Source: Alphaproteobacteria bacterium
GTDB taxonomy: Bacteria; Pseudomonadota; Alphaproteobacteria; Sphingomonadales; Kordiimonadaceae
DNA length: 64,000 nucleotides
Direction of reading: 5' to 3'
NCBI GenBank assembly: GCA_021774735.1
Contig: JAJFIS010000022.1
Span: 62,001-126,000 of the forward strand
Positions 1 to 64,000 of this stretch are shown one piece after another (positions within the stretch are counted from its first letter, which is position 1; each line of letters starts with the position of its first letter). Made by a program: the position numbers and the translations under genes. The notes below the pieces were generated by a model. It made no database searches and was not told the origin of the DNA. It saw only the letters and a program-made list of their open reading frames with translations.

Positions 1-343
1 GGTGAACTATTTCTGGGTCCGCACCATCATCCTCATCGCCACCCGTTATAACGACGCCTTCTTCCAATATGGGGCTGCCCGTCATGAAAAACTGCATCAA
101 GGCACCAAGTACGTCAGCCTTTAAATCTAGCCAATCAAGGTCTTGATCTTTTGTGACGGTAACAAAATCATAACCAATGAATACACCCGCCACGCCATTT
201 ATGCCAAAAAGACCGCGCGCAAGCGGTGATTTTTCCGCTTCTTCAGATGTTGGAAAGTCCACCGAACCAGCCTCCAACATAACTTTGCCCGGCAAAAATT
301 TTAAAGTTTCTGGGTTAGGGGTGATCTCGGTTTCTATAAACAT
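1..343 (-). CDS. Nfu/NifU-family iron-sulfur scaffold protein, N-terminal part (runs off the left edge)
   Basis: The reverse strand reads open from the window edge. Its translation begins MFIETEITPNPETLKFLPGK, the signature opening of the Nfu N-terminal domain (PF08712), and continues with the typical 'ARGLFGINGVAGVFIG' and 'DFVTVTK' blocks. Nfu proteins carry or transfer [4Fe-4S] clusters to target enzymes. The C-terminal NifU domain with its CxxC motif lies beyond the edge and is not seen. An upstream in-frame ATG at 349 would add Met-Val, but AGAGGA lies about 8 bases before the ATG at 343 and only 2-3 bases before the other, so 343 is preferred. The first 114 residues are present. Confidence 0.9.
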   Translation of the reverse strand, partial: MFIETEITPNPETLKFLPGKVMLEAGSVDFPTSEEAEKSPLARGLFGINGVAGVFIGYDFVTVTKDQDLDWLDLKADVLGALMQFFMTGSPILEEGVVITGGDEDDGADPEIVH

Positions 344-479
344 GACCATTTTCCTCTGAATTCAATTTCTACCCACTTATGTGGCGCTTTGGAGCCCATT
401 CGTCAAGCCACATAACAATCATTTTTTTTCGCCCCTTCCCATAAAGGCCATAATTCGCGTAAGAATATAAGATAGTAAC

Positions 480-2525
480 ATGAAAACACCCGCAAATTTC
501 AGTAAAGGCCCTCCATTGGCACGAAAACGCAAAATTATTCATAAAGCGACCCGGTCGGATAAAAAACGCTTTATCAACAAAGCCGATAAAAAGGCCATGG
601 ACCCCTTTGCTCCCTCAAGGCCTCTGCTGCGCAAAATAAGCTATTGGAGTGCGGTTTTTGGCATATGGTCGATCATTTTCGGCATTATAGGCTTTTTGTA
701 TCTTGCCCATGATTTGCCTGATTTAGATGATTTACCCCAACCCGGCGCAGGTGACCAAGCCATTGTAGTTAAAGCGAGCAATGGCACGACGCTGGTGAGA
801 TATGGCCCTGTTTATGGTTCTTTTTTGCCCTATCAGCAAATTCCAGATAGCATGACCCAAGCCATCATAGCTATTGAGGACAGGCGTTTCCTTAGCCACA
901 GCGGTTTTGACAGTCGGGGCTTTTTCCGCGCCATGTGGCAAAATATTACATCCGGCAAAATTCGTGCGGGCGGCAGTACGCTAACCCAGCAGCTCGCTAA
1001 AAACATGTTCCTATCTTCTGAGCGCACCATGACCCGCAAAGCGCGGGAGCTGCTGTTAGCCTTTTGGCTAGAAGTGAAATTTTCCAAGCAAGATATATTA
1101 ACGCTGTATTTGAACAGGATTTATTTTGGCGGCGGGGCTTACGGCATTGACGCAGCCTCGCGCAAATTTTTCGGCCATAGCGCCAACCATTTGTCGATAC
1201 CAGAGGCCGCCATGCTCGCGGGGTTGGTCCAAGCCCCATCCCGACTTGCTCCCCATATAAATGCCGATGGCGCTTGGGCGCGAGGGCAAATTGTTCTCGG
1301 CCGCATGGCCCGCGAAAATATGCTAACCGAAAATGCTGCCACCAACTTAAAGCAACGCCCACCAACAATTATAATTCCAGCTGTAGGCCAAGATGTGCGA
1401 TATTTCACAGATTGGATTAGCAGCCGCATTACAAATACTCTCGGTCCAACAGGGCGGTCGGTAATTATTTATACGACCCTAGACCCTGCAGCACAGTCAG
1501 CCGCAGCCTCTGCTCTTGATCGTGGCATTAGCGGAGAAGGTAAAAAACGCAATGCCTCACAGGGGGCCATTATTGCAATAGACCCGGACGGAGCGGTGCG
1601 GGCGATGGTCGGCGGTGTTCACTATGCCAAAAACCAATATAACCGGGCTGCCCATGCCCAAAGACAGCCCGGCTCTGCTTTCAAGCTATTTTCCTATCTC
1701 ACAGCGATTGAAAACGGTTTGGAGCCAGATGACATCTACATCGACGAGCCAATAACGGTAGATAAATGGAGCCCCAAAAACTATAGCGGAAAATATAGCG
1801 GTAAAATGACCGCTGCTGAAGCTTTCGCCCGTTCCATTAATACTATTGCTGTCAAAATATCCGAAGAAACTGGCCGCGATAAAATTGTTACCATGGCGAA
1901 ACGGTTAGGCATTAGCAGCAGTATTAAACCCGTTGCCAGCCTGCCACTTGGTACCGAAGAAGTTTCGGTTTTAGACCTTGCGGGAGCCTATGCAGCCATT
2001 GCAAATGGCGGCCACCGTTCTAAGCCATATGGAATATTAGAGATAACCAACCTTGACGGCCAAGTGCTTTACCGCCGCCCACGCCCAGCCCTTCGCCCTG
2101 TTTTAACTTATGAAACCGCTAGCACCATGGCCGGTATGCTGCAAGGGGTGGTGCAATTTGGATCAGGCAAAAACGCGAAAATTGATCGCCCTGTTGCCGG
2201 TAAAACAGGTACTAGCCAAGATAACCGAGATGCAGTTTTTGCTGGCTTCTCCAGTGACCTAATCTGTGTGGTTTGGGTGGGCAATGACGATGACACGCCG
2301 ATGAAGGCGGTCACAGGTGGCGGCCTGCCCGCCCGCATTTGGGCAAATTTCATGATTGAAGCCCATGCAGGACATCCGGTTAGGCCCTTGCTTGTGGACG
2401 CGGGCCTATACCGAGGCATGCAAGGGGGGCCCGAAGGTCAACCGGGTGAAAAAGTCGAACCTGCGAAAAAGAAGAAGAAAAAGCGTGGCTTTTGGGCGCG
2501 GCTGTTTGGCAAGAAAGCCGATTAG
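480..2525 (+). CDS. Class A penicillin-binding protein (PBP1A-type transglycosylase/transpeptidase)
   Basis: Bifunctional peptidoglycan synthase anchored in the inner membrane. A very basic cytoplasmic tail (residues 1-50) precedes one membrane segment (about 55-76). The glycosyltransferase domain shows EDRRFLSH with catalytic Glu133, GGSTLTQQ (164-171) and the YLNRIYFGGGAYG block. The transpeptidase domain has the SxxK motif SAFK with nucleophile Ser399, SIN (452-454) and KTGT (575-578). At 681 residues it is shorter than enterobacterial PBP1A, which fits a form without the extra OB-like insert. The protein ends in a Lys-rich tail. All catalytic motifs are intact. It is a single-gene unit; the next gene is on the opposite strand. 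Confidence 0.93.
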   Translation: MKTPANFSKGPPLARKRKIIHKATRSDKKRFINKADKKAMDPFAPSRPLLRKISYWSAVFGIWSIIFGIIGFLYLAHDLPDLDDLPQPGAGDQAIVVKASNGTTLVRYGPVYGSFLPYQQIPDSMTQAIIAIEDRRFLSHSGFDSRGFFRAMWQNITSGKIRAGGSTLTQQLAKNMFLSSERTMTRKARELLLAFWLEVKFSKQDILTLYLNRIYFGGGAYGIDAASRKFFGHSANHLSIPEAAMLAGLVQAPSRLAPHINADGAWARGQIVLGRMARENMLTENAATNLKQRPPTIIIPAVGQDVRYFTDWISSRITNTLGPTGRSVIIYTTLDPAAQSAAASALDRGISGEGKKRNASQGAIIAIDPDGAVRAMVGGVHYAKNQYNRAAHAQRQPGSAFKLFSYLTAIENGLEPDDIYIDEPITVDKWSPKNYSGKYSGKMTAAEAFARSINTIAVKISEETGRDKIVTMAKRLGISSSIKPVASLPLGTEEVSVLDLAGAYAAIANGGHRSKPYGILEITNLDGQVLYRRPRPALRPVLTYETASTMAGMLQGVVQFGSGKNAKIDRPVAGKTGTSQDNRDAVFAGFSSDLICVVWVGNDDDTPMKAVTGGGLPARIWANFMIEAHAGHPVRPLLVDAGLYRGMQGGPEGQPGEKVEPAKKKKKKRGFWARLFGKKAD

Positions 2526-2581
2526 TTTAAAGCTCAGCACCAGATACATATATTAAGTATAACCATTCAACTCAGTTTTAA

Positions 2582-3238
2582 TTATGGTCTTTCTGCGATC
2601 AAGTTCGTTACTGTTTGGATGTTATGCATCCAATCTACTGTAATTGCATTTCTAAACGAGATTAACTCAAACATTTTATCATAGTCAGCTTGTGCATTTC
2701 TATTGAAAATTGGCTCGTGATGAGCGATGCGGTTACGAAGCTTCCTTATCTCTGAAATATCAGAAAATATTTTTCCTCTAAGTTCTGCTATAGTCAATTC
2801 CGCTGCTTGTGGAAAAACATCTTGGATATGAGGCCCCCAAATTCTATTATCATGCCTTGCTGTAAACATTTTTTCCCAGAACACAAACTTTAGTTCTGCA
2901 ACAACCCTTCCCATAGTTGGGTTATCCATTCGAGCAATATTTTGCAGATTTTTTCTAGGGTTATATCCACGAGTAGGGCTAGGTAGACTTAGAATAAATG
3001 TATCATTCCACGGCCAATTTGAGGTATAAACCCTTTCTAGGCACTCTACGACTGCATTTCGGAGACTTATTTCTAGAAAATGAAGGGGCACTATAAAGGC
3101 GGATGATAACTCTAAATTCCATTTGTATAGTTGGAGTGCCGCCGCTCGGTCATTCTCGCAATGCTGTAGGTAAGTAGCAAAACGTGGCTCTGATAATATT
3201 TGAGGGATATTTGAAAGTTGATTGGAAGAAAATGACAT
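2582..3238 (-). CDS. Abi-like HEPN-domain protein (abortive-infection family)
   Basis: 218 residues from the chosen ATG. The C-terminal part carries the HEPN ribonuclease signature R-N-x3-H (Arg158, Asn159, His163) in the context KLRNRIAHHEPIF, which is typical of Abi_2-type proteins; an upstream 'FLEISLRNAVVE' block also matches that family. Members are linked to phage exclusion or RNA cleavage in other bacteria, and here that role is inference. An upstream extension to 3337 is open but opens with residues unlike the family, so the ATG at 3238 is preferred although its ribosome site is weak. The gene is clearly more AT-rich than its neighbours, stands alone without an obvious antitoxin, and faces a possible small RNA gene. 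Transfer is likely. Confidence 0.75.
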   Translation of the reverse strand: MSFSSNQLSNIPQILSEPRFATYLQHCENDRAAALQLYKWNLELSSAFIVPLHFLEISLRNAVVECLERVYTSNWPWNDTFILSLPSPTRGYNPRKNLQNIARMDNPTMGRVVAELKFVFWEKMFTARHDNRIWGPHIQDVFPQAAELTIAELRGKIFSDISEIRKLRNRIAHHEPIFNRNAQADYDKMFELISFRNAITVDWMHNIQTVTNLIAERP

Positions 3239-3267
3239 TCTAAAATTCTTGTGATATTTGATTTTAT

Positions 3268-3297
3268 TTGACAGCAATAGCATTAAAGAGATACTAT
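3268..3297 (+). promoter_or_regulatory. Sigma-70-type promoter without a downstream coding gene
   Basis: A perfect -35 TTGACA (3268-3273) and a good -10 TACTAT (3292-3297) are separated by 18 bases. No plus-strand reading frame of useful length follows, but a strong intrinsic terminator ends about 90 bases downstream, so it probably drives a short RNA. Confidence 0.55.
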
Positions 3298-3303
3298 GTA
3301 CAC

Positions 3304-3388
3304 AGATGTTATGGGATTCGTGGGTGAGAACCTCCACTCGTAACGATAAGAATACTGAAAGCTCACTTTTTAAGTGGGCTTTTTGTTT
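3304..3388 (+). ncRNA. Candidate small RNA of about 85 nt
   Basis: The interval lies between a near-consensus promoter (3268-3297) and a strong intrinsic terminator (stem 3359-3368 / 3372-3381, three-base loop, T-rich tail to 3388). No protein of reasonable length is encoded. Near 3321-3338 a short hairpin (GTGG/CCAC) presents an unpaired stretch containing ACCTCC, which is complementary to a ribosome-binding site; this resembles anti-SD loops seen in several alphaproteobacterial regulatory RNAs. I do not recognise a known family, and the ends are estimates from the promoter and terminator. Confidence 0.45.
3359..3388 (+). terminator. Intrinsic terminator of the candidate small RNA
   Basis: Ten-base-pair stem (one G-T pair) AAGCTCACTT / AAGTGGGCTT with loop TTT, followed by TTTGTTT. 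The T tract is on the plus strand only, so it ends plus-strand transcription although no plus-strand protein gene precedes it. Confidence 0.7.
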
Positions 3389-3438
3389 GACTTTTTATTG
3401 AAGAGTCTACCTGAGCTATAATTCAGATATACTCCTAG

Positions 3439-4158
3439 TTATTTCGATACAGCCAATAACAAATGGCCTTCTTTGCGCAGCCATCTGCGCTGCTTATGCC
3501 AATCGGGCACAAGGGACGTTACATGGGCCCAAAAGGCTTTCGAATGGTTCATTTCGCGCAGATGGGCCACCTCATGAGCTGCAACGTAATTTAATACGGA
3601 TGGCGGTGCCAAAATTAACCGCCAATTAAAGCGCAAGCCGCCACTGGCCGAACAACTACCCCAGCGACTGCGCATATCACCTATGGAAACACGGCTATAA
3701 TGCACCCCTAAACTAGATGCATGCTGTTCCACATGGGGCATCAATATTTTTTTAGCTTCAAGCTTCAGCCAGCGCATCAAACGCCCTGGTGCATGGGCAA
3801 CCGGGCCACCAACGATGATTTGGCCGTCTATATGCCACACCCCGCGCGTTTTATCAGGGTCAAAAATAATGCGGATCTTTTCACCGCCAAAATGAATATT
3901 GGCACCACCCTGAAGCTTCACGATTGGCACTGCTTTATCTATTTGGGTTTGGACCCATTTCTGCTCTGACACTGCAAAAGCCAATGCTTTGCGTTCGCTA
4001 ATACCCGGCGGCACCGTGAGCTTTAACAATCCTCCGGCGCGTTCCACCCGCAGTGACAAGCGCTTAGCGCGGGCATTTCGTTTCAGCTCCAAGGCTATAG
4101 ATCTGCCCCCCACCATTATTTGATGGCGAGAGCTCACTTTGACGGCCCCTCCGGCCAA
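3439..4158 (-). CDS. YgjP-like M48-superfamily metallopeptidase-fold protein
   Basis: 239 residues, the usual length for the YgjP/DUF45 family. The zinc site HEVAH (195-199) with Glu196, plus His205 in REMNH, is intact, and RSRWGSCS (163-170) is the other conserved block of the family. There is no signal peptide or membrane segment, so it should be cytosolic. Family members are annotated as zinc metallopeptidases; E. coli YgjP has been described as a UTP pyrophosphatase, so the true substrate here is open. Its start lies within the 3' end of the YcgN-like gene (25-base overlap), indicating one transcription unit with the upstream Sco gene. Confidence 0.85.
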   Translation of the reverse strand: MAGGAVKVSSRHQIMVGGRSIALELKRNARAKRLSLRVERAGGLLKLTVPPGISERKALAFAVSEQKWVQTQIDKAVPIVKLQGGANIHFGGEKIRIIFDPDKTRGVWHIDGQIIVGGPVAHAPGRLMRWLKLEAKKILMPHVEQHASSLGVHYSRVSIGDMRSRWGSCSASGGLRFNWRLILAPPSVLNYVAAHEVAHLREMNHSKAFWAHVTSLVPDWHKQRRWLRKEGHLLLAVSK

Positions 4159-4586
4159 GTCACTAAATGGTCTTCTAGGTCCCCTGCATCCCGTTCGTCC
4201 ACCACATGGCCGCCCACACTTATACCAGCTTCTGCCACTGAATTTGCAGTGTTGCTAACCAGTGGGTGCCACGCAGGCAGGTCTTTTCCTTCGTTAATCA
4301 GCCGGTAAGAACAGCTTTTAGGTAACCAAACATGATCACCAACCGTTGAAGGGGTCAGAACTATACATCCAGGGACAAACCTTTGACGTTCAGCGTATTT
4401 TTTGCAACGCGCCGTCTGAGTGTCAAGCTGCCGGCAAGCCACATTGGTGAAAAAGACCTCATCGGTTTCTTCATCTTGTAATTTATGCAAGCAACATTGG
4501 CCGCAACCGTCACAGAGCTGCTCCCATTCATCCCGTGTCATCTCTGTCAAAGGCTTAACTTGCCAAAATGGAAGCTCTGAACTCAC
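4134..4586 (-). CDS. YcgN/UPF0260-family cysteine-cluster protein
   Basis: 150 residues. The N-terminal cluster CDGCGQCC (Cys25, 28, 31, 32) and a later CRQLDTQTARCKKYAERQ block are hallmarks of the UPF0260/YkgJ-like zinc- or iron-chelating family. Biochemical function is unknown in the family. The start overlaps the end of the Sco gene by four bases and its end overlaps the YgjP-like gene, so the three are translationally coupled on the minus strand. Confidence 0.88.
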   Translation of the reverse strand: MSSELPFWQVKPLTEMTRDEWEQLCDGCGQCCLHKLQDEETDEVFFTNVACRQLDTQTARCKKYAERQRFVPGCIVLTPSTVGDHVWLPKSCSYRLINEGKDLPAWHPLVSNTANSVAEAGISVGGHVVDERDAGDLEDHLVTWPEGPSK

Positions 4587-5194
4587 AGCAATGCTTTCAG
4601 CTTGTCGGCGACCATCACCGGCGTATCTCGGGTCGTAAATATCTGATTATAGGCCCCATCGCGCCCCATAACAAAAATCACATCCAGATGGTTCATCAAA
4701 TAGTCATCCCCATCCCCTGATTGCCCCACTCGCTTGTAATATGCACCGAATATTTCAGCTATTTCCGCAATGACTTCATCACTGCCGCGCAAAGTTATTA
4801 GGCTGGGGTGATATAATGTACGAAAATTACCCAATTCTTCCGCCGTATCACGGTTGGGGTCTACGCTAATGAATATGGGTTGAAAATTATTTGTATCCAA
4901 TCCATCAGCTTCTAACATTTCCAGCGCCAGTGAAAGCTTGTCCATGGCCGCAGGGCAGGCATCAGGACAAAAGGTATAACCGAAATAAATCAGTTGGTAT
5001 TTCCCCCGCATTTGCTCGCTGGTAATCACCTGCCCTGTGTGATCGGTCAGTGAAAATTTGGAAACTGGCCCTCCGCCATCAGATACAACAAGGTTAGTCC
5101 GGCCCGGTAAATTTTCACCCATCATGGTGAGATAGATAAAAACCGCTACAAAAACGACGACAGCGCCCCAAGCAAAAATTCGAATTTGTTTCAT
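4583..5194 (-). CDS. Sco1/SenC/PrrC-family copper chaperone
   Basis: 203 residues with one N-terminal membrane anchor (about 5-24) and a periplasmic thioredoxin-like domain. The copper ligands are present: CPDAC (Cys76 and Cys80) and His169 in the NHLD block. Sco proteins deliver copper to the CuA site of cytochrome oxidase. An upstream GTG at 5218 is in frame, but AGGGAG sits ten bases before the ATG at 5194, which is chosen. It is divergent from the ank-cbiB-regBA operon; in Rhodobacter the senC/prrC gene lies between regB and regA, so the association is conserved although the order differs. Confidence 0.9.
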   Translation of the reverse strand: MKQIRIFAWGAVVVFVAVFIYLTMMGENLPGRTNLVVSDGGGPVSKFSLTDHTGQVITSEQMRGKYQLIYFGYTFCPDACPAAMDKLSLALEMLEADGLDTNNFQPIFISVDPNRDTAEELGNFRTLYHPSLITLRGSDEVIAEIAEIFGAYYKRVGQSGDGDDYLMNHLDVIFVMGRDGAYNQIFTTRDTPVMVADKLKALL

Positions 5195-5245
5195 GCCTTC
5201 AAGGCTCCCTAATTTCACACATCTATGTTACAATAGCTTCAAATT

Positions 5246-5261
5246 TCAAGGTTACCCTTGA
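5246..5261. promoter_or_regulatory. Inverted repeat in the Sco / reg-operon divergent region
   Basis: TCAAGG and CCTTGA flank a four-base spacer in the 177-base region between the two divergent units. Position and symmetry suggest an operator or small hairpin. It does not match a RegA site that I know, so the role is open. Confidence 0.3.
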
Positions 5262-5371
5262 CCCAGAGCCCTGCATATGGTTTCAGAAAGCTATATAAGG
5301 TGGTTACCATAACATGTCGATGACGACCTATTTATAGAGCTATTATTTGTACCATAGGTGAAAGAATATTT

Positions 5372-5926
5372 ATGATCCGATTATTTGCAACTGTGTTTTT
5401 AATTTTCTGGGTGCCTATAGCCGCGAACGCCGGTATTAGCCCGCAATATGACCTGCTTAAGGCCGTTGAACGGCAAAATGTTGAAGAAGTAAAAAAATTA
5501 CTACGTTCTGGCGTTTCACCTAACACCCGCCTACGCAGCAGCGGAGACCCTGCGTTGGTGATCGCTGCCCGAAAGGGAAATCGCGAAATTATGGAAATAT
5601 TATTGAAGGCAGGTGCAAACCCAGACATTGCCACAAGGGACGGCAAATCAACCCCCTTGATCATTCGCTCAACGGTCGGCGATGTGCTCGGCGTACAATT
5701 GTTACTAAACTATAAAGCTGACGTTAATGGTGGCCGCAGAACTTTGGGTGCGCCATTGATCGAAGCGGTAAGGGGCAAGAAATACAAGGTCGCCAAAATA
5801 TTAATTGATGCGGGTGCCAAATCAAATATTGGCGATGTTACGGGCCAAACCGCCTTGGACTATGCCCATATTAGCCGCTCTAAACGCATGATTAAAATGA
5901 TAGAAAGTGCTGAGGCCAAAACCTAA
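5372..5926 (+). CDS. Periplasmic ankyrin-repeat protein
   Basis: 184 residues. An N-terminal signal peptide (hydrophobic 4-17, likely cleavage after ANA near residue 20) is followed by four or five ankyrin units, e.g. 'DPALVIAARKGNREIMEILLKAGANP' type blocks at about 56-80 and 'GAPLIEAVRGKKYKVAKILIDAGA' near 128-150 (described, not contiguous). Ankyrin repeats bind proteins; the partner is unknown. First gene of a plus-strand operon: its TAA stop shares one base with the ATG of the CbiB-like gene. Placement ahead of regBA suggests co-expression with the redox regulator. Confidence 0.82.
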   Translation: MIRLFATVFLIFWVPIAANAGISPQYDLLKAVERQNVEEVKKLLRSGVSPNTRLRSSGDPALVIAARKGNREIMEILLKAGANPDIATRDGKSTPLIIRSTVGDVLGVQLLLNYKADVNGGRRTLGAPLIEAVRGKKYKVAKILIDAGAKSNIGDVTGQTALDYAHISRSKRMIKMIESAEAKT

Positions 5927-6870
5927 TGCATGAGCCCCAAGTCGCTCTTGTTCTTTTGCTACAAATAGCAGCGGCCATTCTTCTTGATATATTACTGGGT
6001 CGGCCAAGGCTTCTTGGTCGTGTGCCCGGCCCTGATAGCCTATTGCATACTATGAATATATGGCTTTCAAAACGCTTAGATCGCGCCCGACGCAGTGATG
6101 CAAACAGGATTGTGCGTGGTCTGCTGGCGTTGCTTGCCTTAAGCTGCTTATTATGGCCCTTTGGAGCATGGCTGGACAGCTTTACCCATAGCGGTGGTCT
6201 TGGCATAATATTTACCACCTTATTGCTAACATTACTGATAGGCCAACGTGCTGTGTGGGACACGACCAAAGCCTTGTGTAATAAGTTGAAGGAAACATCC
6301 AACGCCGACGACAAAACCCGTTACGGTGCGGCTCGCTGGGCAATCGAGCGCATAAACATACGCTTTGCGGACGGTTTGGTTGCCAATACTGTCATATATG
6401 TATTATTCGGTTTTTCGGCGTTACTTATATACCGAGCACTTACCATGGTAATTGCCGTTGGCTCGCCCAATGGGGTTAAAGCTCCCAACAGCCCCTATTT
6501 CTTTGGTCTTGTAAAACTTTATAATTTTTTCGGTTTTCTTATGGGCAGCCTTGCCGGAATTATCCAGCGACTAGCAGCTATTTTTGTCCCTAAAGCACGC
6601 CCATTTGCTGGATTTCCCGCATTGGGCATCATTGAAGATAGCCTAGCCGCTCGCCGTATTCCCTTAATGACAATGGCACATACATTAGGGTATAATTTTA
6701 AACTTAATATTGAAGTGAATGACAGCAATGCAACATGGATTGGCCCGGGTGACGGCAAAGCGCGGTTAAACGGACAAGATATCAAACGCGCTCTATTGCT
6801 GGCTTGGATCAGCACTGGATTGTTATTACTTGTTGTCCTATCAATTATTTTGGCTTTTAACATGCTATGA
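5926..6870 (+). CDS. Divergent CbiB/CobD-like integral membrane protein
   Basis: 314 residues with about five membrane segments (around 8-25, 63-82, 91-106, 154-176, 285-310). The opening DILLGRPRLLG and the block FADGLVANTVIYVLFGFSAL match the CobD/CbiB family, whose members attach aminopropanol to adenosylcobyric acid; the C-terminal ARLNGQDIKRALLLAW block also fits. The family's usual Pro-Asn-x-Gly-x-Pro-Glu-Ala motif is not visible and no other cobalamin gene is nearby, so cobinamide synthesis is doubtful. It overlaps the preceding gene by one base and regB by four, so translation is coupled. Confidence 0.65.
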   Translation: MHEPQVALVLLLQIAAAILLDILLGRPRLLGRVPGPDSLLHTMNIWLSKRLDRARRSDANRIVRGLLALLALSCLLWPFGAWLDSFTHSGGLGIIFTTLLLTLLIGQRAVWDTTKALCNKLKETSNADDKTRYGAARWAIERINIRFADGLVANTVIYVLFGFSALLIYRALTMVIAVGSPNGVKAPNSPYFFGLVKLYNFFGFLMGSLAGIIQRLAAIFVPKARPFAGFPALGIIEDSLAARRIPLMTMAHTLGYNFKLNIEVNDSNATWIGPGDGKARLNGQDIKRALLLAWISTGLLLLVVLSIILAFNML

Positions 6871-8198
6871 CCCAACCTTCTAATCAGTCAGCTAACAAAG
6901 AATTTCCACCTTTAACAATTGAATTTGATATCAGGCTTTATACACTGTTATCCATCCGTTGGTTGGCAATTTTTGGTCAATTATTTGCCTTGTTATTTGT
7001 AAAATTTTACATGGGATATGACCTTTCCCTAGTCCTTTCTTTACCTATCGTTCTGGTATCTGTCGCTTTAAATATAATTTTAATGATAACGCAAGGTGCG
7101 CATCACCGACTGAGCGAAAAAAGCGCCGCCCTTCAATTAGCCTATGACCTTACGCATTTAACTGCATTGCTCTTTGTCACCGGCGGTCTTGCAAATCCCT
7201 TTGCGGTTTTAATGATTGCACCGTTGGCTTTTGCATCCAATATTCTTGGAAAGCGGTCAAGTTTATCTCTGCTGGTATATGCTACTGTCTGCGTATCTAT
7301 TTTAGCCTTAAGCCCTTACACCTTGCCATGGAACGGCGCACCACCTGTTTTAGAGGCCGTCTATCTTTTTGCCCACTGGCTTGCGCTGGTTTTCACCATG
7401 ATATTTTTGGTGCTATTTATGGTCCGTATCGCGGAAGATACACGGCGGCGCAATCGCGCTTTAGAAGTAACCCAAGCAGCGCTTGCCAAGGAACAAAAAT
7501 TAGCGGCAATGGGAACATTGGCAGCCGCAGCTGCCCATGAATTGGGGACGCCACTTGGCACCATCATGCTTGCCGTCCGTGACCTGACCGACTTTCAAGA
7601 TGTGCCAAAAGACCTAAAACCCGACATAGATATCATCATGGAAGAGGCCCAACGTTGCCGCAATATTCTAGCCGAAATTAGCGCCCTTAGACGCGGAGAG
7701 CTGGAAGACCCCTTTGCATTCCAGCCCCTTGATGCATTGGTGCATGAAGCAGGCGCACCCCACGCTGAGCGCGGACCAAAAATTGTTATCGTTCGGGATA
7801 AAAGCAGCCAACCGGTTATCCGCCGCCAACCTGAAATTATTCACGGCCTGCGCAATATACTCGAGAATGCTGTTGGCTTTGCAGACTGCCGCGTTGATGT
7901 AAAAATTAACTGGGATGACGATACTGTTCATATCAATATTAGCGATGATGGCCCGGGTTTTAGCCCCCATATTTTGCGCCAATTGGGAGAACCTTATATT
8001 AGCCATCGCCCAGGAAATGACCAACCTGATGGCGGGCTTGGTCTTGGCGTCTTTATTGCAAAAACATTGCTTGAACGCACGGGGGCCGCTATGTCCTTTA
8101 GTAATAATGATCTCGGAGGGGCAAGCGTTCACTTAAGTTGGCCGCGTGTCCAGCTTGAAGGACCCGTTACTAACCAAGAAGGCAATAAGCATGACTGA
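6867..8198 (+). CDS. regB: RegB/PrrB/ActS-family redox sensor histidine kinase
   Basis: 443 residues. Six predicted membrane segments fill residues 28-190 and include the RegB ubiquinone-site heptapeptide in the form GGLANPF (106-112). The phosphorylation box is AAAAHELGTPLGT with His224, in the characteristic RegB 'H-E-L-G-T-P-L' form. Cys264 in EEAQRCRN lies where the redox-active cysteine of Rhodobacter RegB is found. N and G boxes of the ATPase domain are intact. RegB senses respiratory redox state and phosphorylates RegA. Its ATG overlaps the CbiB-like stop, and its TGA lies inside regA. Confidence 0.92.
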   Translation: MTQPSNQSANKEFPPLTIEFDIRLYTLLSIRWLAIFGQLFALLFVKFYMGYDLSLVLSLPIVLVSVALNIILMITQGAHHRLSEKSAALQLAYDLTHLTALLFVTGGLANPFAVLMIAPLAFASNILGKRSSLSLLVYATVCVSILALSPYTLPWNGAPPVLEAVYLFAHWLALVFTMIFLVLFMVRIAEDTRRRNRALEVTQAALAKEQKLAAMGTLAAAAAHELGTPLGTIMLAVRDLTDFQDVPKDLKPDIDIIMEEAQRCRNILAEISALRRGELEDPFAFQPLDALVHEAGAPHAERGPKIVIVRDKSSQPVIRRQPEIIHGLRNILENAVGFADCRVDVKINWDDDTVHINISDDGPGFSPHILRQLGEPYISHRPGNDQPDGGLGLGVFIAKTLLERTGAAMSFSNNDLGGASVHLSWPRVQLEGPVTNQEGNKHD

Positions 8199-8739
8199 TA
8201 CCGACCCCATTGCAAATAAAGGTAGTTTGTTAATTGTTGAAGATGATAGAATCTTCAGGGGTCAATTAATGCGCGCGATGATCCGTCGGGGATTTGATGT
8301 TATTGAGGCAGCTTCCATTGCTGACGCTAAAGCAACCATAGATGAACAGTCGCCGGACTATGCCGTAGTAGATATGCGCTTAGGCGATGGTAATGGCCTA
8401 GATTTGGTGCCGTGGCTGCATGAACGCCTGCCCCAAATGCGGATCATAATTTTAACGGGCTACGGCAATATTGCCAGTGCGGTAGCCGCTGTAAAAAGCG
8501 GCGCTGTAGACTATTTAGCTAAACCCGCAGAGCCGGATGAAATTGCCGCAACATTGTTATCATCAGGCCAAGAAGCGCCGCCGCCACCCGAGAATCCAAT
8601 GTCGGTTGATAGGGTAAGATGGGAGCATATCCAGCGGGTCTATGAACTATGTGATAGAAATGTCTCGGAAACAGCCCGGCGCCTAAATATGCACCGCAGA
8701 ACACTTCAACGAATCTTAGCAAAGCGCTCACCTCGATAA
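8191..8739 (+). CDS. regA: RegA/PrrA/ActR-family response regulator
   Basis: 182 residues. Receiver domain with phospho-acceptor Asp61 (VVDMRLGDGNG) and Lys111, a short Pro-rich linker (about 127-134), and a Fis-type helix-turn-helix. The C-terminal 45 residues (DRVRWEHIQRVYE... SETARRLNMHRRTLQR) are the almost invariant RegA signature. It controls genes for respiration and other energy pathways in relatives. A longer frame from 8146 exists, but AGAAGG lies eight bases before the ATG at 8191, which overlaps the end of regB by eight bases. Confidence 0.95.
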   Translation: MTDTDPIANKGSLLIVEDDRIFRGQLMRAMIRRGFDVIEAASIADAKATIDEQSPDYAVVDMRLGDGNGLDLVPWLHERLPQMRIIILTGYGNIASAVAAVKSGAVDYLAKPAEPDEIAATLLSSGQEAPPPPENPMSVDRVRWEHIQRVYELCDRNVSETARRLNMHRRTLQRILAKRSPR

Positions 8740-8761
8740 GTAGCGCTTAAGGCTGAAATAT

Positions 8762-10063
8762 TCATTTAGTGATAGGGCTAATCGCTTGTCCCTGAAAAAG
8801 CGTGATTCCAAGTGACGTGCCTTCCCTCAAACTCTTTTGGTCATCTACACCGCTTAAAATGACATGCTCACGACCAATTTTTGACACCATTTCAATCATT
8901 TGGCGTCTTTCACTAGCGCTAAAATCATAAATGGCGCTGTCATTACGCAACCGTATTTTAACAAAGTCCGCTTTCATTGAATCCGCTTTCATCAATAAAA
9001 AGGCCAAGGGTTCAATTTCATTAATGCAAAATTTGAAGCCTTTTTGCCCCAATTTATCAGCAGCCTTTTTGAAACGCACTGGGTCTTCGAGCATATCAGA
9101 AAGTGACATCTCTATAATGAACTGACTGCGAGGAGTATTGCCTATTCCTTTATCAAAAATATCAAAAGATTGCCCCACAACTGATGCAGCAGAAACATGA
9201 ATACTGGCCGCCATGGTTTTTGCATCACCCATGCTGTGGCCTGAGGCAAGAATGCGCTCTGAAAGGAATTCCATTATATAACCACGAAACCATAGGTTTG
9301 ATTCTATATCGACATCAGGCAGCAAAATCTCACGCACCACATCCAATGGAATAAAGCGTGTAGTAAAAACAGGAGCCTGACCACCCTTTACAACAGCCAT
9401 CACCTGTTGGCGACGCAGAAGGTTGCTGACATCAACGGTTTTTAGCCCATCAATTAATTGTCGCAGGGAAGTCGTATCTAAAGCCCGCCCACTGCGCTTA
9501 GTTTGAGCATCTGGCATTTCAATGGTTACCGTTCTGGTACCCTTGCGCATGCTCGGTGAGCTGGTTGATGTTTTCTCATACGAATCGGAGCCTGTATTCT
9601 GCCTTGGAATTCTCGGAGCCGCTGGTCGCAAAGGTGCAGCGCCAGTATTGGTGTATGATGAGGCGATCTCTATAAAGAATTTATAATCGCGCTCAAGTGG
9701 ATACCAACCGATAAAGGCATCTGATGTACATTGAACCGGGTCTAAGTTTTTTACGATCATCGAATCTGATAGTTCGCGCCGAATTTGAATTAGCGTAGGC
9801 TCAATATCATCTGGCTTAGCGCCGTTTAAAATTATGATAGAATCTGCGTTGGGCATGCCGAACATACGCGAATCAGCAAAGCGCGCCACCAACTTTCGTA
9901 AATGCTGGGCCACCAACTGCCGATAATATGATGCTTGAAACTGCTTCTCCAAAGCCGACAATTGAATCACTAAAGCCGTTCGGTCTTTAGAATGTCGCTT
10001 CAATTGCTTTGCATATTCCAACATTTGTTTTGTTTGGGAAATTTGTCCCAGTTTTTTCGCCAT
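8762..10063 (-). CDS. Degenerate EAL-domain protein, probably catalytically inactive
   Basis: 433 residues, no signal peptide or membrane segment. The N-terminal 150 residues resemble a worn-down signalling domain and are followed by a Ser/Pro-rich linker. The C-terminal half (about 200-433) follows the EAL fold order and ends in FQGQAISP, like the QGYxxxxP end of EAL domains. The E-A/V-L motif and the metal-binding Asp/Glu residues are not recognisable, so c-di-GMP hydrolysis is unlikely; ligand binding or protein interaction is the alternative. It lies beside a LapG-like proteinase gene and a degenerate HD-GYP gene. Confidence 0.65.
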   Translation of the reverse strand: MAKKLGQISQTKQMLEYAKQLKRHSKDRTALVIQLSALEKQFQASYYRQLVAQHLRKLVARFADSRMFGMPNADSIIILNGAKPDDIEPTLIQIRRELSDSMIVKNLDPVQCTSDAFIGWYPLERDYKFFIEIASSYTNTGAAPLRPAAPRIPRQNTGSDSYEKTSTSSPSMRKGTRTVTIEMPDAQTKRSGRALDTTSLRQLIDGLKTVDVSNLLRRQQVMAVVKGGQAPVFTTRFIPLDVVREILLPDVDIESNLWFRGYIMEFLSERILASGHSMGDAKTMAASIHVSAASVVGQSFDIFDKGIGNTPRSQFIIEMSLSDMLEDPVRFKKAADKLGQKGFKFCINEIEPLAFLLMKADSMKADFVKIRLRNDSAIYDFSASERRQMIEMVSKIGREHVILSGVDDQKSLREGTSLGITLFQGQAISPITK

Positions 10064-10150
10064 ACTTCACCCGATAGATAAATATTTAGTCTAAAATGTA
10101 TCTTTTTACTTCATAGATCAAGTCTGACTTATCTACTAGTATTGATCTTT

Positions 10151-10921
10151 TCATTGGCCATTCCGATGGATCCACCAAGCACTTTCATTGATCGTATAAA
10201 TTGGACGGTAATGGTGGATTTTCGTGTGGGAAAGTGGCTGATTAAATTGATTATCAAGCACCAAAATATCGCCGTCTAGATAGACCGCTAAAATAGCATG
10301 AGCTACTTTCAAATTTTCATCCTGTACCACAGCAATGCGCATGCTATCGCCATCAAATCCTAATTTCTTCAAGAGGATATATTTGCTAATCGCATAATCT
10401 TCACAGTCCCCGTCTTTACGAAAAAATTCTTTTGGTGTTGCCCAATAGTCCGGCAAGCTCCAATTCACTGGGTCAATAATATACCGGCGTAAATTAATAT
10501 AACTATTGATAGCCTTCACTTGTTGAGAGGATGTTTTGCCCCTCAAGCCTGCGACAAATTCATCTATTGCCACACTGGAATAGCCAGAATCACGCCGCCG
10601 TGCTGCCCGCTGCAGAGGACTTAAAGGTTTATCGGCGCTTGTTGCCATCTTTGGCTTGTTGGCATCTGCTGCTTGCGCTTTGTGATAGCGCATCCACATA
10701 CCCTTCCATTTGGTGAAAGCGCGCATATCTTCTGAACGCGCTTCGCGAACACCAAATAAAGTGGCTTCATTGGAGACTTGAATGCTCTTTGGCTGATTTT
10801 TATCATCATAGATAGCTTGCAGGGGCTGGCCCAATCCATAGCCCACCAATAAAACTACCCACAGCAACCCTTTTCTAAATTGCCTATTTATAATCTGAGC
10901 TTTTTGATAACAAATTGCCAA
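10151..10921 (-). CDS. Bacterial transglutaminase-like cysteine proteinase (BTLCP, LapG-like)
   Basis: 256 residues with an N-terminal hydrophobic segment (18-30) that serves as signal or anchor. The catalytic triad of the family is visible: Cys173 in GDCEDYA, His208 in VAHAIL and Asp223 in LVLDNQF. LapG of this family cleaves large surface adhesins under control of the c-di-GMP receptor LapD. No adhesin or typical LapD is in the window, but a degenerate EAL protein follows on the same strand 87 bases downstream. The best start is TTG, with GAGG about eight bases upstream, because later ATGs would remove the export signal. Confidence 0.82.
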   Translation of the reverse strand: MAICYQKAQIINRQFRKGLLWVVLLVGYGLGQPLQAIYDDKNQPKSIQVSNEATLFGVREARSEDMRAFTKWKGMWMRYHKAQAADANKPKMATSADKPLSPLQRAARRRDSGYSSVAIDEFVAGLRGKTSSQQVKAINSYINLRRYIIDPVNWSLPDYWATPKEFFRKDGDCEDYAISKYILLKKLGFDGDSMRIAVVQDENLKVAHAILAVYLDGDILVLDNQFNQPLSHTKIHHYRPIYTINESAWWIHRNGQ

Positions 10922-11108
10922 CTACCAACCTCACAAATAATAAATGCGTAAAATTCAAGCATGTAATTATATTAGTATGAATCACAATGTCATGCCTGTC
11001 GATCCTCTATTACATGATATTTTAGCTAATAATTGATGAATTTGCTTTCCCAAATGCCAACTTCTTTATACCCTGCAATTTGGAACAATAAAAAAGGACA
11101 GCTAACTG

Positions 11109-13169
11109 ATGACGCTTTCTGAGAATAATCGCATTGGGCTGGCGAGCATTAGCCTGTTGGTTGTTTCAATATTGGGGTTTTTCTTAATCTGGCAGTTCGC
11201 AGAAAAGGAAAAAGCGAAAGACTTAAATGCCTGGGAAGAACGGTTAAATTTAATAGCCGCCAGCCGCTCTGATGCCGTATCGGCTTGGCTTAACCGACAT
11301 TTAGAATCCCTAAAAACTCTATCGGATGATGCATCACTGCAAATTTACACCAGTGAAATTGCAACTGACCCCTCTACATCAGAAGCACAGCTAAGCTTTG
11401 TGCGTAATCTGCTGAATACCACCGCCCAAAATACTGGTTTCCATGAGAACCGTCCTATGGACCAGATTCAAGCTAATGTCAGGGCATCTGATCGTGCTGG
11501 TTTAGCGCTTGCTTTTGCCGACGGAAAAGTCATGATAGCATCATCTGGCATGCCACAAATTGCAATACCCACCGATTTAATGAAAATAGGCCAAAGCTTC
11601 ATCACTATGGGGCCTTCACTTAGTGACCGCACTCCCTTAATATTATTTGGTGCCCCCGTTGGCACCCTCGAAGGCTTTTCCACCGGCAACATCAATCGAC
11701 AAGCATGGGTGATTGGTGCCAGAGCAATGGATGATGATTTTCTGTCCCTTTTAAGCCAACCCGGCGTCGCCCATGAAAGTGGGCGAACATACCTTGTGCA
11801 AGCGGTTGGGGACACTGATGCCGTCACCATTTTAACACCTTTAACCGAGGGTGGTCGGCACCCTGAGACCCTAAAAAATCAAGCGGCAGCAGAAGCCATT
11901 AAGCAACCCGGTAAAGCCCGCATATTACCCGGTGCATTGGGAAGCGATGTTATGGCCACAGGGCGCGACCTATCTGCACCTGTCGACTGGGTTCTTGTGC
12001 GTAGTATTGCCGCAAAAGAAGCGCTATCTACCGTTAATAGCCGCCGTAATGAGTTGATCACTACCCTGTCTATTGCCGCATTAACCCTAGGGATAGTTAT
12101 CTTCCTTGTCTGGAAATTGGGCGTATCCCATAAACTTTCAGCCGCCTTGACCCAGAGCGCCCACTTATCAAAAGAAAATGCCCAACTTAACGAATTTTTG
12201 GTCAGTGTCAGCAATAGCCAACCCACTGCAATTGCAGCGGTTGATATATCCCTTACTATCCGCCATGCCAATAACCGCATGGGCGAGCAGATTGGCGCCA
12301 ATGGGCACCACCTCATTGAACGTCCACTTGCTACTGCATTCCTAGGGGAAGACAGTAAACGAATTTGTGCTGCGGCCCAACAAGCAGTTGACGGAAAAGC
12401 TAACAGCTTTTTGCACCAGCTTGTAACTTCCAACAAAACATATCAAATCGACTGTATTCCACTACAAGATGGTAATAACCCGGATGCTGCCGATGCCCGC
12501 GCCCTAATTGTTATGCAAGATGTCAGTGAGCTCATTCATGCGCGGGAAGAAAGAGAGGCCTTTTTCGATGAGCTTGTATCTACGCTAGCTTCAATAATTG
12601 ATGCCCGTGACCCATGGAGCAAAAAGCATAGCGCCCACCTTGTCCAAGTGGCAAATGCCCTAACTGAAGCCATGAAACTAGATGAGGTTGAAGCACAAAC
12701 AACCCTTACCGCAGCTCGGTTGATGAATTTGGGCAAGATATTAGTACCCCGTGAAATTCTGGTAAAACAGACACCGCTGACAAAAGGTGAACTTGTTCTA
12801 GTGCGTGAAAGCATTCTTGAAGGCGGCGCATTTCTAAGTGATCTGTCCTTTGGCGGCCCCGTTGCAGATACCATTAAGCAAGTGCAGGCCCACTGGGATG
12901 GCACTGGATTACCTAGTGGCTTAGCCGGCGAAGATATTTTGATCCATGCCCGAATTTTATCCGTTGCAAATGCTTTTGTCGCCTTAGTTAGCAGCCGTGC
13001 TCACCGGGATGGAATGGACTTTGACCGAGCAGTGGAAATTTTATCTAAAGATTCTGGTGCGCACTATGACAAGTCCGTCATTACAGCACTGGCCTATATT
13101 CTTGACCATGGGGATGGCCGGGAAAAATGGGCCGCTTTCCGCGAACAGCATTCATCCAATGACGATTGA
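11109..13169 (+). CDS. Membrane sensor with PAS and degenerate HD-GYP domain
   Basis: 686 residues: membrane helix (about 13-30), periplasmic sensor region (31-312), second helix (about 315-335), PAS-like domain (about 355-475) and HD-GYP-like domain (about 480-675). In the last domain the family layout is kept (QAHWDGTGLPSG in place of the GYP block, LMNLGKILVP in place of HDIGKIxIP), but the metal-binding His-Asp pair is replaced by Asn-Leu, the first HD is HS, and the VADAFDA block reads VANAFVA. c-di-GMP phosphodiesterase activity is therefore unlikely. AAGGA precedes the ATG by about nine bases. Confidence 0.8.
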   Translation: MTLSENNRIGLASISLLVVSILGFFLIWQFAEKEKAKDLNAWEERLNLIAASRSDAVSAWLNRHLESLKTLSDDASLQIYTSEIATDPSTSEAQLSFVRNLLNTTAQNTGFHENRPMDQIQANVRASDRAGLALAFADGKVMIASSGMPQIAIPTDLMKIGQSFITMGPSLSDRTPLILFGAPVGTLEGFSTGNINRQAWVIGARAMDDDFLSLLSQPGVAHESGRTYLVQAVGDTDAVTILTPLTEGGRHPETLKNQAAAEAIKQPGKARILPGALGSDVMATGRDLSAPVDWVLVRSIAAKEALSTVNSRRNELITTLSIAALTLGIVIFLVWKLGVSHKLSAALTQSAHLSKENAQLNEFLVSVSNSQPTAIAAVDISLTIRHANNRMGEQIGANGHHLIERPLATAFLGEDSKRICAAAQQAVDGKANSFLHQLVTSNKTYQIDCIPLQDGNNPDAADARALIVMQDVSELIHAREEREAFFDELVSTLASIIDARDPWSKKHSAHLVQVANALTEAMKLDEVEAQTTLTAARLMNLGKILVPREILVKQTPLTKGELVLVRESILEGGAFLSDLSFGGPVADTIKQVQAHWDGTGLPSGLAGEDILIHARILSVANAFVALVSSRAHRDGMDFDRAVEILSKDSGAHYDKSVITALAYILDHGDGREKWAAFREQHSSNDD

Positions 13170-13231
13170 TTATATTTCAAGAATTGCTCGTGCATGTAAC
13201 TATTCACATAATTATAGGATGCGGGATGCTG

Positions 13232-13633
13232 TTATAAATTAGCGGCTATAGTTTCATTCAGTCCATTAATTAATTCACGTCCTTTTGCGCCGCCATCACC
13301 GCAGATACGGTGTTCCACGACCAACCGTATAGCGGATATATGATTATTAATAACTTGGGAATTACTAACCCCACACTCTGCAACATTGCGGCCATATTCG
13401 CATAAAATACTGCTAATCTCAGTTAAAAGGTCATAGCCAAAGGTTGACCCCATACCCTTAATATTATGGGCTATACCGTAGATTTCATCAGAAACTTCCT
13501 CTGGTGGAGAAGCTAACGGAGGAAGGTCCACAGCGAGTTCAACCAGCCGCGTAACGCTTCCGTCGATATAATCGATGAATTGTTCCGCCAATGCGGCCCT
13601 ATCATCAATACTTAGTTGTGCCATAGCTTCCAT
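13232..13633 (-). CDS. Solitary HPt (histidine phosphotransfer) domain protein
   Basis: 133 residues. The phosphorylatable His sits in IAHNIKGMGSTFGYDLL, the standard HPt motif (H-x-x-K-G-x-x-x-x-x-G). HPt proteins shuttle phosphoryl groups between hybrid kinases and regulators. No hybrid kinase with a receiver domain is in the window, so its partners are elsewhere or are the kinase/receiver pair at 31-33 kb. It is convergent with the HD-GYP-like gene (62-base gap). A second ATG four codons in could also serve as start. Confidence 0.82.
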   Translation of the reverse strand: MEAMAQLSIDDRAALAEQFIDYIDGSVTRLVELAVDLPPLASPPEEVSDEIYGIAHNIKGMGSTFGYDLLTEISSILCEYGRNVAECGVSNSQVINNHISAIRLVVEHRICGDGGAKGRELINGLNETIAANL

Positions 13634-13849
13634 AATTAGAACCCCGCCAAAAATAACTATTTTATGTTAGAGGTAAATTATTAATTTTCTGTGTACCAAA
13701 CGGCTTGACTTAAAGAAAACACAATATATGTATGGGCATTATTGATATGCTATACAAACCTATGATACTAGTGCCTGTCATTAATATACTGTCTATAACT
13801 TGGTGAATGCAAATCATACAACCCTATTCAATTCTACGGAGAAGAGACC

Positions 13850-14062
13850 GTGAAATCGACTGAAACCGCCCAATTACAAACTTATCTTCAGTCAAAGTTT
13901 GACAATGATAACATTCGCTTAATGCGCCGACCAAAAGCCAATGATTCGGTTGAGGTGATGCTTGGAGATGAATTTATCGGCGTGCTTTATAAAGACGAAG
14001 ATGAAGGTGAAATTTCTTATCAATTTCACATGGCCATACTCGAAGAAGACCTGACAACCTAA
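13850..14062 (+). CDS. DUF3126 family protein
   Basis: 70 residues. The blocks ARRPKxxDSVEVMLGDEFIG-like and LYKDEDEGEISYQFHMAIL are typical of DUF3126, a small protein conserved through alphaproteobacteria and of unknown function. The start is GTG, preceded by GGAG about eight bases upstream. A possible promoter (TTGACT near 13704 with a TATGTA some 16 bases on) lies in the 216-base region upstream. Stands alone. Confidence 0.88.
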   Translation: MKSTETAQLQTYLQSKFDNDNIRLMRRPKANDSVEVMLGDEFIGVLYKDEDEGEISYQFHMAILEEDLTT

Positions 14063-14089
14063 ATGGAACAGGCTAAAAAGCTCCATTTC

Positions 14090-15061
14090 TCATTCGATAT
14101 ATAAATTACCTTGGGTAAAGTCGAGGGCAAAACTACGACCCTTCACTAAATCCATGCCAAAAAGGCCATAGGGCTGATCTGCCACACCAAGCTCTGAAAA
14201 TATAAATGGATCATAAACGACCATCAATTGCTTGTACCACTGGGCGGCACCCGCTTTGAGTTTCTTGACTATAATCGCCCGTACATCACGGCGGCTACCA
14301 AAAACATCAACTATCTGATTAGGCACAGATTCTCTAGCATTAGGCGTTATTTTAGCATCAAATATAACCTGGCTAATTTTGTCAAATGATGCATTGTTTA
14401 TGTGAGTAAGTTCTGCACCTAAGTCAAGAATAAAAGTGGTGCCTATACCCTGTACTTGGGCATCAATAACAAACAGGTGCCCCTTTTTCATGCCAAAGTT
14501 TTCTTTTCTAACTGGAATTTTTTGCCACTTACCCCACATTTTTTTAGAGGGTGTTCTTGTTGAGAAAAACTCAATTCGCTTCGTTTCATTATTCACAACA
14601 GTTAAATATTGCTCAAGGAAATCTAATCCTAATACACCTTGTGGGGTGCGACGTATTTCATGCCAATCTGGGAAAACTACGCCTTCATGCTGCTGTAAAG
14701 TTAAACCCGCAACAGATATATCACCAATAATAAAGGGCTGTAATTTCTCCAATTGTGCCAACCCTAAAACACGTTTGGGTCTTTTATCTAATGGTGAAAA
14801 TTTTTGAAGAACGGCAAGGTTTTCAAAGGCTGATGTAAAGGTGGCTCCCGTGTCGATAATAAAATCATAGGGACCGTCACCATTTACCGTCACTTCTACT
14901 GTTACCAATCCACCATAGTCAAGGCGGTAAGGCAGGCTAGCCACCGGTTCAGCTTCACGGGCATAGATATTACTGGAAATAAAAGTTACAAAAATAATTG
15001 TAGCGAGCATCCCATAGAGGATCCGCATATCATTTTCTATATGGCTAACAAGCCTTTTCAT
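14090..15061 (-). CDS. Exported retropepsin-like aspartic protease
   Basis: 323 residues with an N-terminal hydrophobic signal (about 15-33, cleavage after IYA). Two aspartic protease half-sites are visible: IDTGATF (around residue 69) and LDLGAEL (around 217), as in the bilobal family of bacterial aspartyl proteases with a retropepsin fold. The second motif has Leu in place of the usual Thr/Ser after Asp, so activity is uncertain. Start is uncertain: a TATAAT lies just upstream of the first ATG, so either the mRNA is nearly leaderless or translation begins at Met12. Confidence 0.72.
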   Translation of the reverse strand: MKRLVSHIENDMRILYGMLATIIFVTFISSNIYAREAEPVASLPYRLDYGGLVTVEVTVNGDGPYDFIIDTGATFTSAFENLAVLQKFSPLDKRPKRVLGLAQLEKLQPFIIGDISVAGLTLQQHEGVVFPDWHEIRRTPQGVLGLDFLEQYLTVVNNETKRIEFFSTRTPSKKMWGKWQKIPVRKENFGMKKGHLFVIDAQVQGIGTTFILDLGAELTHINNASFDKISQVIFDAKITPNARESVPNQIVDVFGSRRDVRAIIVKKLKAGAAQWYKQLMVVYDPFIFSELGVADQPYGLFGMDLVKGRSFALDFTQGNLYIE

Positions 15062-15142
15062 AAAGTATATTATATGCTGCTACAGCATTTGCTGCAATCA
15101 TACTTTAGTGCAGCAAATCATTGCACACATGAGTGTCATACT

Positions 15143-16336
15143 TTAGAGAGCCTGACCTGCGGCCCAACCACTTGCCCAAGCCCACTGAAAATTATAGCCC
15201 CCCAACCACCCGGTAACATCAACACACTCACCGACAAAATATAAACCGGGGATATCTCGTGTTTCCATTGTTTTTGAGCTTAAGTCATTGCAATCAACAC
15301 CCCCAAGCGTCACTTCAGCGGTGCGGTATCCTTCTGTTCCTTGGGGTTTTAATTCCCACCCATTTAAAAAACTTGCAGTTTTTTGTAGATGCTCATTTGA
15401 CAAAGATGCCATCGACACATCGTCCAAATGGTGCTTGAAAATAGCGTCGGCAAATCTATCTGGCATGCGGCCCTTTACAATAGTAGAAAGCAGTGCTCTC
15501 GGCCTAATTTTGCGCTGTTCCTCAAGCCACTTTTTAGCGTCTACTCCGGGTAAAAGATCAAGGGCTATCTTTTCTCCCTCCCGCCAATAGGAAGATATCT
15601 GTAGCATAGCTGGGCCAGATAGACCGCGATGCGTAAACAATAGGTTTTCATGGAAGCTCGCATCCCCTGCGCTGGCTATGACAGGCACTGAAACCCCCGT
15701 TAGGTTTTTCATAAAAGCTAAGTCATCATTTTGAAAAGTGAAGGGTACTAAAGCAGGCCTAGTATCAATCACATTCAGACCAAATTGTTTAGCCAGCCGA
15801 TAGGCAAAATCTGTTGCGCCCATCTTGGGGATAGATAGGCCGCCCGTTGCTATAACGATTGCACTAGTGCTGATCACTGTGTCATTCACTTTCAGCTCAA
15901 AACCCTTTTGTGATTTGCAAACCTCTTCCACTTCTTGTGATAGGCGTAGGTCCACACCAAAAACCACACATTCGTCCAACAGAAGTTTTACAACAGCCGC
16001 AGAGCCTTGATCACAAAATAACTGACCAAGTTTTTTTTCACCCCAACTCAACCCGTTACGAGCAAAAAGATCCATAATGTCCCACTGGGTAAACCGCGAA
16101 AGTGCTGACTTCGCAAAATGGGGATTATGTGAGATATAGTTATTAGAATCTGCACCCAGATTAGTAAAATTGCAGCGGCCACCACCTGAAATCAGAATCT
16201 TTGCCCCTATTTTTTTTGCCCGTTCAAGCAAAAGAACATTTTTGCCTTTTTGTCCAGCAACAGCGGCACACATCAGACCCGCAGCACCACCGCCAATTAT
16301 GATGACGTCATAATGCGGCATGCTTATATTCATCAT
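15143..16336 (-). CDS. HI0933/YhiN-family FAD-dependent oxidoreductase
   Basis: 397 residues. An N-terminal dinucleotide-binding motif VIIIGGGAAGLMCA, followed by ILISGGGRCNFTN, is characteristic of the HI0933-like flavoproteins (BaiN family). The C-terminal block LYFVGECVDVTGWLGGYNFQWAWASG closes the FAD site. Some relatives reduce the C7 double bond in bile-acid chemistry or act as aminoacetone oxidases; the physiological substrate is generally unknown. GGAA precedes the tandem ATGATG start. Single-gene unit. Confidence 0.88.
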   Translation of the reverse strand: MMNISMPHYDVIIIGGGAAGLMCAAVAGQKGKNVLLLERAKKIGAKILISGGGRCNFTNLGADSNNYISHNPHFAKSALSRFTQWDIMDLFARNGLSWGEKKLGQLFCDQGSAAVVKLLLDECVVFGVDLRLSQEVEEVCKSQKGFELKVNDTVISTSAIVIATGGLSIPKMGATDFAYRLAKQFGLNVIDTRPALVPFTFQNDDLAFMKNLTGVSVPVIASAGDASFHENLLFTHRGLSGPAMLQISSYWREGEKIALDLLPGVDAKKWLEEQRKIRPRALLSTIVKGRMPDRFADAIFKHHLDDVSMASLSNEHLQKTASFLNGWELKPQGTEGYRTAEVTLGGVDCNDLSSKTMETRDIPGLYFVGECVDVTGWLGGYNFQWAWASGWAAGQAL

Positions 16337-16560
16337 TTAAAATTTCCATGTTAAGCAAACTAATAGCTACCATTGTTAATAATTATATCTAACAATATTT
16401 TGATTAATTATGTGAGACAAATAAGTAATATTTCTGTATTACTACCCTAATAATAAAACTTACATGGGCCTTTTAAACATCATTAACTATTCAATGCTAC
16501 TCACATCATTATTAACGTGTTTATATCTTGCCCTATCCCCACAAGAAAAGGTCCTCAGGC

Positions 16561-18855
16561 ATGGCTATTGCAAGCAATATTCTTAACAGCCGGTTTTTTA
16601 CCGTACGAAATTCACTCCTTTCCATTCTCGCTATCTTTTTGACAATTATTTTGGGCCAAAGTGGCTTCAATATGTACCAAGCGCAAAGCAAGTCATCAGA
16701 GGCCGAACTTGCCCATCAAGTGAATGGTATCATTGACGAACTAACCTTAGCGGCTATTACACTTAGCAAAGAACGAACAGCTGTAAGTGTAGGTTATGGC
16801 TACGCCAGCCCCGCACCAAATGCCATTATCAACCGCATTAGTGATGGACATCGTCAAATTTCGGGCACCTTTACTGATGTATTAGAGAAGATCAAAGATA
16901 TTGATGTCTTTATGAATAAGGATGGTAAAGCCCGCCCCGAAGCGACAAGTGCCATCAATGCCGTCGAAAATGCCTATCAATTCTACAGTGATATGGGCGA
17001 TCAAATAATTACTGACCTTCGACAAGAAAAAGAACGGATTGACCCTGACGATGCATTCGCTGATCCTGTGTCTCTAAGAAAACTGCGTGGTCGGAATGTT
17101 TTTCAAATTTATAATAAATTGATTGATTCTTCAATTGCTCTGCGGAAAGCCGTTGAAACAAGATTAGCCGCCGATGATAGTCGTTTGGCAACTGCATCGC
17201 GTCTAAAGGGCATGCTGTGGACCATGATTGATTACTCAGGTCGCGAAGCTGCGTCCATTGGACAGTTTATTGCCGCTGGCAGCCTCATCAATACAGACAA
17301 TCAAATTATTTTATCATCCTACCTAGGCAAGGTTGAAGGCGCATGGGATGAAGTACAAAGCATTTTAAAGTCTGACTTGGTGAATGCCAAAATCCGTGCT
17401 GGGGAAGCGAATATCCGCCAAAAATTTCAAGAAGATTTTGTTACTGAAAAATTTACAATCTATGATTCATCAAATTATAGCACTTCCGATCAAGCTGAAA
17501 ATAATAGCATTCCCTACCATGTAAGTGGGGAACAATGGTCAACACTATCGTCCGAGGCTGTTGAGCCCATTTTAGAGATGAACCGTAATGCCAGCGAATT
17601 AGCCGCTGAACTGAATGAAGTCGCTGTGAGTGAGGCTGGTGCTGATTCATTCATGGCAATTAGTATTTTAGCGATCGTTTTGTTTGTTAGTGCCGTTGCA
17701 GGCTGGATAATTTTAACCCGAGTTGTATCCCCTATTAATAATTTATCCGATACCATGACCGTGCTTGCAAATGGCAACCTAGAAGAAAATGTTCTACATG
17801 CTGAAAGGCTTGACGAAATAGGCACCATGGCTAGATCAGTGCAAATATTTAAAGATAATGCCATCGACCGTATTCGCCTTGAAGAGGAACAACGCAAACG
17901 AGATGAAGCTGACCGCGAACGCCAAGAGAATGAAGAGCGCCGCACCCGCGATGAAACTGAACAACGCCGAACTGACCGTGAGGAACAAGAGCGCACAGCT
18001 CGGGAAAGTCGCCGTCAAGCCATGCTTGATCTTGCTGACCAATTTGAAGCGTCGGTTAAAGGTGTTGTCGAAAGTGTAGGCAAATCTGCCCACGATATGG
18101 AGGTTGCTGCACGCGGTATGACCGGGACCGCTGAAGAGACAGCAAACCGAGCTGATGTAGTGTCGCATGCTGCTCACCAGGCTAACTCTAATACTCAAAT
18201 GGTGGCAAGTGCCGCAGAAGAGCTGTCAGCGTCTGTACGCGAAATTACAGGTCAGACCAACCAATCCAGTGATGCAGCCCGCGAGGCGGTAAGTAAAACT
18301 GAGAAAGCCAGTACGGATATTGGCAACCTTGCAAGCGCAGCCCAAAAAATTGGTGATGTGGTAAGCCTCATCAGTGACATTGCTGAACAGACAAATCTTT
18401 TGGCCTTAAACGCGACCATTGAAGCGGCCCGTGCCGGTGAGGCAGGCCGTGGTTTTGCCGTGGTCGCCAGTGAGGTTAAAAGCTTAGCTACTCAAACAGG
18501 CAATGCAACACAGGAAATTAGCGAGCAAGTAAGTGGTATGCAATCGGCAACAGATACTGCGGTTGTTGCGATTAATGAAATCCGCGATATTATCCGTGAG
18601 ATACTGTCAACCGCTGTTTCCGTAGCCTCTGCCGTCGAAGAACAAGATGCATCAACGCAGGAGATTGCCCGCAATATCGGTGAAGTTTCAGCTGGTACAG
18701 AAGAAGTCACCAGCAACATTCAAGATGTGCATCAAGGTGCTACGGATACAGGCTCCACGGCAGAAGAAGTATTAATCGCTGCTCAATCTCTAACTTCGCA
18801 GTCGTCGGAATTGAAGTCTGAAGTGGAAAAATTCCTAGAAACTATCCGCGCATAA
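16561..18855 (+). CDS. Transmembrane methyl-accepting chemotaxis protein with HAMP domain
   Basis: 764 residues: membrane helix (about 17-37), long helical periplasmic sensor, second helix (about 362-383), HAMP (about 384-437), a charged Glu/Arg-rich coiled coil (about 440-495), and the cytoplasmic signalling domain with the hairpin tip [20 protein letters not shown]. The sensor contains a [18 protein letters not shown] block resembling nitrate/nitrite-sensing helices, but ligand is not assignable. AAAAGG lies nine bases before the ATG at 16561; an in-frame TTG at 16528 is less likely. It is monocistronic and ends at a bidirectional terminator. Confidence 0.9.
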
Positions 18856-18906
18856 AAATACCAACAAAATTCAATGCATGGTATTTCTGCTGATAAACTT
18901 AAACAA

Positions 18907-18934
18907 AAAACCCGGCTTACTCAGCCGGGTTTTA
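18907..18934. terminator. Bidirectional intrinsic terminator
   Basis: Stem CCCGGCT (18911-18917) / AGCCGGG (18923-18929) with a five-base loop, A-rich on the left and TTTT on the right. It separates the convergent chemoreceptor gene and TonB-C gene and can serve both strands. Confidence 0.85.
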
Positions 18935-18979
18935 AAATTCACTTTGTTCACCAACCTCAGTTGACTAAGCGTCAGATGC

Positions 18980-19369
18980 TTATCCTAAACGCCACGAAAT
19001 CGGCAGGGTGAAGGTCAATGTATCCTTGGCATAGCCATCCGGCAGAGCAGGCATTGGATTCAAGCGCTCCATTAATCTAGGTACTTCTTTATCTAAAACT
19101 GATTTGCCTGTTGGCTGCACAATTTCATAATTCAAAATATTTCCACCCTTATCAATGGTCACTTTAACTTTGGCCTTGCCTTCAATTTCACGGGAAAGAG
19201 CCGCACGAGGATATGTTTGCTTTTTGCGAATTTGAGAAACAAGCTTCTTCTGCCATCCCTTCATATCTTGTGCGTTGGCTGGAGCAGAAATTGTCATCCC
19301 CGCCATTCCAGCCACGATAAAACTAGCTAGGCATATAGTTCTGAATGCTTTGCTCGACTTACTGATCAT
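18980..19369 (-). CDS. Small secreted TonB C-terminal-domain protein
   Basis: 129 residues. A signal peptide (to about APANAQ, residue 34) leads into one TonB C-terminal domain: YPRAALSREIEGKAKVKVT-type opening, a 'GGNILNYEIVQPTG' central part and a final 'DTLTFTLPISW' strand. Unlike TonB it has no membrane anchor after the signal and no Pro-rich spacer, so it cannot couple to ExbBD in the usual manner. A longer frame from 19393 exists, but AAGGGG seven bases upstream supports the ATG at 19369. Confidence 0.8.
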   Translation of the reverse strand: MISKSSKAFRTICLASFIVAGMAGMTISAPANAQDMKGWQKKLVSQIRKKQTYPRAALSREIEGKAKVKVTIDKGGNILNYEIVQPTGKSVLDKEVPRLMERLNPMPALPDGYAKDTLTFTLPISWRLG

Positions 19370-19612
19370 CTTTTTCCCCTTTGGATCATACATTTTCTAG
19401 CTTTAATAAGTTGCTCTTGAACAGGATATGCTTCGAGAAGCTTCCCAATCAAGCCATAAATAAGTGAAAAACATTCTAGACTTTAATTATTAACAATTTG
19501 TTCCATTGAATATCCATTTTTAGCCTTCCCTTCATAATAATCTGGCCTTGCCATTCCCTTATCTATCGCTATAGTGCCTCGGCCTGTAATTCACAGGAAT
19601 AGTTTATGGTAC

Positions 19613-19700
19613 GGAGCGGTGGCCGAGCGGCTTAAGGCGCACGCCTGGAAAGCGTGTTGGGGGCAACCCCTCCAGGGTTCGAATCCCTGTCGCTCCGCCA
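19613..19700 (+). tRNA. tRNA-Ser (anticodon GGA)
   Basis: A complete cloverleaf with encoded CCA end. Seven-base-pair acceptor stem (GGAGCGG with TCGCTCC, one G-T pair), anticodon stem CACGC/GCGTG with loop CTGGAAA giving anticodon GGA, a long class II variable arm (GGGG/CCCC) and T arm GGGTTCGAATCCC. It reads UCC and UCU codons. No integrase gene or attachment-site repeat lies next to it. Confidence 0.97.
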
Positions 19701-20020
19701 TAAATTAATTACTCAACAAGTATTTCCTAAATATATCTATAGAATAAACCCCAAAAGAATCATTTTAAATACATCTTTAATTGCTTTTGCGACTAACGCC
19801 CTTTAAAGTGCGTTCATCTTAAGTATTTAATGAAGAAATACTATTAATTTGAAAAATCTCACCAACAATTAACAAATTAGTTAGATTCATTGATCTATGG
19901 TTTCAATGGTCGTGGGGAAGAGTGTAAAGAATAACTCGTTAGGGCGAGTTGATGTACCCATATTTATGGGGGAATATAAGCAGCGCCTAAAACACGGGTT
20001 TAAAGCAACAGGAGCTTTAA
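19701..20020 (+). promoter_or_regulatory. 320-base region with a structured leader before the NIT chemoreceptor
   Basis: The first 220 bases are AT-rich without a gene. The last 90 bases hold three hairpins in a row: AACTCG/CGAGTT (19933-19950), CCCAT/ATGGG (19957-19970), and TTTAAAGC/GCTTTAAA (19999-20021), whose loop carries the AGGAG ribosome site and whose stem includes the A of the start codon. This suggests translational control. It does not match a riboswitch class I can name. Confidence 0.5.
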
Positions 20021-22168
20021 ATGATTAAGTGGCTTAATAACTTTGGAATTCGTGTAAGGATTTTATTTGCCATCGCAATAACATTTCTAATGTTCATGGC
20101 ATTTTCTTTGTCGAAGATGGCTGAGCTTAATGAAACATCCGGCCAAATGGATACTTTACAGACGCTGGCTGACTATACGCCAGACATTGGTAATCTTATC
20201 CATGATTTACAAAAAGAACGTGGGGCATCTGCCGTATATATTGGCAATAATGGTTCAAGTGAATTTAGTCGACAAGTTCAAGCGCAGTATAAATTAACCG
20301 ATAAATCCAATTCAAATTTTAATACTAAGACATCGTCACTGGATCTTGATGATATAAATGGGGACCTTGGTAATAAAATTACCATCGCCAATAGAGCGCT
20401 CACCCAGCTTTCTTCCATGCGCAATAAAGTGCAGGGTCTGCAAGTTCCGGCTAGTGAAATGGCAGGCTATTATGGCTCTACCATTAAGAAGCTTTTAGAT
20501 GCTATCAAAATCGTCGGGGCTATCACTAAAAACCCAGATTTATTAAAAGATATTACCGCCTATATTGCACTATTAGAAGCCAAAGAACGCGCTGGGCAAG
20601 AACGTGCCATGGGGGTTGGTGGATTTGCTGCTGGCAGCTTCAAACTACCTATCTATAACCGGTTTGTTTCGCTCATAGCGCAGCAGGAGGCTTTCCTGAG
20701 CACATTTAATGCGACAGCAAATGAAGACATAAAAGCATTCTTAGCCTCTAAACTAAGCACTTCTACCGCAGCCAGAATTGATGAAATACGAGTATTTGCT
20801 CTAACAGATTTCACTGATGTTACACCAAGTGGTGTCTCTGGTGCTCAGTGGTATACGGCCATGACAGATAAAATAAACCTGTTCCACGACGTTGAAAGTC
20901 GCTTCATAACAAGCATTAGCGAGAGTGCGACAGTTCTTGCCTCTGATGCCAGTTCTGGCTTCTGGCAATTATTAATTTTATCATCTCTGCTTGCGATTGG
21001 CATTTCATTCCTATCCTTGAAAATTGCTCAATCTATCACCATGCCCCTATCTGGCATTGAAGATGGTATGGCGCTTCTGTCCCAAGGGGATTTGGAAGCC
21101 GAGATTTTATATACTGATTACCAGAGTGAAATTGGTAATATGGCTGGCAATGTTCAAGGCTTTAAAGAGGCCGCCATTGAACAAAAACGCTTAGAGGAAG
21201 AAGCGCGAACAAATGAAGAGAGCCGCCGCCAACAGGAAAGAGAATCTGAAGAGCGTGACCAACGGGCTCGTGATGCTGAACTAGCCAGAGAGCAAGAGGA
21301 AATGGCTGTTCGGGAACAGCGTGCCAAAAAAATGGAGACCTTCATTGGGCAATTTGATACCCATATTGAAGACGCATTACAAAGCATGTCCAGCACATCT
21401 TCACAGTTGCTTAGCACCGCTGGAAACATGACCGATATTGCTGATAAAACTGGTGTCTCCAGCTCAGCAGCTGCAGCTGCAGCCGAGGAAGCAACCACCA
21501 ATATTCATGCGGTAGCGGCAGCTTCAGAAGAAATGTCTTCATCAATTAATGAGATTGCGCGCCAATTGGTCCATACCACGGAAATAACCAATAAGGCTGT
21601 TACCCAGGCGGGAGCAACTAAAGATAAAATGTCCTCGCTATCAGAAACGACAGCACTTGTTGAAGGCGTCGTGCAGCTCATTAATGATATTGCCGACCAA
21701 ACCAACTTACTGGCCCTTAATGCCACCATTGAAGCTGCGCGCGCTGGCGAAGCAGGAAGGGGCTTTGCTGTTGTCGCCAGTGAAGTGAAGACATTAGCCA
21801 CTCAAACTTCAAATGCTACCGATGAAATTGGCGAGCATGTGAAAGCCATTCAAATAGCGTCAAATGATGCTATTAAAGCGGTTGACGATATTAGAAGTGT
21901 GATTGACGAAACGAACGAGATCACTATTTCCATTGCCTCAGCGGTTGAGGAACAAGATGCCGCCACCGCTGAAATTGCTCGAAATGTTCAAGAAGCCGCA
22001 AAGGGCTCCCAAGAGGTTACATCGGTTATTGTGCAAGTTTCAAGCGCTGCTACAGAAACAAAAACTATCGCCAATGATGTTGATGGCGCGGCGAGTGAGA
22101 TGAGTAGCAGTTCTAAGTCCATATCCTCGGTTGTTGATGATTTCTTATCTAATATCCGCGAGCTATAA
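20021..22168 (+). CDS. Methyl-accepting chemotaxis protein with nitrate/nitrite-sensing (NIT) domain
   Basis: 715 residues: membrane helix (about 13-32), periplasmic NIT domain (about 55-290) marked by [17 protein letters not shown], second helix (about 312-333), HAMP (about 335-390), Glu/Arg-rich coiled coil, and a signalling domain with the tip [23 protein letters not shown] domains respond to nitrate or nitrite in characterised proteins; the ligand here is inferred. The ribosome site AGGAG (20010-20014) lies in the loop of a hairpin that also pairs the first base of the start codon. Confidence 0.9.
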
Positions 22169-22198
22169 GAACTATTTTACATGAATACCCAGCCAAAT

Positions 22199-22234
22199 CT
22201 GACAGTTGCAAATTCTAACTTTTGTAACTGTCAG
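22199..22234 (+). terminator. Hairpin after the NIT chemoreceptor gene
   Basis: CTGACAGTT (22199-22207) pairs with AACTGTCAG (22226-22234), extended inward by about four pairs to a 13-bp stem, then ATACTTCTTTTC. The T tract is weak, so termination may be inefficient; it lies between convergent genes. Confidence 0.6.
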
Positions 22235-22275
22235 ATACTTCTTTTCAAAAAAATACTGCCAATGATAAGATCTCT

Positions 22276-23541
22276 CTACCAATCAATTTGAAAGCGCATA
22301 GCCAAGCCATCAACGCTATTAGCGCCGTCCACGCCATTGGCTGGCACATCAAAGGCTTTCGTAATGCTGCTGTGGTTATAATTCATCATCACGCGAACAT
22401 GGCGGTTCATGTACCAATTAACCCCTACAATCCAGGTGTCTTGTTCACCGCCGTATATGCCATCCGAGGTCAGATCAATCACGTCATAACGCGCAGTAAT
22501 GGCCCATGCACCCATACCACCGGCGTGGAGGGGCCTGTTTACTTTTGGTCGGCCCCACACGCCTTTGCTAGGGTTTAATGGGCGCTTCTCTCCTGTAATA
22601 AACCAGCCTGCATCCAAGTAACCTCCCCAGAGTGTTGCGTCACGACCCCCAGCACCGCCCATATCTGCCGTCAACACCGCTAGCTCGCCAGAGGCCCAAA
22701 AGCTGCCGTAAGAGGTGGCTGCGTCAAGGCCATACATGCTGTCTTTATCGCTGAGGCTAGCTGTGTCGATGAAGCGTGCTGATGTATGCTGGTGGGGGCG
22801 TTGGCGATAACGAAAGTTGCTGCCATTTCCGTCTCGGCTACGAAATGATCCACCAACCATCCACGTACCATCACCCAGTGCGCCGCCATATGTGGCGCGA
22901 GCGGCAAATTCAAATTGACCGTCGCCGTCATTACTGTTTGAGCCCCTAAAAATGCCTGTTTTAAAGGTCCATGTATCACCGTGAGTGCCATAGCCAATAC
23001 CTATGCGGCGGGATATACCAAAAGCATCGGTGAAAGAAGCCCGTTCCATAAGTGCGGCTTGCATTGATGAAGTTTGTTCTTCTAATGAAAATGGTGCTTT
23101 GAATTGACCAACAGTAATATCACCAAACTTCGATTGATATTGCATATAAGCGTCTTTGACACTGACGTCATTACCGGCAAAATCCGCTTCAAATTTATAC
23201 TTTACTGCGCCCCATGCTTTACCTTGGATGCCAAGGCGGACTGCACGAAATTCAGAAACTGCTATGTCTTGAGTGCCATCGCTATCGCTAACCCATGCAG
23301 TGTCGGCGAGGATACGGCCACGCAAATTCATCTCAAATAAGCCGTCACTAGTGCCGATGCTCATCGCGGGTTCAGCTTTTTTAATCTTGGCATTTTTAGC
23401 CGCATCTGCTTCCAGCTTTTCAATTTTGGCTGCAAGCACATCAAGTTGCTTTTTCAGATCAGCAATGGACTGTGCCTGTGCGGTAGGGGTTAATATCAGC
23501 AGAAGGGCGGTTGATGTTAAGAGTAAATTTTTGGCTTTCAT
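22276..23541 (-). CDS. OprO/OprP-like outer membrane porin
   Basis: 421 residues. Signal peptide cleaved after AQA (about residue 24), then a short heptad-like coiled coil (26-50) and a beta-barrel domain with 'YKFEADFAGNDVSVKDAYMQY'-type strands and the closing Phe/Trp-terminated strand (MRFQIDW). These features are those of the phosphate-selective porin O/P family, though related members carry other anions or polyphosphate. AGGA lies seven bases before the ATG. Single gene; no pst or pho genes nearby. Confidence 0.88.
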   Translation of the reverse strand: MKAKNLLLTSTALLLILTPTAQAQSIADLKKQLDVLAAKIEKLEADAAKNAKIKKAEPAMSIGTSDGLFEMNLRGRILADTAWVSDSDGTQDIAVSEFRAVRLGIQGKAWGAVKYKFEADFAGNDVSVKDAYMQYQSKFGDITVGQFKAPFSLEEQTSSMQAALMERASFTDAFGISRRIGIGYGTHGDTWTFKTGIFRGSNSNDGDGQFEFAARATYGGALGDGTWMVGGSFRSRDGNGSNFRYRQRPHQHTSARFIDTASLSDKDSMYGLDAATSYGSFWASGELAVLTADMGGAGGRDATLWGGYLDAGWFITGEKRPLNPSKGVWGRPKVNRPLHAGGMGAWAITARYDVIDLTSDGIYGGEQDTWIVGVNWYMNRHVRVMMNYNHSSITKAFDVPANGVDGANSVDGLAMRFQIDW

Positions 23542-23702
23542 CGTTTTTTCCTATATTGAAAGATACAAAATTAAACATCCCATTAGGTGTAACAAACTCA
23601 TCAGATAACGTAGCAAATATGGTGCTTTTTCATAGCTCCTATGCATGCTGCCCCTACTACAATCTTATTTTCGCTTTGTCTTTAACAATTTTCACCTTTT
23701 GA

Positions 23703-23734
23703 CAACAAAACCCCGGCAGATTTCTCCGCCGAGG
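23703..23734 (-). terminator. Intrinsic terminator of groESL
   Basis: Read on the minus strand, CCTCGGC (23734-23728) pairs with GCCGGGG (23717-23711), one G-T pair, ten-base loop, followed by TTTTGTTG. Located about 50 bases after the groEL stop. Confidence 0.8.
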
Positions 23735-23780
23735 TCTAAGTTTTTAAAAAGCCGTGGGTAGGTAGCAGGGTGGTTTGGCT

Positions 23781-25445
23781 TTAGAAGCCCATACCGCCGC
23801 CCATGCCGCCCATGCCGCCGCCCATGCCGCCCATATCAGGCATTCCAGGTGCGCCAGCTTTGTCTTCTGGAATGTCGGCAACCATTGCTTCGGTTGTGAC
23901 CATCAAGCCAGCGATCGATGCTGCGTCTTGCAACGCGGTACGCACAACTTTGGTTGGGTCAATAATGCCTGCTGCAACTAGGTCAGTATATTTTTCTAAT
24001 TGTGCATCGAAACCAAAGTTGGCATCGCTTTGCTCAAGCAATTTGCCCGCAACAACAGCACCGTCAACACCCGCATTTTCAGCGATTTGACGCACCGGCG
24101 CTTGCAGAGCCCGGCGAATAATACCAACACCTTTTTCTTGGTCTTCATTTGCCCCAGTTAAATTATCTAGTGCGTTTGAAGCATAAAGAAGTGCGGTACC
24201 GCCGCCAGCAACAACGCCCTCTTCAACAGCAGCGCGAGTGGCATGAAGTGCATCATCAACGCGGTCTTTGCGCTCTTTCACTTCAACTTCGGTGGCGCCA
24301 CCAACTTTGATAACTGCCACGCCGCCAGATAATTTAGCCAAACGCTCTTGCAGCTTTTCTTTGTCATAATCAGACGTGGTGGTTTCAACCTGTGCTTTGA
24401 TCTGCTCGCAGCGGGCTTTGATGTCATCTTCACCGCCAACACCGTCAACGATGGTGGTTTCTTCTTTGGTGATGTTGATGCGCTTGGCAGTGCCGAGCAT
24501 TTCAAGGCCAACATTTTCAAGTTTAATGCCTAGGTCTTCACTGACAACCTGTGCACCGGTCAAGATAGCAATATCTTCCAGCATCGCTTTTCGGCGATCC
24601 CCGAAGCCAGGCGCTTTAACAGCAGCAATTTTCAGGCCGCCGCGCAATTTGTTAACAACCAAGGTTGCCAGTGCTTCGCCTTCGATGTCTTCGGCAATGA
24701 TAAGCAGCGGACGGGTTGATTGCACAACAGCTTCAAGAAGCGGCAACATAGGCTGAAGGTTGGAAAGCTTTTTCTCGTGCAACAAAATCAAGGGGTTTTC
24801 CATGTCTGTCGTCATTTTTTCAGCGTTAGTAATGAAGTAAGGAGACAGATAACCACGGTCAAACTGCATGCCTTCAACAACTTCAAGCTCGCTGTCTAAG
24901 CCTTTGGCTTCTTCAACCGTAATAACGCCTTCTTTGCCAACTTTTTCCATCGCTTCAGCGATCATTGCTCCAACATCAGTGTCACCATTGGCTGAGATGG
25001 TACCGACTTGGGCTATCTCTTCATTGGTGGTTACGTCTTTGGTGCGGGATTTCAAGTCAGCTACGACAGAGGAAACAGCAAGGTCAATACCGCGCTTCAG
25101 ATCCATTGGGTTCATACCCGCAGCTACTGACTTCAAGCCTTCACGGACGATGCTCTGTGCCAACACGGTTGCGGTGGTGGTGCCGTCGCCAGCGATGTCA
25201 TTGGTGCGGGAAGCAACTTCCTTCACCATCTGCGCGCCCATATTTTCAAACTTGTCTTGAAGTTCGATCTCTTTAGCAACCGATACACCGTCTTTGGTAA
25301 TGCGCGGTGCGCCGAAAGATTTATCAAGAATGACATTGCGACCCTTCGGGCCGAGGGTGATTTTTACTGCATTAGCGAGAATATCAACGCCAGCCATCAT
25401 ACGGGCCTGTGCGTCACTACTAAATTTTACTTCTTTGGCAGCCAT
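23781..25445 (-). CDS. groEL: Chaperonin GroEL (Hsp60)
   Basis: 554 residues, full length. Begins [20 protein letters not shown] and contains the [12 protein letters not shown] nucleotide-binding block, [23 protein letters not shown] and the Gly-Gly-Met-rich C-terminal tail ([12 protein letters not shown]) that lines the folding chamber. It works in the cytosol with GroES to fold proteins using ATP. It is the second gene of the groES-groEL operon, 64 bases after groES, with GGAGG before its ATG. Apparently the only groEL in the window. Confidence 0.98.
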
Positions 25446-25509
25446 TAAAGCCTCCTAAGTTTATTCAATTTCAAAATTGTATCAGTGGGATAGTAGGAAA
25501 GCCGTGGGC

Positions 25510-25797
25510 TTACTCAATAATGCCCATGATATCGCTTTCCTTCATGATCAACAGATCAGTGCCGTCAACCTTAACTTCTGTGCCCGACCATTTGCCGAAC
25601 AGAACCCGGTCACCTGCTTTAACGTCAAGTGCTGTAACGGTGCCGTCTTCGGCTTTATTGCCCGAACCCGCAGCAACAACTTCACCTTCAGAAGGTTTTT
25701 CTTGGACGCTGTCAGGCAGAATAATGCCGCCAGCTGTTTTTTCTTCGCTCTCAATACGCTTGACCAAAACCCGGTCATGCAATGGACGCAGTGCCAT
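25510..25797 (-). CDS. groES: Co-chaperonin GroES (Hsp10)
   Basis: 95 residues, normal length. [26 protein letters not shown] contains the mobile loop that docks on GroEL, and the end [13 protein letters not shown] is typical. It caps the GroEL ring. First gene of the operon; the upstream region carries a CIRCE operator and a heat-shock promoter, so both HrcA and RpoH probably control it. Confidence 0.98.
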
Positions 25798-25836
25798 GAT
25801 GTATCTCCAAATATATGTTTCCCTAAAATCAGGTTG

Positions 25837-25863
25837 TTAGCACTCAATGATACAGAGTGCTAA
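25837..25863. promoter_or_regulatory. CIRCE operator (HrcA-binding site)
   Basis: TTAGCACTC, nine-base spacer, GAGTGCTAA: an exact match to the CIRCE consensus. It lies just downstream of the predicted groES transcription start, the position at which HrcA represses. hrcA itself is not in the window. Confidence 0.97.
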
Positions 25864-25874
25864 CACGCAGCTCT

Positions 25875-25903
25875 ATGTAAGGCAGTAGGCGACATGGTTC
25901 AAG
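25875..25903 (-). promoter_or_regulatory. RpoH-type heat-shock promoter of groES
   Basis: On the minus strand CTTG (25903-25900), 18 bases, then CTTACAT (25881-25875). This fits the alphaproteobacterial RpoH pattern CTTG-N17/18-CNTATNT with one mismatch. The predicted start falls a few bases before the CIRCE element. Confidence 0.6.
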
Positions 25904-26033
25904 GGGATTAGAGTAAAAAACTAGAAATTGGTAAATCTATTGGCTGCTGATCAGATTATATCAAGCTTAATTAGCAATTTCCACGAATCAAACTTGACCA
26001 CCGCGTTAATATTTACCATCTTTACGGCAGAAA

Positions 26034-27935
26034 ATGCACAACATAATATCAAGGGTAAGGACGCAACTGATGAGCAATAAAATATTTGGTGGGTCGATGG
26101 TGGTCGTGGCAATTCTTGCGGCGTCAGTCGGCGGCAATATTTACGCCAGTAATTTCTTGGAAGAACAAGCAGAATTAATTTTGGCTAAAGCAGAAGAAGC
26201 TTTGCCCGAAAGCCGAACCCTTGAATATGGCGACATTAATGCCTCAGCGTGGCGTGGTATCGTGGAAGTAAGCGATATTAAGATGATGAAAGGCGATCAG
26301 GTAGTTTTATCTGCTGATATCTTTATCGTCGGCAGCAGCATTCTTAACGCGTTAAACGGTGAAGCCCCCCATAGCCTTGAGCTGAAAAAATTTGCTACCG
26401 CTGATGGTCGCGAAAATTTAAAAATCGACAGCCTCTATATAGCCAATCAAGACTTTATGGAAGCGCTGTTAACCAACCAAGTAAGCCCACAAACGATGCT
26501 GGCACTAAAGGGGAGTGCATCGGCTTCTATCACTGGTATGACATATAAGAAAAGAAGAGATAGTTTCAGTCTTGCCCACTTCACAGTTGAGACTGACTTA
26601 AGCGATAATATGCTGCGCACTGTTGAGCTGAAAGACCTTAAGTTTAGTGAAAGTTCAGACCGCTCAGTATTTAATCTAGAAACATTATCGGCGTCTGATT
26701 TTGATTATTCTGCTATCCGCTTTATGGGCGAAGCTAGTTTGATGGGCTCAAGCCCCGACAAGCGTGCAGTTCTGGCTGAGTATTTTAAATTACCTCAACC
26801 AAATGCTACGACTAAATTCAAGCTTAGCGGCTTAGAGTTCATCGAGGGTAGATCCAAAGTTTTTAAACTTAAAGACTTTGGCTTTGTCTATGACTATAGC
26901 AATTACGCGCTCAGTGATTTCAACTTCGAAGGCTTAGAATTCAAAGAATCAAGTAATAATGCTCAATTTAATTTGGATAAGTTCAATATCAGCTCATTAG
27001 ATTTGAGCATCTATAAATATATTATGGAAGCCATGGCCGCCGACGTTGAAGCTGATTCAATGGGTGCGGACTTTCCTACCACCAGCATTCTGCGCGCCTT
27101 CAGTGATAATGATAATATCATTGATCAAATGTTAAACGGCATGGGCATGAATGACATAAATATTCAGGGCATGAGTGTCACCGCGAATGGCGCAGAAGCT
27201 TTCTCACTAGATACAATGCGAATGGATAATATTATCCGGATAAAAGGTACCCTGTTAGGCGGAGACTTTATTATTAAAGACATGCGCATCGGAAGTGTTC
27301 CACCGCAAATGCTACAGCCCTTTGGCCTGAAACACATATTGCTTAATATGGACAGCAAAGGCAGCTATGATGACGACAGTGGACGAGCCAGCAACAAATT
27401 AAACTTAAACATGGATGAAGCTTTCGACCTTGACATGGTCTATATCATGGGAATTGGCGATATAGATTCTTACAAAGGAAAATATCGCAATTATTTCAGA
27501 CAAAACTTTACTCAAACTATGGGTTCTCTTACCGGTGTGGGTTCTGCAGAATCCGAAATGGCGGCACTGAAAATGCAACTTGATCAGGCTAAGCTTTATG
27601 AAGATATAAACATCTGGTTAAGCCTGACAGACCTCGGCCCTATTGGAAAATTTATAGACCTGCAAGCTCAGCAGTCTGGCGCTACCGGTGAGCAGTTCCG
27701 TGAGCTCATGTTGTCTCAAATGCCGATGTTATTAACTAGTCAGTTTGAAGCGGATGATGTTGCCAAGTTAATGGCTATCCTTACTGCTTTTGTCGCGCCC
27801 GATAGCCAGCCCTTGCAGTTCGGCATGAAAACAACGGATGATTGGCACGCCCAGATAGACAGTATTTTCGCCGAAGACCGCCAGACCATGCCTAAAGCTA
27901 GTGATTTTATCGCATTATACTTTGAGGCCGAATGA
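26034..27935 (+). CDS. AsmA-like repeat protein with N-terminal membrane anchor, unrecognised family
   Basis: 633 residues. One N-terminal membrane segment (about 18-37) leaves the rest in the periplasm. The body holds repeats of about 40 residues following the pattern (L/F)-x-x-L-x-F-x-E-x-S-x-x-x-x-F-x-L, for example LKDLKFSESSDRSVFNLETL, LSGLEFIEGRSKVFKLKDF, FEGLEFKESSNNAQFNLDKF and a weaker IQGMSVTANGAEAFSLDTM. This alternation suggests stacked beta strands as in AsmA/DUF945-type proteins. The C-terminal 65 residues are encoded again at 29823-30018. Start could also be Met13 (26070), nearer to the anchor. Function unknown; lipid transfer is speculation. Confidence 0.65.
   Translation: MHNIISRVRTQLMSNKIFGGSMVVVAILAASVGGNIYASNFLEEQAELILAKAEEALPESRTLEYGDINASAWRGIVEVSDIKMMKGDQVVLSADIFIVGSSILNALNGEAPHSLELKKFATADGRENLKIDSLYIANQDFMEALLTNQVSPQTMLALKGSASASITGMTYKKRRDSFSLAHFTVETDLSDNMLRTVELKDLKFSESSDRSVFNLETLSASDFDYSAIRFMGEASLMGSSPDKRAVLAEYFKLPQPNATTKFKLSGLEFIEGRSKVFKLKDFGFVYDYSNYALSDFNFEGLEFKESSNNAQFNLDKFNISSLDLSIYKYIMEAMAADVEADSMGADFPTTSILRAFSDNDNIIDQMLNGMGMNDINIQGMSVTANGAEAFSLDTMRMDNIIRIKGTLLGGDFIIKDMRIGSVPPQMLQPFGLKHILLNMDSKGSYDDDSGRASNKLNLNMDEAFDLDMVYIMGIGDIDSYKGKYRNYFRQNFTQTMGSLTGVGSAESEMAALKMQLDQAKLYEDINIWLSLTDLGPIGKFIDLQAQQSGATGEQFRELMLSQMPMLLTSQFEADDVAKLMAILTAFVAPDSQPLQFGMKTTDDWHAQIDSIFAEDRQTMPKASDFIALYFEAE
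27740..27935 (+). repeat. Direct repeat, copy A (3' end of the AsmA-like gene)
   Basis: 196 bases that recur at 29823-30018 with nine differences. Only one difference falls in the first 147 bases; eight fall in the last 49. Both copies stop at the same codon position (TGA here, TAA in copy B). The two ABC transporter genes lie between the copies. Confidence 0.95.
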
Positions 27936-27960
27936 CACGCTAATTAAGACAAGACCATTG

Positions 27961-27992
27961 TGGTGACAGGTTGCCCTATTGGTGACAGATTG
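27961..27992 (+). repeat. Short tandem motif TGGTGACAGNTTG, two copies
   Basis: TGGTGACAGGTTG at 27961 and TGGTGACAGATTG at 27980, 19 bases apart, directly between repeat copy A and the ABC permease start. Either an operator pair or a scar of the rearrangement. Confidence 0.5.
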
Positions 27993-28000
27993 AAGATGAA

Positions 28001-29092
28001 ATGAAGCGCATTCCAAAAGCAAGCCAACTTAAGCTTCGAGGGATGCAGCTTCGTTCACTATTTCGGTCGAAATCATCTGATAATGCTGCGGTAATACTGT
28101 TAGCTATAATCATTGCCACAATGGCAGCGGGAATTATCTCCCTACTGATTGGCGCTATCGACTTAGACGATTTGCTCATGCGCCGCACTGTGCAGATTAT
28201 AGCAATAACGGCGATATTTTTGTCCATATGCAAATCTATTGGTGTCAAAATGCCCAAAGTGAAAGAGGGCCCTTTTTCCCATCTGGTAGCGACTAACGGC
28301 GACCTGCTTCAGTGGTATAGGGTGGACGCCGCCATCATATGCGGGCTGCTGGCAGCTGCCACATTCATCGCATTACTACTCCAGCAGGTGCCGGATTTAG
28401 CCTATTTAACTTTAGCCTTATTGGCCGGGGCTGTTTTCGCGGTCTTATTTGGCCAAATTTTTGTGCGCTCAAAGGCCGTAAGTGCGGCTAAGTCTGTGAG
28501 CAAAGGGCATATCAGTCATGCATCAGGGCCATTTATGTTGCTGATCTCTCAGTCAAGACGCCAAATAGGGGCTATTCCAGCCTATATGCTAACCGTACTT
28601 ATAATGGCTATGGGCAGCTACTTGGCTATATTTATACAGAGCATTTCTGACATTCAACATTTGGACTTCATCATACTTTCCGCCGCTGCCTTCACTGTTG
28701 GCTCGTCAGTATTACGCTATGATCCAACCTTGATCAAATTCATGGCGTGGCATCCTTTCTCACTTTTTGAGGTCATTTGGAAAGTAAACTTCATGCCCAT
28801 CGCGCTGACCACATTCGCCGCTTTTTTAGCGGGGCTTAGTGGCGGCTTTTCTTTAGAAAAATCTATTACCCTCGTCTCAATAGTAACAATGGCACTAATA
28901 TTATATCGCGGAATTTATACGCTTTATGCCATTAGATATTCAAAAGATGTAATTCATTACACCGTCGAAATAGAATTGATCATTCTGATCTTTATTACCT
29001 TTCTCTATATCCCGATGGGCATTATCTGGGGCATCTACCGCGCTTATAATTTGACCAAACAAGCGAGTGAGAAGCGATGGCACAGCCTATAA
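28001..29092 (+). CDS. ABC transporter membrane protein, unrecognised subfamily
   Basis: 363 residues with about ten hydrophobic segments (near 32-54, 62-78, 105-125, 131-150, 188-210, 222-238, 262-282, 290-310, 330-352). No family motif that I can name is visible. Assignment rests on the fact that the next gene, an ABC ATPase, begins 16 bases before this gene ends and lacks any membrane part of its own. There is no substrate-binding protein, so export or membrane remodelling is more likely than uptake. The pair lies between 196-base direct repeats. The first ATG at 27995 is out of this frame; ATG 28001 is used. Confidence 0.65.
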   Translation: MKRIPKASQLKLRGMQLRSLFRSKSSDNAAVILLAIIIATMAAGIISLLIGAIDLDDLLMRRTVQIIAITAIFLSICKSIGVKMPKVKEGPFSHLVATNGDLLQWYRVDAAIICGLLAAATFIALLLQQVPDLAYLTLALLAGAVFAVLFGQIFVRSKAVSAAKSVSKGHISHASGPFMLLISQSRRQIGAIPAYMLTVLIMAMGSYLAIFIQSISDIQHLDFIILSAAAFTVGSSVLRYDPTLIKFMAWHPFSLFEVIWKVNFMPIALTTFAAFLAGLSGGFSLEKSITLVSIVTMALILYRGIYTLYAIRYSKDVIHYTVEIELIILIFITFLYIPMGIIWGIYRAYNLTKQASEKRWHSL

Positions 29093-29796
29093 ACATATCA
29101 AATTTATGTATTGATGTTGGGGGCACTAACATCCTTCGATCAATCACCATGGACATTGGTCTGGGCTGGCATGGCTTACTCGGGTGCAACGGCAGCGGTA
29201 AAACCACTTTGCTAAGGGGCCTAGTTGGCCGAATAAGCATAAAGTCTGGATCAATTACCATTGAGGGGCAAGAACTGACCCATAAGCCCAAGTTGCTCGC
29301 AGAATATTTCGGTGATGCACCGCCACTGCACAGCCTGCCCATAAGTCTGCGTGTGGGAGAGCTCATAATACTCATCAAGCAATCCCGCTGTGAGAATGCA
29401 GAAAATGCGGATGAGCTGAGGCAGATATTGGATATTTCCGCTATTGAAAATAAAGACATTTCAACGCTTTCATCGGGCATGAAACAGCGCTTATCGATCT
29501 ATCTGGCTTTCCTAGGCCAGCCAAAATTGATTATCTTAGACGAACCCTTTAATTGGCTAGACCCGGTTGTTGCTTATGAACTGAAATTATTTCTGGCCGA
29601 ATATGCCAAGCGTGTCCCTGTTATGACGGCCTTGCATGACATTAGCACATTCGCTAACTACTGCGACCAAGGACTATTGCTGCATGAAGGGGCAATTGAA
29701 AAGACATATAACAAAGCAATGCTGAACGAGCTCAGGTCCAAATCGGCTGATCTTGAATATGATATCTATAAAACACTGTCATCATTAAGTGAGTAA
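29077..29796 (+). CDS. ABC transporter ATP-binding protein
   Basis: 239 residues. Walker A GCNGSGKTT (about 38-46), signature LSSGMKQRLS (about 130-139), Walker B KLIILDEP (about 150-157) and an H-loop His in TALHD are all intact, so it should hydrolyse ATP. The signature has LSSGM in place of LSGGQ, as in the CcmA/NatA-type exporter ATPases. It overlaps the permease gene by 16 bases (coupled translation). About 27 bases after its stop begins the second copy of the 196-base repeat. Confidence 0.9.
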   Translation: MAQPINISNLCIDVGGTNILRSITMDIGLGWHGLLGCNGSGKTTLLRGLVGRISIKSGSITIEGQELTHKPKLLAEYFGDAPPLHSLPISLRVGELIILIKQSRCENAENADELRQILDISAIENKDISTLSSGMKQRLSIYLAFLGQPKLIILDEPFNWLDPVVAYELKLFLAEYAKRVPVMTALHDISTFANYCDQGLLLHEGAIEKTYNKAMLNELRSKSADLEYDIYKTLSSLSE

Positions 29797-29822
29797 TTTG
29801 GCCATTTGCAGAAGGTTGGGTT

Positions 29823-30018
29823 TCAGTTTGAAGCGGATGACGTTGCCAAGTTAATGGCTATCCTTACTGCTTTTGTCGCGCCCGATAGCCAGCCCTTGCA
29901 GTTCGGCATGAAAACAACGGATGATTGGCACGCCCAGATAGACAGTATTTTCGCCGAAGACCGCCAGACCATGCCAAAGGCAAGTGATTTCGTCGCTTTA
30001 TACTTTGAGGTCGAATAA
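29823..30018 (+). pseudogene. Orphan 3' fragment of the AsmA-like gene (direct repeat copy B)
   Basis: Encodes FEADDVAKLMAILTAF through FVALYFEVE, 65 residues matching the C-terminus of the 633-residue protein at 26034-27935 with two amino-acid differences. It has no ribosome site or plausible start of its own, so it is a remnant. Of nine base differences from copy A seven are silent, including the change of stop codon, which shows that the sequence diverged while still selected as coding DNA. See the findings for interpretation. Confidence 0.85.
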
Positions 30019-30039
30019 TGCGACTAGATGGGCTTTAGC

Positions 30040-30070
30040 TTGGCCAGCCCGTTTCGTATGGGTGGGCCAA
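30040..30070. terminator. Possible hairpin terminator between convergent units
   Basis: TTGGCC-AG-CCC pairs with GGG-TG-GGCCAA around a nine-base loop (nine pairs with a two-base internal loop). There is no good T tract on either strand, so its termination role is uncertain. Confidence 0.35.
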
Positions 30071-30073
30071 TTA

Positions 30074-30808
30074 TCAAAGATGGTCTCTCTCACTACGACC
30101 GCATAAAGATTCCGTCATGCCCAAATGGTTATATGTTGGATATTTGATAGGATTATCACAACATTGATTTTTTTTACACTTCAGTGCTATGCGATGTTTA
30201 ATCTCTATCATCTCGGCAAGCGTTGTCGCACCTGTCTTTTCCTTAACTTTTGCCCGGTGGGCTTCCACTGTCTTCGCCGATATTGTTAGCATATTTGCTA
30301 TCACTTTATTCGTGTGGCCCAAAGCCAATAAATCGAAGACCTCTCGCTCTCTCCTAGTAAGTTGTGTTAAATTACACGGCATATTTATGATGTATTCATC
30401 CGACATAAACCGTCTATAGCTTAAGTTTAAAGCCTGTTTAATTTTCTCTTCTAAGAGGTGAAATTTTTTGACCTCTGTAATATAATCAAAAGCACCTTCC
30501 TCGAAGACTTTTTTCATTAAAAGGGCATTGTCCGGATCACCAAGAACAATGATTGGCAAATTACGCCTATTTAAATATAATAATGCTTTTGAAATCCAGC
30601 AAGATACGCCGCTACGCAAATCTGCTATGATGCAACTATGTGAACTAGGGTGAAATCTTTCAAAGAAGAATTTTCTTTGCCTATAGATGTTTATTGACAT
30701 TTCATGAATTTTCGCAAATGAAACTAAATGCTCCAATATATATTCATCTTTACTAAAAACATACAAAACTGGTTGACTGAATAGAGTGATAAGCTGTCCC
30801 TCCCCCAT
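30074..30808 (-). CDS. FixJ/LuxR-family regulator with degenerate receiver domain
   Basis: 244 residues. The C-terminal helix-turn-helix (about 147-212) is a clear LuxR/FixJ type: LTRREREVFDLLALGHTNKVIANML...KTVEAHRAKVKEK (parts). The N-terminal 125 residues follow the receiver fold with an Asp in CIIADLRSG, but the acidic pair near the N-terminus reads FSKDE and the conserved Lys of DYxxKP is replaced (DYITEVK), so classical phosphorylation is doubtful. The ATG has no ribosome site upstream, yet a strong GGGGGAGGGA lies inside codons 2-4. Probably the transcriptional output of the sensory cluster upstream on the same strand. Confidence 0.8.
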   Translation of the reverse strand: MGEGQLITLFSQPVLYVFSKDEYILEHLVSFAKIHEMSINIYRQRKFFFERFHPSSHSCIIADLRSGVSCWISKALLYLNRRNLPIIVLGDPDNALLMKKVFEEGAFDYITEVKKFHLLEEKIKQALNLSYRRFMSDEYIINMPCNLTQLTRREREVFDLLALGHTNKVIANMLTISAKTVEAHRAKVKEKTGATTLAEMIEIKHRIALKCKKNQCCDNPIKYPTYNHLGMTESLCGRSERDHL

Positions 30809-31072
30809 GCGTTAAACTAGATCTATGCTCCCAGATACTAGTTTTCGCTTATATACTAAAAACTAAATATATCTTAGGTAGTACATGCATCACATGCGCT
30901 AATCATAAGCGAAGTAAACGAGCGGTCATATTAGGGATAAACCCTGAACAGATTATGAAATTACTACCTTTCAGCAGTAACAACAGCCGGTTAAATTTTA
31001 TTTTAAATGGCATGAAAAGGAACTAAGCATTTAAGTTTATCAAATAAAGTAACAGCATTAACTATTTGGATT
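30809..31072. other. 264-base intergenic region, AT-rich
   Basis: Between the FixJ-like gene and the receiver gene on the same strand. It contains an inverted pair AGTTTT...AAAACT near 30839-30865 and no reading frame of interest. The FixJ-like gene may have its own promoter here, but I see no convincing -35/-10 pair. Confidence 0.4.
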
Positions 31073-31474
31073 TCATAAATGTATATTTGGAACCTGAAAA
31101 CCATGATGCGTATGAAAGACAAGCTTTTCAGTTTTATCTTTCAATTGGCCCAATTTTACTGGCTTGGTTATATAATCGTTAGCTCCAGCTTTTTGCGCTG
31201 CCATGATTGATTTTGACAAAGCATCCGCGCTTACCATAATGATGGGTAGGGTCGTAGCGTTGTATCGTCTGCGAATTTCCAAAGTGGCTTCAATCCCATT
31301 CATTCCAGGTAGATCAATATCCATATAGATCAGGTCATAATTATTCATAGCAATATATTTTAGGCCCTCTTCTGCTGTTTCAGCAATATCAAGAGATGTC
31401 TTCCATAATCTTTCAACTAATAATTTGAGAACCTGCGCATTCAAAGCCACATCTTCAATATATAACATCTTCAT
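31073..31474 (-). CDS. Single-domain response regulator (CheY-like receiver)
   Basis: 133 residues, one receiver domain with Asp52 as phospho-acceptor (YMDIDLPGMNG), an acidic pair at Glu7-Asp8 and Lys104 (YITKP), all needed for phosphotransfer. No output domain. Its ATG overlaps the TGA of the upstream histidine kinase gene (ATGA), so it is almost certainly the cognate regulator of that kinase. Could act as CheY on the motor or as an intermediate to an HPt protein such as that at 13.2 kb. Confidence 0.9.
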   Translation of the reverse strand: MKMLYIEDVALNAQVLKLLVERLWKTSLDIAETAEEGLKYIAMNNYDLIYMDIDLPGMNGIEATLEIRRRYNATTLPIIMVSADALSKSIMAAQKAGANDYITKPVKLGQLKDKTEKLVFHTHHGFQVPNIHL

Positions 31475-33024
31475 GGTGAAGGCACCTCACACGGAAAGTT
31501 TAAAATAAACTCAGACCATGATGCGCCGTCACTTTTGCACTCGATAGAACCACCTATTTTATCAATCAACTCCTTAACGATAGAAAGCCCTAAGCCATTG
31601 CCTGCAATACGGCTATTAGCGTTCCTACCTCTATTAAACCTTTGAAAAATAATTGCTTGGTCAACCTCAGGAATGCCTATACCTGTATCTTTGATATATA
31701 CTGTTATAAAATCATTATTTACTTGCTTAGCCTGAATAGCCAGCTTGCCTTCTTCGCGATTATATTTAATGGCATTAGATATGATATTTGAGAGGATTGA
31801 GCGTAAATTTTTGTCAGAGACATTCACTAAAACATCACTGGCCACATCAAGATAAAGCTGTATTTTAGAAGCCTGAATAAGAGGCGTAACGGTTTCAAGA
31901 ACAGCATCCAAACAAGGTTTTAAAGCACAGAAGCCTTCAGCTTGCACTATATCATGTTCAAACGAGAGAAGTTGATCAATCCTTTCAATCAATTGGTCTG
32001 AGGCGGTTAAAATACCTGTGATATATTTAGACTGCTCAGACGTTAGTGGCCCTATATCAATCAACTGCGCATATCCCATCAATGCATTCAAAGGCGTTCG
32101 CAATTCATGGCTAATGTTGGAAAGAAAATGGTCTTTAGCTACACTTTCTTGCTCTATCTCATAGTATGCTTCTTTTTGTTTAGATATATCAGTGCGGATT
32201 GTAATATATCCATCAAGGTCCCCATCTCTGGAATAGGTTGGCTGTATGGTTGCCGCCACCCAATAATATGAACCGTCTTTCCTTTTATTTTTGAAATCCC
32301 CATTCCAAGTACGCCCAGAGACAATAGTTTTATATAATGATTGATAGTAAAGTCTATTATGCTCACCTGATTTTAAAATAGAATGATCACTGCCAATAAG
32401 TTCTTCACGAGAGTAGCCTGAAATCTCGCAAAACATGTCGTTGGCATAAAGTATTTTCCCCGACTTATCAGTAGTGCTGATAATGGTATGAAGATCTAAA
32501 ACCTTCATACTCTGCGCTTGCAATTGCCGGGCCCCTTTTAGACCTTCCCGCATGTTTATAGCTTCGATTTGGCCGCCAATATTAGATGAAAACAGCTTCA
32601 GCATTGGCTCAAAATGAGGGTTATCTATAAGATCATCATGCATAATAGCGACCAGACCATTGATCTCACCTGAACTAGAAAAAGTCGGCGCACCAGCATA
32701 GCTTGCTATATTTAGGTCGGTTAGTATTTTGTCATCAGGAAAAAGCTTTTGAACATCTTGTTTATAATGGCAGTAATTTCCTCTAACCACCTGTTCGCAA
32801 GGAGAGCCTTTTAAACGATATGAGATATTTTTAATATTATGGCCATTTTCAACCATTGAGATACTGTCAACATGGTGTCTATTTTCTTTGTTATATTGAT
32901 CAATGAAAACAAATTTTACATTTAATGTTTTAGATAAAAATTTGGTAACTTCATCGAAAAAATTACTGCCTTTTTCTTCCCAGTTTCTAGCAGTCAAAAA
33001 GTCTATGGTACCATGTAAAGGCAT
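31471..33024 (-). CDS. GAF-PAS sensor histidine kinase, soluble
   Basis: About 517 residues, no membrane segment. GAF domain (about 15-165), PAS domain (about 175-290, with the 'FCEISGYSREELIGSDHSILKSGEH' type core), phosphorylation box FLSNISHELRTPLNAL, and an ATPase domain with NIISNAIKYN and DTGIGIP. The PAS core resembles those of Aer-type redox/oxygen sensors. A TTG at 33036 in frame is an alternative start; the ATG at 33024 is chosen though its ribosome site is weak. Lies 34 bases after the soluble chemoreceptor gene and overlaps the receiver gene by four bases. Confidence 0.88.
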   Translation of the reverse strand: MPLHGTIDFLTARNWEEKGSNFFDEVTKFLSKTLNVKFVFIDQYNKENRHHVDSISMVENGHNIKNISYRLKGSPCEQVVRGNYCHYKQDVQKLFPDDKILTDLNIASYAGAPTFSSSGEINGLVAIMHDDLIDNPHFEPMLKLFSSNIGGQIEAINMREGLKGARQLQAQSMKVLDLHTIISTTDKSGKILYANDMFCEISGYSREELIGSDHSILKSGEHNRLYYQSLYKTIVSGRTWNGDFKNKRKDGSYYWVAATIQPTYSRDGDLDGYITIRTDISKQKEAYYEIEQESVAKDHFLSNISHELRTPLNALMGYAQLIDIGPLTSEQSKYITGILTASDQLIERIDQLLSFEHDIVQAEGFCALKPCLDAVLETVTPLIQASKIQLYLDVASDVLVNVSDKNLRSILSNIISNAIKYNREEGKLAIQAKQVNNDFITVYIKDTGIGIPEVDQAIIFQRFNRGRNANSRIAGNGLGLSIVKELIDKIGGSIECKSDGASWSEFILNFPCEVPSP

Positions 33025-33058
33025 GTTCAAAATCAATCATAAAGTGGGCTTAGATTGC

Positions 33059-34192
33059 CTATTGTGTACCCGTTAATACAGCTGTTAATTTCTGGGCTTT
33101 TTCGGCTAAATCAGTGCCTACCGTTAAAATCTCACCAGACACTTCGCTGACCATGGTAACATTACCATTAACATCAATCATGCTAGTGGATACTTCCGAT
33201 ACTCGCGATGAAACCTCATCAATATTGCGGGCAATTTCCTGGGTGGCAGCTCCTTGCTCTTCTATGGCTGCAGCAATTGAGGCAGACACTTCATTAAGCT
33301 CTGTGATTGCTTCTCCAATATCACCAATTGATATCACGGCTTGGTCGGTGGCATTTTGGATTTCACTGACTTGAGATTTTATGTCGTCTGTTGCGGATGC
33401 AGTTTGGTTTGCCAAACTTTTAACCTCTGATGCCACGACCGCAAAGCCACGACCCGCATCTCCCGCGCGAGCAGCTTCAATCGTGGCATTCAAGGCCAGT
33501 AAGTTTGTTCTGCTGGCAATATCATTGATCAATTTCACAACCATATCAATTTTCTTGGAGGCCTCTAAAAGGCCATTAACAAGCTCATTGGTTCTTTCCG
33601 CCTTCACAACAGCTTCACTTGCTTTCTCTGATGAAAAAGTTACTTGATGGTTTATCTCTTGAATAGAACCATTTAATTGCTCCGCTGCTGATGCCACAGT
33701 TTGGGTGTTCGCGCCCGCATGTTCTGCAGATGCCGAAACTGACGCTGTCTTATTTGTTGCCTCCTCCGCTGATTTGCTGAGAGTGCCCGCACTAGAATTT
33801 AGCTGTGTTGAAGCCGCAGAAATAGATTCGACGATGCTTTCAAACTCCTGCATCTTATTTTCAATGCCGTCCGCAGCAATATTGATTTGGCTCGCAGCAT
33901 CTCCAAATGAACCAACCATCCCGTTTTTTGCAATCCGCCGAAAATACTGATTCTTTTCAATGAAGCCAAGGCAGGCCGTAGACTCGCGAATATAAGCATC
34001 AAAGCGGTCAATCATTTCATTAATCTGGTGGCAAACGGAAACTTCCATTGTATCAGCATCCGAAATATCTTTAATCCGAGCTTCAAAGTCGCCCTTACAA
34101 ACATTTTTTAATACATCAAGAATGGCAAGCGTCACCTCATCTGACATACCCACAGATGAAGACGGATTTAAAGTTTGATTTTCAATATTCAT
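33059..34192 (-). CDS. Soluble methyl-accepting chemotaxis protein
   Basis: 377 residues without membrane segments. The N-terminal 110 residues form a helical region related to those found after PAS domains in Aer-like receptors ([18 protein letters not shown]), followed by a full signalling domain with the tip [20 protein letters not shown]. Such proteins form cytoplasmic arrays with CheA/CheW. The ATG shares one base with the stop of the upstream PAS gene (TAATG), so the two products are made in step and probably act together as one receptor. Confidence 0.9.
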
Positions 34193-34713
34193 TAATCATC
34201 CTTAATCAAGCTAGAAATAAATTCATCATAAGAAACGCCTTTTTCTTTCAAGATATCACTTAAGGCGGCAATGGAATTTCGCAGGCCCGTTTTTCGGTCC
34301 GTACTATCTTCCTCAATCGACTTCAGTTTGTCATATAGTGGAATAATTACATTACGGATTGTTGTCGGGCTTGGTACCCGACGCGTAGAATGGTAGCCCA
34401 CGATTGCACCATTTTTCAAACTAGGTGTAACATGGGCTATAACCCAATAATGGTCGCCCGTTTTGGTGGAGTTCACCACAAAGGCAAATATCTCTTCGCC
34501 TGTCTTTATTGTCGACCAAAGCAATTCAAAAATGACTCTTGGCATATTACTATTTCGGATCACATTATGCTGTTGGCCAATGACCTCAGCTTCACTATAT
34601 CCCGCAATATCCAGAAACATCCTGTTGGTGTAAGTAAGACGGCCTTGCAGGTCGGTCTTACTTACGATGAGGTCGTGCTTGTCAAAAAAAACTTCTTGTC
34701 CTTGAAAGTACAC
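34192..34713 (-). CDS. Aer-like PAS-domain protein
   Basis: 173 residues. PAS domain (about 8-115) with the pattern of E. coli Aer: [20 protein letters not shown], then [18 protein letters not shown] and [10 protein letters not shown], which in Aer surround the FAD pocket. FAD binding is inference. The start is GTG, supported by AGGAG six bases upstream. First gene of a four-gene unit: PAS, soluble chemoreceptor, GAF-PAS kinase, receiver. A possible promoter (TTGATT, 16 bases, TAGATA) lies upstream. Confidence 0.85.
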
Positions 34714-35016
34714 TTATATCTCCTAAAGACTTTATCTAATCTTCTGGGGACCTTAATCAAAGAAAACTATACTAATGAAACAACTGTAAATACTGATGCA
34801 TTCCCCAATGCAGAGCCACGGTACCAATTAATGCTTATAATACTATTGGGGATAATCCCTTGGAATTACCGTTATGGTTTATTAAATAAGAAAAATATTA
34901 CTTATGCGAGATGGGTTAAGTCATATATACTCAGGTGCCCAATATTCAAAAAAGTTTTCTGTCTATAATCGCAAATACAACTACGGCCAGAGCCATAGCT
35001 GCATTCATTTCAAACC
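34714..35016. other. 303-base intergenic region
   Basis: Lies between the Aer-like gene and the hypothetical protein gene, both minus strand. It is AT-rich. Only the possible minus-strand promoter of the Aer-like gene noted there is seen; no RNA gene or repeat is recognised. Confidence 0.4.
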
Positions 35017-35586
35017 TCAATCCACACTTGGCAGTGTCATTTGGATAAGCTTTGCCATTAGACGGGCTCTAGCATGCAAATTATTGCCACCTGCCATATC
35101 CCAGTTACAGGCGGCCCAATCAGGGTCATCCGGGTTTAGGCCTAACGTGCGGATATAATGTTCATCCACCACTAAAAATTGCTCCTTATAGGCCAGCAGA
35201 TAACCACCGTGCTCTGCCCGGATAGTCGCCGCTTCTGTGTAGCCAGCAGCCCAAATATTCGAGTGGGCTCCACAGCGCTTTGGGTACAAAAGAGCCCCAA
35301 AATTAGTGGTATCCTCTAAACTCAGCACCTTTAATAGTTGAGGCCAATTATCGAACCCCAGTTCCCGTGCGGCCACCGCTAAACAGTCCTTCCGTTGGAC
35401 CTTATCCCGAACGTTTTCATTACCGCTAAGGCCAAGCCCGTGGCTTTTGCGGAGCCTGCTTAGGGCAGCACTATCCCCCGCTTGCACCGCTCGGTGCAGC
35501 AGTCGAGCATGGTTTTTGATATATTCGGTAGTATTGGTGGTGATCTCACGCGCTTCTGCCGCGCAAACATTATCGCTCAATGTCAT
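35017..35586 (-). CDS. Hypothetical protein with 'ARELGFDNWPQL' motif
   Basis: 189 residues, soluble. The central block CLAVAARELGFDNWPQLLKVL recurs in many uncharacterised bacterial proteins, after an ankyrin-like helical pair (HARLLHRAVQAGDSAALSRL). The C-terminal half is rich in aromatic residues and has no motif that I know. The longer frame to 35646 is open, but AGGAG eight bases before the ATG at 35586 decides the start. Stands alone; function unknown. Confidence 0.7.
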   Translation of the reverse strand: MTLSDNVCAAEAREITTNTTEYIKNHARLLHRAVQAGDSAALSRLRKSHGLGLSGNENVRDKVQRKDCLAVAARELGFDNWPQLLKVLSLEDTTNFGALLYPKRCGAHSNIWAAGYTEAATIRAEHGGYLLAYKEQFLVVDEHYIRTLGLNPDDPDWAACNWDMAGGNNLHARARLMAKLIQMTLPSVD

Positions 35587-35810
35587 TTGCTTATCTCCTA
35601 GTCCAGACAGCTTCCCGCTCCTTGCGCGTCTGGCAGAATTTCGCAAATACCTAATGGCTTAAATGCTCACTCACTTATGAATACAGGATGAGGCGTCTTT
35701 TGGCGGGCATGGCACCCCTGCGGCACCAAAGATGCTGTATATTACTCGATTGTTAAGAGGTCAAGGCCAACTTATTCCGCCTAATTTTTCATGAAAGATC
35801 GTGCGTCAAA

Positions 35811-37022
35811 TTACTCTAATACCATGGGTTTAAGCTGAATGGGGTGGCCATGTTCTAAAACAGACTGGAAATGACCTTCCATCACTTTGGCCAAATAAGT
35901 CGTTCCATGCGCCTTCAAGCTAACCCGCTGTGTTAATATCAGGCTTGGATTCCAGTTGCCTTCTATGAGTACTGGCCCCGTTGGTGTAATAGCCACATCC
36001 CAGCCAATGACCGAACTGCCAGAAAAGGCCTCTACGTGCGCGCGCACAGCCAGCACTGTGGCTTCATGAAACAGCGGGACTTTGGTCCCTTCTATTTTAT
36101 GGCCTGTAACAGGATGCTTTGGGGAACGGAATGTTTTTCCATCTTGGCCCAATATTAAGGCTTCCCCCGCAATGCCGCTCTCGACACATACATTTGCTGC
36201 CAAATTACCCGCAATAAAATTATCGACAAAAGACGTGCCGTCTCTAGACAGTCGCCAAACAACGCTTGTAACTGCAACTTTATCCGGTGCTGTTACAGCT
36301 GTTATGACCCTAAGTGTCGCCAGCGCACCCGGGGAGACCTTTTCCACATCCGGATGATTCTTTAGGCGGGGCTGCACTAAAAAGGCCTCCCCTTTATAAT
36401 AAGTCTCCAGATAGCTCCCAAGCGTAGCGCATTCAAATATATCGCCTGTCGCTGAATTTTTATAATGCTGCCCGTCATCCGCCACGTCCAAGGCAATCAC
36501 ACCATACCCATGCAAGCCAGAAGCAGGTTTGACGATTAGTCCATCAGGATGCAATGGTTTGGGTGCCTTCAAATCATCTTTCTGAAACAACTGTGGAGTT
36601 GCCAAATAATGTTCCAAACACTTACGACTAAAGCGCGCTTTTTCTTTCAAGTCGCGGACCGCGTCTGAGCCCGGCTTGCCATTTAAAAGCTGATACATGC
36701 CTTTGGTCTCATAGCGACGGGTGAACATGCCAATTTGGTCTTTAGTATCGAACAAACGGTACAGATATGCCTCATTTGGCAAGGTAGTATAGCGCCATGC
36801 ATAGCCGATACAGCTCACCATTTGGCTTAACCGGGTAGATAAGGGTCCAGTGCCATGCTTGATGCAGACATAAAGGGCTATAAAGGGGCAAAGAAGCAAA
36901 AATATCATGCAGGCAATAACACCAAGAAGTTTACGAACGGCAGGTGTAGTTCGGCGCAGATATTCATAATAACTCTCTGAATGTTGCGGCCCCGCTGCAC
37001 AACCAAACATCCAATTAGCCAT
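35811..37022 (-). CDS. Sugar-transfer-associated ATP-grasp family protein
   Basis: 403 residues. A membrane segment near 32-54 is followed by an ATP-grasp fold: LIVKPASGLHGYGVIAL (nucleotide loop), FLVQPRLKNHPDV, and the metal-binding end GWDVAITPTGPVLIEGNWNP. This pattern fits the ATPgrasp_ST family, which forms carboxylate-amine bonds on surface polysaccharides or related alpha-L-glutamate ligases. The substrate is not evident; no glycosyltransferase is adjacent. It is divergent from the S10 peptidase gene. Confidence 0.75.
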   Translation of the reverse strand: MANWMFGCAAGPQHSESYYEYLRRTTPAVRKLLGVIACMIFLLLCPFIALYVCIKHGTGPLSTRLSQMVSCIGYAWRYTTLPNEAYLYRLFDTKDQIGMFTRRYETKGMYQLLNGKPGSDAVRDLKEKARFSRKCLEHYLATPQLFQKDDLKAPKPLHPDGLIVKPASGLHGYGVIALDVADDGQHYKNSATGDIFECATLGSYLETYYKGEAFLVQPRLKNHPDVEKVSPGALATLRVITAVTAPDKVAVTSVVWRLSRDGTSFVDNFIAGNLAANVCVESGIAGEALILGQDGKTFRSPKHPVTGHKIEGTKVPLFHEATVLAVRAHVEAFSGSSVIGWDVAITPTGPVLIEGNWNPSLILTQRVSLKAHGTTYLAKVMEGHFQSVLEHGHPIQLKPMVLE

Positions 37023-37434
37023 AACATTAATTGGAATAGGTCTTACTGCTGTATATCTTTGCTCAGCCAGAGGTGATTCCTTTTACTGTACGCCTATGGT
37101 CACTACCCCACGACCTCCAGCAGTGATACTTCAATTGCCATGGTAATCTACGCATAGATCCAAAATAGTTTATTCACGAACAAAATCTATAGCTATAACA
37201 TGTAGAAAACATTAACTCATTCGCCGTCATTGTGCCTGTGGCACACTGTCGCAACTTTATTATTTTCTATAATATTTTGAAATCACTGAGCTATTTTTCT
37301 GCTCTTATAAATTTATGGCACCCGCACCCGGCGAATTATATGTGACAACCCATACTATAGTTCGAAGTTCATATTGCCCTCACATCCTATCTCCACTAGC
37401 CTAACTCAAATCAAAAAATGGGAAGGACGGTCAA
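37023..37434. other. 412-base divergent intergenic region
   Basis: Separates the ATP-grasp gene (minus) and the S10 carboxypeptidase gene (plus). It is AT-rich and holds a palindrome TGTGCC-TGT-GGCACA (37231-37245) that could be an operator, and several TATAAT-like strings (for example near 37271). No reading frame of interest and no recognised RNA. Confidence 0.45.
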
Positions 37435-38925
37435 ATGAAAAAATTACTCGCGGTTTTCACGGTTATTGCACTGAGTTTTACAGGCGTGGCAGACGATACA
37501 GCAAAAGCGCCAGCAATGGATCCGCCGATGGTCAGTACCACAGAACACAGTGGCACTTTTGGCGGCAAAAAAATAAACTACAAAGCGGTCGCGGGTGAAA
37601 CCCAGCTTAAAAATAAAAAGGGTGAGGTCACCGGCAGTATTTTTTCCACCAGCTATATTCGCACCAATGTGAAAGACAAGACCAATCGTCCGGTTTTCTT
37701 CGTCTATAACGGTGGCCCCGGCAGTGCCTCTGTGTGGCTGCATATGGGGGTTTTTGGCCCCAAGCGGATCAATATTCCGTCTGACGCCCGCGATGACGGC
37801 GCTGGTCCCTATGATATAATCCATAATGCTGGCTCCATTCTTGATGTCACCGACCTTGTCTTTATTGACCCAGTTGGCACTGGCTTTTCCCGCACGCTCG
37901 GCAAAGGCGAAACCAAAGAGTTTTGGGGTGTCGGCGAAGATGCAAAGTCTATCGCTAAGTTCATCCGCATTTGGTTGCGCGAAAATGGCCGCTGGAATAG
38001 CCCCAAATATATCGGCGGCGAAAGCTATGGCACCACCCGTTCTGCCGCCCTCATCCGCGAGCTTGAAGGCCGCTTTGATGATGTATCGATCAACGGCATC
38101 ATTCTGATCTCGACCATTTTGGACTTCACGGTCGATAGCTATGACCCGGGTAACGAGATGGTTTATATGGCTTACCTGCCGACCATGGCAACCACGGCGC
38201 AGTACCACGGCATGGCGGGTGCGGGCATTAGCGTTGCTGATTTCGCCGCTGAAGCCCGCGCATGGGCGATCGGTGAATATGCACCAGCACTGTTATTGGG
38301 CGCTGACCTGAAAGGTGCGCGCCGCGACGCAATTCGCACTAAGCTTTCTTACTTCACTGGCCTTAGCGAAAGCTACCTCGATGAAGCCAACCTGCGGGTC
38401 CATTATCAGCGCTTTAACAAGGAATTGCTGCGCGACAAGGGCCTTGCCATTGGGCGCTTGGACAGCCGCTATACCGGCAAAGACTTTGACCGTGCGGGCG
38501 AAACCCCCGACGTTGACCCTAGTTTCTATGGTATCGACGGGGCTTACACCGCCGCAATCAACAGCTGGCTGCGCGAAGACCTGAAATTTAACCCCGACCG
38601 GGAATATACCATCATCGGCGGCGTCAGTGATTGGAACTGGGAACTGCCCACCAACCACTGGGCCCAGTCATACCTGAATGTGGCGCCCTATATCGGCACT
38701 GCCATGCGCGGCAACAGCGACCTGCGGGTATTTAACGCCGCTGGCTATTACGATTTCGCCACACCGTTTTTTGGCGCGGAATATAGCCTGAACCGCAATG
38801 GCATCGACCCCGCGCGTGTTACTTACAAATACTATGAAGCTGGTCACATGATGTATATCCATCACCCCAGCCTAGACGCGCTCATCACCGACATCCGCAC
38901 CTTCATTAAAGCGGGTGAAAAATAA
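37435..38925 (+). CDS. Exported serine carboxypeptidase, family S10
   Basis: 496 residues with a signal peptide (about 1-18). The S10 landmarks are present: oxyanion block NGGPGSASVW (92-101), nucleophile Ser197 in GGESYGTT, Asp440 in GYYDFATPF and His471 in EAGHMMYIH. It removes C-terminal residues from peptides in the periplasm, probably feeding amino acid catabolism. GGAAGGACGG precedes the ATG. Codon use is somewhat GC-richer than in the flanking genes. Confidence 0.92.
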   Translation: MKKLLAVFTVIALSFTGVADDTAKAPAMDPPMVSTTEHSGTFGGKKINYKAVAGETQLKNKKGEVTGSIFSTSYIRTNVKDKTNRPVFFVYNGGPGSASVWLHMGVFGPKRINIPSDARDDGAGPYDIIHNAGSILDVTDLVFIDPVGTGFSRTLGKGETKEFWGVGEDAKSIAKFIRIWLRENGRWNSPKYIGGESYGTTRSAALIRELEGRFDDVSINGIILISTILDFTVDSYDPGNEMVYMAYLPTMATTAQYHGMAGAGISVADFAAEARAWAIGEYAPALLLGADLKGARRDAIRTKLSYFTGLSESYLDEANLRVHYQRFNKELLRDKGLAIGRLDSRYTGKDFDRAGETPDVDPSFYGIDGAYTAAINSWLREDLKFNPDREYTIIGGVSDWNWELPTNHWAQSYLNVAPYIGTAMRGNSDLRVFNAAGYYDFATPFFGAEYSLNRNGIDPARVTYKYYEAGHMMYIHHPSLDALITDIRTFIKAGEK

Positions 38926-38958
38926 GAAGCCGTAAAGTTTAAGCCACGACATAGAAAT

Positions 38959-38985
38959 ACCAGCGCTGACATGCTCGGCGCTGGT
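38959..38985 (+). terminator. Possible terminator hairpin after the S10 gene
   Basis: ACCAGCGC pairs with GCGCTGGT around an 11-base loop between convergent genes. No T tract follows on either strand, so it may only stabilise mRNA ends. Confidence 0.35.
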
Positions 38986-38994
38986 GATAGAAGG

Positions 38995-40152
38995 CTATAG
39001 GCTTTTAAGCTGGTCAATAAGACCGACGAGGCCAACAGCGGTAATATCACCTTTCATTGGATAACTCTCCTGCCCATTATAAACAACAAACTTTCTTCTC
39101 GGTGCGATATCTTCACAGGCACTGTGGAACCCTTTTGAGACCTTGGGAGCCGAACTGCGTTTAATCTCTATTGCCCAAACTTCGCCAGGCTTTGGCTCAA
39201 TAACCAAATCAATTTCAGCGCCCCCTGTTGTTCTATAAAACCCCACCTGCGCATTGGGGGGAACATGGTTCAATATATTTTCAATGACGAAGCCTTCCCA
39301 GCTACCCCCAACGACAGGGTGACCAAGTATGTCATTCAATGTAACTATTCCCAAAAGAGCATGGCAAAGACCACTATCCCGTATATAAACCTTGGGTGCC
39401 TTTACCAACCGCCTCCCAAGATTGCTAACCCAAGGCTGAAGACGCCTCACCAATAACAGGTCTACCATGAGATCAAGATACCGCGCGGTGGTAACGCTTT
39501 TAACATCAAGACCTCTTGCCAGAGCAGAGGCATTAAATAATTGGCCTTGATTGTGAGCAAGCATGGTCCAAAAACGTCTTAGAGTTTCCGCCGGAATGCG
39601 AGGGCCAAGCTGTGGGATATCCCGCTCAAGATAAGTTCGGATGAAGTTCTGTCGCCATTGCATGCTCTGTTTATGCGAAGAGGCAAGATAGCTTTCAGGA
39701 AACCCTCCCCTCAACCACAGCTTACTATGATCATCAACCTCACAGACTGTAACTGGTGACATTTCTAAATATGCCACCCTACCTGCTAAGGTTTCAGATG
39801 ATTGCTTTAAAAGGGCAACTGACGCTGATCCGAGAAGCAAAAATTGGCCTCTCTTTTGTCCTCGTCTGCGGCGTTCATCTATTATTCCTCTGAGTGGAGC
39901 AAATAATTCAGGCGCCCTTTGAATTTCATCAAGTATAATAAGCTTATCACGGTGAAGCGCACAGTAAGCTTCAATATCTTCTAATTTTGCAAGGTCGCTC
40001 GGACGCTCCAGGTCAAGGTAAATCGCTGGCCTTATGCCCTCTAATTCACGCGCCAGTGTGGTTTTACCAACCTGACGTGGCCCCAAGAGCACCACCGCCG
40101 GGTTGCTGTCGACTAACTCAATCAAACTTATTCTTATTTCTCTATCAATCAT
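38995..40152 (-). CDS. AAA-family ATPase with DUF4143 domain
   Basis: 385 residues. Walker A GPRQVGKTT (about 22-30) and Walker B LIILDEIQRAPELF lie in the N-terminal AAA_14 domain; the C-terminal part (about 200-345) is DUF4143, with the motif GGAEIDLVIEPKPGEVWAIEIKRS that resembles a PD-(D/E)xK nuclease core (D...E-x-K). Such proteins are common, often horizontally moved, and their function is not settled. Stands alone between convergent and divergent neighbours. Confidence 0.88.
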   Translation of the reverse strand: MIDREIRISLIELVDSNPAVVLLGPRQVGKTTLARELEGIRPAIYLDLERPSDLAKLEDIEAYCALHRDKLIILDEIQRAPELFAPLRGIIDERRRRGQKRGQFLLLGSASVALLKQSSETLAGRVAYLEMSPVTVCEVDDHSKLWLRGGFPESYLASSHKQSMQWRQNFIRTYLERDIPQLGPRIPAETLRRFWTMLAHNQGQLFNASALARGLDVKSVTTARYLDLMVDLLLVRRLQPWVSNLGRRLVKAPKVYIRDSGLCHALLGIVTLNDILGHPVVGGSWEGFVIENILNHVPPNAQVGFYRTTGGAEIDLVIEPKPGEVWAIEIKRSSAPKVSKGFHSACEDIAPRRKFVVYNGQESYPMKGDITAVGLVGLIDQLKSL

Positions 40153-40206
40153 CTATGCAGATTTAACATACAATATTAAATTTGCATAGTAAAATTCACC
40201 CCAGCT

Positions 40207-41790
40207 CTACGTCCCGCGCAGGGCGAAGCGTTGGATTTTGCCCGTTTGGGTTTTTGGCAGAGCGTCAAGATAGGCAATAGAGCGGGGGTATTTATAGGGC
40301 GCAATGCGGGCTTTGGTGAAGTCTTGCAGGCTCTTCGTCATAGCGTCATCCCCAGTTTCACCTGCCGCCAGCACGATGAAAGCCTTGACGATGGTGCCAC
40401 GGTCAGCGTCGCTTGCCGCCACCACGGCGCATTCGCCCACTGATGGATGCGCCAGCAAGGCTTCTTCCACCTCGGGCCCGCTGATATTATAGCCAGCGGA
40501 GATGATCATATCGTCACTGCGCGCCACATACCAATAATGGCCGTCCACGTCTTTGCGGAAAATATCGCCGGTGATGTTCCAGCCGTCCCGCACATAATTT
40601 TGTTGGCGGTCATCAGCGAGATATTTGCATCCCGTCGGCCCGCGCACCGCCAAAAAGCCCTCTGTGTCCGCCGCCACCTCTTGCATGTCAGCGTCCAAAA
40701 TACAAAGCTCATAGCCCGGCACAGGTCGCCCAGTGGAACCAGCCTTATCGCCCTCGCTGGTCATGGAGAGGAAGATATGGATCATCTCGGTGGCGCCGAT
40801 ACCGTCGATCATGCTGATGCCCGTCTGTTCCAGCCATTGCTCATACACCGGTTTGGGCAAATGCTCACCCGCTGAAACCGCGAGCCGCAGGCTGGATAGA
40901 CTAGCCACCGCATCCGCGTCTGACAGCAGCACTTTATAGGCCGTGGGGGCGGTGAAACATATGGTCGCGCCTATCGCCTTTATCGCGGCGGCTAAGTTTT
41001 TTGGTGCCGGGCTCTCTAACAACACCGTGCTAGCGCCAGCATATAGCGGGAAGGCCAAAAGCCCGCCGAGACCAAAGGTGAAGGCAAGCGGCGGTGAACC
41101 GATAAAAACATCATCGCTTTTCGGCTTCAACACCTCAGCGCAGAATGTATGACACATGGACATAACATCGCGGTGGTAATGCAGCACCCCCTTGGGGTCG
41201 CCCGATGTTCCACTGGTAAAGCCGATTAAAGCCACATCATCGCTAGCCGTTGGTGCAGGCGTAAAGTCCTCGCTGAAGCCCGCCATAAGGCGCTCAATAT
41301 CCTTCGATGACAAGACATGTTGCAGGGGTATGTCTTCAAGCGCCTCCATCAACCGGTCATCACAGAGCGCATGGCTTATCTCAGCCTTAGCTATGATACC
41401 GCTGAGCTCCTTCTCCCGCAGCAGCGGCATCGTTGGCACCGCCACCGCGCCGCATTTCATCACCGCCAGCAAACAAGCAGCAAACAGGGGCGAATTGGGA
41501 AAGCGCATCAAAACCCGGTTGCCCGGCACCACGCCCATATGCTGGACTAAGACATGGGCGATCTTATTTACATTCCCATGAAGCCGAGCGTAAGACCATG
41601 TATCTTCCATGGTGTGAATGGCAGGTAGGTCCCCGCCACCGCTGACGATATGACGGTCTAACAGTTGCTCGGTACAGTTCAATTGAGCCGGATATTTAAG
41701 CGCCGGTAACTCAAATAAGAACTGAGGCATCATTTCTGTAGGCGGTAAATTATCGCGAGTAAAGCTATCCTGGTGACCTGATGGATGCAT
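40207..41790 (-). CDS. Aryl-CoA ligase, benzoate/2-aminobenzoate-CoA ligase type
   Basis: 527 residues. ANL-superfamily enzyme: phosphate loop IGFTSGTSGDPKG, the adenylate motif near IDGIGATEM, the hinge YVARSDDMIISAGYNISG and the catalytic Lys in LPKTQTGKIQR. Overall layout resembles 2-aminobenzoate/benzoate-CoA ligases, which activate aromatic acids with ATP and CoA. GAGGGAA lies about nine bases before the ATG. It lies 110 bases after an Lrp-type regulator gene on the same strand and near the indolepyruvate oxidoreductase, suggesting activation of aromatic acids made from amino acids. Confidence 0.82.
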   Translation of the reverse strand: MHPSGHQDSFTRDNLPPTEMMPQFLFELPALKYPAQLNCTEQLLDRHIVSGGGDLPAIHTMEDTWSYARLHGNVNKIAHVLVQHMGVVPGNRVLMRFPNSPLFAACLLAVMKCGAVAVPTMPLLREKELSGIIAKAEISHALCDDRLMEALEDIPLQHVLSSKDIERLMAGFSEDFTPAPTASDDVALIGFTSGTSGDPKGVLHYHRDVMSMCHTFCAEVLKPKSDDVFIGSPPLAFTFGLGGLLAFPLYAGASTVLLESPAPKNLAAAIKAIGATICFTAPTAYKVLLSDADAVASLSSLRLAVSAGEHLPKPVYEQWLEQTGISMIDGIGATEMIHIFLSMTSEGDKAGSTGRPVPGYELCILDADMQEVAADTEGFLAVRGPTGCKYLADDRQQNYVRDGWNITGDIFRKDVDGHYWYVARSDDMIISAGYNISGPEVEEALLAHPSVGECAVVAASDADRGTIVKAFIVLAAGETGDDAMTKSLQDFTKARIAPYKYPRSIAYLDALPKTQTGKIQRFALRGT

Positions 41791-41900
41791 GTAATTCTTC
41801 CCTCAATATCAATTGCATAAAGCAATGCCTATACCCCAATATGCATGATAGGCAACAACTTTAGAATTATCAATATTCCAAATCTGGCACGGCTGGCTCG

Positions 41901-42344
41901 CTAAGAAAGCGACCGTAGGGCAATGCTGGAATGAACATGCCCAACGCCCGGCAGCTTGAACAAAACATCATTGAGGAACATCTCATAGTCGCGAATATTC
42001 TTAAGTCTGATTTTAAGGATATAATCCGCCTGCCCGGTAATCGAATGGCTCTCTAAGACTTGCGGCATCGCGGCAATGGCTTCATCAAACTCTGCAACGC
42101 CTTCTGTTGTATGGCGGTTCAGCGTAACATGAGCAAAAGCAGTTAGCGTATAGCCTAGTGCCTCTTGGTCCACCACCGCATGGTAGCCCTTGATTACCCC
42201 GCTATCTTCCATCGCCTTTATCCGCCGCCAAGCCGAAGCAGTGGACACATGCACTTTATCTGCGATACCCTGGGTGGTTATTTTACTATCCCTCACCAAA
42301 AGGCCAAGGATTTCTATGTCAGTATCATCGATATTATTTTTCAT
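41901..42344 (-). CDS. Lrp/AsnC-family transcriptional regulator
   Basis: 147 residues. N-terminal winged helix-turn-helix (about 5-55: IEILGLLVRDSKITTQGIAD...STASAWRRIKAME) and a C-terminal RAM/ligand domain ending in 'PGVGHVHSSIALRSL'. Members sense amino acids. It is divergent from the indolepyruvate oxidoreductase gene, separated by 132 AT-rich bases with phased TTTCA motifs, so it very likely controls that operon in response to an aromatic amino acid, and may also control the aryl-CoA ligase gene downstream of it. Confidence 0.92.
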   Translation of the reverse strand: MKNNIDDTDIEILGLLVRDSKITTQGIADKVHVSTASAWRRIKAMEDSGVIKGYHAVVDQEALGYTLTAFAHVTLNRHTTEGVAEFDEAIAAMPQVLESHSITGQADYILKIRLKNIRDYEMFLNDVLFKLPGVGHVHSSIALRSLS

Positions 42345-42374
42345 TTTACTGCATAATTTGATAATATTAATCGT

Positions 42375-42455
42375 ATTTCATTATTATTATTCTATATATG
42401 ATCATATTTTTCAATAATTTCATGATATTATTTCAAGGTAGAATCAAATTTTTCA
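42375..42455. promoter_or_regulatory. Probable Lrp-binding control region with phased TTTCA motifs
   Basis: Five TTTCA copies start near 42375, 42408, 42418, 42431 and 42451, spaced by about 33, 10, 13 and 20 bases (roughly whole helical turns), and a 12-base palindrome ATATGATCATAT lies at 42396-42407. Array-like, AT-rich sites are usual for Lrp-family proteins. Assignment by position is inference. Confidence 0.45.
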
Positions 42456-42476
42456 TCTTAAAGCCAGTGGTACCTC

Positions 42477-45400
42477 ATGATCTCAATCGACACCCAATAT
42501 AAACTAACTGACCGATATAACCGCTCTGAGGGCCGGATTTTCCTGACCGGCACACAGGCGCTTGTTCGCATTATGATCGACCAAGCCCGCTTGGATGAAG
42601 CGGCTGGCAAAAACACCGCTGGTTTTGTTAGTGGCTATCGGGGGTCCCCGCTTGGCGGCGTCGACCAAGAAATGTGGCGGGCAGAAAAACTGCTGACATC
42701 GCATAAAGTGAAATTCCTACCGGCTATTAATGAGGATTTAGCTGCCACTGCTGTGCTGGGTACGCAGCAAGTAGAATCAGACCCTGAGCGCGAAGTTGAG
42801 GGTGTTTTTTCCATGTGGTACGGCAAAGGGCCGGGGGTGGACCGCGCGGGCGACGCCTTGAAGCACGGTAATGCTTATGGTTCATCGCCCACCGGCGGTG
42901 CGCTTGTGGTCACCGGGGATGATCATGGCTGTGTATCATCCAGCATGGCGCACCAATCTGATGTGGCCTTGATGAGCTGGTTCATGCCTGTGCTCAACCC
43001 CGCTAGCATCGACGAAATTATCAGCTACGGCCTTTATGGCTATGCCCTATCGCGATATTCCGGCATGTGGGTGGGACTTAAAGCAATTGCAGAAAATATC
43101 GAAAGCGCGGCTTCGATTGAGCTATCACCTTTGCCAAAGTTTAATAATCCCGGCGATTTTGATATACCCGAACTTGGCCTGCATTATCGCTGGCCCGACC
43201 TGCCCGGCCCGCAAATTGAAAACCGTATGGTGGCTAAAAAAGATGCAGTATTAGCCTTCGCGCGGGCTAATCCAATTGATAAATGCCTCTATCATAATGG
43301 CCATGCAAAATTAGGTATTATAACCACCGGCAAGGGCCACAAGGACCTAATGGAAGCGATGCATCTGCTGGACTTGAACGAAGGTAAATGCCGCCAATTA
43401 GGTATCGATATCTATAAAATTGGCATGGTTTGGCCGCTTGAGATGAAAGGCATTTCAAGCTTCATGGCTGGTAAAAAAGAAATTCTGGTTGTTGAAGAAA
43501 AACGCGGCATCATTGAAAGCCAAATTAAGGAATATGCCTTTTCCAACAACACAGTCCCCCACCCCAATATTTTTGGCAAAGAGAACGAAGACAGTTCAGA
43601 CCTGTTATCTTGGACCGGGGAGCTGAACCCGCGTGATGTAGCTGCGGCGCTTTCTTACCGGCTGAAAAAAGCTTTTGGCATTGATTTAAGCGCTGCCATT
43701 ATAAAGGCAGACAGCACGATAGCCCAACAAAAGCCTATCACTGATGTCATTCGCATGCCTTACTTCTGCTCGGGTTGCCCGCATAATCGCTCAACAAAAG
43801 TGCCCGAAGGCAGCAAAGCACTAGCGGGTATTGGCTGTCACTTCATGGCATCGTGGATGGAGCGTGAAACTAGCTCGCTCATTCAAATGGGCGGCGAAGG
43901 CGTAAATTGGGTTGGCCGGTCGCTGTTCAATGGCAACAAACATATCTTCCAAAATTTGGGCGAAGGCACCTATTTCCATTCGGGCTCAATGGCTATTCGC
44001 CAAGCCCAAGCCGCGGGCGCCAATATCACCTATAAAATATTGTTTAATGACGCGGTCGCCATGACCGGCGGGCAGCCCGTGGACGGCCAAATAACCGTTC
44101 CCGGTATCGCAGCCCAAGTGCGGGCTGAAGGCGTTGAAGCTATTGTCATTGTTACCGATGAGCCGGAAACATACCGCACGGTTAGCTTGCCCAAAAGCGT
44201 TGAAGTTCATGACCGCGACATGCTGGATAGTCTACAAAAAGATCTGCGACAGATTAAAGGCGTTTCGGTGCTGATTTATGACCAAACCTGTGCGGCAGAA
44301 AAGCGTCGCCGCCGCAAACGGGGCACCTACCCTGATCCTACTAAACGTGCCTTTATCAACCACCGCATCTGTGAGGGCTGCGGGGACTGTAGTGTACAAA
44401 GCAATTGCTTGTCTATCGTGCCAAGAGAAACTATGGCAGGCCGCAAGCGCCAAATAGACCAGCATAGCTGCAACAAGGATTTTTCCTGCATTGAGGGCTT
44501 TTGCCCAAGCTTTGTGACGATCGAAGGGGGCAGCTTGAAAAAGCCTGAGGCAACCCAAATTACTGGCCTTAAAGATGCAATCCTGCGCTTGCCAGAGCCA
44601 GTTTTGCCCACATTTAACCATAGTTATGATCTGCTAGTATCAGGTGTTGGCGGCACCGGCGTTATCACCATCGGTGCTATTATTACCATGGCTGCACATT
44701 TGGAAGGCAAAGGCGCATCAGTGCTCGACTTTATGGGCTTCGCGCAAAAAGGTGGTACAGTGCTGAGCTATATACGTTTCGCGCCAACGCCAAATGAACT
44801 TAACCAAGTGCGGATTGAAACTGGGCGCGCTGACGCTGCCATTGCCTGCGATATGGTAGTGGCAACGGGCCCGGCGGCGCTGCGCGCGCTGGCAAAAGAC
44901 CGCACCCGCATTGCGCTGAATATGGAAGAAATTCCCACAGGCAATTATGTGCTCGACAGAGACGCGGACATGCATGTGAATGACCGAACAAAGCTTCTGG
45001 CAGACATTGTTGGCCGAGAACGCTTCGACGCGCTAAACGCCACCCGATTGGCGGTTGAGCTATTAGGTGACAGTGTCTTTTCCAACATGATGATGACAGG
45101 CTATGCGTGGCAACAGGGGCTCATTCCCGCATCTTTGGCGGCATTGATGCAGGCTTTAACGCTGAACGGTGTGGCTGTTGAAAAAAATAAGATCGCCTTT
45201 GGATGGGGCCGCTTAATGGCGCATGACCCAAAATATGTGCTGTCTCACTGCACCAGTGGTGAGCCAAAAATTGATGACAGCCTATCTGGCCTGATGGGGT
45301 TCCACCGGGAAACCCTAACCAACTACGGCGGTGCAGCTTACACTGTGCGATACCGCAAACTTATCGACAAAGTCATAAAAGCTGAAGCCAACGTCTTGCA

Positions 45401-45929
45401 AGACTCCACAGCCTTAAGCGAGGCCGTCGCTAGGAGCTATTTTAAATTACTGGCGATTAAAGATGAATATGAAGTAGCGCGTTTAATCACTGATGGGGAC
45501 TTCAAGGATGAAATTGCTAAGCGCTTCACCGGCAAGTTTAAGGTAAAATACCATATGGCCCCGCCCATATTTGGCGGCAAAAAAGGCCCCGATGGCAGAC
45601 CCCGCAAATATGCCTTTGGTGGGTGGGTTATTCCGTTACTGAAACTAATGTGTCGCATGCGTTTTTTGCGCGGCAGCAAGCTGGATATTTTTAGCTATAG
45701 CAAAGAGCGCCGCGCGCAATTGGCCCTGCTGGAAAATTTTGAAAGCATGACGGAAAGCATCATCCAAGAATTAAGCCCTGACAACTTAGGTCAAGCGGTT
45801 GATTTGGTCGCTTCGGTTATGAAACTACGGGGTTTTGGCCCTGTTTTTGAGCAATCGTTAGAAGAATATCAGAAATCTCTTCCCGCACTGAAAGATGCCT
45901 TTTATAAAGGTGGGCAAGAAGCGACCTAA
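42477..45929 (+). CDS. Fused indolepyruvate:ferredoxin oxidoreductase (IorA-IorB type)
   Basis: 1150 residues. It converts aryl pyruvates to aryl-acetyl-CoA with ferredoxin as acceptor. Order: pyruvate-oxidoreductase-like N-terminal domain (about 1-400), thiamine diphosphate domain (about 430-610, GIGCHFMASWM and MGGEGVNWVGRS), ferredoxin-like cysteines (about 635-680, CEGCGDCSVQSNC and CNKDFSCIEGFCP), gamma-type domain (about 715-900, SGVGGTGVITIGAII), and a C-terminal DUF6537-like part. The fused single-chain form is common in aerobic proteobacteria, in contrast to two-subunit archaeal enzymes. Twenty bases before the aminotransferase gene, so co-transcribed. Confidence 0.92.
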   Translation: MISIDTQYKLTDRYNRSEGRIFLTGTQALVRIMIDQARLDEAAGKNTAGFVSGYRGSPLGGVDQEMWRAEKLLTSHKVKFLPAINEDLAATAVLGTQQVESDPEREVEGVFSMWYGKGPGVDRAGDALKHGNAYGSSPTGGALVVTGDDHGCVSSSMAHQSDVALMSWFMPVLNPASIDEIISYGLYGYALSRYSGMWVGLKAIAENIESAASIELSPLPKFNNPGDFDIPELGLHYRWPDLPGPQIENRMVAKKDAVLAFARANPIDKCLYHNGHAKLGIITTGKGHKDLMEAMHLLDLNEGKCRQLGIDIYKIGMVWPLEMKGISSFMAGKKEILVVEEKRGIIESQIKEYAFSNNTVPHPNIFGKENEDSSDLLSWTGELNPRDVAAALSYRLKKAFGIDLSAAIIKADSTIAQQKPITDVIRMPYFCSGCPHNRSTKVPEGSKALAGIGCHFMASWMERETSSLIQMGGEGVNWVGRSLFNGNKHIFQNLGEGTYFHSGSMAIRQAQAAGANITYKILFNDAVAMTGGQPVDGQITVPGIAAQVRAEGVEAIVIVTDEPETYRTVSLPKSVEVHDRDMLDSLQKDLRQIKGVSVLIYDQTCAAEKRRRRKRGTYPDPTKRAFINHRICEGCGDCSVQSNCLSIVPRETMAGRKRQIDQHSCNKDFSCIEGFCPSFVTIEGGSLKKPEATQITGLKDAILRLPEPVLPTFNHSYDLLVSGVGGTGVITIGAIITMAAHLEGKGASVLDFMGFAQKGGTVLSYIRFAPTPNELNQVRIETGRADAAIACDMVVATGPAALRALAKDRTRIALNMEEIPTGNYVLDRDADMHVNDRTKLLADIVGRERFDALNATRLAVELLGDSVFSNMMMTGYAWQQGLIPASLAALMQALTLNGVAVEKNKIAFGWGRLMAHDPKYVLSHCTSGEPKIDDSLSGLMGFHRETLTNYGGAAYTVRYRKLIDKVIKAEANVLQDSTALSEAVARSYFKLLAIKDEYEVARLITDGDFKDEIAKRFTGKFKVKYHMAPPIFGGKKGPDGRPRKYAFGGWVIPLLKLMCRMRFLRGSKLDIFSYSKERRAQLALLENFESMTESIIQELSPDNLGQAVDLVASVMKLRGFGPVFEQSLEEYQKSLPALKDAFYKGGQEAT

Positions 45930-45946
45930 CCCAAAAGAAAGTGTTG

Positions 45947-47140
45947 ATGATGTTCCAAAGTCTTGAAAATTTACCCGTAGATCCCATCCTTGGTATGATG
46001 GCAATTTTTAGGGCTGATGAACGACCAAATAAGGTGGACCTTAGCGTCGGCGTTTTCAAAGATAGCCAAGGCAACACACCCATTTTTGACGCAGTGAAAA
46101 AAGCTGAAAGTTACCGGCTTGAAACAGAAGACACCAAAGCCTATATCGGCATTCCCGGCACTGCGGGCTTCAATAAAACTATGCTCTCTCTAATCTTGGG
46201 CGATGGTCTTTATGGCAGCTTAGTAAATCGCTTAAGTGCTGCCCTCACACCCGGTGGCAGCGGTGCGCTTAGAGTGGCGGCGGAATTGATCGTACGCACC
46301 AAGAACAACCCCACCATATGGGTTAGCGATCCCACATGGGGCAATCATACTCCATTGATCAGTAGTACGGGTCTAACCATGAAAAGTTACCCCTATTTTG
46401 ACAAGGCAACCCACGGCGTGCGTTTTGACGCCATGATGGACAGTTTTTCATCCCTCGGTGAAAATGATATCGTGCTGTTCCATGCATGCTGCCACAACCC
46501 AACGGGCGCTGACCTTTCGCCAGATCAATGGGACCAAATTGCCGATCTCGCCTTAGATCGTGGTTTCATCCCTTTTGTTGACTGTGCTTACCAAGGATTA
46601 GCCGACGACTTAGACAGTGATGCTTACGGTGTGCGCAAATTGGCCAGCACTGTTCCAGAAATGATCATTGCGTCGTCCTGTAGCAAAAACTTTGGTCTTT
46701 ACCGCGAAAGGGTTGGGCAAGTGGCCGTGCTTAGCCAATCTGCCCACCAAAGCGGTACCAGCAGCAATATGATGCTAGCCATTCGCACCATGTATTCCAT
46801 GCCACCCGCCCACGGCGGCGCTATTGTCGAGCATATTCTTGAAACGCCAGACCTTAGAGCATCATGGCAGGCGGAGCTTGCAGATATCTGCAGCAGTATT
46901 CACCAATCTCGGCATTTACTCGCTGATGGCTTAAATGCCTCCAAAATTGACACCGACTTTTCCTACCTGACCGCCAACAAGGGCATGTTTTCTTATCTTG
47001 CCTTGAGCAAAGAGCAAATTGACCGCCTGCGAAACGAACATGCCGTATATCTGTTAAGTTCAGGGCGGATAAATTTAGCCGGAGCCCACGCGGGTAATAT
47101 TCATCTTATTGTCGCCGCGATGGAAAATATTTGCCTATAG
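45947..47140 (+). CDS. Aromatic/aspartate-type aminotransferase (class I, TyrB-like)
   Basis: About 397 residues. Pyridoxal phosphate enzyme with SVGVFKD at the opening, HACCHNPTGADLS, and the Schiff-base Lys in ASSCSKNFGLYRERVG; an Arg is expected for substrate binding near the C-terminus (LSSGRINLAG). It would turn Phe, Tyr or Trp into the corresponding pyruvate for the oxidoreductase encoded just upstream. Start is one of two adjacent ATGs (45947 or 45950); an in-frame GTG at 45941 is less likely. Confidence 0.9.
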   Translation: MMFQSLENLPVDPILGMMAIFRADERPNKVDLSVGVFKDSQGNTPIFDAVKKAESYRLETEDTKAYIGIPGTAGFNKTMLSLILGDGLYGSLVNRLSAALTPGGSGALRVAAELIVRTKNNPTIWVSDPTWGNHTPLISSTGLTMKSYPYFDKATHGVRFDAMMDSFSSLGENDIVLFHACCHNPTGADLSPDQWDQIADLALDRGFIPFVDCAYQGLADDLDSDAYGVRKLASTVPEMIIASSCSKNFGLYRERVGQVAVLSQSAHQSGTSSNMMLAIRTMYSMPPAHGGAIVEHILETPDLRASWQAELADICSSIHQSRHLLADGLNASKIDTDFSYLTANKGMFSYLALSKEQIDRLRNEHAVYLLSSGRINLAGAHAGNIHLIVAAMENICL

Positions 47141-47902
47141 ACGCGCGTTTAACGCACCATATTCGGTGCAAGCCGCCCTGAACTGTTCATAGATATACCC
47201 ATTCAGCGGCATGTCATCGCTGAGAATTTCCGGGTGCCATTGAACCGCTAACAAAAAACCTTCCCGGGGTGGCAGGCTGAAAGCTTCGATCAGGCCATCC
47301 GGCGCACGCGCTTCTATGCGCAAATCTGACGCTAAATTTTTGATGCCCTGCCCGTGCAAACTATTGACCTTAAAGCTTTTTTCCCCGTCCATGGATGCTA
47401 AAAAGCCATCCGGTTCCACCGCGACCCTATGGGCCGAACTAAATTGAACGCTATGAGGCTGGCTTGGGTCTGCGCGGTGATCCAAAAATTCATCTTCATC
47501 ATGTAGGCGTTGGTACAAAGTGCCGCCGAGCGCCACGTTAATTTCTTGAAAACCTCGGCAAATTCCCATCATGGGCATACGGCGATCCCGGGTCGCCTTG
47601 ATAAGTTCAAAAGATAACCTGTCTCGTTTTATATCACGGAGGTCATTTTCAATTTCCGGCGGAGCATTATAGTGAACCGGGTCAATATTCGACGGGCTGC
47701 CCGTCATGCAAATGCCATCAAGGCGGTCGAGCAAACCATTCAAGTCATCGCCCAAGCAGTCCATGGCAATAATCACTGGAATCATGTCCGCCGCGAACAG
47801 TGCTGTTAAATATTGGTCCAGCACTAAACTCATGCTGCGACCTTTGATGGTTCCATTGTCCGGCACAACACCGACAATGGGCTTTTGCGCCATATGTTGC
47901 AT
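47135..47902 (-). CDS. Class I glutamine amidotransferase-like hydrolase, C26 family (PuuD-like)
   Basis: 255 residues. Catalytic Cys in MGICRGFQEINV and the His-Glu pair in VQWHPEI define the gamma-glutamyl-gamma-aminobutyrate hydrolase family; LHGQGIKNLA is another family block. PuuD cleaves gamma-glutamyl-GABA in putrescine breakdown; no other puu gene is present, so the substrate may be a different gamma-glutamyl amide. Convergent with the aminotransferase gene, overlapping its last six bases. AGGA precedes the ATG. Confidence 0.88.
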   Translation of the reverse strand: MQHMAQKPIVGVVPDNGTIKGRSMSLVLDQYLTALFAADMIPVIIAMDCLGDDLNGLLDRLDGICMTGSPSNIDPVHYNAPPEIENDLRDIKRDRLSFELIKATRDRRMPMMGICRGFQEINVALGGTLYQRLHDEDEFLDHRADPSQPHSVQFSSAHRVAVEPDGFLASMDGEKSFKVNSLHGQGIKNLASDLRIEARAPDGLIEAFSLPPREGFLLAVQWHPEILSDDMPLNGYIYEQFRAACTEYGALNARL

Positions 47903-48169
47903 TGAAAAATTTCCTAAAACAGGGGTAAATATTTTCTAATCTGCTAAGCTTCAGCCTTGTTCAACCTAACTACTATAATTTCACCGCATCGCACTAGTTT
48001 AAAAAACTACGCCTAGTGAACTACTCTCTGGCGCTAGACGATAGCTCTATTGGCTTATGCAAACAACTTCCGGGGCCTAAAATCTATATAATTCAAGCTG
48101 GAAAAATTACCAGAGTGGCTTATAAATGCAGGCGACACATGCAAAATTGTCCATGCGCATACCATCGTG

Positions 48170-49792
48170 ATGAAAACCTCCAATAGAGAAAGAGCCATTG
48201 TGGAGATTGAAACAGGTCAATATAATAGGCTTTTAAAACAGGGGTTTGAAGCATTAGACCACGCACGGACAGATGTAGCCCACCAATGTGCTCGCCGAGC
48301 TCTGTCCATTAACAATCAACATGCTGGCGGTCATTTTCTGGTTGCTTTAGTTGCTTTTAACCAAAAAAATTACACGGTGGCCCGCCAAGCTTTGATGAGC
48401 ACCGTTAGCCTTGACCCATTGCATGCAGCCGGTTGGTCCCAATTAGCCCGAGTTTGTATATTAACAGGCCAATATAATAATGCCGCAGATGCACTGGAAA
48501 AAGCGCTGGCGCAGAACCCCAAAGACCCAATAGTTCAGGATATTATTGGTACTGTTTTTAGCCTTCTCGGCGACCAAGAAAGCGCCCTGACTTGGCACAA
48601 TAAAGCCGTATTAAAAGCCGCTGACAATGCCCGCTACCATTTGAACAAAGCCGCTTGCTTAATATTTCTTGGCCACAATGATGATGCAAAAACCTCCCTT
48701 AACCGGACCCTAGCATTACAGCCCGACCATGCCCAAGCGCATTGGATGCTCGCCCGCCTAGACAAAGCACAAGACCGAAAGCACTTAAGTGAAATATCTG
48801 AAATGCTAAAGCAGCCTTCGGCTTCCAAGGATGCTGAAGCTTTCTTGTGGTACGCCGCTGGCAAATTAGCCGAAGACCTGGGTGATTGGGATATGGCCGC
48901 AAAAGCCTATACCAAAGGTGCAAAAGCCCGCCGGCAAACAGTGCGCTATGACGAAGGTGCTGAGGAACGGTTATTCAAAGCTTTGAAAGAAACATACACC
49001 GACGATTGGATGAAAAAGACCGCCTGTGGTGTGGATAATCCATCCCCCATTTTTATTGTCGGCCAGCCCCGCACCGGCACAACATTGGTTGAGCGCATCA
49101 TAACCAGCCACACGGACGTTCATTCTGCGGGTGAATTACAGCAATTTGCCATGGCCATAAAGCGCCAAACGGGCATTCCATCCCACGGTCTGCCGATGAC
49201 CGCTGAGATAGCAAGAGCCGCTGCCGCGCTTGACATGACAAAGTTAGGCCAAGCCTATCTTGACACTACGCGGTTACTGCGCGGCACATCGCCACATTTT
49301 GTTGATAAATTACCCGTAAATTACTTATACTTACCGCTTATTGCAGCGGCTTTGCCAAAAGCAAAAATCATTCATATTCGCCGGTGTGCCATGGACAGCT
49401 GTTTCGCCAGTTACAAACAGTTATTTGCTGATGCCTATGTCCATTCTTATGACCAAGGAGAAATGGCACGCCACCATGTGCGCTACCGAAATTTAATGGA
49501 ACATTGGCACGATCTTTTAGGTGACAGAATCTTAGATGTGCATTATGAAAATGTAGTAACAGATACAGAAGCTGAAGCGCGGCGTATCACGAAGCATTTA
49601 AACCTAAGTTGGGATGACAGGCTATTAAACTTCCACTTACAAGACCAGGCTGTAACCACAGCCAGTGCATCGCAAGTACGCGAAAAAGCGCATACGCGCT
49701 CAGTCGGGCGTTGGCGAAATTTTAGTGGAACACTCACCAAAATGCAGGGCATTTTATCCGCCGCAGGATATGAGCCCAATGAAAAGAGATAG
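48170..49792 (+). CDS. TPR-repeat sulfotransferase
   Basis: 540 residues. N-terminal tetratricopeptide repeats (about 15-280; for example LARVCILTGQYNNAADALEK) followed by a sulfotransferase domain (about 290-520) with the PAPS 5'-phosphosulfate loop FIVGQPRTGTTLVERI and the 3'-phosphate block IIHIRRCAMDSCFASYKQ. Substrate not evident. No good ribosome site is seen before the ATG. The next gene, a TonB receptor, begins 51 bases downstream on the same strand; a small CCCTG/CAGGG hairpin lies between. Confidence 0.88.
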   Translation: MKTSNRERAIVEIETGQYNRLLKQGFEALDHARTDVAHQCARRALSINNQHAGGHFLVALVAFNQKNYTVARQALMSTVSLDPLHAAGWSQLARVCILTGQYNNAADALEKALAQNPKDPIVQDIIGTVFSLLGDQESALTWHNKAVLKAADNARYHLNKAACLIFLGHNDDAKTSLNRTLALQPDHAQAHWMLARLDKAQDRKHLSEISEMLKQPSASKDAEAFLWYAAGKLAEDLGDWDMAAKAYTKGAKARRQTVRYDEGAEERLFKALKETYTDDWMKKTACGVDNPSPIFIVGQPRTGTTLVERIITSHTDVHSAGELQQFAMAIKRQTGIPSHGLPMTAEIARAAAALDMTKLGQAYLDTTRLLRGTSPHFVDKLPVNYLYLPLIAAALPKAKIIHIRRCAMDSCFASYKQLFADAYVHSYDQGEMARHHVRYRNLMEHWHDLLGDRILDVHYENVVTDTEAEARRITKHLNLSWDDRLLNFHLQDQAVTTASASQVREKAHTRSVGRWRNFSGTLTKMQGILSAAGYEPNEKR

Positions 49793-49843
49793 TATTAAAT
49801 GACCAATAGCCCTGCATCAACACAGGGTGAATAAGGACACACA

Positions 49844-52159
49844 ATGAATAGAAATATCCCATTTTATAAAAAAGCCACCCTTATGGCTGGGAGTTCATTC
49901 TTAGCGCTAAATATTGCATCACAGTCCAGTTCTTCCCAAGATAACAACACACCCACAATTGAAGAGATTATTGTTACGGCTCAAAAACGGTCTGAACCCA
50001 TCCAAGATGTCCCCATCGCCATTTCAGCTTTTGACGAGAGCTTCATGAAGCGAGCCAATATTGATGATGTTAAAGACTTGGTGAAATTCACGCCCGGCTT
50101 TTCTGGTGACAGCAAAGACAGCTTCATTGATTTCATTTCAATTCGCGGCATTTCAACCAATGACTTTGGCGTCGGCGGGGACCCATCGATTGGCTTTTTC
50201 AAAAATGGCTTTTATCAAGGCCGCAACGGCGTCGCCGTCTCATCAACCTTTGATAATGAACGCGCTGAAGTGTTGCGCGGCCCACAAGGTTTTCTGTTTG
50301 GGCGCAATGCCATTGCTGGGGCGGTGAACATTCACACCCGAAAGCCAGAGCTTGGTACTTATAATGGCTATATTGATGCGGGTCTCGGCGAGCGTAACAT
50401 TCGAGAAATCCAAGGCGCTGTTAACATGCCCATGGGGGATAATAATGCTTTGCGGCTTGCCGCCTACTTCGACCATGAGGATGGTTATGTCACCAATTTG
50501 GCGCGGCCAAATGATGACAAACTTATCGCCCATGAGAAATTTGCCTTTCGCGGCACTTTTTTGCATGAGCAAGATAACCTTACCCTCACCCTAATGGCCG
50601 AATATGAAGACCGCGAACAAAGTGGCAGCGTCTATGCGGCTGTTCGCGATGAAAATTATGAAGCTATCGCCGCTATATTTGGTGACATCGCACCCGCTGC
50701 TAACAGCCGCACGATCAATTCAGACGCCGGGCTGGGCAATTTCGATAATGGCGAGATATTCAGTCTTTCTGGTACATTAGATTATGAATTTGACGGCGCG
50801 ACTTTGACCATTATGGCAGGTTTCAAAGACCATGCTTATGAATATTCAGAGGATTTCGACGGCCTGCCCATCGGCATTAACGATTATAATCAGGACCAAG
50901 AGGGTGACTACAGGGAAGCCGAAATCCGGCTGGTTTCCAATGATGATAGTGATTTAAATTGGTATGCGGGGCTTTCCGCCTATGAAGAAGACATCAATGC
51001 CCAGTTTAATCAACGCTCTGATGAGGAAGTGAACTGTCAATTTTACTATTATTATACTTGCCAAGACCTTGTGGTTAATTACTGGGGTTACCCCAGCTAC
51101 ACGCCGAACCCGGATGGCCTGCTTGAATCTAACATTGTGGACGGCAATTATAAAGGTTGGGCCGCGTATCTGGACCTGAACTATAAGGTCAGTGAAACTT
51201 TCGAGCTCGGCTTTGGGGTCCGCTATAGCTACGACAAGAAGAATTTCTCCAATAACATCTTGCCTGTTGATAGTGACCTAGGGCCCTTTTTGAACTTCGG
51301 CTTTACCACCGATGGCCCCATCACAGAATCCCATAGTTGGGATAGTTTCACGCCGCGCGCCATTGCCCGCTGGACGCCCAACAATAATTTTATGGCCTAT
51401 GCCAGTGTAACAAAGGGTTATAAATCAGGGGGCTATGCCAGTTTTGCCGCTGAGCTTGTGGGCGGCGTTGACGATGATTATGTCGCGCTGCCGGGTGTAA
51501 CATTAGACCGTTTCGACCCAGAAACAGTATGGTCCTATGAGCTTGGCTTTAAGGCCGATCTGATGGATAAACGCCTGCGCCTAAACGCCAATATCTTCCA
51601 TTATCGCTACCGTGATTTGCAGCTCACTTTCTTCGAATCTGGTGGGTCAAAGGTCGATAATGTTGGCCGCGTAAAAGCCACTGGGTTCGAGGCCACAGCA
51701 CAGGCGGTTCTTAGTGCTAATTTTGATGTGTATCTGGCGGCTTCTTGGATTTCATCTAGCGCCTCTCAAGTTCCCGATACCATCTGCGATGCATGTGACG
51801 GCAATCGCCTGACCCAACAGCCGCGAGCAACCCTAGCAGGCGTTATAAACTATCACCAGCCTGTGGGTAATGGTGGGGCTGAAATTTCTGCCTCTGCTGA
51901 CTTTAGGACCCAGTCGCGTATGTTTAGTGGTCTTGATAATTTACTGCCGTCATCAGTTGCCCCCTGGACAGAAGTTGGGGCCCGCGTCAGCTATATATTA
52001 AATAGCGGCACTAGCTTTACCCTATATGTCGATAATCTGTTTGACGAACTTTACTATGACTATGGCACCGATGGGGATGGCTTGTTCCCAACCACACTTG
52101 CTGGGCCAAGTCGCCCGCGCACAGTGGGCTTTAGGGTCACTATTCCCTTCGGTGAATAG
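49844..52159 (+). CDS. TonB-dependent outer membrane receptor
   Basis: 771 residues. Signal-like start, then a TonB box in IEEIIVTAQKR (about 39-49), a plug domain (about 50-165, with VLRGPQGFLFGRNAIAGAVNI), and a 22-strand barrel ending FRVTIPFGE. This type (IEEIIVTAQKR, no iron-siderophore landmark) is common in sphingomonad-like and marine alphaproteobacteria and often takes up plant or algal oligosaccharides or other organics. AAGGA lies before the ATG. Probably co-transcribed with the sulfotransferase gene. Confidence 0.93.
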   Translation: MNRNIPFYKKATLMAGSSFLALNIASQSSSSQDNNTPTIEEIIVTAQKRSEPIQDVPIAISAFDESFMKRANIDDVKDLVKFTPGFSGDSKDSFIDFISIRGISTNDFGVGGDPSIGFFKNGFYQGRNGVAVSSTFDNERAEVLRGPQGFLFGRNAIAGAVNIHTRKPELGTYNGYIDAGLGERNIREIQGAVNMPMGDNNALRLAAYFDHEDGYVTNLARPNDDKLIAHEKFAFRGTFLHEQDNLTLTLMAEYEDREQSGSVYAAVRDENYEAIAAIFGDIAPAANSRTINSDAGLGNFDNGEIFSLSGTLDYEFDGATLTIMAGFKDHAYEYSEDFDGLPIGINDYNQDQEGDYREAEIRLVSNDDSDLNWYAGLSAYEEDINAQFNQRSDEEVNCQFYYYYTCQDLVVNYWGYPSYTPNPDGLLESNIVDGNYKGWAAYLDLNYKVSETFELGFGVRYSYDKKNFSNNILPVDSDLGPFLNFGFTTDGPITESHSWDSFTPRAIARWTPNNNFMAYASVTKGYKSGGYASFAAELVGGVDDDYVALPGVTLDRFDPETVWSYELGFKADLMDKRLRLNANIFHYRYRDLQLTFFESGGSKVDNVGRVKATGFEATAQAVLSANFDVYLAASWISSSASQVPDTICDACDGNRLTQQPRATLAGVINYHQPVGNGGAEISASADFRTQSRMFSGLDNLLPSSVAPWTEVGARVSYILNSGTSFTLYVDNLFDELYYDYGTDGDGLFPTTLAGPSRPRTVGFRVTIPFGE

Positions 52160-52222
52160 GGGCCTTCGGCACCAAAAAGAGGTGGCCCGCAGGCATCTCT
52201 TCTTTCGTTATCACTCACAAAG

Positions 52223-52250
52223 AAAAAGGGCGCCGAAGCGCCCTTTAAAA
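52223..52250. terminator. Bidirectional intrinsic terminator between two TonB receptor genes
   Basis: GGGCGC (52228-52233), loop CGAA, GCGCCC (52238-52243), with AAAAA before and TTTAAAA after. Serves the convergent receptor genes on both strands. Confidence 0.85.
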
Positions 52251-52271
52251 AGATTGTCCTTGGTTTGTTAC

Positions 52272-54902
52272 TTAGAAGGAGTAAACAGCCCGCAGATAAT
52301 AATAACCACCATTGAAGCCCATTGGTGATGTCACTGGGAAACGAGCCCCAACGATACCAGCGAATGGGTTAATGTCTGGGTCGTTATTAAACAGGTTGTT
52401 AGCGCCAACACTAATCTCCAAGTTTTCCATTACATTGTAGCCAATTTGAGCATCAATCGTAACTTCAGAACCTGGGAAGATTTCCAAACCAGCACTATCT
52501 AGGTGAACTTCGGTATATTTACCGAAATAGTTCGCCCGGACCATACCGCGCCATTTGTCTTCAACATGGGTGAAAGTCGCATTAGCACGATAGCGTGGTA
52601 AGTTCTTTTCAAGTTGAAGAATGCGGGTCGCATCCAACGTCACTGGGTTGAAGTCAGTAACTTCAGTGTCGGTCCAGTTAGCAACTAGCATGAAGGTGCT
52701 GCTACCATTTTCCGTAATATTCATCGGAACAGTGGCAACAATATCAACACCCTGGGTTTTCGTATCAAAGTCATTGACGAAGAAACGGAAAGCCGCCAAG
52801 TCACCAGCAAAGCCAATACCTTCTGCCACAAGCGCATCACGCTGGGCATCCGTTAATGACCGGCTAGCCGATTGGGTGATACGATCATCAAGCTTAATGT
52901 TGAAATAATCAACGGTTAAGCTGAATGCTTCGCCCGCGTAACCAAAGCCAAGGGTAAAGCTGTCTGATTTCTCAGGGCCTAGTGCCTCAGCGCCCACTGC
53001 TTGCGCAATTGGGTTGGTTGGTGGGATGGTACCACGCTGTGCAAGCTGCAGAACGCCGTTCACAGATTCAAACACCGTAGAGATGTTAACAACCTGCTGC
53101 TGACCAACGGTAGGCGCACGGAAACCAGTGGAGTATGTGGCACGGAAAGAAAGGCTATCCGATATTTTATACAAAGAAGATAGCTTGAAGTTGGTCGTTG
53201 AACCAAAGTCAGAGAAATCTTCCCAGCGTACGGCAAGACCCATAATGAACCGCTCGGTTACATCAGCTTCCATATCAATATAGAAAGCAATGTTAGTGCG
53301 ATCATTCACGCCAGCAACCTGTGGGCTGAAACCAGAGAAACCGTTCGAGCCAATACCAAAGCCTTGCGACCCTGTTACCGTATCACCGACATCATTGGTC
53401 AGAGCAAAAGGTTGACCAAGAATACCAACCTCAAAAGATTCAGGCTGGCCAACACGGGCCTCAAACTGTTCTTCACGCCATTCAAAACCACCAGCAATAT
53501 TCAGCGGTGAGGCAAAACCAGCAATCTCAACCGGATAACTCAGGTCAAGGTTAAAGTTTTTCTCAAGCTGAATGTAGCTGCCAAGTTCAAAGTTATTTGG
53601 TGTGGCAGGGCCTAAGCTCGCGTTGATGGTATTGTTAATGAAGAAGTCCGCTTGGTTGCGTCCAACATGGAAACTAACATCATAGCCTAAGCCACTGTCC
53701 ATTTCGCCGCGATACCCCATAGCAATGCTGGCATCGTTCAAGCGACCACCAAACTGCGGTGTAAAGCCACCTGGGAACATTTCATTGAAAACAAAGCAGT
53801 TAGGGTCTGCTACAACGGTCGCTAGACCTGCCGCATCACCAACATTAAGTTCGTTTCCGGCTGCAACGGTACCCGTTGATGCTTCACCTTCATTAAAGTT
53901 GATACCACCAAGGCAGGTGATGCCATCTTCTGGTGTTAAGTCACCAACAAGGCGGGTTGCGCCACTGTCAGCTGAGTTAACACCACCACGTGTGTTTGGA
54001 TTACGGAAGAAGAAACCACCTTCAACTTCGCGCTCGGCGTAGTTACCAAAGGCATATACTTCACCACTACCGGTCTCAACGCCAAAGTTTGCAAATACTT
54101 TCCAGTCATCGCGCACTTCAGGCTGACCCCAAATTTGGGTGTAAGGCTCGCGAATATTGCTGTTACCACCAGCAATCAACTGCTTCGCATCGCGGCGTTG
54201 CACACTTCGGCTTGTTGCCCCTTGCTCGCGCCATTCAGCACTCAGGTTAAAGAAACCACTGTCTGTTACTGGCAGGCCAATATTGGCTGAAAGCTGGCGC
54301 TGATCGCCGTCGCCTTCATAATGCTGGCCCCATTTAGCTTCGAAAGAACCGCCTTCATTGCTATCTTTCAGTCTAAAGTTCATCACACCGGCAATAGCAT
54401 CAGAACCATACTGAGCTGCTGCACCGTCGCGCAATACTTCAACCTGCTTCAAGGCAATCGCTGGGATGGTAGAAATATCAGGCCCTTGCGAACCATCAGA
54501 AATACCACCGCCCAAGAATGCAATAACCGACGCACGGTGGCGACGTTTGCCGTTAACCAAAACCAAAGTTTGGTCAGGGGCAAGGCCGCGCAAGTTCGCT
54601 GGGCGAACAAGAGTAGCCGCATCACTAATAGGCTGAGCGTTAACATTATAGGATGGCACCAATGCCCTGAGTAGGTTGGACATGTCGCCGTCGCCATGAT
54701 TGGCAAAATCGTCACCGCTGATAACATCAACCGGTGCTGGGTTGTCGCCTGCTGAACGCGCGGCACGGCGCGAACCGGTAACGACAACTTCTTCTACGTC
54801 AGCGCCGCTATCAGCGTCCTGCGCAGATACTGCTGTAACACCGGACGCCAGCATAAGCGCCGCGCATGATGTTCCAACAAGAAATTTTCCGTAATTTTTC
54901 AT
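52272..54902 (-). CDS. TonB-dependent outer membrane receptor
   Basis: 876 residues. Signal peptide ends near VSAQ (about 28), TonB box VEEVVVTGSRR (36-46), plug domain with LVLVNGKRRHR and VEVLRDGAAAQYGSDAIAGVMN, barrel closing with YYLRAVYSF. The LVNGKRRHRASVI/AAQYGSDAI pattern fits the large group of CirA-like/oar-like receptors with loosely known substrates. A GGAGG precedes the ATG. Convergent with the other receptor gene; the 219-base region upstream (54903-55121) has no gene. Confidence 0.93.
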   Translation of the reverse strand: MKNYGKFLVGTSCAALMLASGVTAVSAQDADSGADVEEVVVTGSRRAARSAGDNPAPVDVISGDDFANHGDGDMSNLLRALVPSYNVNAQPISDAATLVRPANLRGLAPDQTLVLVNGKRRHRASVIAFLGGGISDGSQGPDISTIPAIALKQVEVLRDGAAAQYGSDAIAGVMNFRLKDSNEGGSFEAKWGQHYEGDGDQRQLSANIGLPVTDSGFFNLSAEWREQGATSRSVQRRDAKQLIAGGNSNIREPYTQIWGQPEVRDDWKVFANFGVETGSGEVYAFGNYAEREVEGGFFFRNPNTRGGVNSADSGATRLVGDLTPEDGITCLGGINFNEGEASTGTVAAGNELNVGDAAGLATVVADPNCFVFNEMFPGGFTPQFGGRLNDASIAMGYRGEMDSGLGYDVSFHVGRNQADFFINNTINASLGPATPNNFELGSYIQLEKNFNLDLSYPVEIAGFASPLNIAGGFEWREEQFEARVGQPESFEVGILGQPFALTNDVGDTVTGSQGFGIGSNGFSGFSPQVAGVNDRTNIAFYIDMEADVTERFIMGLAVRWEDFSDFGSTTNFKLSSLYKISDSLSFRATYSTGFRAPTVGQQQVVNISTVFESVNGVLQLAQRGTIPPTNPIAQAVGAEALGPEKSDSFTLGFGYAGEAFSLTVDYFNIKLDDRITQSASRSLTDAQRDALVAEGIGFAGDLAAFRFFVNDFDTKTQGVDIVATVPMNITENGSSTFMLVANWTDTEVTDFNPVTLDATRILQLEKNLPRYRANATFTHVEDKWRGMVRANYFGKYTEVHLDSAGLEIFPGSEVTIDAQIGYNVMENLEISVGANNLFNNDPDINPFAGIVGARFPVTSPMGFNGGYYYLRAVYSF

Positions 54903-55121
54903 TTAGGGTAACCTCCATTAGTAGACCCGAATAGTAGGGAAGAAAACAATCCTTGCTTTCAAAATAATCCCCATGGCCCTTTACTTAGAAGGTGAATATG
55001 AGAGCCAAGGGCGAAAATAGCACTTTTTAATAAACAGTTAGCGTAAATATAGCCTAAAAAATGTATGAACTGTTACCGATATGCAACAATAACATTCCCC
55101 AACGTAAAAAATGCGCAATAT

Positions 55122-55676
55122 TCAGAAAGTTTTTTGCATTTGAACCAGTGGAATAGTAACGCCTGCTTTGGTTGCAGCTTCAAATGTCCGCACAGCAATA
55201 TAGCCGCATTTCTTATATAAAGGCACACCAGATAAGGTCGCAGCCAGCTCAGCTTGGGCAAAGCCATGGGCACGTAATGCTTCTTCGCATAGATGCATAA
55301 CCAAACGGCCAACGCCCCGCCGAGCCATTGTGGGGTCTGTATACATTGCCCGAATGCGGCCAGCTTGCGTTTTTGGGTCCAGCAGCCGCGCATCCCTACC
55401 AGCACTATGGTCGCCGCCAAACAATGTTTCCCGGTAACTCCAGCCCCCGCTGCCGACGATGTCACCTTCATGGATAATCACGAAATAAGTACCATCAATG
55501 ACAAGTTGGCTATCCAGCCCCATAACTTCATGCGAAGCCTCAATTTGCTTTGGGCTGAGAAAGTCTTGCTGCAGCCCATCGATCGAGCGTTTCATTAAGC
55601 CGGTGAGCCTTTCAAGGTCGTCCATCACAGCCATTCGGGTTTCAAATTTGGGGCGTTCATTATGCAGCTCTGTCAT
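55122..55676 (-). CDS. GNAT-family acetyltransferase
   Basis: 184 residues. GNAT fold with the acetyl-CoA loop TMARRGVGRLVMHLCEE (Q/R-x-x-G-x-G/A type) and a C-terminal LYKKCGYIAV block. Substrate unknown. The ATG at 55676 overlaps the TGA of the alkyltransferase-like gene (ATGA); an in-frame ATG three codons upstream is less likely. Third gene of a coupled operon. Confidence 0.87.
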   Translation of the reverse strand: MTELHNERPKFETRMAVMDDLERLTGLMKRSIDGLQQDFLSPKQIEASHEVMGLDSQLVIDGTYFVIIHEGDIVGSGGWSYRETLFGGDHSAGRDARLLDPKTQAGRIRAMYTDPTMARRGVGRLVMHLCEEALRAHGFAQAELAATLSGVPLYKKCGYIAVRTFEAATKAGVTIPLVQMQKTF

Positions 55677-56053
55677 TTTGGCCAACCTGCGCGGATGTCT
55701 AGATAATCCAACATATCCATTCCCGCTTCATCTAGCCAGCTATCCTCTGGTCCTTCCCACCTTACATCTGCCCAACAGACCCGGCCACTGGCACTAAAGG
55801 CAACACCTTCGGCCTTTAGACAGTCATATTGACGCCCGCTGCCCGGCCTTGCGCTTATTTTACCACCACTATTAATAATCCTTTGCCACGGAATATCAGT
55901 GTCCCTTGGCACCCCCGCCATAGCATAGCCCACCATGCGGGCGGTAACACCGGGCAACAGGCTAGCGACCATGCCATAGCTTGCCACCTGCCCCGCAGGT
56001 ACAAGGCGTACAATGGCATAAACTTGGTCGTAATATTTAGCGCTTTGGCTCAT
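55673..56053 (-). CDS. Alkyltransferase-like protein (Atl, inactive MGMT homologue)
   Basis: 126 residues. The fold is that of the DNA-binding domain of O6-alkylguanine alkyltransferase (GQVASYGMVASLLPG, MVGYAMAGVP, RIINSGGKIS), but the reactive-site Pro-Cys-His-Arg is Pro-Trp-Gln-Arg, with Trp replacing the acceptor Cys. Atl proteins bind alkylated guanine and hand it to nucleotide excision repair. Overlaps its neighbours by four bases on each side. Confidence 0.92.
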   Translation of the reverse strand: MSQSAKYYDQVYAIVRLVPAGQVASYGMVASLLPGVTARMVGYAMAGVPRDTDIPWQRIINSGGKISARPGSGRQYDCLKAEGVAFSASGRVCWADVRWEGPEDSWLDEAGMDMLDYLDIRAGWPK

Positions 56054-57831
56054 TCAGCCGCTAAGGCAGTTTGGCCCATCCGCACCAAGCGCCCGGGGCG
56101 GGCATCGGTTAGCTCCCCATCTTTGATCACTATTTCACCCGCCACAATTGTGGCTATATAACCAACAGCATCTTGCAGCAAACGCTGGCCACCTGCGGGC
56201 AAGTCCACCACCATTCTTGGGGGTTTTAAGTGCAGACCATCAAAATCAATAACGTTAATATCAGCGCGCCTGCCAACTTCCAGTACACCGCGGTCCTGCA
56301 TGCCAACATAATTTGCAATATCGCTGGTTAGCTTTTTCACCGCCGCTTCAAGCGGCATACCATCGCGCCCTGTCTTGGCTCTATCGCGGGCCCAATAACA
56401 AATCATATAGGTTGGGAAGCTGCCGTCACAAATGGTGCCAACATGCGCCCCGCCGTCGGACAGGCCCATCAGCGCCAGAGGGTGCTCCATCATGGTAAGC
56501 ACATTATCATAGGTAAACTCGGTATAATTATAGATCGGGAAATAGATGAATTGCCGCCCTGCGTCCAACAGTAACACATCATAGATTTTCGATATAGCGG
56601 ATACACCCTCTGCCATTGCAGCAGCCCCTATCGAGCGCTCCATTGGTTGCTCATAATCAGGTTCGTCACCAAGAATGAATAACTTCATCGCTATCTGATC
56701 GATCATCGCCAAAAGTTGATCTGTTATGGGCGGAATGGGCGTCCCATCACCCGCTAATTTATCCGGTTTTTCCGTTAAAAGCTGCGCCTTAAAAGCTGGG
56801 TCCCTCATCGCTGATACGCGCTCATCCAAGGGCAAATGCGCAATCTTTTTATAGCTTGGATGACCAATGAAAGGATGGAAGGTGCATTGCAGACCGTTGA
56901 TGATGCCAATGCCGCGCGGTGCCACTTGCATCCGCATATCAAGGCCTTTGGCTTCTGCCTTTTCAACCCGGTCAATAATCCGCTTCCACTGGTCGGGGGC
57001 AAAGTCCCGCTGCATCAGCGACAGGGAAAAGGGCTTGTCGCCGCCCGCTTTGGCAAAGGCTTCAACAATATCAAATTCCTGGTCAAAAGCATCCGCGCCG
57101 TGATCAATATTAAAATCATTCACCGCCTGCAAAATACCGTGGTCAAGGCCAATAAGCGCCGCAGCAATACCAGTTAATTCCTCCACAGTGGCTTCTGATG
57201 CGGGGGTCCAATCGCCGTCCGCAGAACGGTGAACATCAGACCGCCCAGTGGAAAAACCCACCGCACCCGCCTGCATCGCTTCACGGGTTAGGCGTTGCAT
57301 CTCTATGATGTCATCATCCGTAGCGGCTTCGTTAAATACTGCCCGGTCTCCCATCACATAAACCCGAAGCGGGTCATGCACGACTTGCACGGCAAAATCG
57401 ATCGCATGGGGAAAATCAATCGCATCCATATATTCAGGAAAGCTTTCCCAGTTCCATTTTAATCCTTCCGCCAGAGCGATGCCGGGAATATCTTCAACCC
57501 CTTCCATAAGCCGAATAAGTTTGTCATGGTCATCTGGCCTGGCGGGGGCGAAACCAACGCCGCAACTGCCCATAATAGCGGTGGTAACACCGTGGTTTAC
57601 ACTGGGCTGAAGGGCATCATCCCAGCTCACCTGGCCATCATAATGGGTATGCAAATCTACAAATCCGGGCGTTACAATATGACCAGACGCATCAATTGTT
57701 TCAACAGCATCACCCGCGCAAGTGCCAATAGATGTGATGATACCATCCTTAACGCCAATGTCGGCTAAGACACCAGCATTGCCAAGGCCGTCATATAGTG
57801 TCCCACCAACAATTTTCAGATCATATTCCAT
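56050..57831 (-). CDS. N-acyl-D-amino-acid deacylase-like amidohydrolase
   Basis: 593 residues. Metal-dependent amidohydrolase: VDLHTHYDGQ (metal-binding HTH), HGVTTAIMGSCGVGFAP, a later GGAHVGTICDGS block and a C-terminal beta-sandwich strand pattern (ADINVIDFDGL). These match the D-aminoacylase family, which frees D-amino acids from N-acyl forms; the exact substrate is open. AGAAGGGA lies about nine bases before the ATG at 57831, favoured over the ATG at 57858. First gene of the operon with Atl and the acetyltransferase. Confidence 0.88.
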   Translation of the reverse strand: MEYDLKIVGGTLYDGLGNAGVLADIGVKDGIITSIGTCAGDAVETIDASGHIVTPGFVDLHTHYDGQVSWDDALQPSVNHGVTTAIMGSCGVGFAPARPDDHDKLIRLMEGVEDIPGIALAEGLKWNWESFPEYMDAIDFPHAIDFAVQVVHDPLRVYVMGDRAVFNEAATDDDIIEMQRLTREAMQAGAVGFSTGRSDVHRSADGDWTPASEATVEELTGIAAALIGLDHGILQAVNDFNIDHGADAFDQEFDIVEAFAKAGGDKPFSLSLMQRDFAPDQWKRIIDRVEKAEAKGLDMRMQVAPRGIGIINGLQCTFHPFIGHPSYKKIAHLPLDERVSAMRDPAFKAQLLTEKPDKLAGDGTPIPPITDQLLAMIDQIAMKLFILGDEPDYEQPMERSIGAAAMAEGVSAISKIYDVLLLDAGRQFIYFPIYNYTEFTYDNVLTMMEHPLALMGLSDGGAHVGTICDGSFPTYMICYWARDRAKTGRDGMPLEAAVKKLTSDIANYVGMQDRGVLEVGRRADINVIDFDGLHLKPPRMVVDLPAGGQRLLQDAVGYIATIVAGEIVIKDGELTDARPGRLVRMGQTALAAE

Positions 57832-57862
57832 CGCTTGAAATCCCTTCTCATATTGCAATCAC

Positions 57863-57889
57863 AAAAACTATAGCGCGGTAACGCTATAG
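57863..57889 (-). terminator. Intrinsic terminator of the ScfR-like regulator gene
   Basis: CTATAGCG and CGCTATAG form a perfect eight-base-pair stem around CGGTAA; read on the minus strand it is followed by TTTTTG. It lies 30 bases after the gene's stop. Confidence 0.75.
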
Positions 57890-57918
57890 AATAAACAGAC
57901 TATTGAGTATGATATTAT

Positions 57919-59361
57919 TCAGTCGCTCTGAAAACGGTATGAGGAAACGCCGCGAGAGCGCTCATCCAGCACCAATTTACGCGTCACAGGTGGATGGGCA
58001 CGCTGAGCGCAGCTTGGTCGCTCACAGAGCCGGCAATTTGGGCCAACCGGCGTGGGCGTTGGTTTTTCTATGTTCATACCATCGCTATAAATTAGCTCGG
58101 CTGCATATTTCACATCACAGCCTAGACCAAGCGCTAACTGCTGGCCCGCACCCGTATAATTGCGCCCAACCCGCCGCACCGTGCGGGCCACAGAAATATA
58201 GGTGGTCTCATCTGGCATTTGAATCAACTGCGTTGCGATACGCCCGGGGTTGGCAAAGGTATCATGGACGTTCCAGCGCGGACAGGTGCCGCCAAGCCGC
58301 GAGAAATGATATTTGCTGGCAGAAAAGCGCTTAGAAACATTGCCCGCATTATCAACCCGAATAATGAAGAATGGCACACCTTTACTACCGGGCCGTTGCA
58401 GAGTGGTTAACCGGTGACAAACCTGCTCAAAACTGGTGCCATAGCGTCGCGTTAGATGTTCCACGTCATAACGAAGCGACTGTGCATCAGCGAGAAACCG
58501 CCCGTAAGGCATCAACAAGGCCGCAGCAAAATAATTTGCCAGTGATATGCGCGCCAGACGCCGTCCCTCTTCAGAGCTGAAACCGCCCGCATTAACTAGC
58601 GATGAAATGAGGGCGGACTGCTCGGTTAGGCCTATCTGATAAGCGATTTGGAAATTACGGCCCGAACGGTTCATCAGCTCGCTCAGCATTAATTGACGAC
58701 GATGGCGATCATAAAAGCGTAAATTCTCTGGCATAACTTCGGTCGGCATCACCCGTACATCAACCCCGTGCTCTTCCTCAAGCCTTGTGCTGAGCACCAT
58801 GAAGGCATCTTCGGCCTGCATCTTCAATTGGCTGTGCAATTTTTCTGCCGCTTCATCAAGCTCGGGAAAATAATTACGCGCATCATGAATGAAATCGCGC
58901 ACTTCATCTAGGGGCGACGCCATATCGCTCCGCAGATCGGCACCAAGGTCACGGTCAGCAAATCTGCTCGAAAGTTCCAGCGATCTCTGCCTCGTCGTGT
59001 CAAATGCTTTATATAAATGCACGAAAGCTTCCGTGGCCCGTGGGCCTGCCTCAGCAAATTCCTGCATATCTGCCCGGCTAACGTCTATGTCCTTAAACAA
59101 CGGGTCGGCAAAAATATCAGATAAGTCTGCAAGTGCTTTGGCTTCATCACTGCCAGCAAATGCCGCAAGGTCAATGTCATAAACTTCCGCAAGCCGCAGT
59201 AAAAATTGCGCACTAACAGGGCGCTGGTTACGTTCAACCAAATTCAAATAGCTGGTGGAAAAACCAAGTTCTTCCGCCATCTGACTTTGACTAACGCCTC
59301 TTTCCCGCCGCATGCGCCTTATCCGGGGTCCGGCAAATATCTTTTTTTGAGCATTTTCCAT
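57919..59361 (-). CDS. XRE-family short-chain fatty acyl regulator (RamB/ScfR-like)
   Basis: 480 residues. N-terminal Xre helix-turn-helix (about 10-65, MRRERGVSQSQMAEELGFSTSYLNLVERNQRPVS parts), a middle IrrE/ImmA-like fold region without its zinc motif (about 180-260), and a C-terminal DUF2083 with Cys ligands (CPRWNVHD and CRLCERPSCAQR). RamB of corynebacteria and related regulators control acetate, propionate and glyoxylate genes in response to acyl-CoA. It is divergent from malate synthase with a 172-base shared control region. Confidence 0.9.
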   Translation of the reverse strand: MENAQKKIFAGPRIRRMRRERGVSQSQMAEELGFSTSYLNLVERNQRPVSAQFLLRLAEVYDIDLAAFAGSDEAKALADLSDIFADPLFKDIDVSRADMQEFAEAGPRATEAFVHLYKAFDTTRQRSLELSSRFADRDLGADLRSDMASPLDEVRDFIHDARNYFPELDEAAEKLHSQLKMQAEDAFMVLSTRLEEEHGVDVRVMPTEVMPENLRFYDRHRRQLMLSELMNRSGRNFQIAYQIGLTEQSALISSLVNAGGFSSEEGRRLARISLANYFAAALLMPYGRFLADAQSLRYDVEHLTRRYGTSFEQVCHRLTTLQRPGSKGVPFFIIRVDNAGNVSKRFSASKYHFSRLGGTCPRWNVHDTFANPGRIATQLIQMPDETTYISVARTVRRVGRNYTGAGQQLALGLGCDVKYAAELIYSDGMNIEKPTPTPVGPNCRLCERPSCAQRAHPPVTRKLVLDERSRGVSSYRFQSD

Positions 59362-59402
59362 GCGTTACTGGCCTCTTATTGCTTAGCGGAAATATAGAGT
59401 AT

Positions 59403-59442
59403 ATTTACAAGTTTTACAAATTAACATTTTTACTTTCACAAA
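59403..59442. promoter_or_regulatory. Candidate acyl-CoA regulator sites before aceB
   Basis: Three direct copies of a TTTNACAAA-like motif: ATTTACAAG (59403-59411), TTTTACAAA (59412-59420) and TTTCACAAA (59434-59442). They resemble the RamB consensus half that ends in TTTGCAAA. A ten-base palindrome CACAATTGTG lies further on at 59490-59499. Confidence 0.4.
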
Positions 59443-59533
59443 CACATACAGAATAACTCTTTTAAAAACAATATATATAGCACCTTTGTCACAATTGTGT
59501 ATTTTTAGAGCATAAAATAAATGGACCCGATTA

Positions 59534-61117
59534 ATGAACAATAGCTCTCTCATCATCAATGGCGATATGGCCGCCGGATATGCCGACATCTTATGCGACG
59601 ATGCCTTGGATTTCATCACGGCACTTGAGAGCAAATTTGGCACGCGTCGAAAGGCTTTAATATCCGCTCGCGCCGACCAGCAGAAGGCCTTTGATGCTGG
59701 CGCTCTGCCTGACTTTTTGGCTGAGACAGAAGATATCCGTAAAGGTGACTGGACGATAACCAATACACCACCTGCCCTGCGCGAGCGCCGGGTGGAAATT
59801 ACCGGCCCTGTAGACCGCAAGATGATGATCAATGCGCTTAATTCTGGCGCTAATGTATTTATGGCGGACTTTGAAGACGCCTCATCGCCTACATGGCACA
59901 ATCTCATCGACGGCCAGATAAATGCCCGCGACTTCGCTAAGGGCAAGCTTGAATATACCGACCCAAACACGGCAAAAGAATATAAGCTCTGCGATGATCC
60001 TGCGACTTTAAAAATTCGCCCTAGGGGTTGGCATATGGTGGAAAGCCATGCTGCACTTGGTGGCACGCCGATGTCCGCAAGCCTGTTTGACTTTGGCCTG
60101 CATTTCTTCCACTGCGCCCATGCTATGGCGGCGGCGAGCAATGGTCCCTATTATTACCTGCCAAAAATGGAAAGCCACCATGAAGCGGCGCTTTGGGATG
60201 ATGTTTTTCGCTTCGCTCAAAATTATATGAACCTACCCATCGGCACGGTGAAAGTTACAGTATTAATTGAAACCCTGCCCGCTGCCTTCGAAATGGATGA
60301 AATTCTACATGCTCTGAAAGATCATATTGTTGGCCTTAATTGCGGGCGCTGGGACTATATTTTCAGCTATATCAAACGTATTGGCAAAAATGCTGCTTAC
60401 CTGCTGCCCGACCGCGCCCAGGTGGGCATGGGCGATGCCTTCTTAAATGCCTATAGCTTGCTGCTGGTTAAAACCTGCCACAAACGCGGGGCCCATGCCA
60501 TGGGCGGCATGGCGGCACAGATCCCCGTTAAAAATGACGATGCGGCCAATGACGCTGCCTTTGCCAAGGTAAAGGCCGACAAAGAACGCGAAGTTAATAA
60601 TGGTCATGATGGCACTTGGGTTGCCCATCCGGCACTTGTGCCTGTAGCGATGGATATATTCACCCGCCTCATGCCCGGCCCTAACCAACTATCCAAACAG
60701 TTAGACGACCTAACCATCACCCAAGCGGACCTGATTGAGCCGCACAGCGGTACTATTTCTGAAGCTGGCCTGCGAGAGAACATTCGCGTCGGCATTCAGT
60801 ATCTTGAAGCATGGCTTGGTGGGCGCGGTGCTGTACCGCTTTATAACCTGATGGAAGACGCCGCTACCGCTGAAATTAGCCGAACCCAAATATGGCAACA
60901 ACTTAAGCTATGCGCCTCTTTAAATGATGGCCGCACAGTTGATGAAAGTTTGGTTCGGGCGCTATATGACGCTGAAATGACCGACCTGAAAGACCTGCTT
61001 GGCGCGCGCTTTGACGCAGGTCACTTTAGCGCTGCGGGTGACCTTTTCCTCAGCCTTGTTTTTGCTGATGACCTCGCTGAATTTTTAACAACCCCTGCAT
61101 ATGACCTACTTGATTAG
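59534..61117 (+). CDS. aceB: Malate synthase A
   Basis: 527 residues, standard for isoform A. Family blocks are present: [13 protein letters not shown] (catalytic acid region), [39 protein letters not shown] and [15 protein letters not shown], plus the C-terminal SRTQIWQQL block. It condenses glyoxylate and acetyl-CoA to malate. Located 26 bases before isocitrate lyase, forming the glyoxylate-bypass operon under the divergent RamB/ScfR-like regulator. Confidence 0.97.
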
Positions 61118-61143
61118 GGCCTTTTTTAATTGGAGTATCCACC

Positions 61144-62412
61144 ATGGCTAAATCTTTCTCTGAGCTGCTTAATACATCTGAAGATCGTTTCAAATATATT
61201 GAGCGTAATTATAGCGTTGAAGACGTAGAACGCCTTCGTGGTTCGGTGCAAATAGCCCACACACTGGCTGACCGTGGTTCCCGTAAACTTTGGGACTTGC
61301 TTGGCAGTGAAGATTATGTCCACAGTCTGGGCGCAATGACCGGCAACCAAGCCATGCAAATGGTGCGCGCTGGGCTTAAAGCCATCTATCTTTCCGGCTG
61401 GCAAGTGGCTGCTGATAGCAATACCGCCTCTGCCATGTACCCAGATCAATCCTTGTATCCCGCCAATGCGGCACCTGAGCTTTGCCGCCGTATCAACCGC
61501 ACTTTGCAGCGCGCTGATCAAATTGAGCATTCTGAAGGTGGCGCAAAGCGTGATTGGTTCGCCCCCATCGTAGCTGACGCGGAAGCGGGCTTTGGCGGCA
61601 AATTAAACTCTTTTGAAATTATGAAAGCTTTCATTGAAGCTGGCGCTGCTGGTGTTCACTTCGAAGACCAACTAGCCGCAGAAAAGAAATGCGGTCACTT
61701 GGGCGGCAAAGTGCTCATCCCAACCCAGCAACATGAACAAAATTTGCAAGCTGCCCGGTTAGCCGCTGATGTATGCGGCACACCGTCGATCATCATTGCG
61801 CGCACAGACGCTGAATCCGCTAAGCTGATAACCAGCGACATCGATGAGCGCGATCATGAATTTATCATCGACCGTGACAACCGCACCTCAGAAGGGTTTT
61901 TCCACCTGAATGCCGGTGTTGACCATTGCATCAAACGCGGCCTAGCTTTCGCCAAACATGCCGACCTGCTTTGGTGGGAAACATCGACACCAAACTTAGA
62001 CGATGCCAAGCGCTTTGCCGAGGCTATCCAAAAGGAATTTCCCGGTAAAATGATGGCCTATAACTGCTCGCCTTCCTTCAACTGGGAAGCCAATTTGGAT
62101 AAAGACACTATTGCTAAATACCAGCGTGAGCTTGGCGCTATGGGCTATAAATATCAATTTGTTACACTTGCTGGTTTCCACCAATTGAACCACGGTATGT
62201 TCAAATTAGCCAACGGATACCGCGACCGTGGCATGGCGGCTTACAGCGAGCTACAGCAGGATGAATTTGCCATGGAAAGTGACGGCTACACCGCAACCCG
62301 GCACCAGCGGGAGGTTGGCACTGGTTATTTTGATGCAGTGGCACAGGCCATCACGGCGGGCGAATCTTCGACCACGGCGATGGGCGAATCTACTGAAACA
62401 GCGCAATTTTAA
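61144..62412 (+). CDS. aceA: Isocitrate lyase
   Basis: 422 residues. Active-site motif KKCGH with Cys183, ADAEAGFGG and the C-terminal NCSPSFNW block define the enzyme, which splits isocitrate to glyoxylate and succinate. Follows malate synthase with GGAG before its ATG. The glyoxylate bypass allows growth on acetate, fatty acids and the acetyl-CoA made from aromatic amino acids elsewhere in the window. Confidence 0.98.
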
Positions 62413-62425
62413 ATGGGATTTTCCT

Positions 62426-62464
62426 CCTGATCATCAGGTCCCATATTCCCGACCTTTCGGGAAT
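62426..62464 (+). other. Two hairpins after isocitrate lyase
   Basis: CCTGAT-C-ATCAGG (62426-62438) and ATTCCCGA-CCTT-TCGGGAAT (62445-62464) lie just before the terminator. They could protect the operon mRNA from 3' decay. Confidence 0.5.
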
Positions 62465-62471
62465 ACATCTT

Positions 62472-62503
62472 GGGCGGAGGGCTTTTCTCTCCGCCCCTTT
62501 TTT
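62472..62503 (+). terminator. Intrinsic terminator of aceBA
   Basis: GGGCGGAG (62472-62479) pairs with CTCCGCCC (62489-62496) around a nine-base loop, followed by CTTTTTT. The T tract just overlaps the end of the convergent sulfotransferase-like gene. Confidence 0.9.
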
Positions 62504-63407
62504 ATGCGCTGAAATGTCCCATTATTTTGACCAATTCATGTTCATATTGCTGGTTAAACTTAATAACCACCTCATGGTCCAAAGCCACAGCCTGCCCACC
62601 GGGAATATATTCAAGCATGGTGAATATTTTATCGCGGGTTTTTCGCTGAGCCTGTCTTCGTTTTTGTACTTCACCACTGTCGTGGCTGGCATCCAAGCGA
62701 CCATTTATCCAACGCATAGCCGCAAGAGCATTGCCACCGGCTGATCTATTTTTATTATAGCGTCCGCCTAAATTTTCCCAAGGCAGCACAATATTTCCGC
62801 CAAATAGAGCGGCGCATGCTTTGCTGGGATTAGCCCTAAAGTCGCTATATGTTGTGCCATTTATAGTGCCAAAATACCCTTCTGCCTTTGTCAAAAAATC
62901 AAGCCAAGATGGAGAGCTTTTTTTGTGAACTGAGCAAAAGTCATCAAAAGAGCTGAAGGAACCTTTCCGCACCGCTTGCCCGTAATAGGAGGCAAGCAAG
63001 GAGCCTGTTTCACGCACGGTTAAACAAAGCTGTACCTTAAAAGGAGCCAACATCTCCGCCACTGCCGCCATATTGGCGTCAGCTTGTGGGAAAAAGCCTG
63101 TTTCACCCTCATAGAAAGGTTCACCAAAAATAGATTCGTTCGAAATAAGTAAAGTCTGCCCCGGGTGCTGCTCAAATTCCTCTTCCAAAATGTCGCGGCC
63201 TTGCCGGATAGCTTTTGATCTGAGCTCACCGCGTCTAACTTGCAGAACGGCTTTATGGATTGGATGGATGTCACGCTCTCGCACCCATCTGGGTAAATAG
63301 CGGATATTTTGCTCCGCAAGCATTTGCTCCTGATCGCGGAAGAAAAATTGCAAACTAGTAGTGCCTGTTTTCGGTGCACCCGCATGCAAAATTACTCTAT
63401 TTCCCAT
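62502..63407 (-). CDS. Sulfotransferase-like protein
   Basis: 301 residues. The start RVILHAGAPKTGTTSLQFF carries the PAPS phosphosulfate loop (G-x-P-K-T-G-T-T), and a later VQLCLTVRETGSLLASYYGQ resembles the 3'-phosphate block with Arg and Ser. Related proteins modify surface polysaccharides or lipids. It is the second sulfotransferase in the window but lacks the TPR part of the one at 48.2 kb. cysD follows nearby, consistent with PAPS supply but not proof of a link. Single gene. Confidence 0.75.
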   Translation of the reverse strand: MGNRVILHAGAPKTGTTSLQFFFRDQEQMLAEQNIRYLPRWVRERDIHPIHKAVLQVRRGELRSKAIRQGRDILEEEFEQHPGQTLLISNESIFGEPFYEGETGFFPQADANMAAVAEMLAPFKVQLCLTVRETGSLLASYYGQAVRKGSFSSFDDFCSVHKKSSPSWLDFLTKAEGYFGTINGTTYSDFRANPSKACAALFGGNIVLPWENLGGRYNKNRSAGGNALAAMRWINGRLDASHDSGEVQKRRQAQRKTRDKIFTMLEYIPGGQAVALDHEVVIKFNQQYEHELVKIMGHFSA

Positions 63408-63525
63408 AACTTGACCTTAAAGAATAAATTGATGCGTCCTTCATGCGCATTTCTTCTAGCAATCGCAATAGTAAAACACTTATAAGACTTACAGGAAATT
63501 ACATTAAGAGAGTGGACACCATTTG

Positions 63526-63846
63526 ATGAGCAAAATTACTGTGACCGACCTTAACGGCAAACCTCGCGAGATTGAGGCTGAAGTTGGCCTGTCTTTAATG
63601 GAAGTCATTCGTGATAATGATTTTGACGATTTAGCCGCAATTTGCGGGGGTTGCTGCAGCTGTTGCACCTGCCATGTCTTTGTTGATGAAAATTGGGCTG
63701 ATAAGCTGCCCCCTCGTGAAGAAGATGAAGAAAGCCTGTTGGAAGATAGCGATCATTATGATGCCGCTCTTTCGCGACTTTCCTGCCAAGTAGAATTTGA
63801 CGATAGTATGGACGGCCTGAAAGTAACCATTGCCCCTGAAGGGTAA
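63526..63846 (+). CDS. Adrenodoxin-type [2Fe-2S] ferredoxin
   Basis: 106 residues. Cluster ligands C-x5-C-x2-C at Cys40, Cys46 and Cys49 (ICGGCCSCCTCHV) and a fourth Cys in RLSCQVEF near residue 86; the first loop also has non-ligand cysteines (43, 44, 47). This is the adrenodoxin/putidaredoxin pattern that supplies electrons to P450 or other monooxygenases or to Fe-S assembly. A TTG one codon upstream is less likely than the ATG at 63526. Neither a reductase nor a P450 gene is visible in the window. Confidence 0.9.
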   Translation: MSKITVTDLNGKPREIEAEVGLSLMEVIRDNDFDDLAAICGGCCSCCTCHVFVDENWADKLPPREEDEESLLEDSDHYDAALSRLSCQVEFDDSMDGLKVTIAPEG

Positions 63847-63948
63847 ACTTGAGCATATATTTACTTGCTTATGATCAAAGCTTTTATTGGTTGTAAATTG
63901 TGATCCGCATTGGCATATAACGCTGAAATTTAAAGCTTTAGGAACTCT

Positions 63949-64000
63949 ATGACCGACCTGACACATTTGAAAAAGCTGGAAGCGGAAAGCATCCACATTA
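63949..64000 (+). CDS. cysD: Sulfate adenylyltransferase subunit 2, first 17 codons (runs off the right edge)
   Basis: The start MTDLTHLKKLEAESIHI is the well-conserved N-terminus of CysD. AGGA lies six bases before the ATG. CysD with CysN makes adenosine phosphosulfate, the precursor of PAPS used by sulfotransferases. Only the beginning is in the window. Confidence 0.8.
   Translation, partial: MTDLTHLKKLEAESIHI

Follow-up and report, generated by a model that had tools for sequence, protein, structure and literature searches.

Which of the proteins encoded at this locus would sense c-di-GMP on behalf of the LapG-like cysteine protease found there? Within the window, the whole 64,000-nucleotide stretch of DNA that was analysed, from a marine alphaproteobacterium of the Kordiimonadaceae, the protease gene stands between a gene for a soluble protein with a degenerate EAL domain and a divergent gene for a membrane sensor with a degenerate HD-GYP domain, and the regB/regA genes of a redox two-component system lie next to them (Table 1). 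The original prediction, made on this DNA from its sequence, recognized the three-gene group, which is present as described. It read the group as a receptor system and not as a turnover system, with, by implication, the soluble EAL protein in the place of LapD. The receptor interpretation is well supported by the results below, but the identity of the receptor is not the one implied: the HD-GYP protein is the likely one and the EAL protein is not.

Table 1. Genes and other features of the locus, in window positions; protein parts are given in residues.
Feature	Position	Strand	Description
RegB/PrrB/ActS redox histidine kinase gene	6867-8198	+	NF033792, 4.2e-142, 473.9 bits (cut-off 350)
RegA/PrrA/ActR redox response regulator gene	8146-8739	+	NF033791, 1.3e-84, 282.5 bits (cut-off 250)
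Degenerate GGDEF-EAL gene	8762-10063	-	433 aa, soluble; Pfam EAL, structure model and residue check
GGDEF-EAL protein parts			GGDEF-like 1-140; disordered linker 150-189; EAL-like 197-433
LapG/DvhG-like cysteine protease gene (Peptidase_C93)	10151-10921	-	256 aa, called from a TTG start
Intergenic region separating the divergent protease and receptor genes	10922-11108	.	187 bp
DvhD-type membrane receptor gene	11109-13169	+	686 aa; TM, dCache-like, TM, PAS, degenerate HD-GYP
Hpt-domain protein gene	13232-13633	-	Convergent with the receptor gene

The HD-GYP protein gave Pfam HD_5 and PAS_4 matches in a profile search, and its AlphaFold2 model (mean pLDDT 88) has its best matches in the PDB among the structures of DvhD: 9rbz (Z 27.0), 9rc0 (Z 25.7) and 9rc2 (Z 16.8). 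DvhD, from Desulfovibrio vulgaris, is an HD-GYP-based c-di-GMP receptor that functionally replaces LapD; DvhD controls a LapG-type protease, does not hydrolyse c-di-GMP and has undergone comparable losses of metal ligands (PMC13090378). The three crystal structures align to the model in the correct order, 9rc2 on the dCache domain, 9rc0 on the PAS/HD-GYP portion and 9rbz, which contains c-di-GMP, on the HD-GYP domain. The 9rc2 match spans residues 40-309, a region against which many other dCache domains score equally. The long first periplasmic helix is split in two in the model (residues 5-72 and 75-86), and the equivalent helix of DvhD is likewise broken (PMC13090378). A profile of the receptor family matches the PAS/HD-GYP chain of DvhD (9rc0) at 5.6e-66 or 1.5e-72, depending on the search, while V-cGAP3, PmGH and PA4781 score far below it. 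In two maximum-likelihood trees the window type, a second type from Sneathiella and DvhD are set apart from the canonical HD-GYPs by a branch with values of 99/98 and 100/98, DvhD being the sister of the Sneathiella second type; the exact root of these trees is uncertain, since the canonical HD-GYPs are represented by a small number of sequences on long branches. By sequence, the receptor is assigned to the DvhD clade.

The original prediction of a divergent membrane sensor whose HD-GYP domain has lost its metal ligands was borne out. Seven of the eight PmGH-type ligand positions are changed, H507 being the sole survivor: the HD motif is replaced by M539 N540, the HH motif by V592 Q593 and a further aspartate by N621. 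The loss is nearly as complete across the whole family (43 sequences), where the HD aspartate (D222) is an asparagine in 41 members and the last aspartate (D305) in all of them. Positions equivalent to the c-di-GMP contacts of DvhD, whose numbers and roles follow PMC13090378, have fared differently. K520 is replaced by arginine in 43/43 sequences, L577, R650 and R653 are identical in 43/43, P567 is retained in 41/43 and Y523 is aromatic in 42/43, several of these kept residues being common to all HD-GYPs; K582, Y621 and R569 are not conserved.

The protease matches Peptidase_C93 (3.7e-15, Pfam) and, by profile comparison, two crystal structures of LapG, 4u65 and 4fgo (about 1e-31); against the LapG equivalog NF045674 it reaches 85.2 bits, below the cut-off of 320. 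The catalytic triad C173/H208/D223 and the calcium-site residues D172/E174, which are the counterparts of DvhG D316/E318 (PMC13090378), are invariant among the 18 aligned sequences. The N terminus resembles a signal peptide by inspection, and this is the single C93 gene of the genome. The protease is predicted to be intact. Three non-catalytic parts had been proposed for the locus, a description that holds for the EAL and HD-GYP domains, whose residues are lost, and that fails for the protease because its triad is intact.

Of two scans for related loci, one with the single EAL protein as query gave no match and one with an alignment of the HD-GYP family succeeded. A comparison of the window and 20 related loci has the EAL family in 20 of these 21, the C93 protease and the HD-GYP protein in 18 each and the Hpt protein in 17, with the same gene order and with the divergence of protease and receptor genes also kept in the relatives. 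Such recurrence of the families in one order goes beyond what chance would give. The relatives found include Kordiimonas gwangyangensis and K. marina. Among 387 alphaproteobacterial genomes sampled across the class, 69 (about one in six) have the receptor family, and C93 is present in 58 of these 69 versus 123 of the 387 overall (Fisher P 1.8e-23, a value that overstates independence because the genomes are related to one another). Counted from the best-scoring C93 positions, at least 45 of the 70 receptor genes have a C93 gene no more than 2.5 kb away, and 11 of the 69 receptor-bearing genomes have no C93 at all.

The gene downstream of the protease encodes more than an EAL domain. Its Pfam EAL match (1.8e-8) covers profile positions 71-235 only, but in the structure model (pLDDT 85.6) the N-terminal part folds as a degenerate GGDEF domain, overlooked in the original prediction. 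The best structural matches of this model are GGDEF-EAL and EAL proteins, LapD (6pwk, 3pjw, 3pju) and FimX among them. The loop of the GGDEF half reads MPNAD. In the EAL half, only E318, K369 and Q424 of the active-site set are kept in the window's protein, the remaining positions being occupied by TRF, H289, N348/E349 and S404. Across the family (35 relatives aligned), the EAL, DD and EGVE positions have degenerated. From these residues both halves are judged catalytically dead, and binding of c-di-GMP by the EAL pocket is doubtful because its motifs are eroded. The description of the gene product as soluble and degenerate was accurate, no membrane helix being found (maximum 19-residue hydropathy 1.08). 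Since it has no transmembrane or periplasmic part, the protein cannot itself reach an exported protease.

The genomic associations of the GGDEF-EAL gene point in two directions. It follows the protease gene on the same strand after 87 bp, and it is convergent, tail to tail, with the regB/regA pair, in which the called start of regA overlaps regB and the true start is probably further downstream. What is left in three genomes is a short, clean gene encoding just the first 139 residues of the protein. Kordiimonas aquimaris and an uncultured Kordiimonas lack the gene altogether but have regBA, C93 and the receptor; one relative, conversely, has the EAL gene and no C93. Away from C93, a RegB relative was found near the EAL homologue in 8 of 13 distant loci fetched, often together with RegA. 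In loci of the Dongia and Emcibacter types, where the EAL gene comes after C93, regBA is not alongside, and the link to C93 is therefore independent of regBA there. On this distribution the protein is an optional partner, attached in genomes to two different units, the C93/receptor pair and regBA. It would be at most accessory, because it has no anchor and because the gene is missing or EAL-less where protease and receptor persist. It might, speculatively, act on the receptor side as a protein-protein modulator or form a link to the RegBA redox system; our guess favours the former as what a dead protein with an eroded pocket would most likely do.

The divergent receptor and protease pair probably constitutes a DvhDG-type inside-out switch, a reading to which we give a probability of about 0.7. 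Its basis is the homology and fold of the parts, the loss of catalytic residues in the receptor, the intact protease, and the conserved tendency of receptor and protease genes to occur together and side by side. By analogy with DvhD, and given the contact residues that are kept, cytoplasmic c-di-GMP would bind the dead HD-GYP domain, and the PAS domain, stalk and transmembrane helices would relay the change to the periplasmic dCache domain, which would then restrain the exported protease. Falling c-di-GMP would free the protease to cleave a protein target in the envelope or at the surface, probably an adhesin. The cytoplasmic GGDEF-EAL protein, itself dead, may be an optional accessory to the receptor side or to RegBA. 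Counting against the switch are the absence of an adjoining type I secretion system (T1SS), the 11 genomes without C93, the changed K582 and Y621, the non-specific dCache match, and an RTX protein in which neither a retention domain nor a [T/A/P]AAG motif was seen in the parts read.

Evidence for a secretion partner comes from Sneathiella-clade loci. There, a window-type pair lies close to a second C93 gene, which shares an operon with an ABC exporter of the LssB/LapB type (TIGR03375) and a LapC-type HlyD protein, with TolC nearby. Next in this operon is the gene for the second DvhD-like protein, which is full-length and, like DvhD, has SQ as its HD motif. The Dvh operon also holds T1SS genes, protease and receptor together, and the Sneathiella second pair is arranged similarly. 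No adhesin was found in the approximately 18 kb read past the second receptor, and no T1SS genes adjoin the window's own pair. The search of the genome for an RTX adhesin with a LapG site, which had been proposed as a check, returned a single RTX protein and, in the parts of it read, no such site. The gene for this protein apparently spans the ends of two contigs broken within repeats: the N-terminal end is on contig C18, beside a T1SS of its own (two ABC genes and HlyD), and the C-terminal end is on C15. The N terminus is of low complexity and the N-terminal part gave no NCBIfam match, and neither a LapA retention domain nor a [T/A/P]AAG motif was found in the parts read. The best score of the retention_LapA model in the genome was 13.4 bits, at chance level, against a cut-off of 50. 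No complete lapD/lapA set was found elsewhere in the genome, where LapD_MoxY_N matched nothing, as was the case for the control of that search, which matched nowhere. Several GGDEF proteins are encoded in the genome.

An active phosphodiesterase in either domain, which would make this a turnover system, is the least probable of the other explanations. Both the HD-GYP and the EAL domains exceed their Pfam cut-offs, but the alignments of 43 and 35 relatives, respectively, contain no intact set of catalytic residues, and DvhD, with similar losses, has no c-di-GMP hydrolysis (PMC13090378). Scarcely more credible is the implied proposal that the protease has the soluble EAL protein as its c-di-GMP receptor, a LapD without its membrane anchor. 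The fold of the EAL protein resembles that of the LapD module and its gene is in the protease operon; it has, however, neither a membrane nor a periplasmic part with which to reach the protease, its EAL, DD and EGVE positions are not conserved, and the gene is absent or truncated in genomes that keep protease and receptor and occurs elsewhere without the protease. This protein was rejected as a LapD substitute, lacking a membrane segment and being dispensable. A much stronger contender, which we hold to be only somewhat less probable than its opposite, is that the GGDEF-EAL protein is unconnected with the protease and goes with RegB/RegA, the C93/receptor pair being simply a neighbour. The RegB relatives near EAL homologues that have no adjoining C93 favour this, as do the several Kordiimonas genomes that keep regBA and the pair and lack the EAL gene or domain, whereas the Dongia- and Emcibacter-type loci speak against it.

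The pair might also be real and yet act on the capsule or another envelope component in place of a T1SS adhesin, which we regard as unlikely, though well worth weighing. The precedent is HvyA of Caulobacter, a C93/BTLCP protease that blocks capsule formation, and the BTLCPs of Alphaproteobacteria are found in a variety of contexts (PMC4241560); the genome, moreover, yielded neither a retention domain (retention_LapA search) nor a cleavage motif (RTX parts read). HvyA is, however, controlled through cell-cycle expression and no DvhD-like partner is reported for it, and the Sneathiella pairs of DvhD-like protein and C93 adjoin a LapBC-type T1SS. A more elaborate scenario would have one branch gain a second cytoplasmic input, the dead GGDEF-EAL protein, tied to RegB/RegA and coupling redox state to the receptor, within a DvhD-class control that is widespread in Alphaproteobacteria; we consider this still less likely than a capsular target.

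The DvhDG-type switch that we favour can be placed among the known systems. With DvhD/DvhG of D. vulgaris Hildenborough (PMC13090378; 9rbz, 9rc0, 9rc2) it shares a receptor of dCache-TM-PAS-degenerate HD-GYP architecture adjoining a BTLCP protease with intact triad and calcium site, a common clade in the HD-GYP trees and most c-di-GMP contact residues, several of which are common to all HD-GYPs. It differs in being alphaproteobacterial and divergent, whereas the Dvh genes share an operon with a T1SS and an adhesin; in the additional GGDEF-EAL gene; in the HD motif, which is M/V-N in the window type and S-Q in DvhD; and in the protease, which looks secreted by a signal peptide, as do most DvhG orthologues, while DvhG itself is membrane-anchored. 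With LapD/LapG of Pseudomonas fluorescens it has in common a LapG-type periplasmic cysteine protease, a membrane receptor with a presumably non-catalytic c-di-GMP domain and the presence of a GGDEF-EAL module. The LapD receptor, however, combines LapD_MoxY_N with GGDEF-EAL in place of dCache with HD-GYP, the GGDEF-EAL protein of the window is soluble, and a LapA-type adhesin was not found in the parts of the genome searched. HvyA of Caulobacter crescentus is likewise a periplasmic C93 protease of an alphaproteobacterium and has a C/H/D triad, but is encoded in a capsule export locus (PMC4241560). FimX and other degenerate GGDEF-EAL proteins resemble the companion protein in being soluble, with dead GGDEF and EAL folds (its EAL half superposes on the FimX EAL domain with Z about 18), but the EAL pocket motifs of the companion protein are eroded and it has no known PilZ partner. 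The system is like LapDG in logic and its receptor is closest by descent to that of DvhDG, while gene order, host group and GGDEF-EAL companion differ from both.

In sulfate-reducing bacteria, DvhD was presented as a LapD replacement of radically different architecture (PMC13090378). The locus is a variation on that known system, in which probable control of the DvhDG type occurs in an alphaproteobacterium and is accompanied by a dead GGDEF-EAL protein. A literature search returned nothing on such an arrangement in Alphaproteobacteria, and the class-level distribution figure of PMC13090378 may already include some members. The occurrence of the DvhD clade together with a matching protease in this class, once beside a LapBC-type secretion operon, suggests that HD-GYP control of surface proteolysis may be an older and broader alternative to LapD. 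Kordiimonas and Sneathiella offer culturable hosts in which such control could be studied, and the alphaproteobacterial C93 group, whose targets and regulators are little understood, gains a prediction of how its members may be controlled.

The window's own genome encodes a large RTX protein that contains DDTGT repeats; it is apparently divided over two contig ends and is adjoined by a type I secretion system. Sneathiella-clade genomes contain two pairs of DvhD-like receptor and C93 protease genes, spaced by about 10 kb, one of them housed in a LapBC-type secretion operon.

In the window, the receptor gene is followed by one for an Hpt-domain protein, which is kept beside it in 17 of 21 loci, with no obvious kinase partner at those loci. 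A retropepsin-like aspartyl protease (PF13650) is found a few genes off. The Abi_2/HEPN_Swt1-like gene, possibly an abortive-infection gene, showed no conservation among the relatives compared.

Coordinates of the features (L, fetched loci; C, contigs of the window's genome)
Feature	Location	Strand
RTX protein, C15 end	L183:15758-17929	-
RTX protein, C18 start	L182:1-1554	-
Adjoining T1SS (two ABC proteins, HlyD)	L182:1862-7310	
Two DvhD-like/C93 pairs	L142, L148, L124, L125, L129 (and L185-L199)	
Hpt-domain protein	window 13232-13633	-
Retropepsin-like protease	window 14090-15061	-
Abi_2/HEPN_Swt1-like protein	window 2582-3337	-
Stand-alone degenerate GGDEF	L090:4612-5031; L092:6558-6977; L097:6555-6974	-
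regB-GGDEF-EAL association	window 6867-10063; L210, L211, L212, L215, L216, L219, L220, L221	

At three loci, the full GGDEF-EAL protein is replaced by a 139-residue degenerate GGDEF domain standing alone, with no EAL remnant downstream. RegB/RegA is a redox two-component system. The association of dead GGDEF-EAL homologues with regB, and often also with regA, of which a literature search found no description, is conserved across distant alphaproteobacteria, the protease not being beside these homologues.
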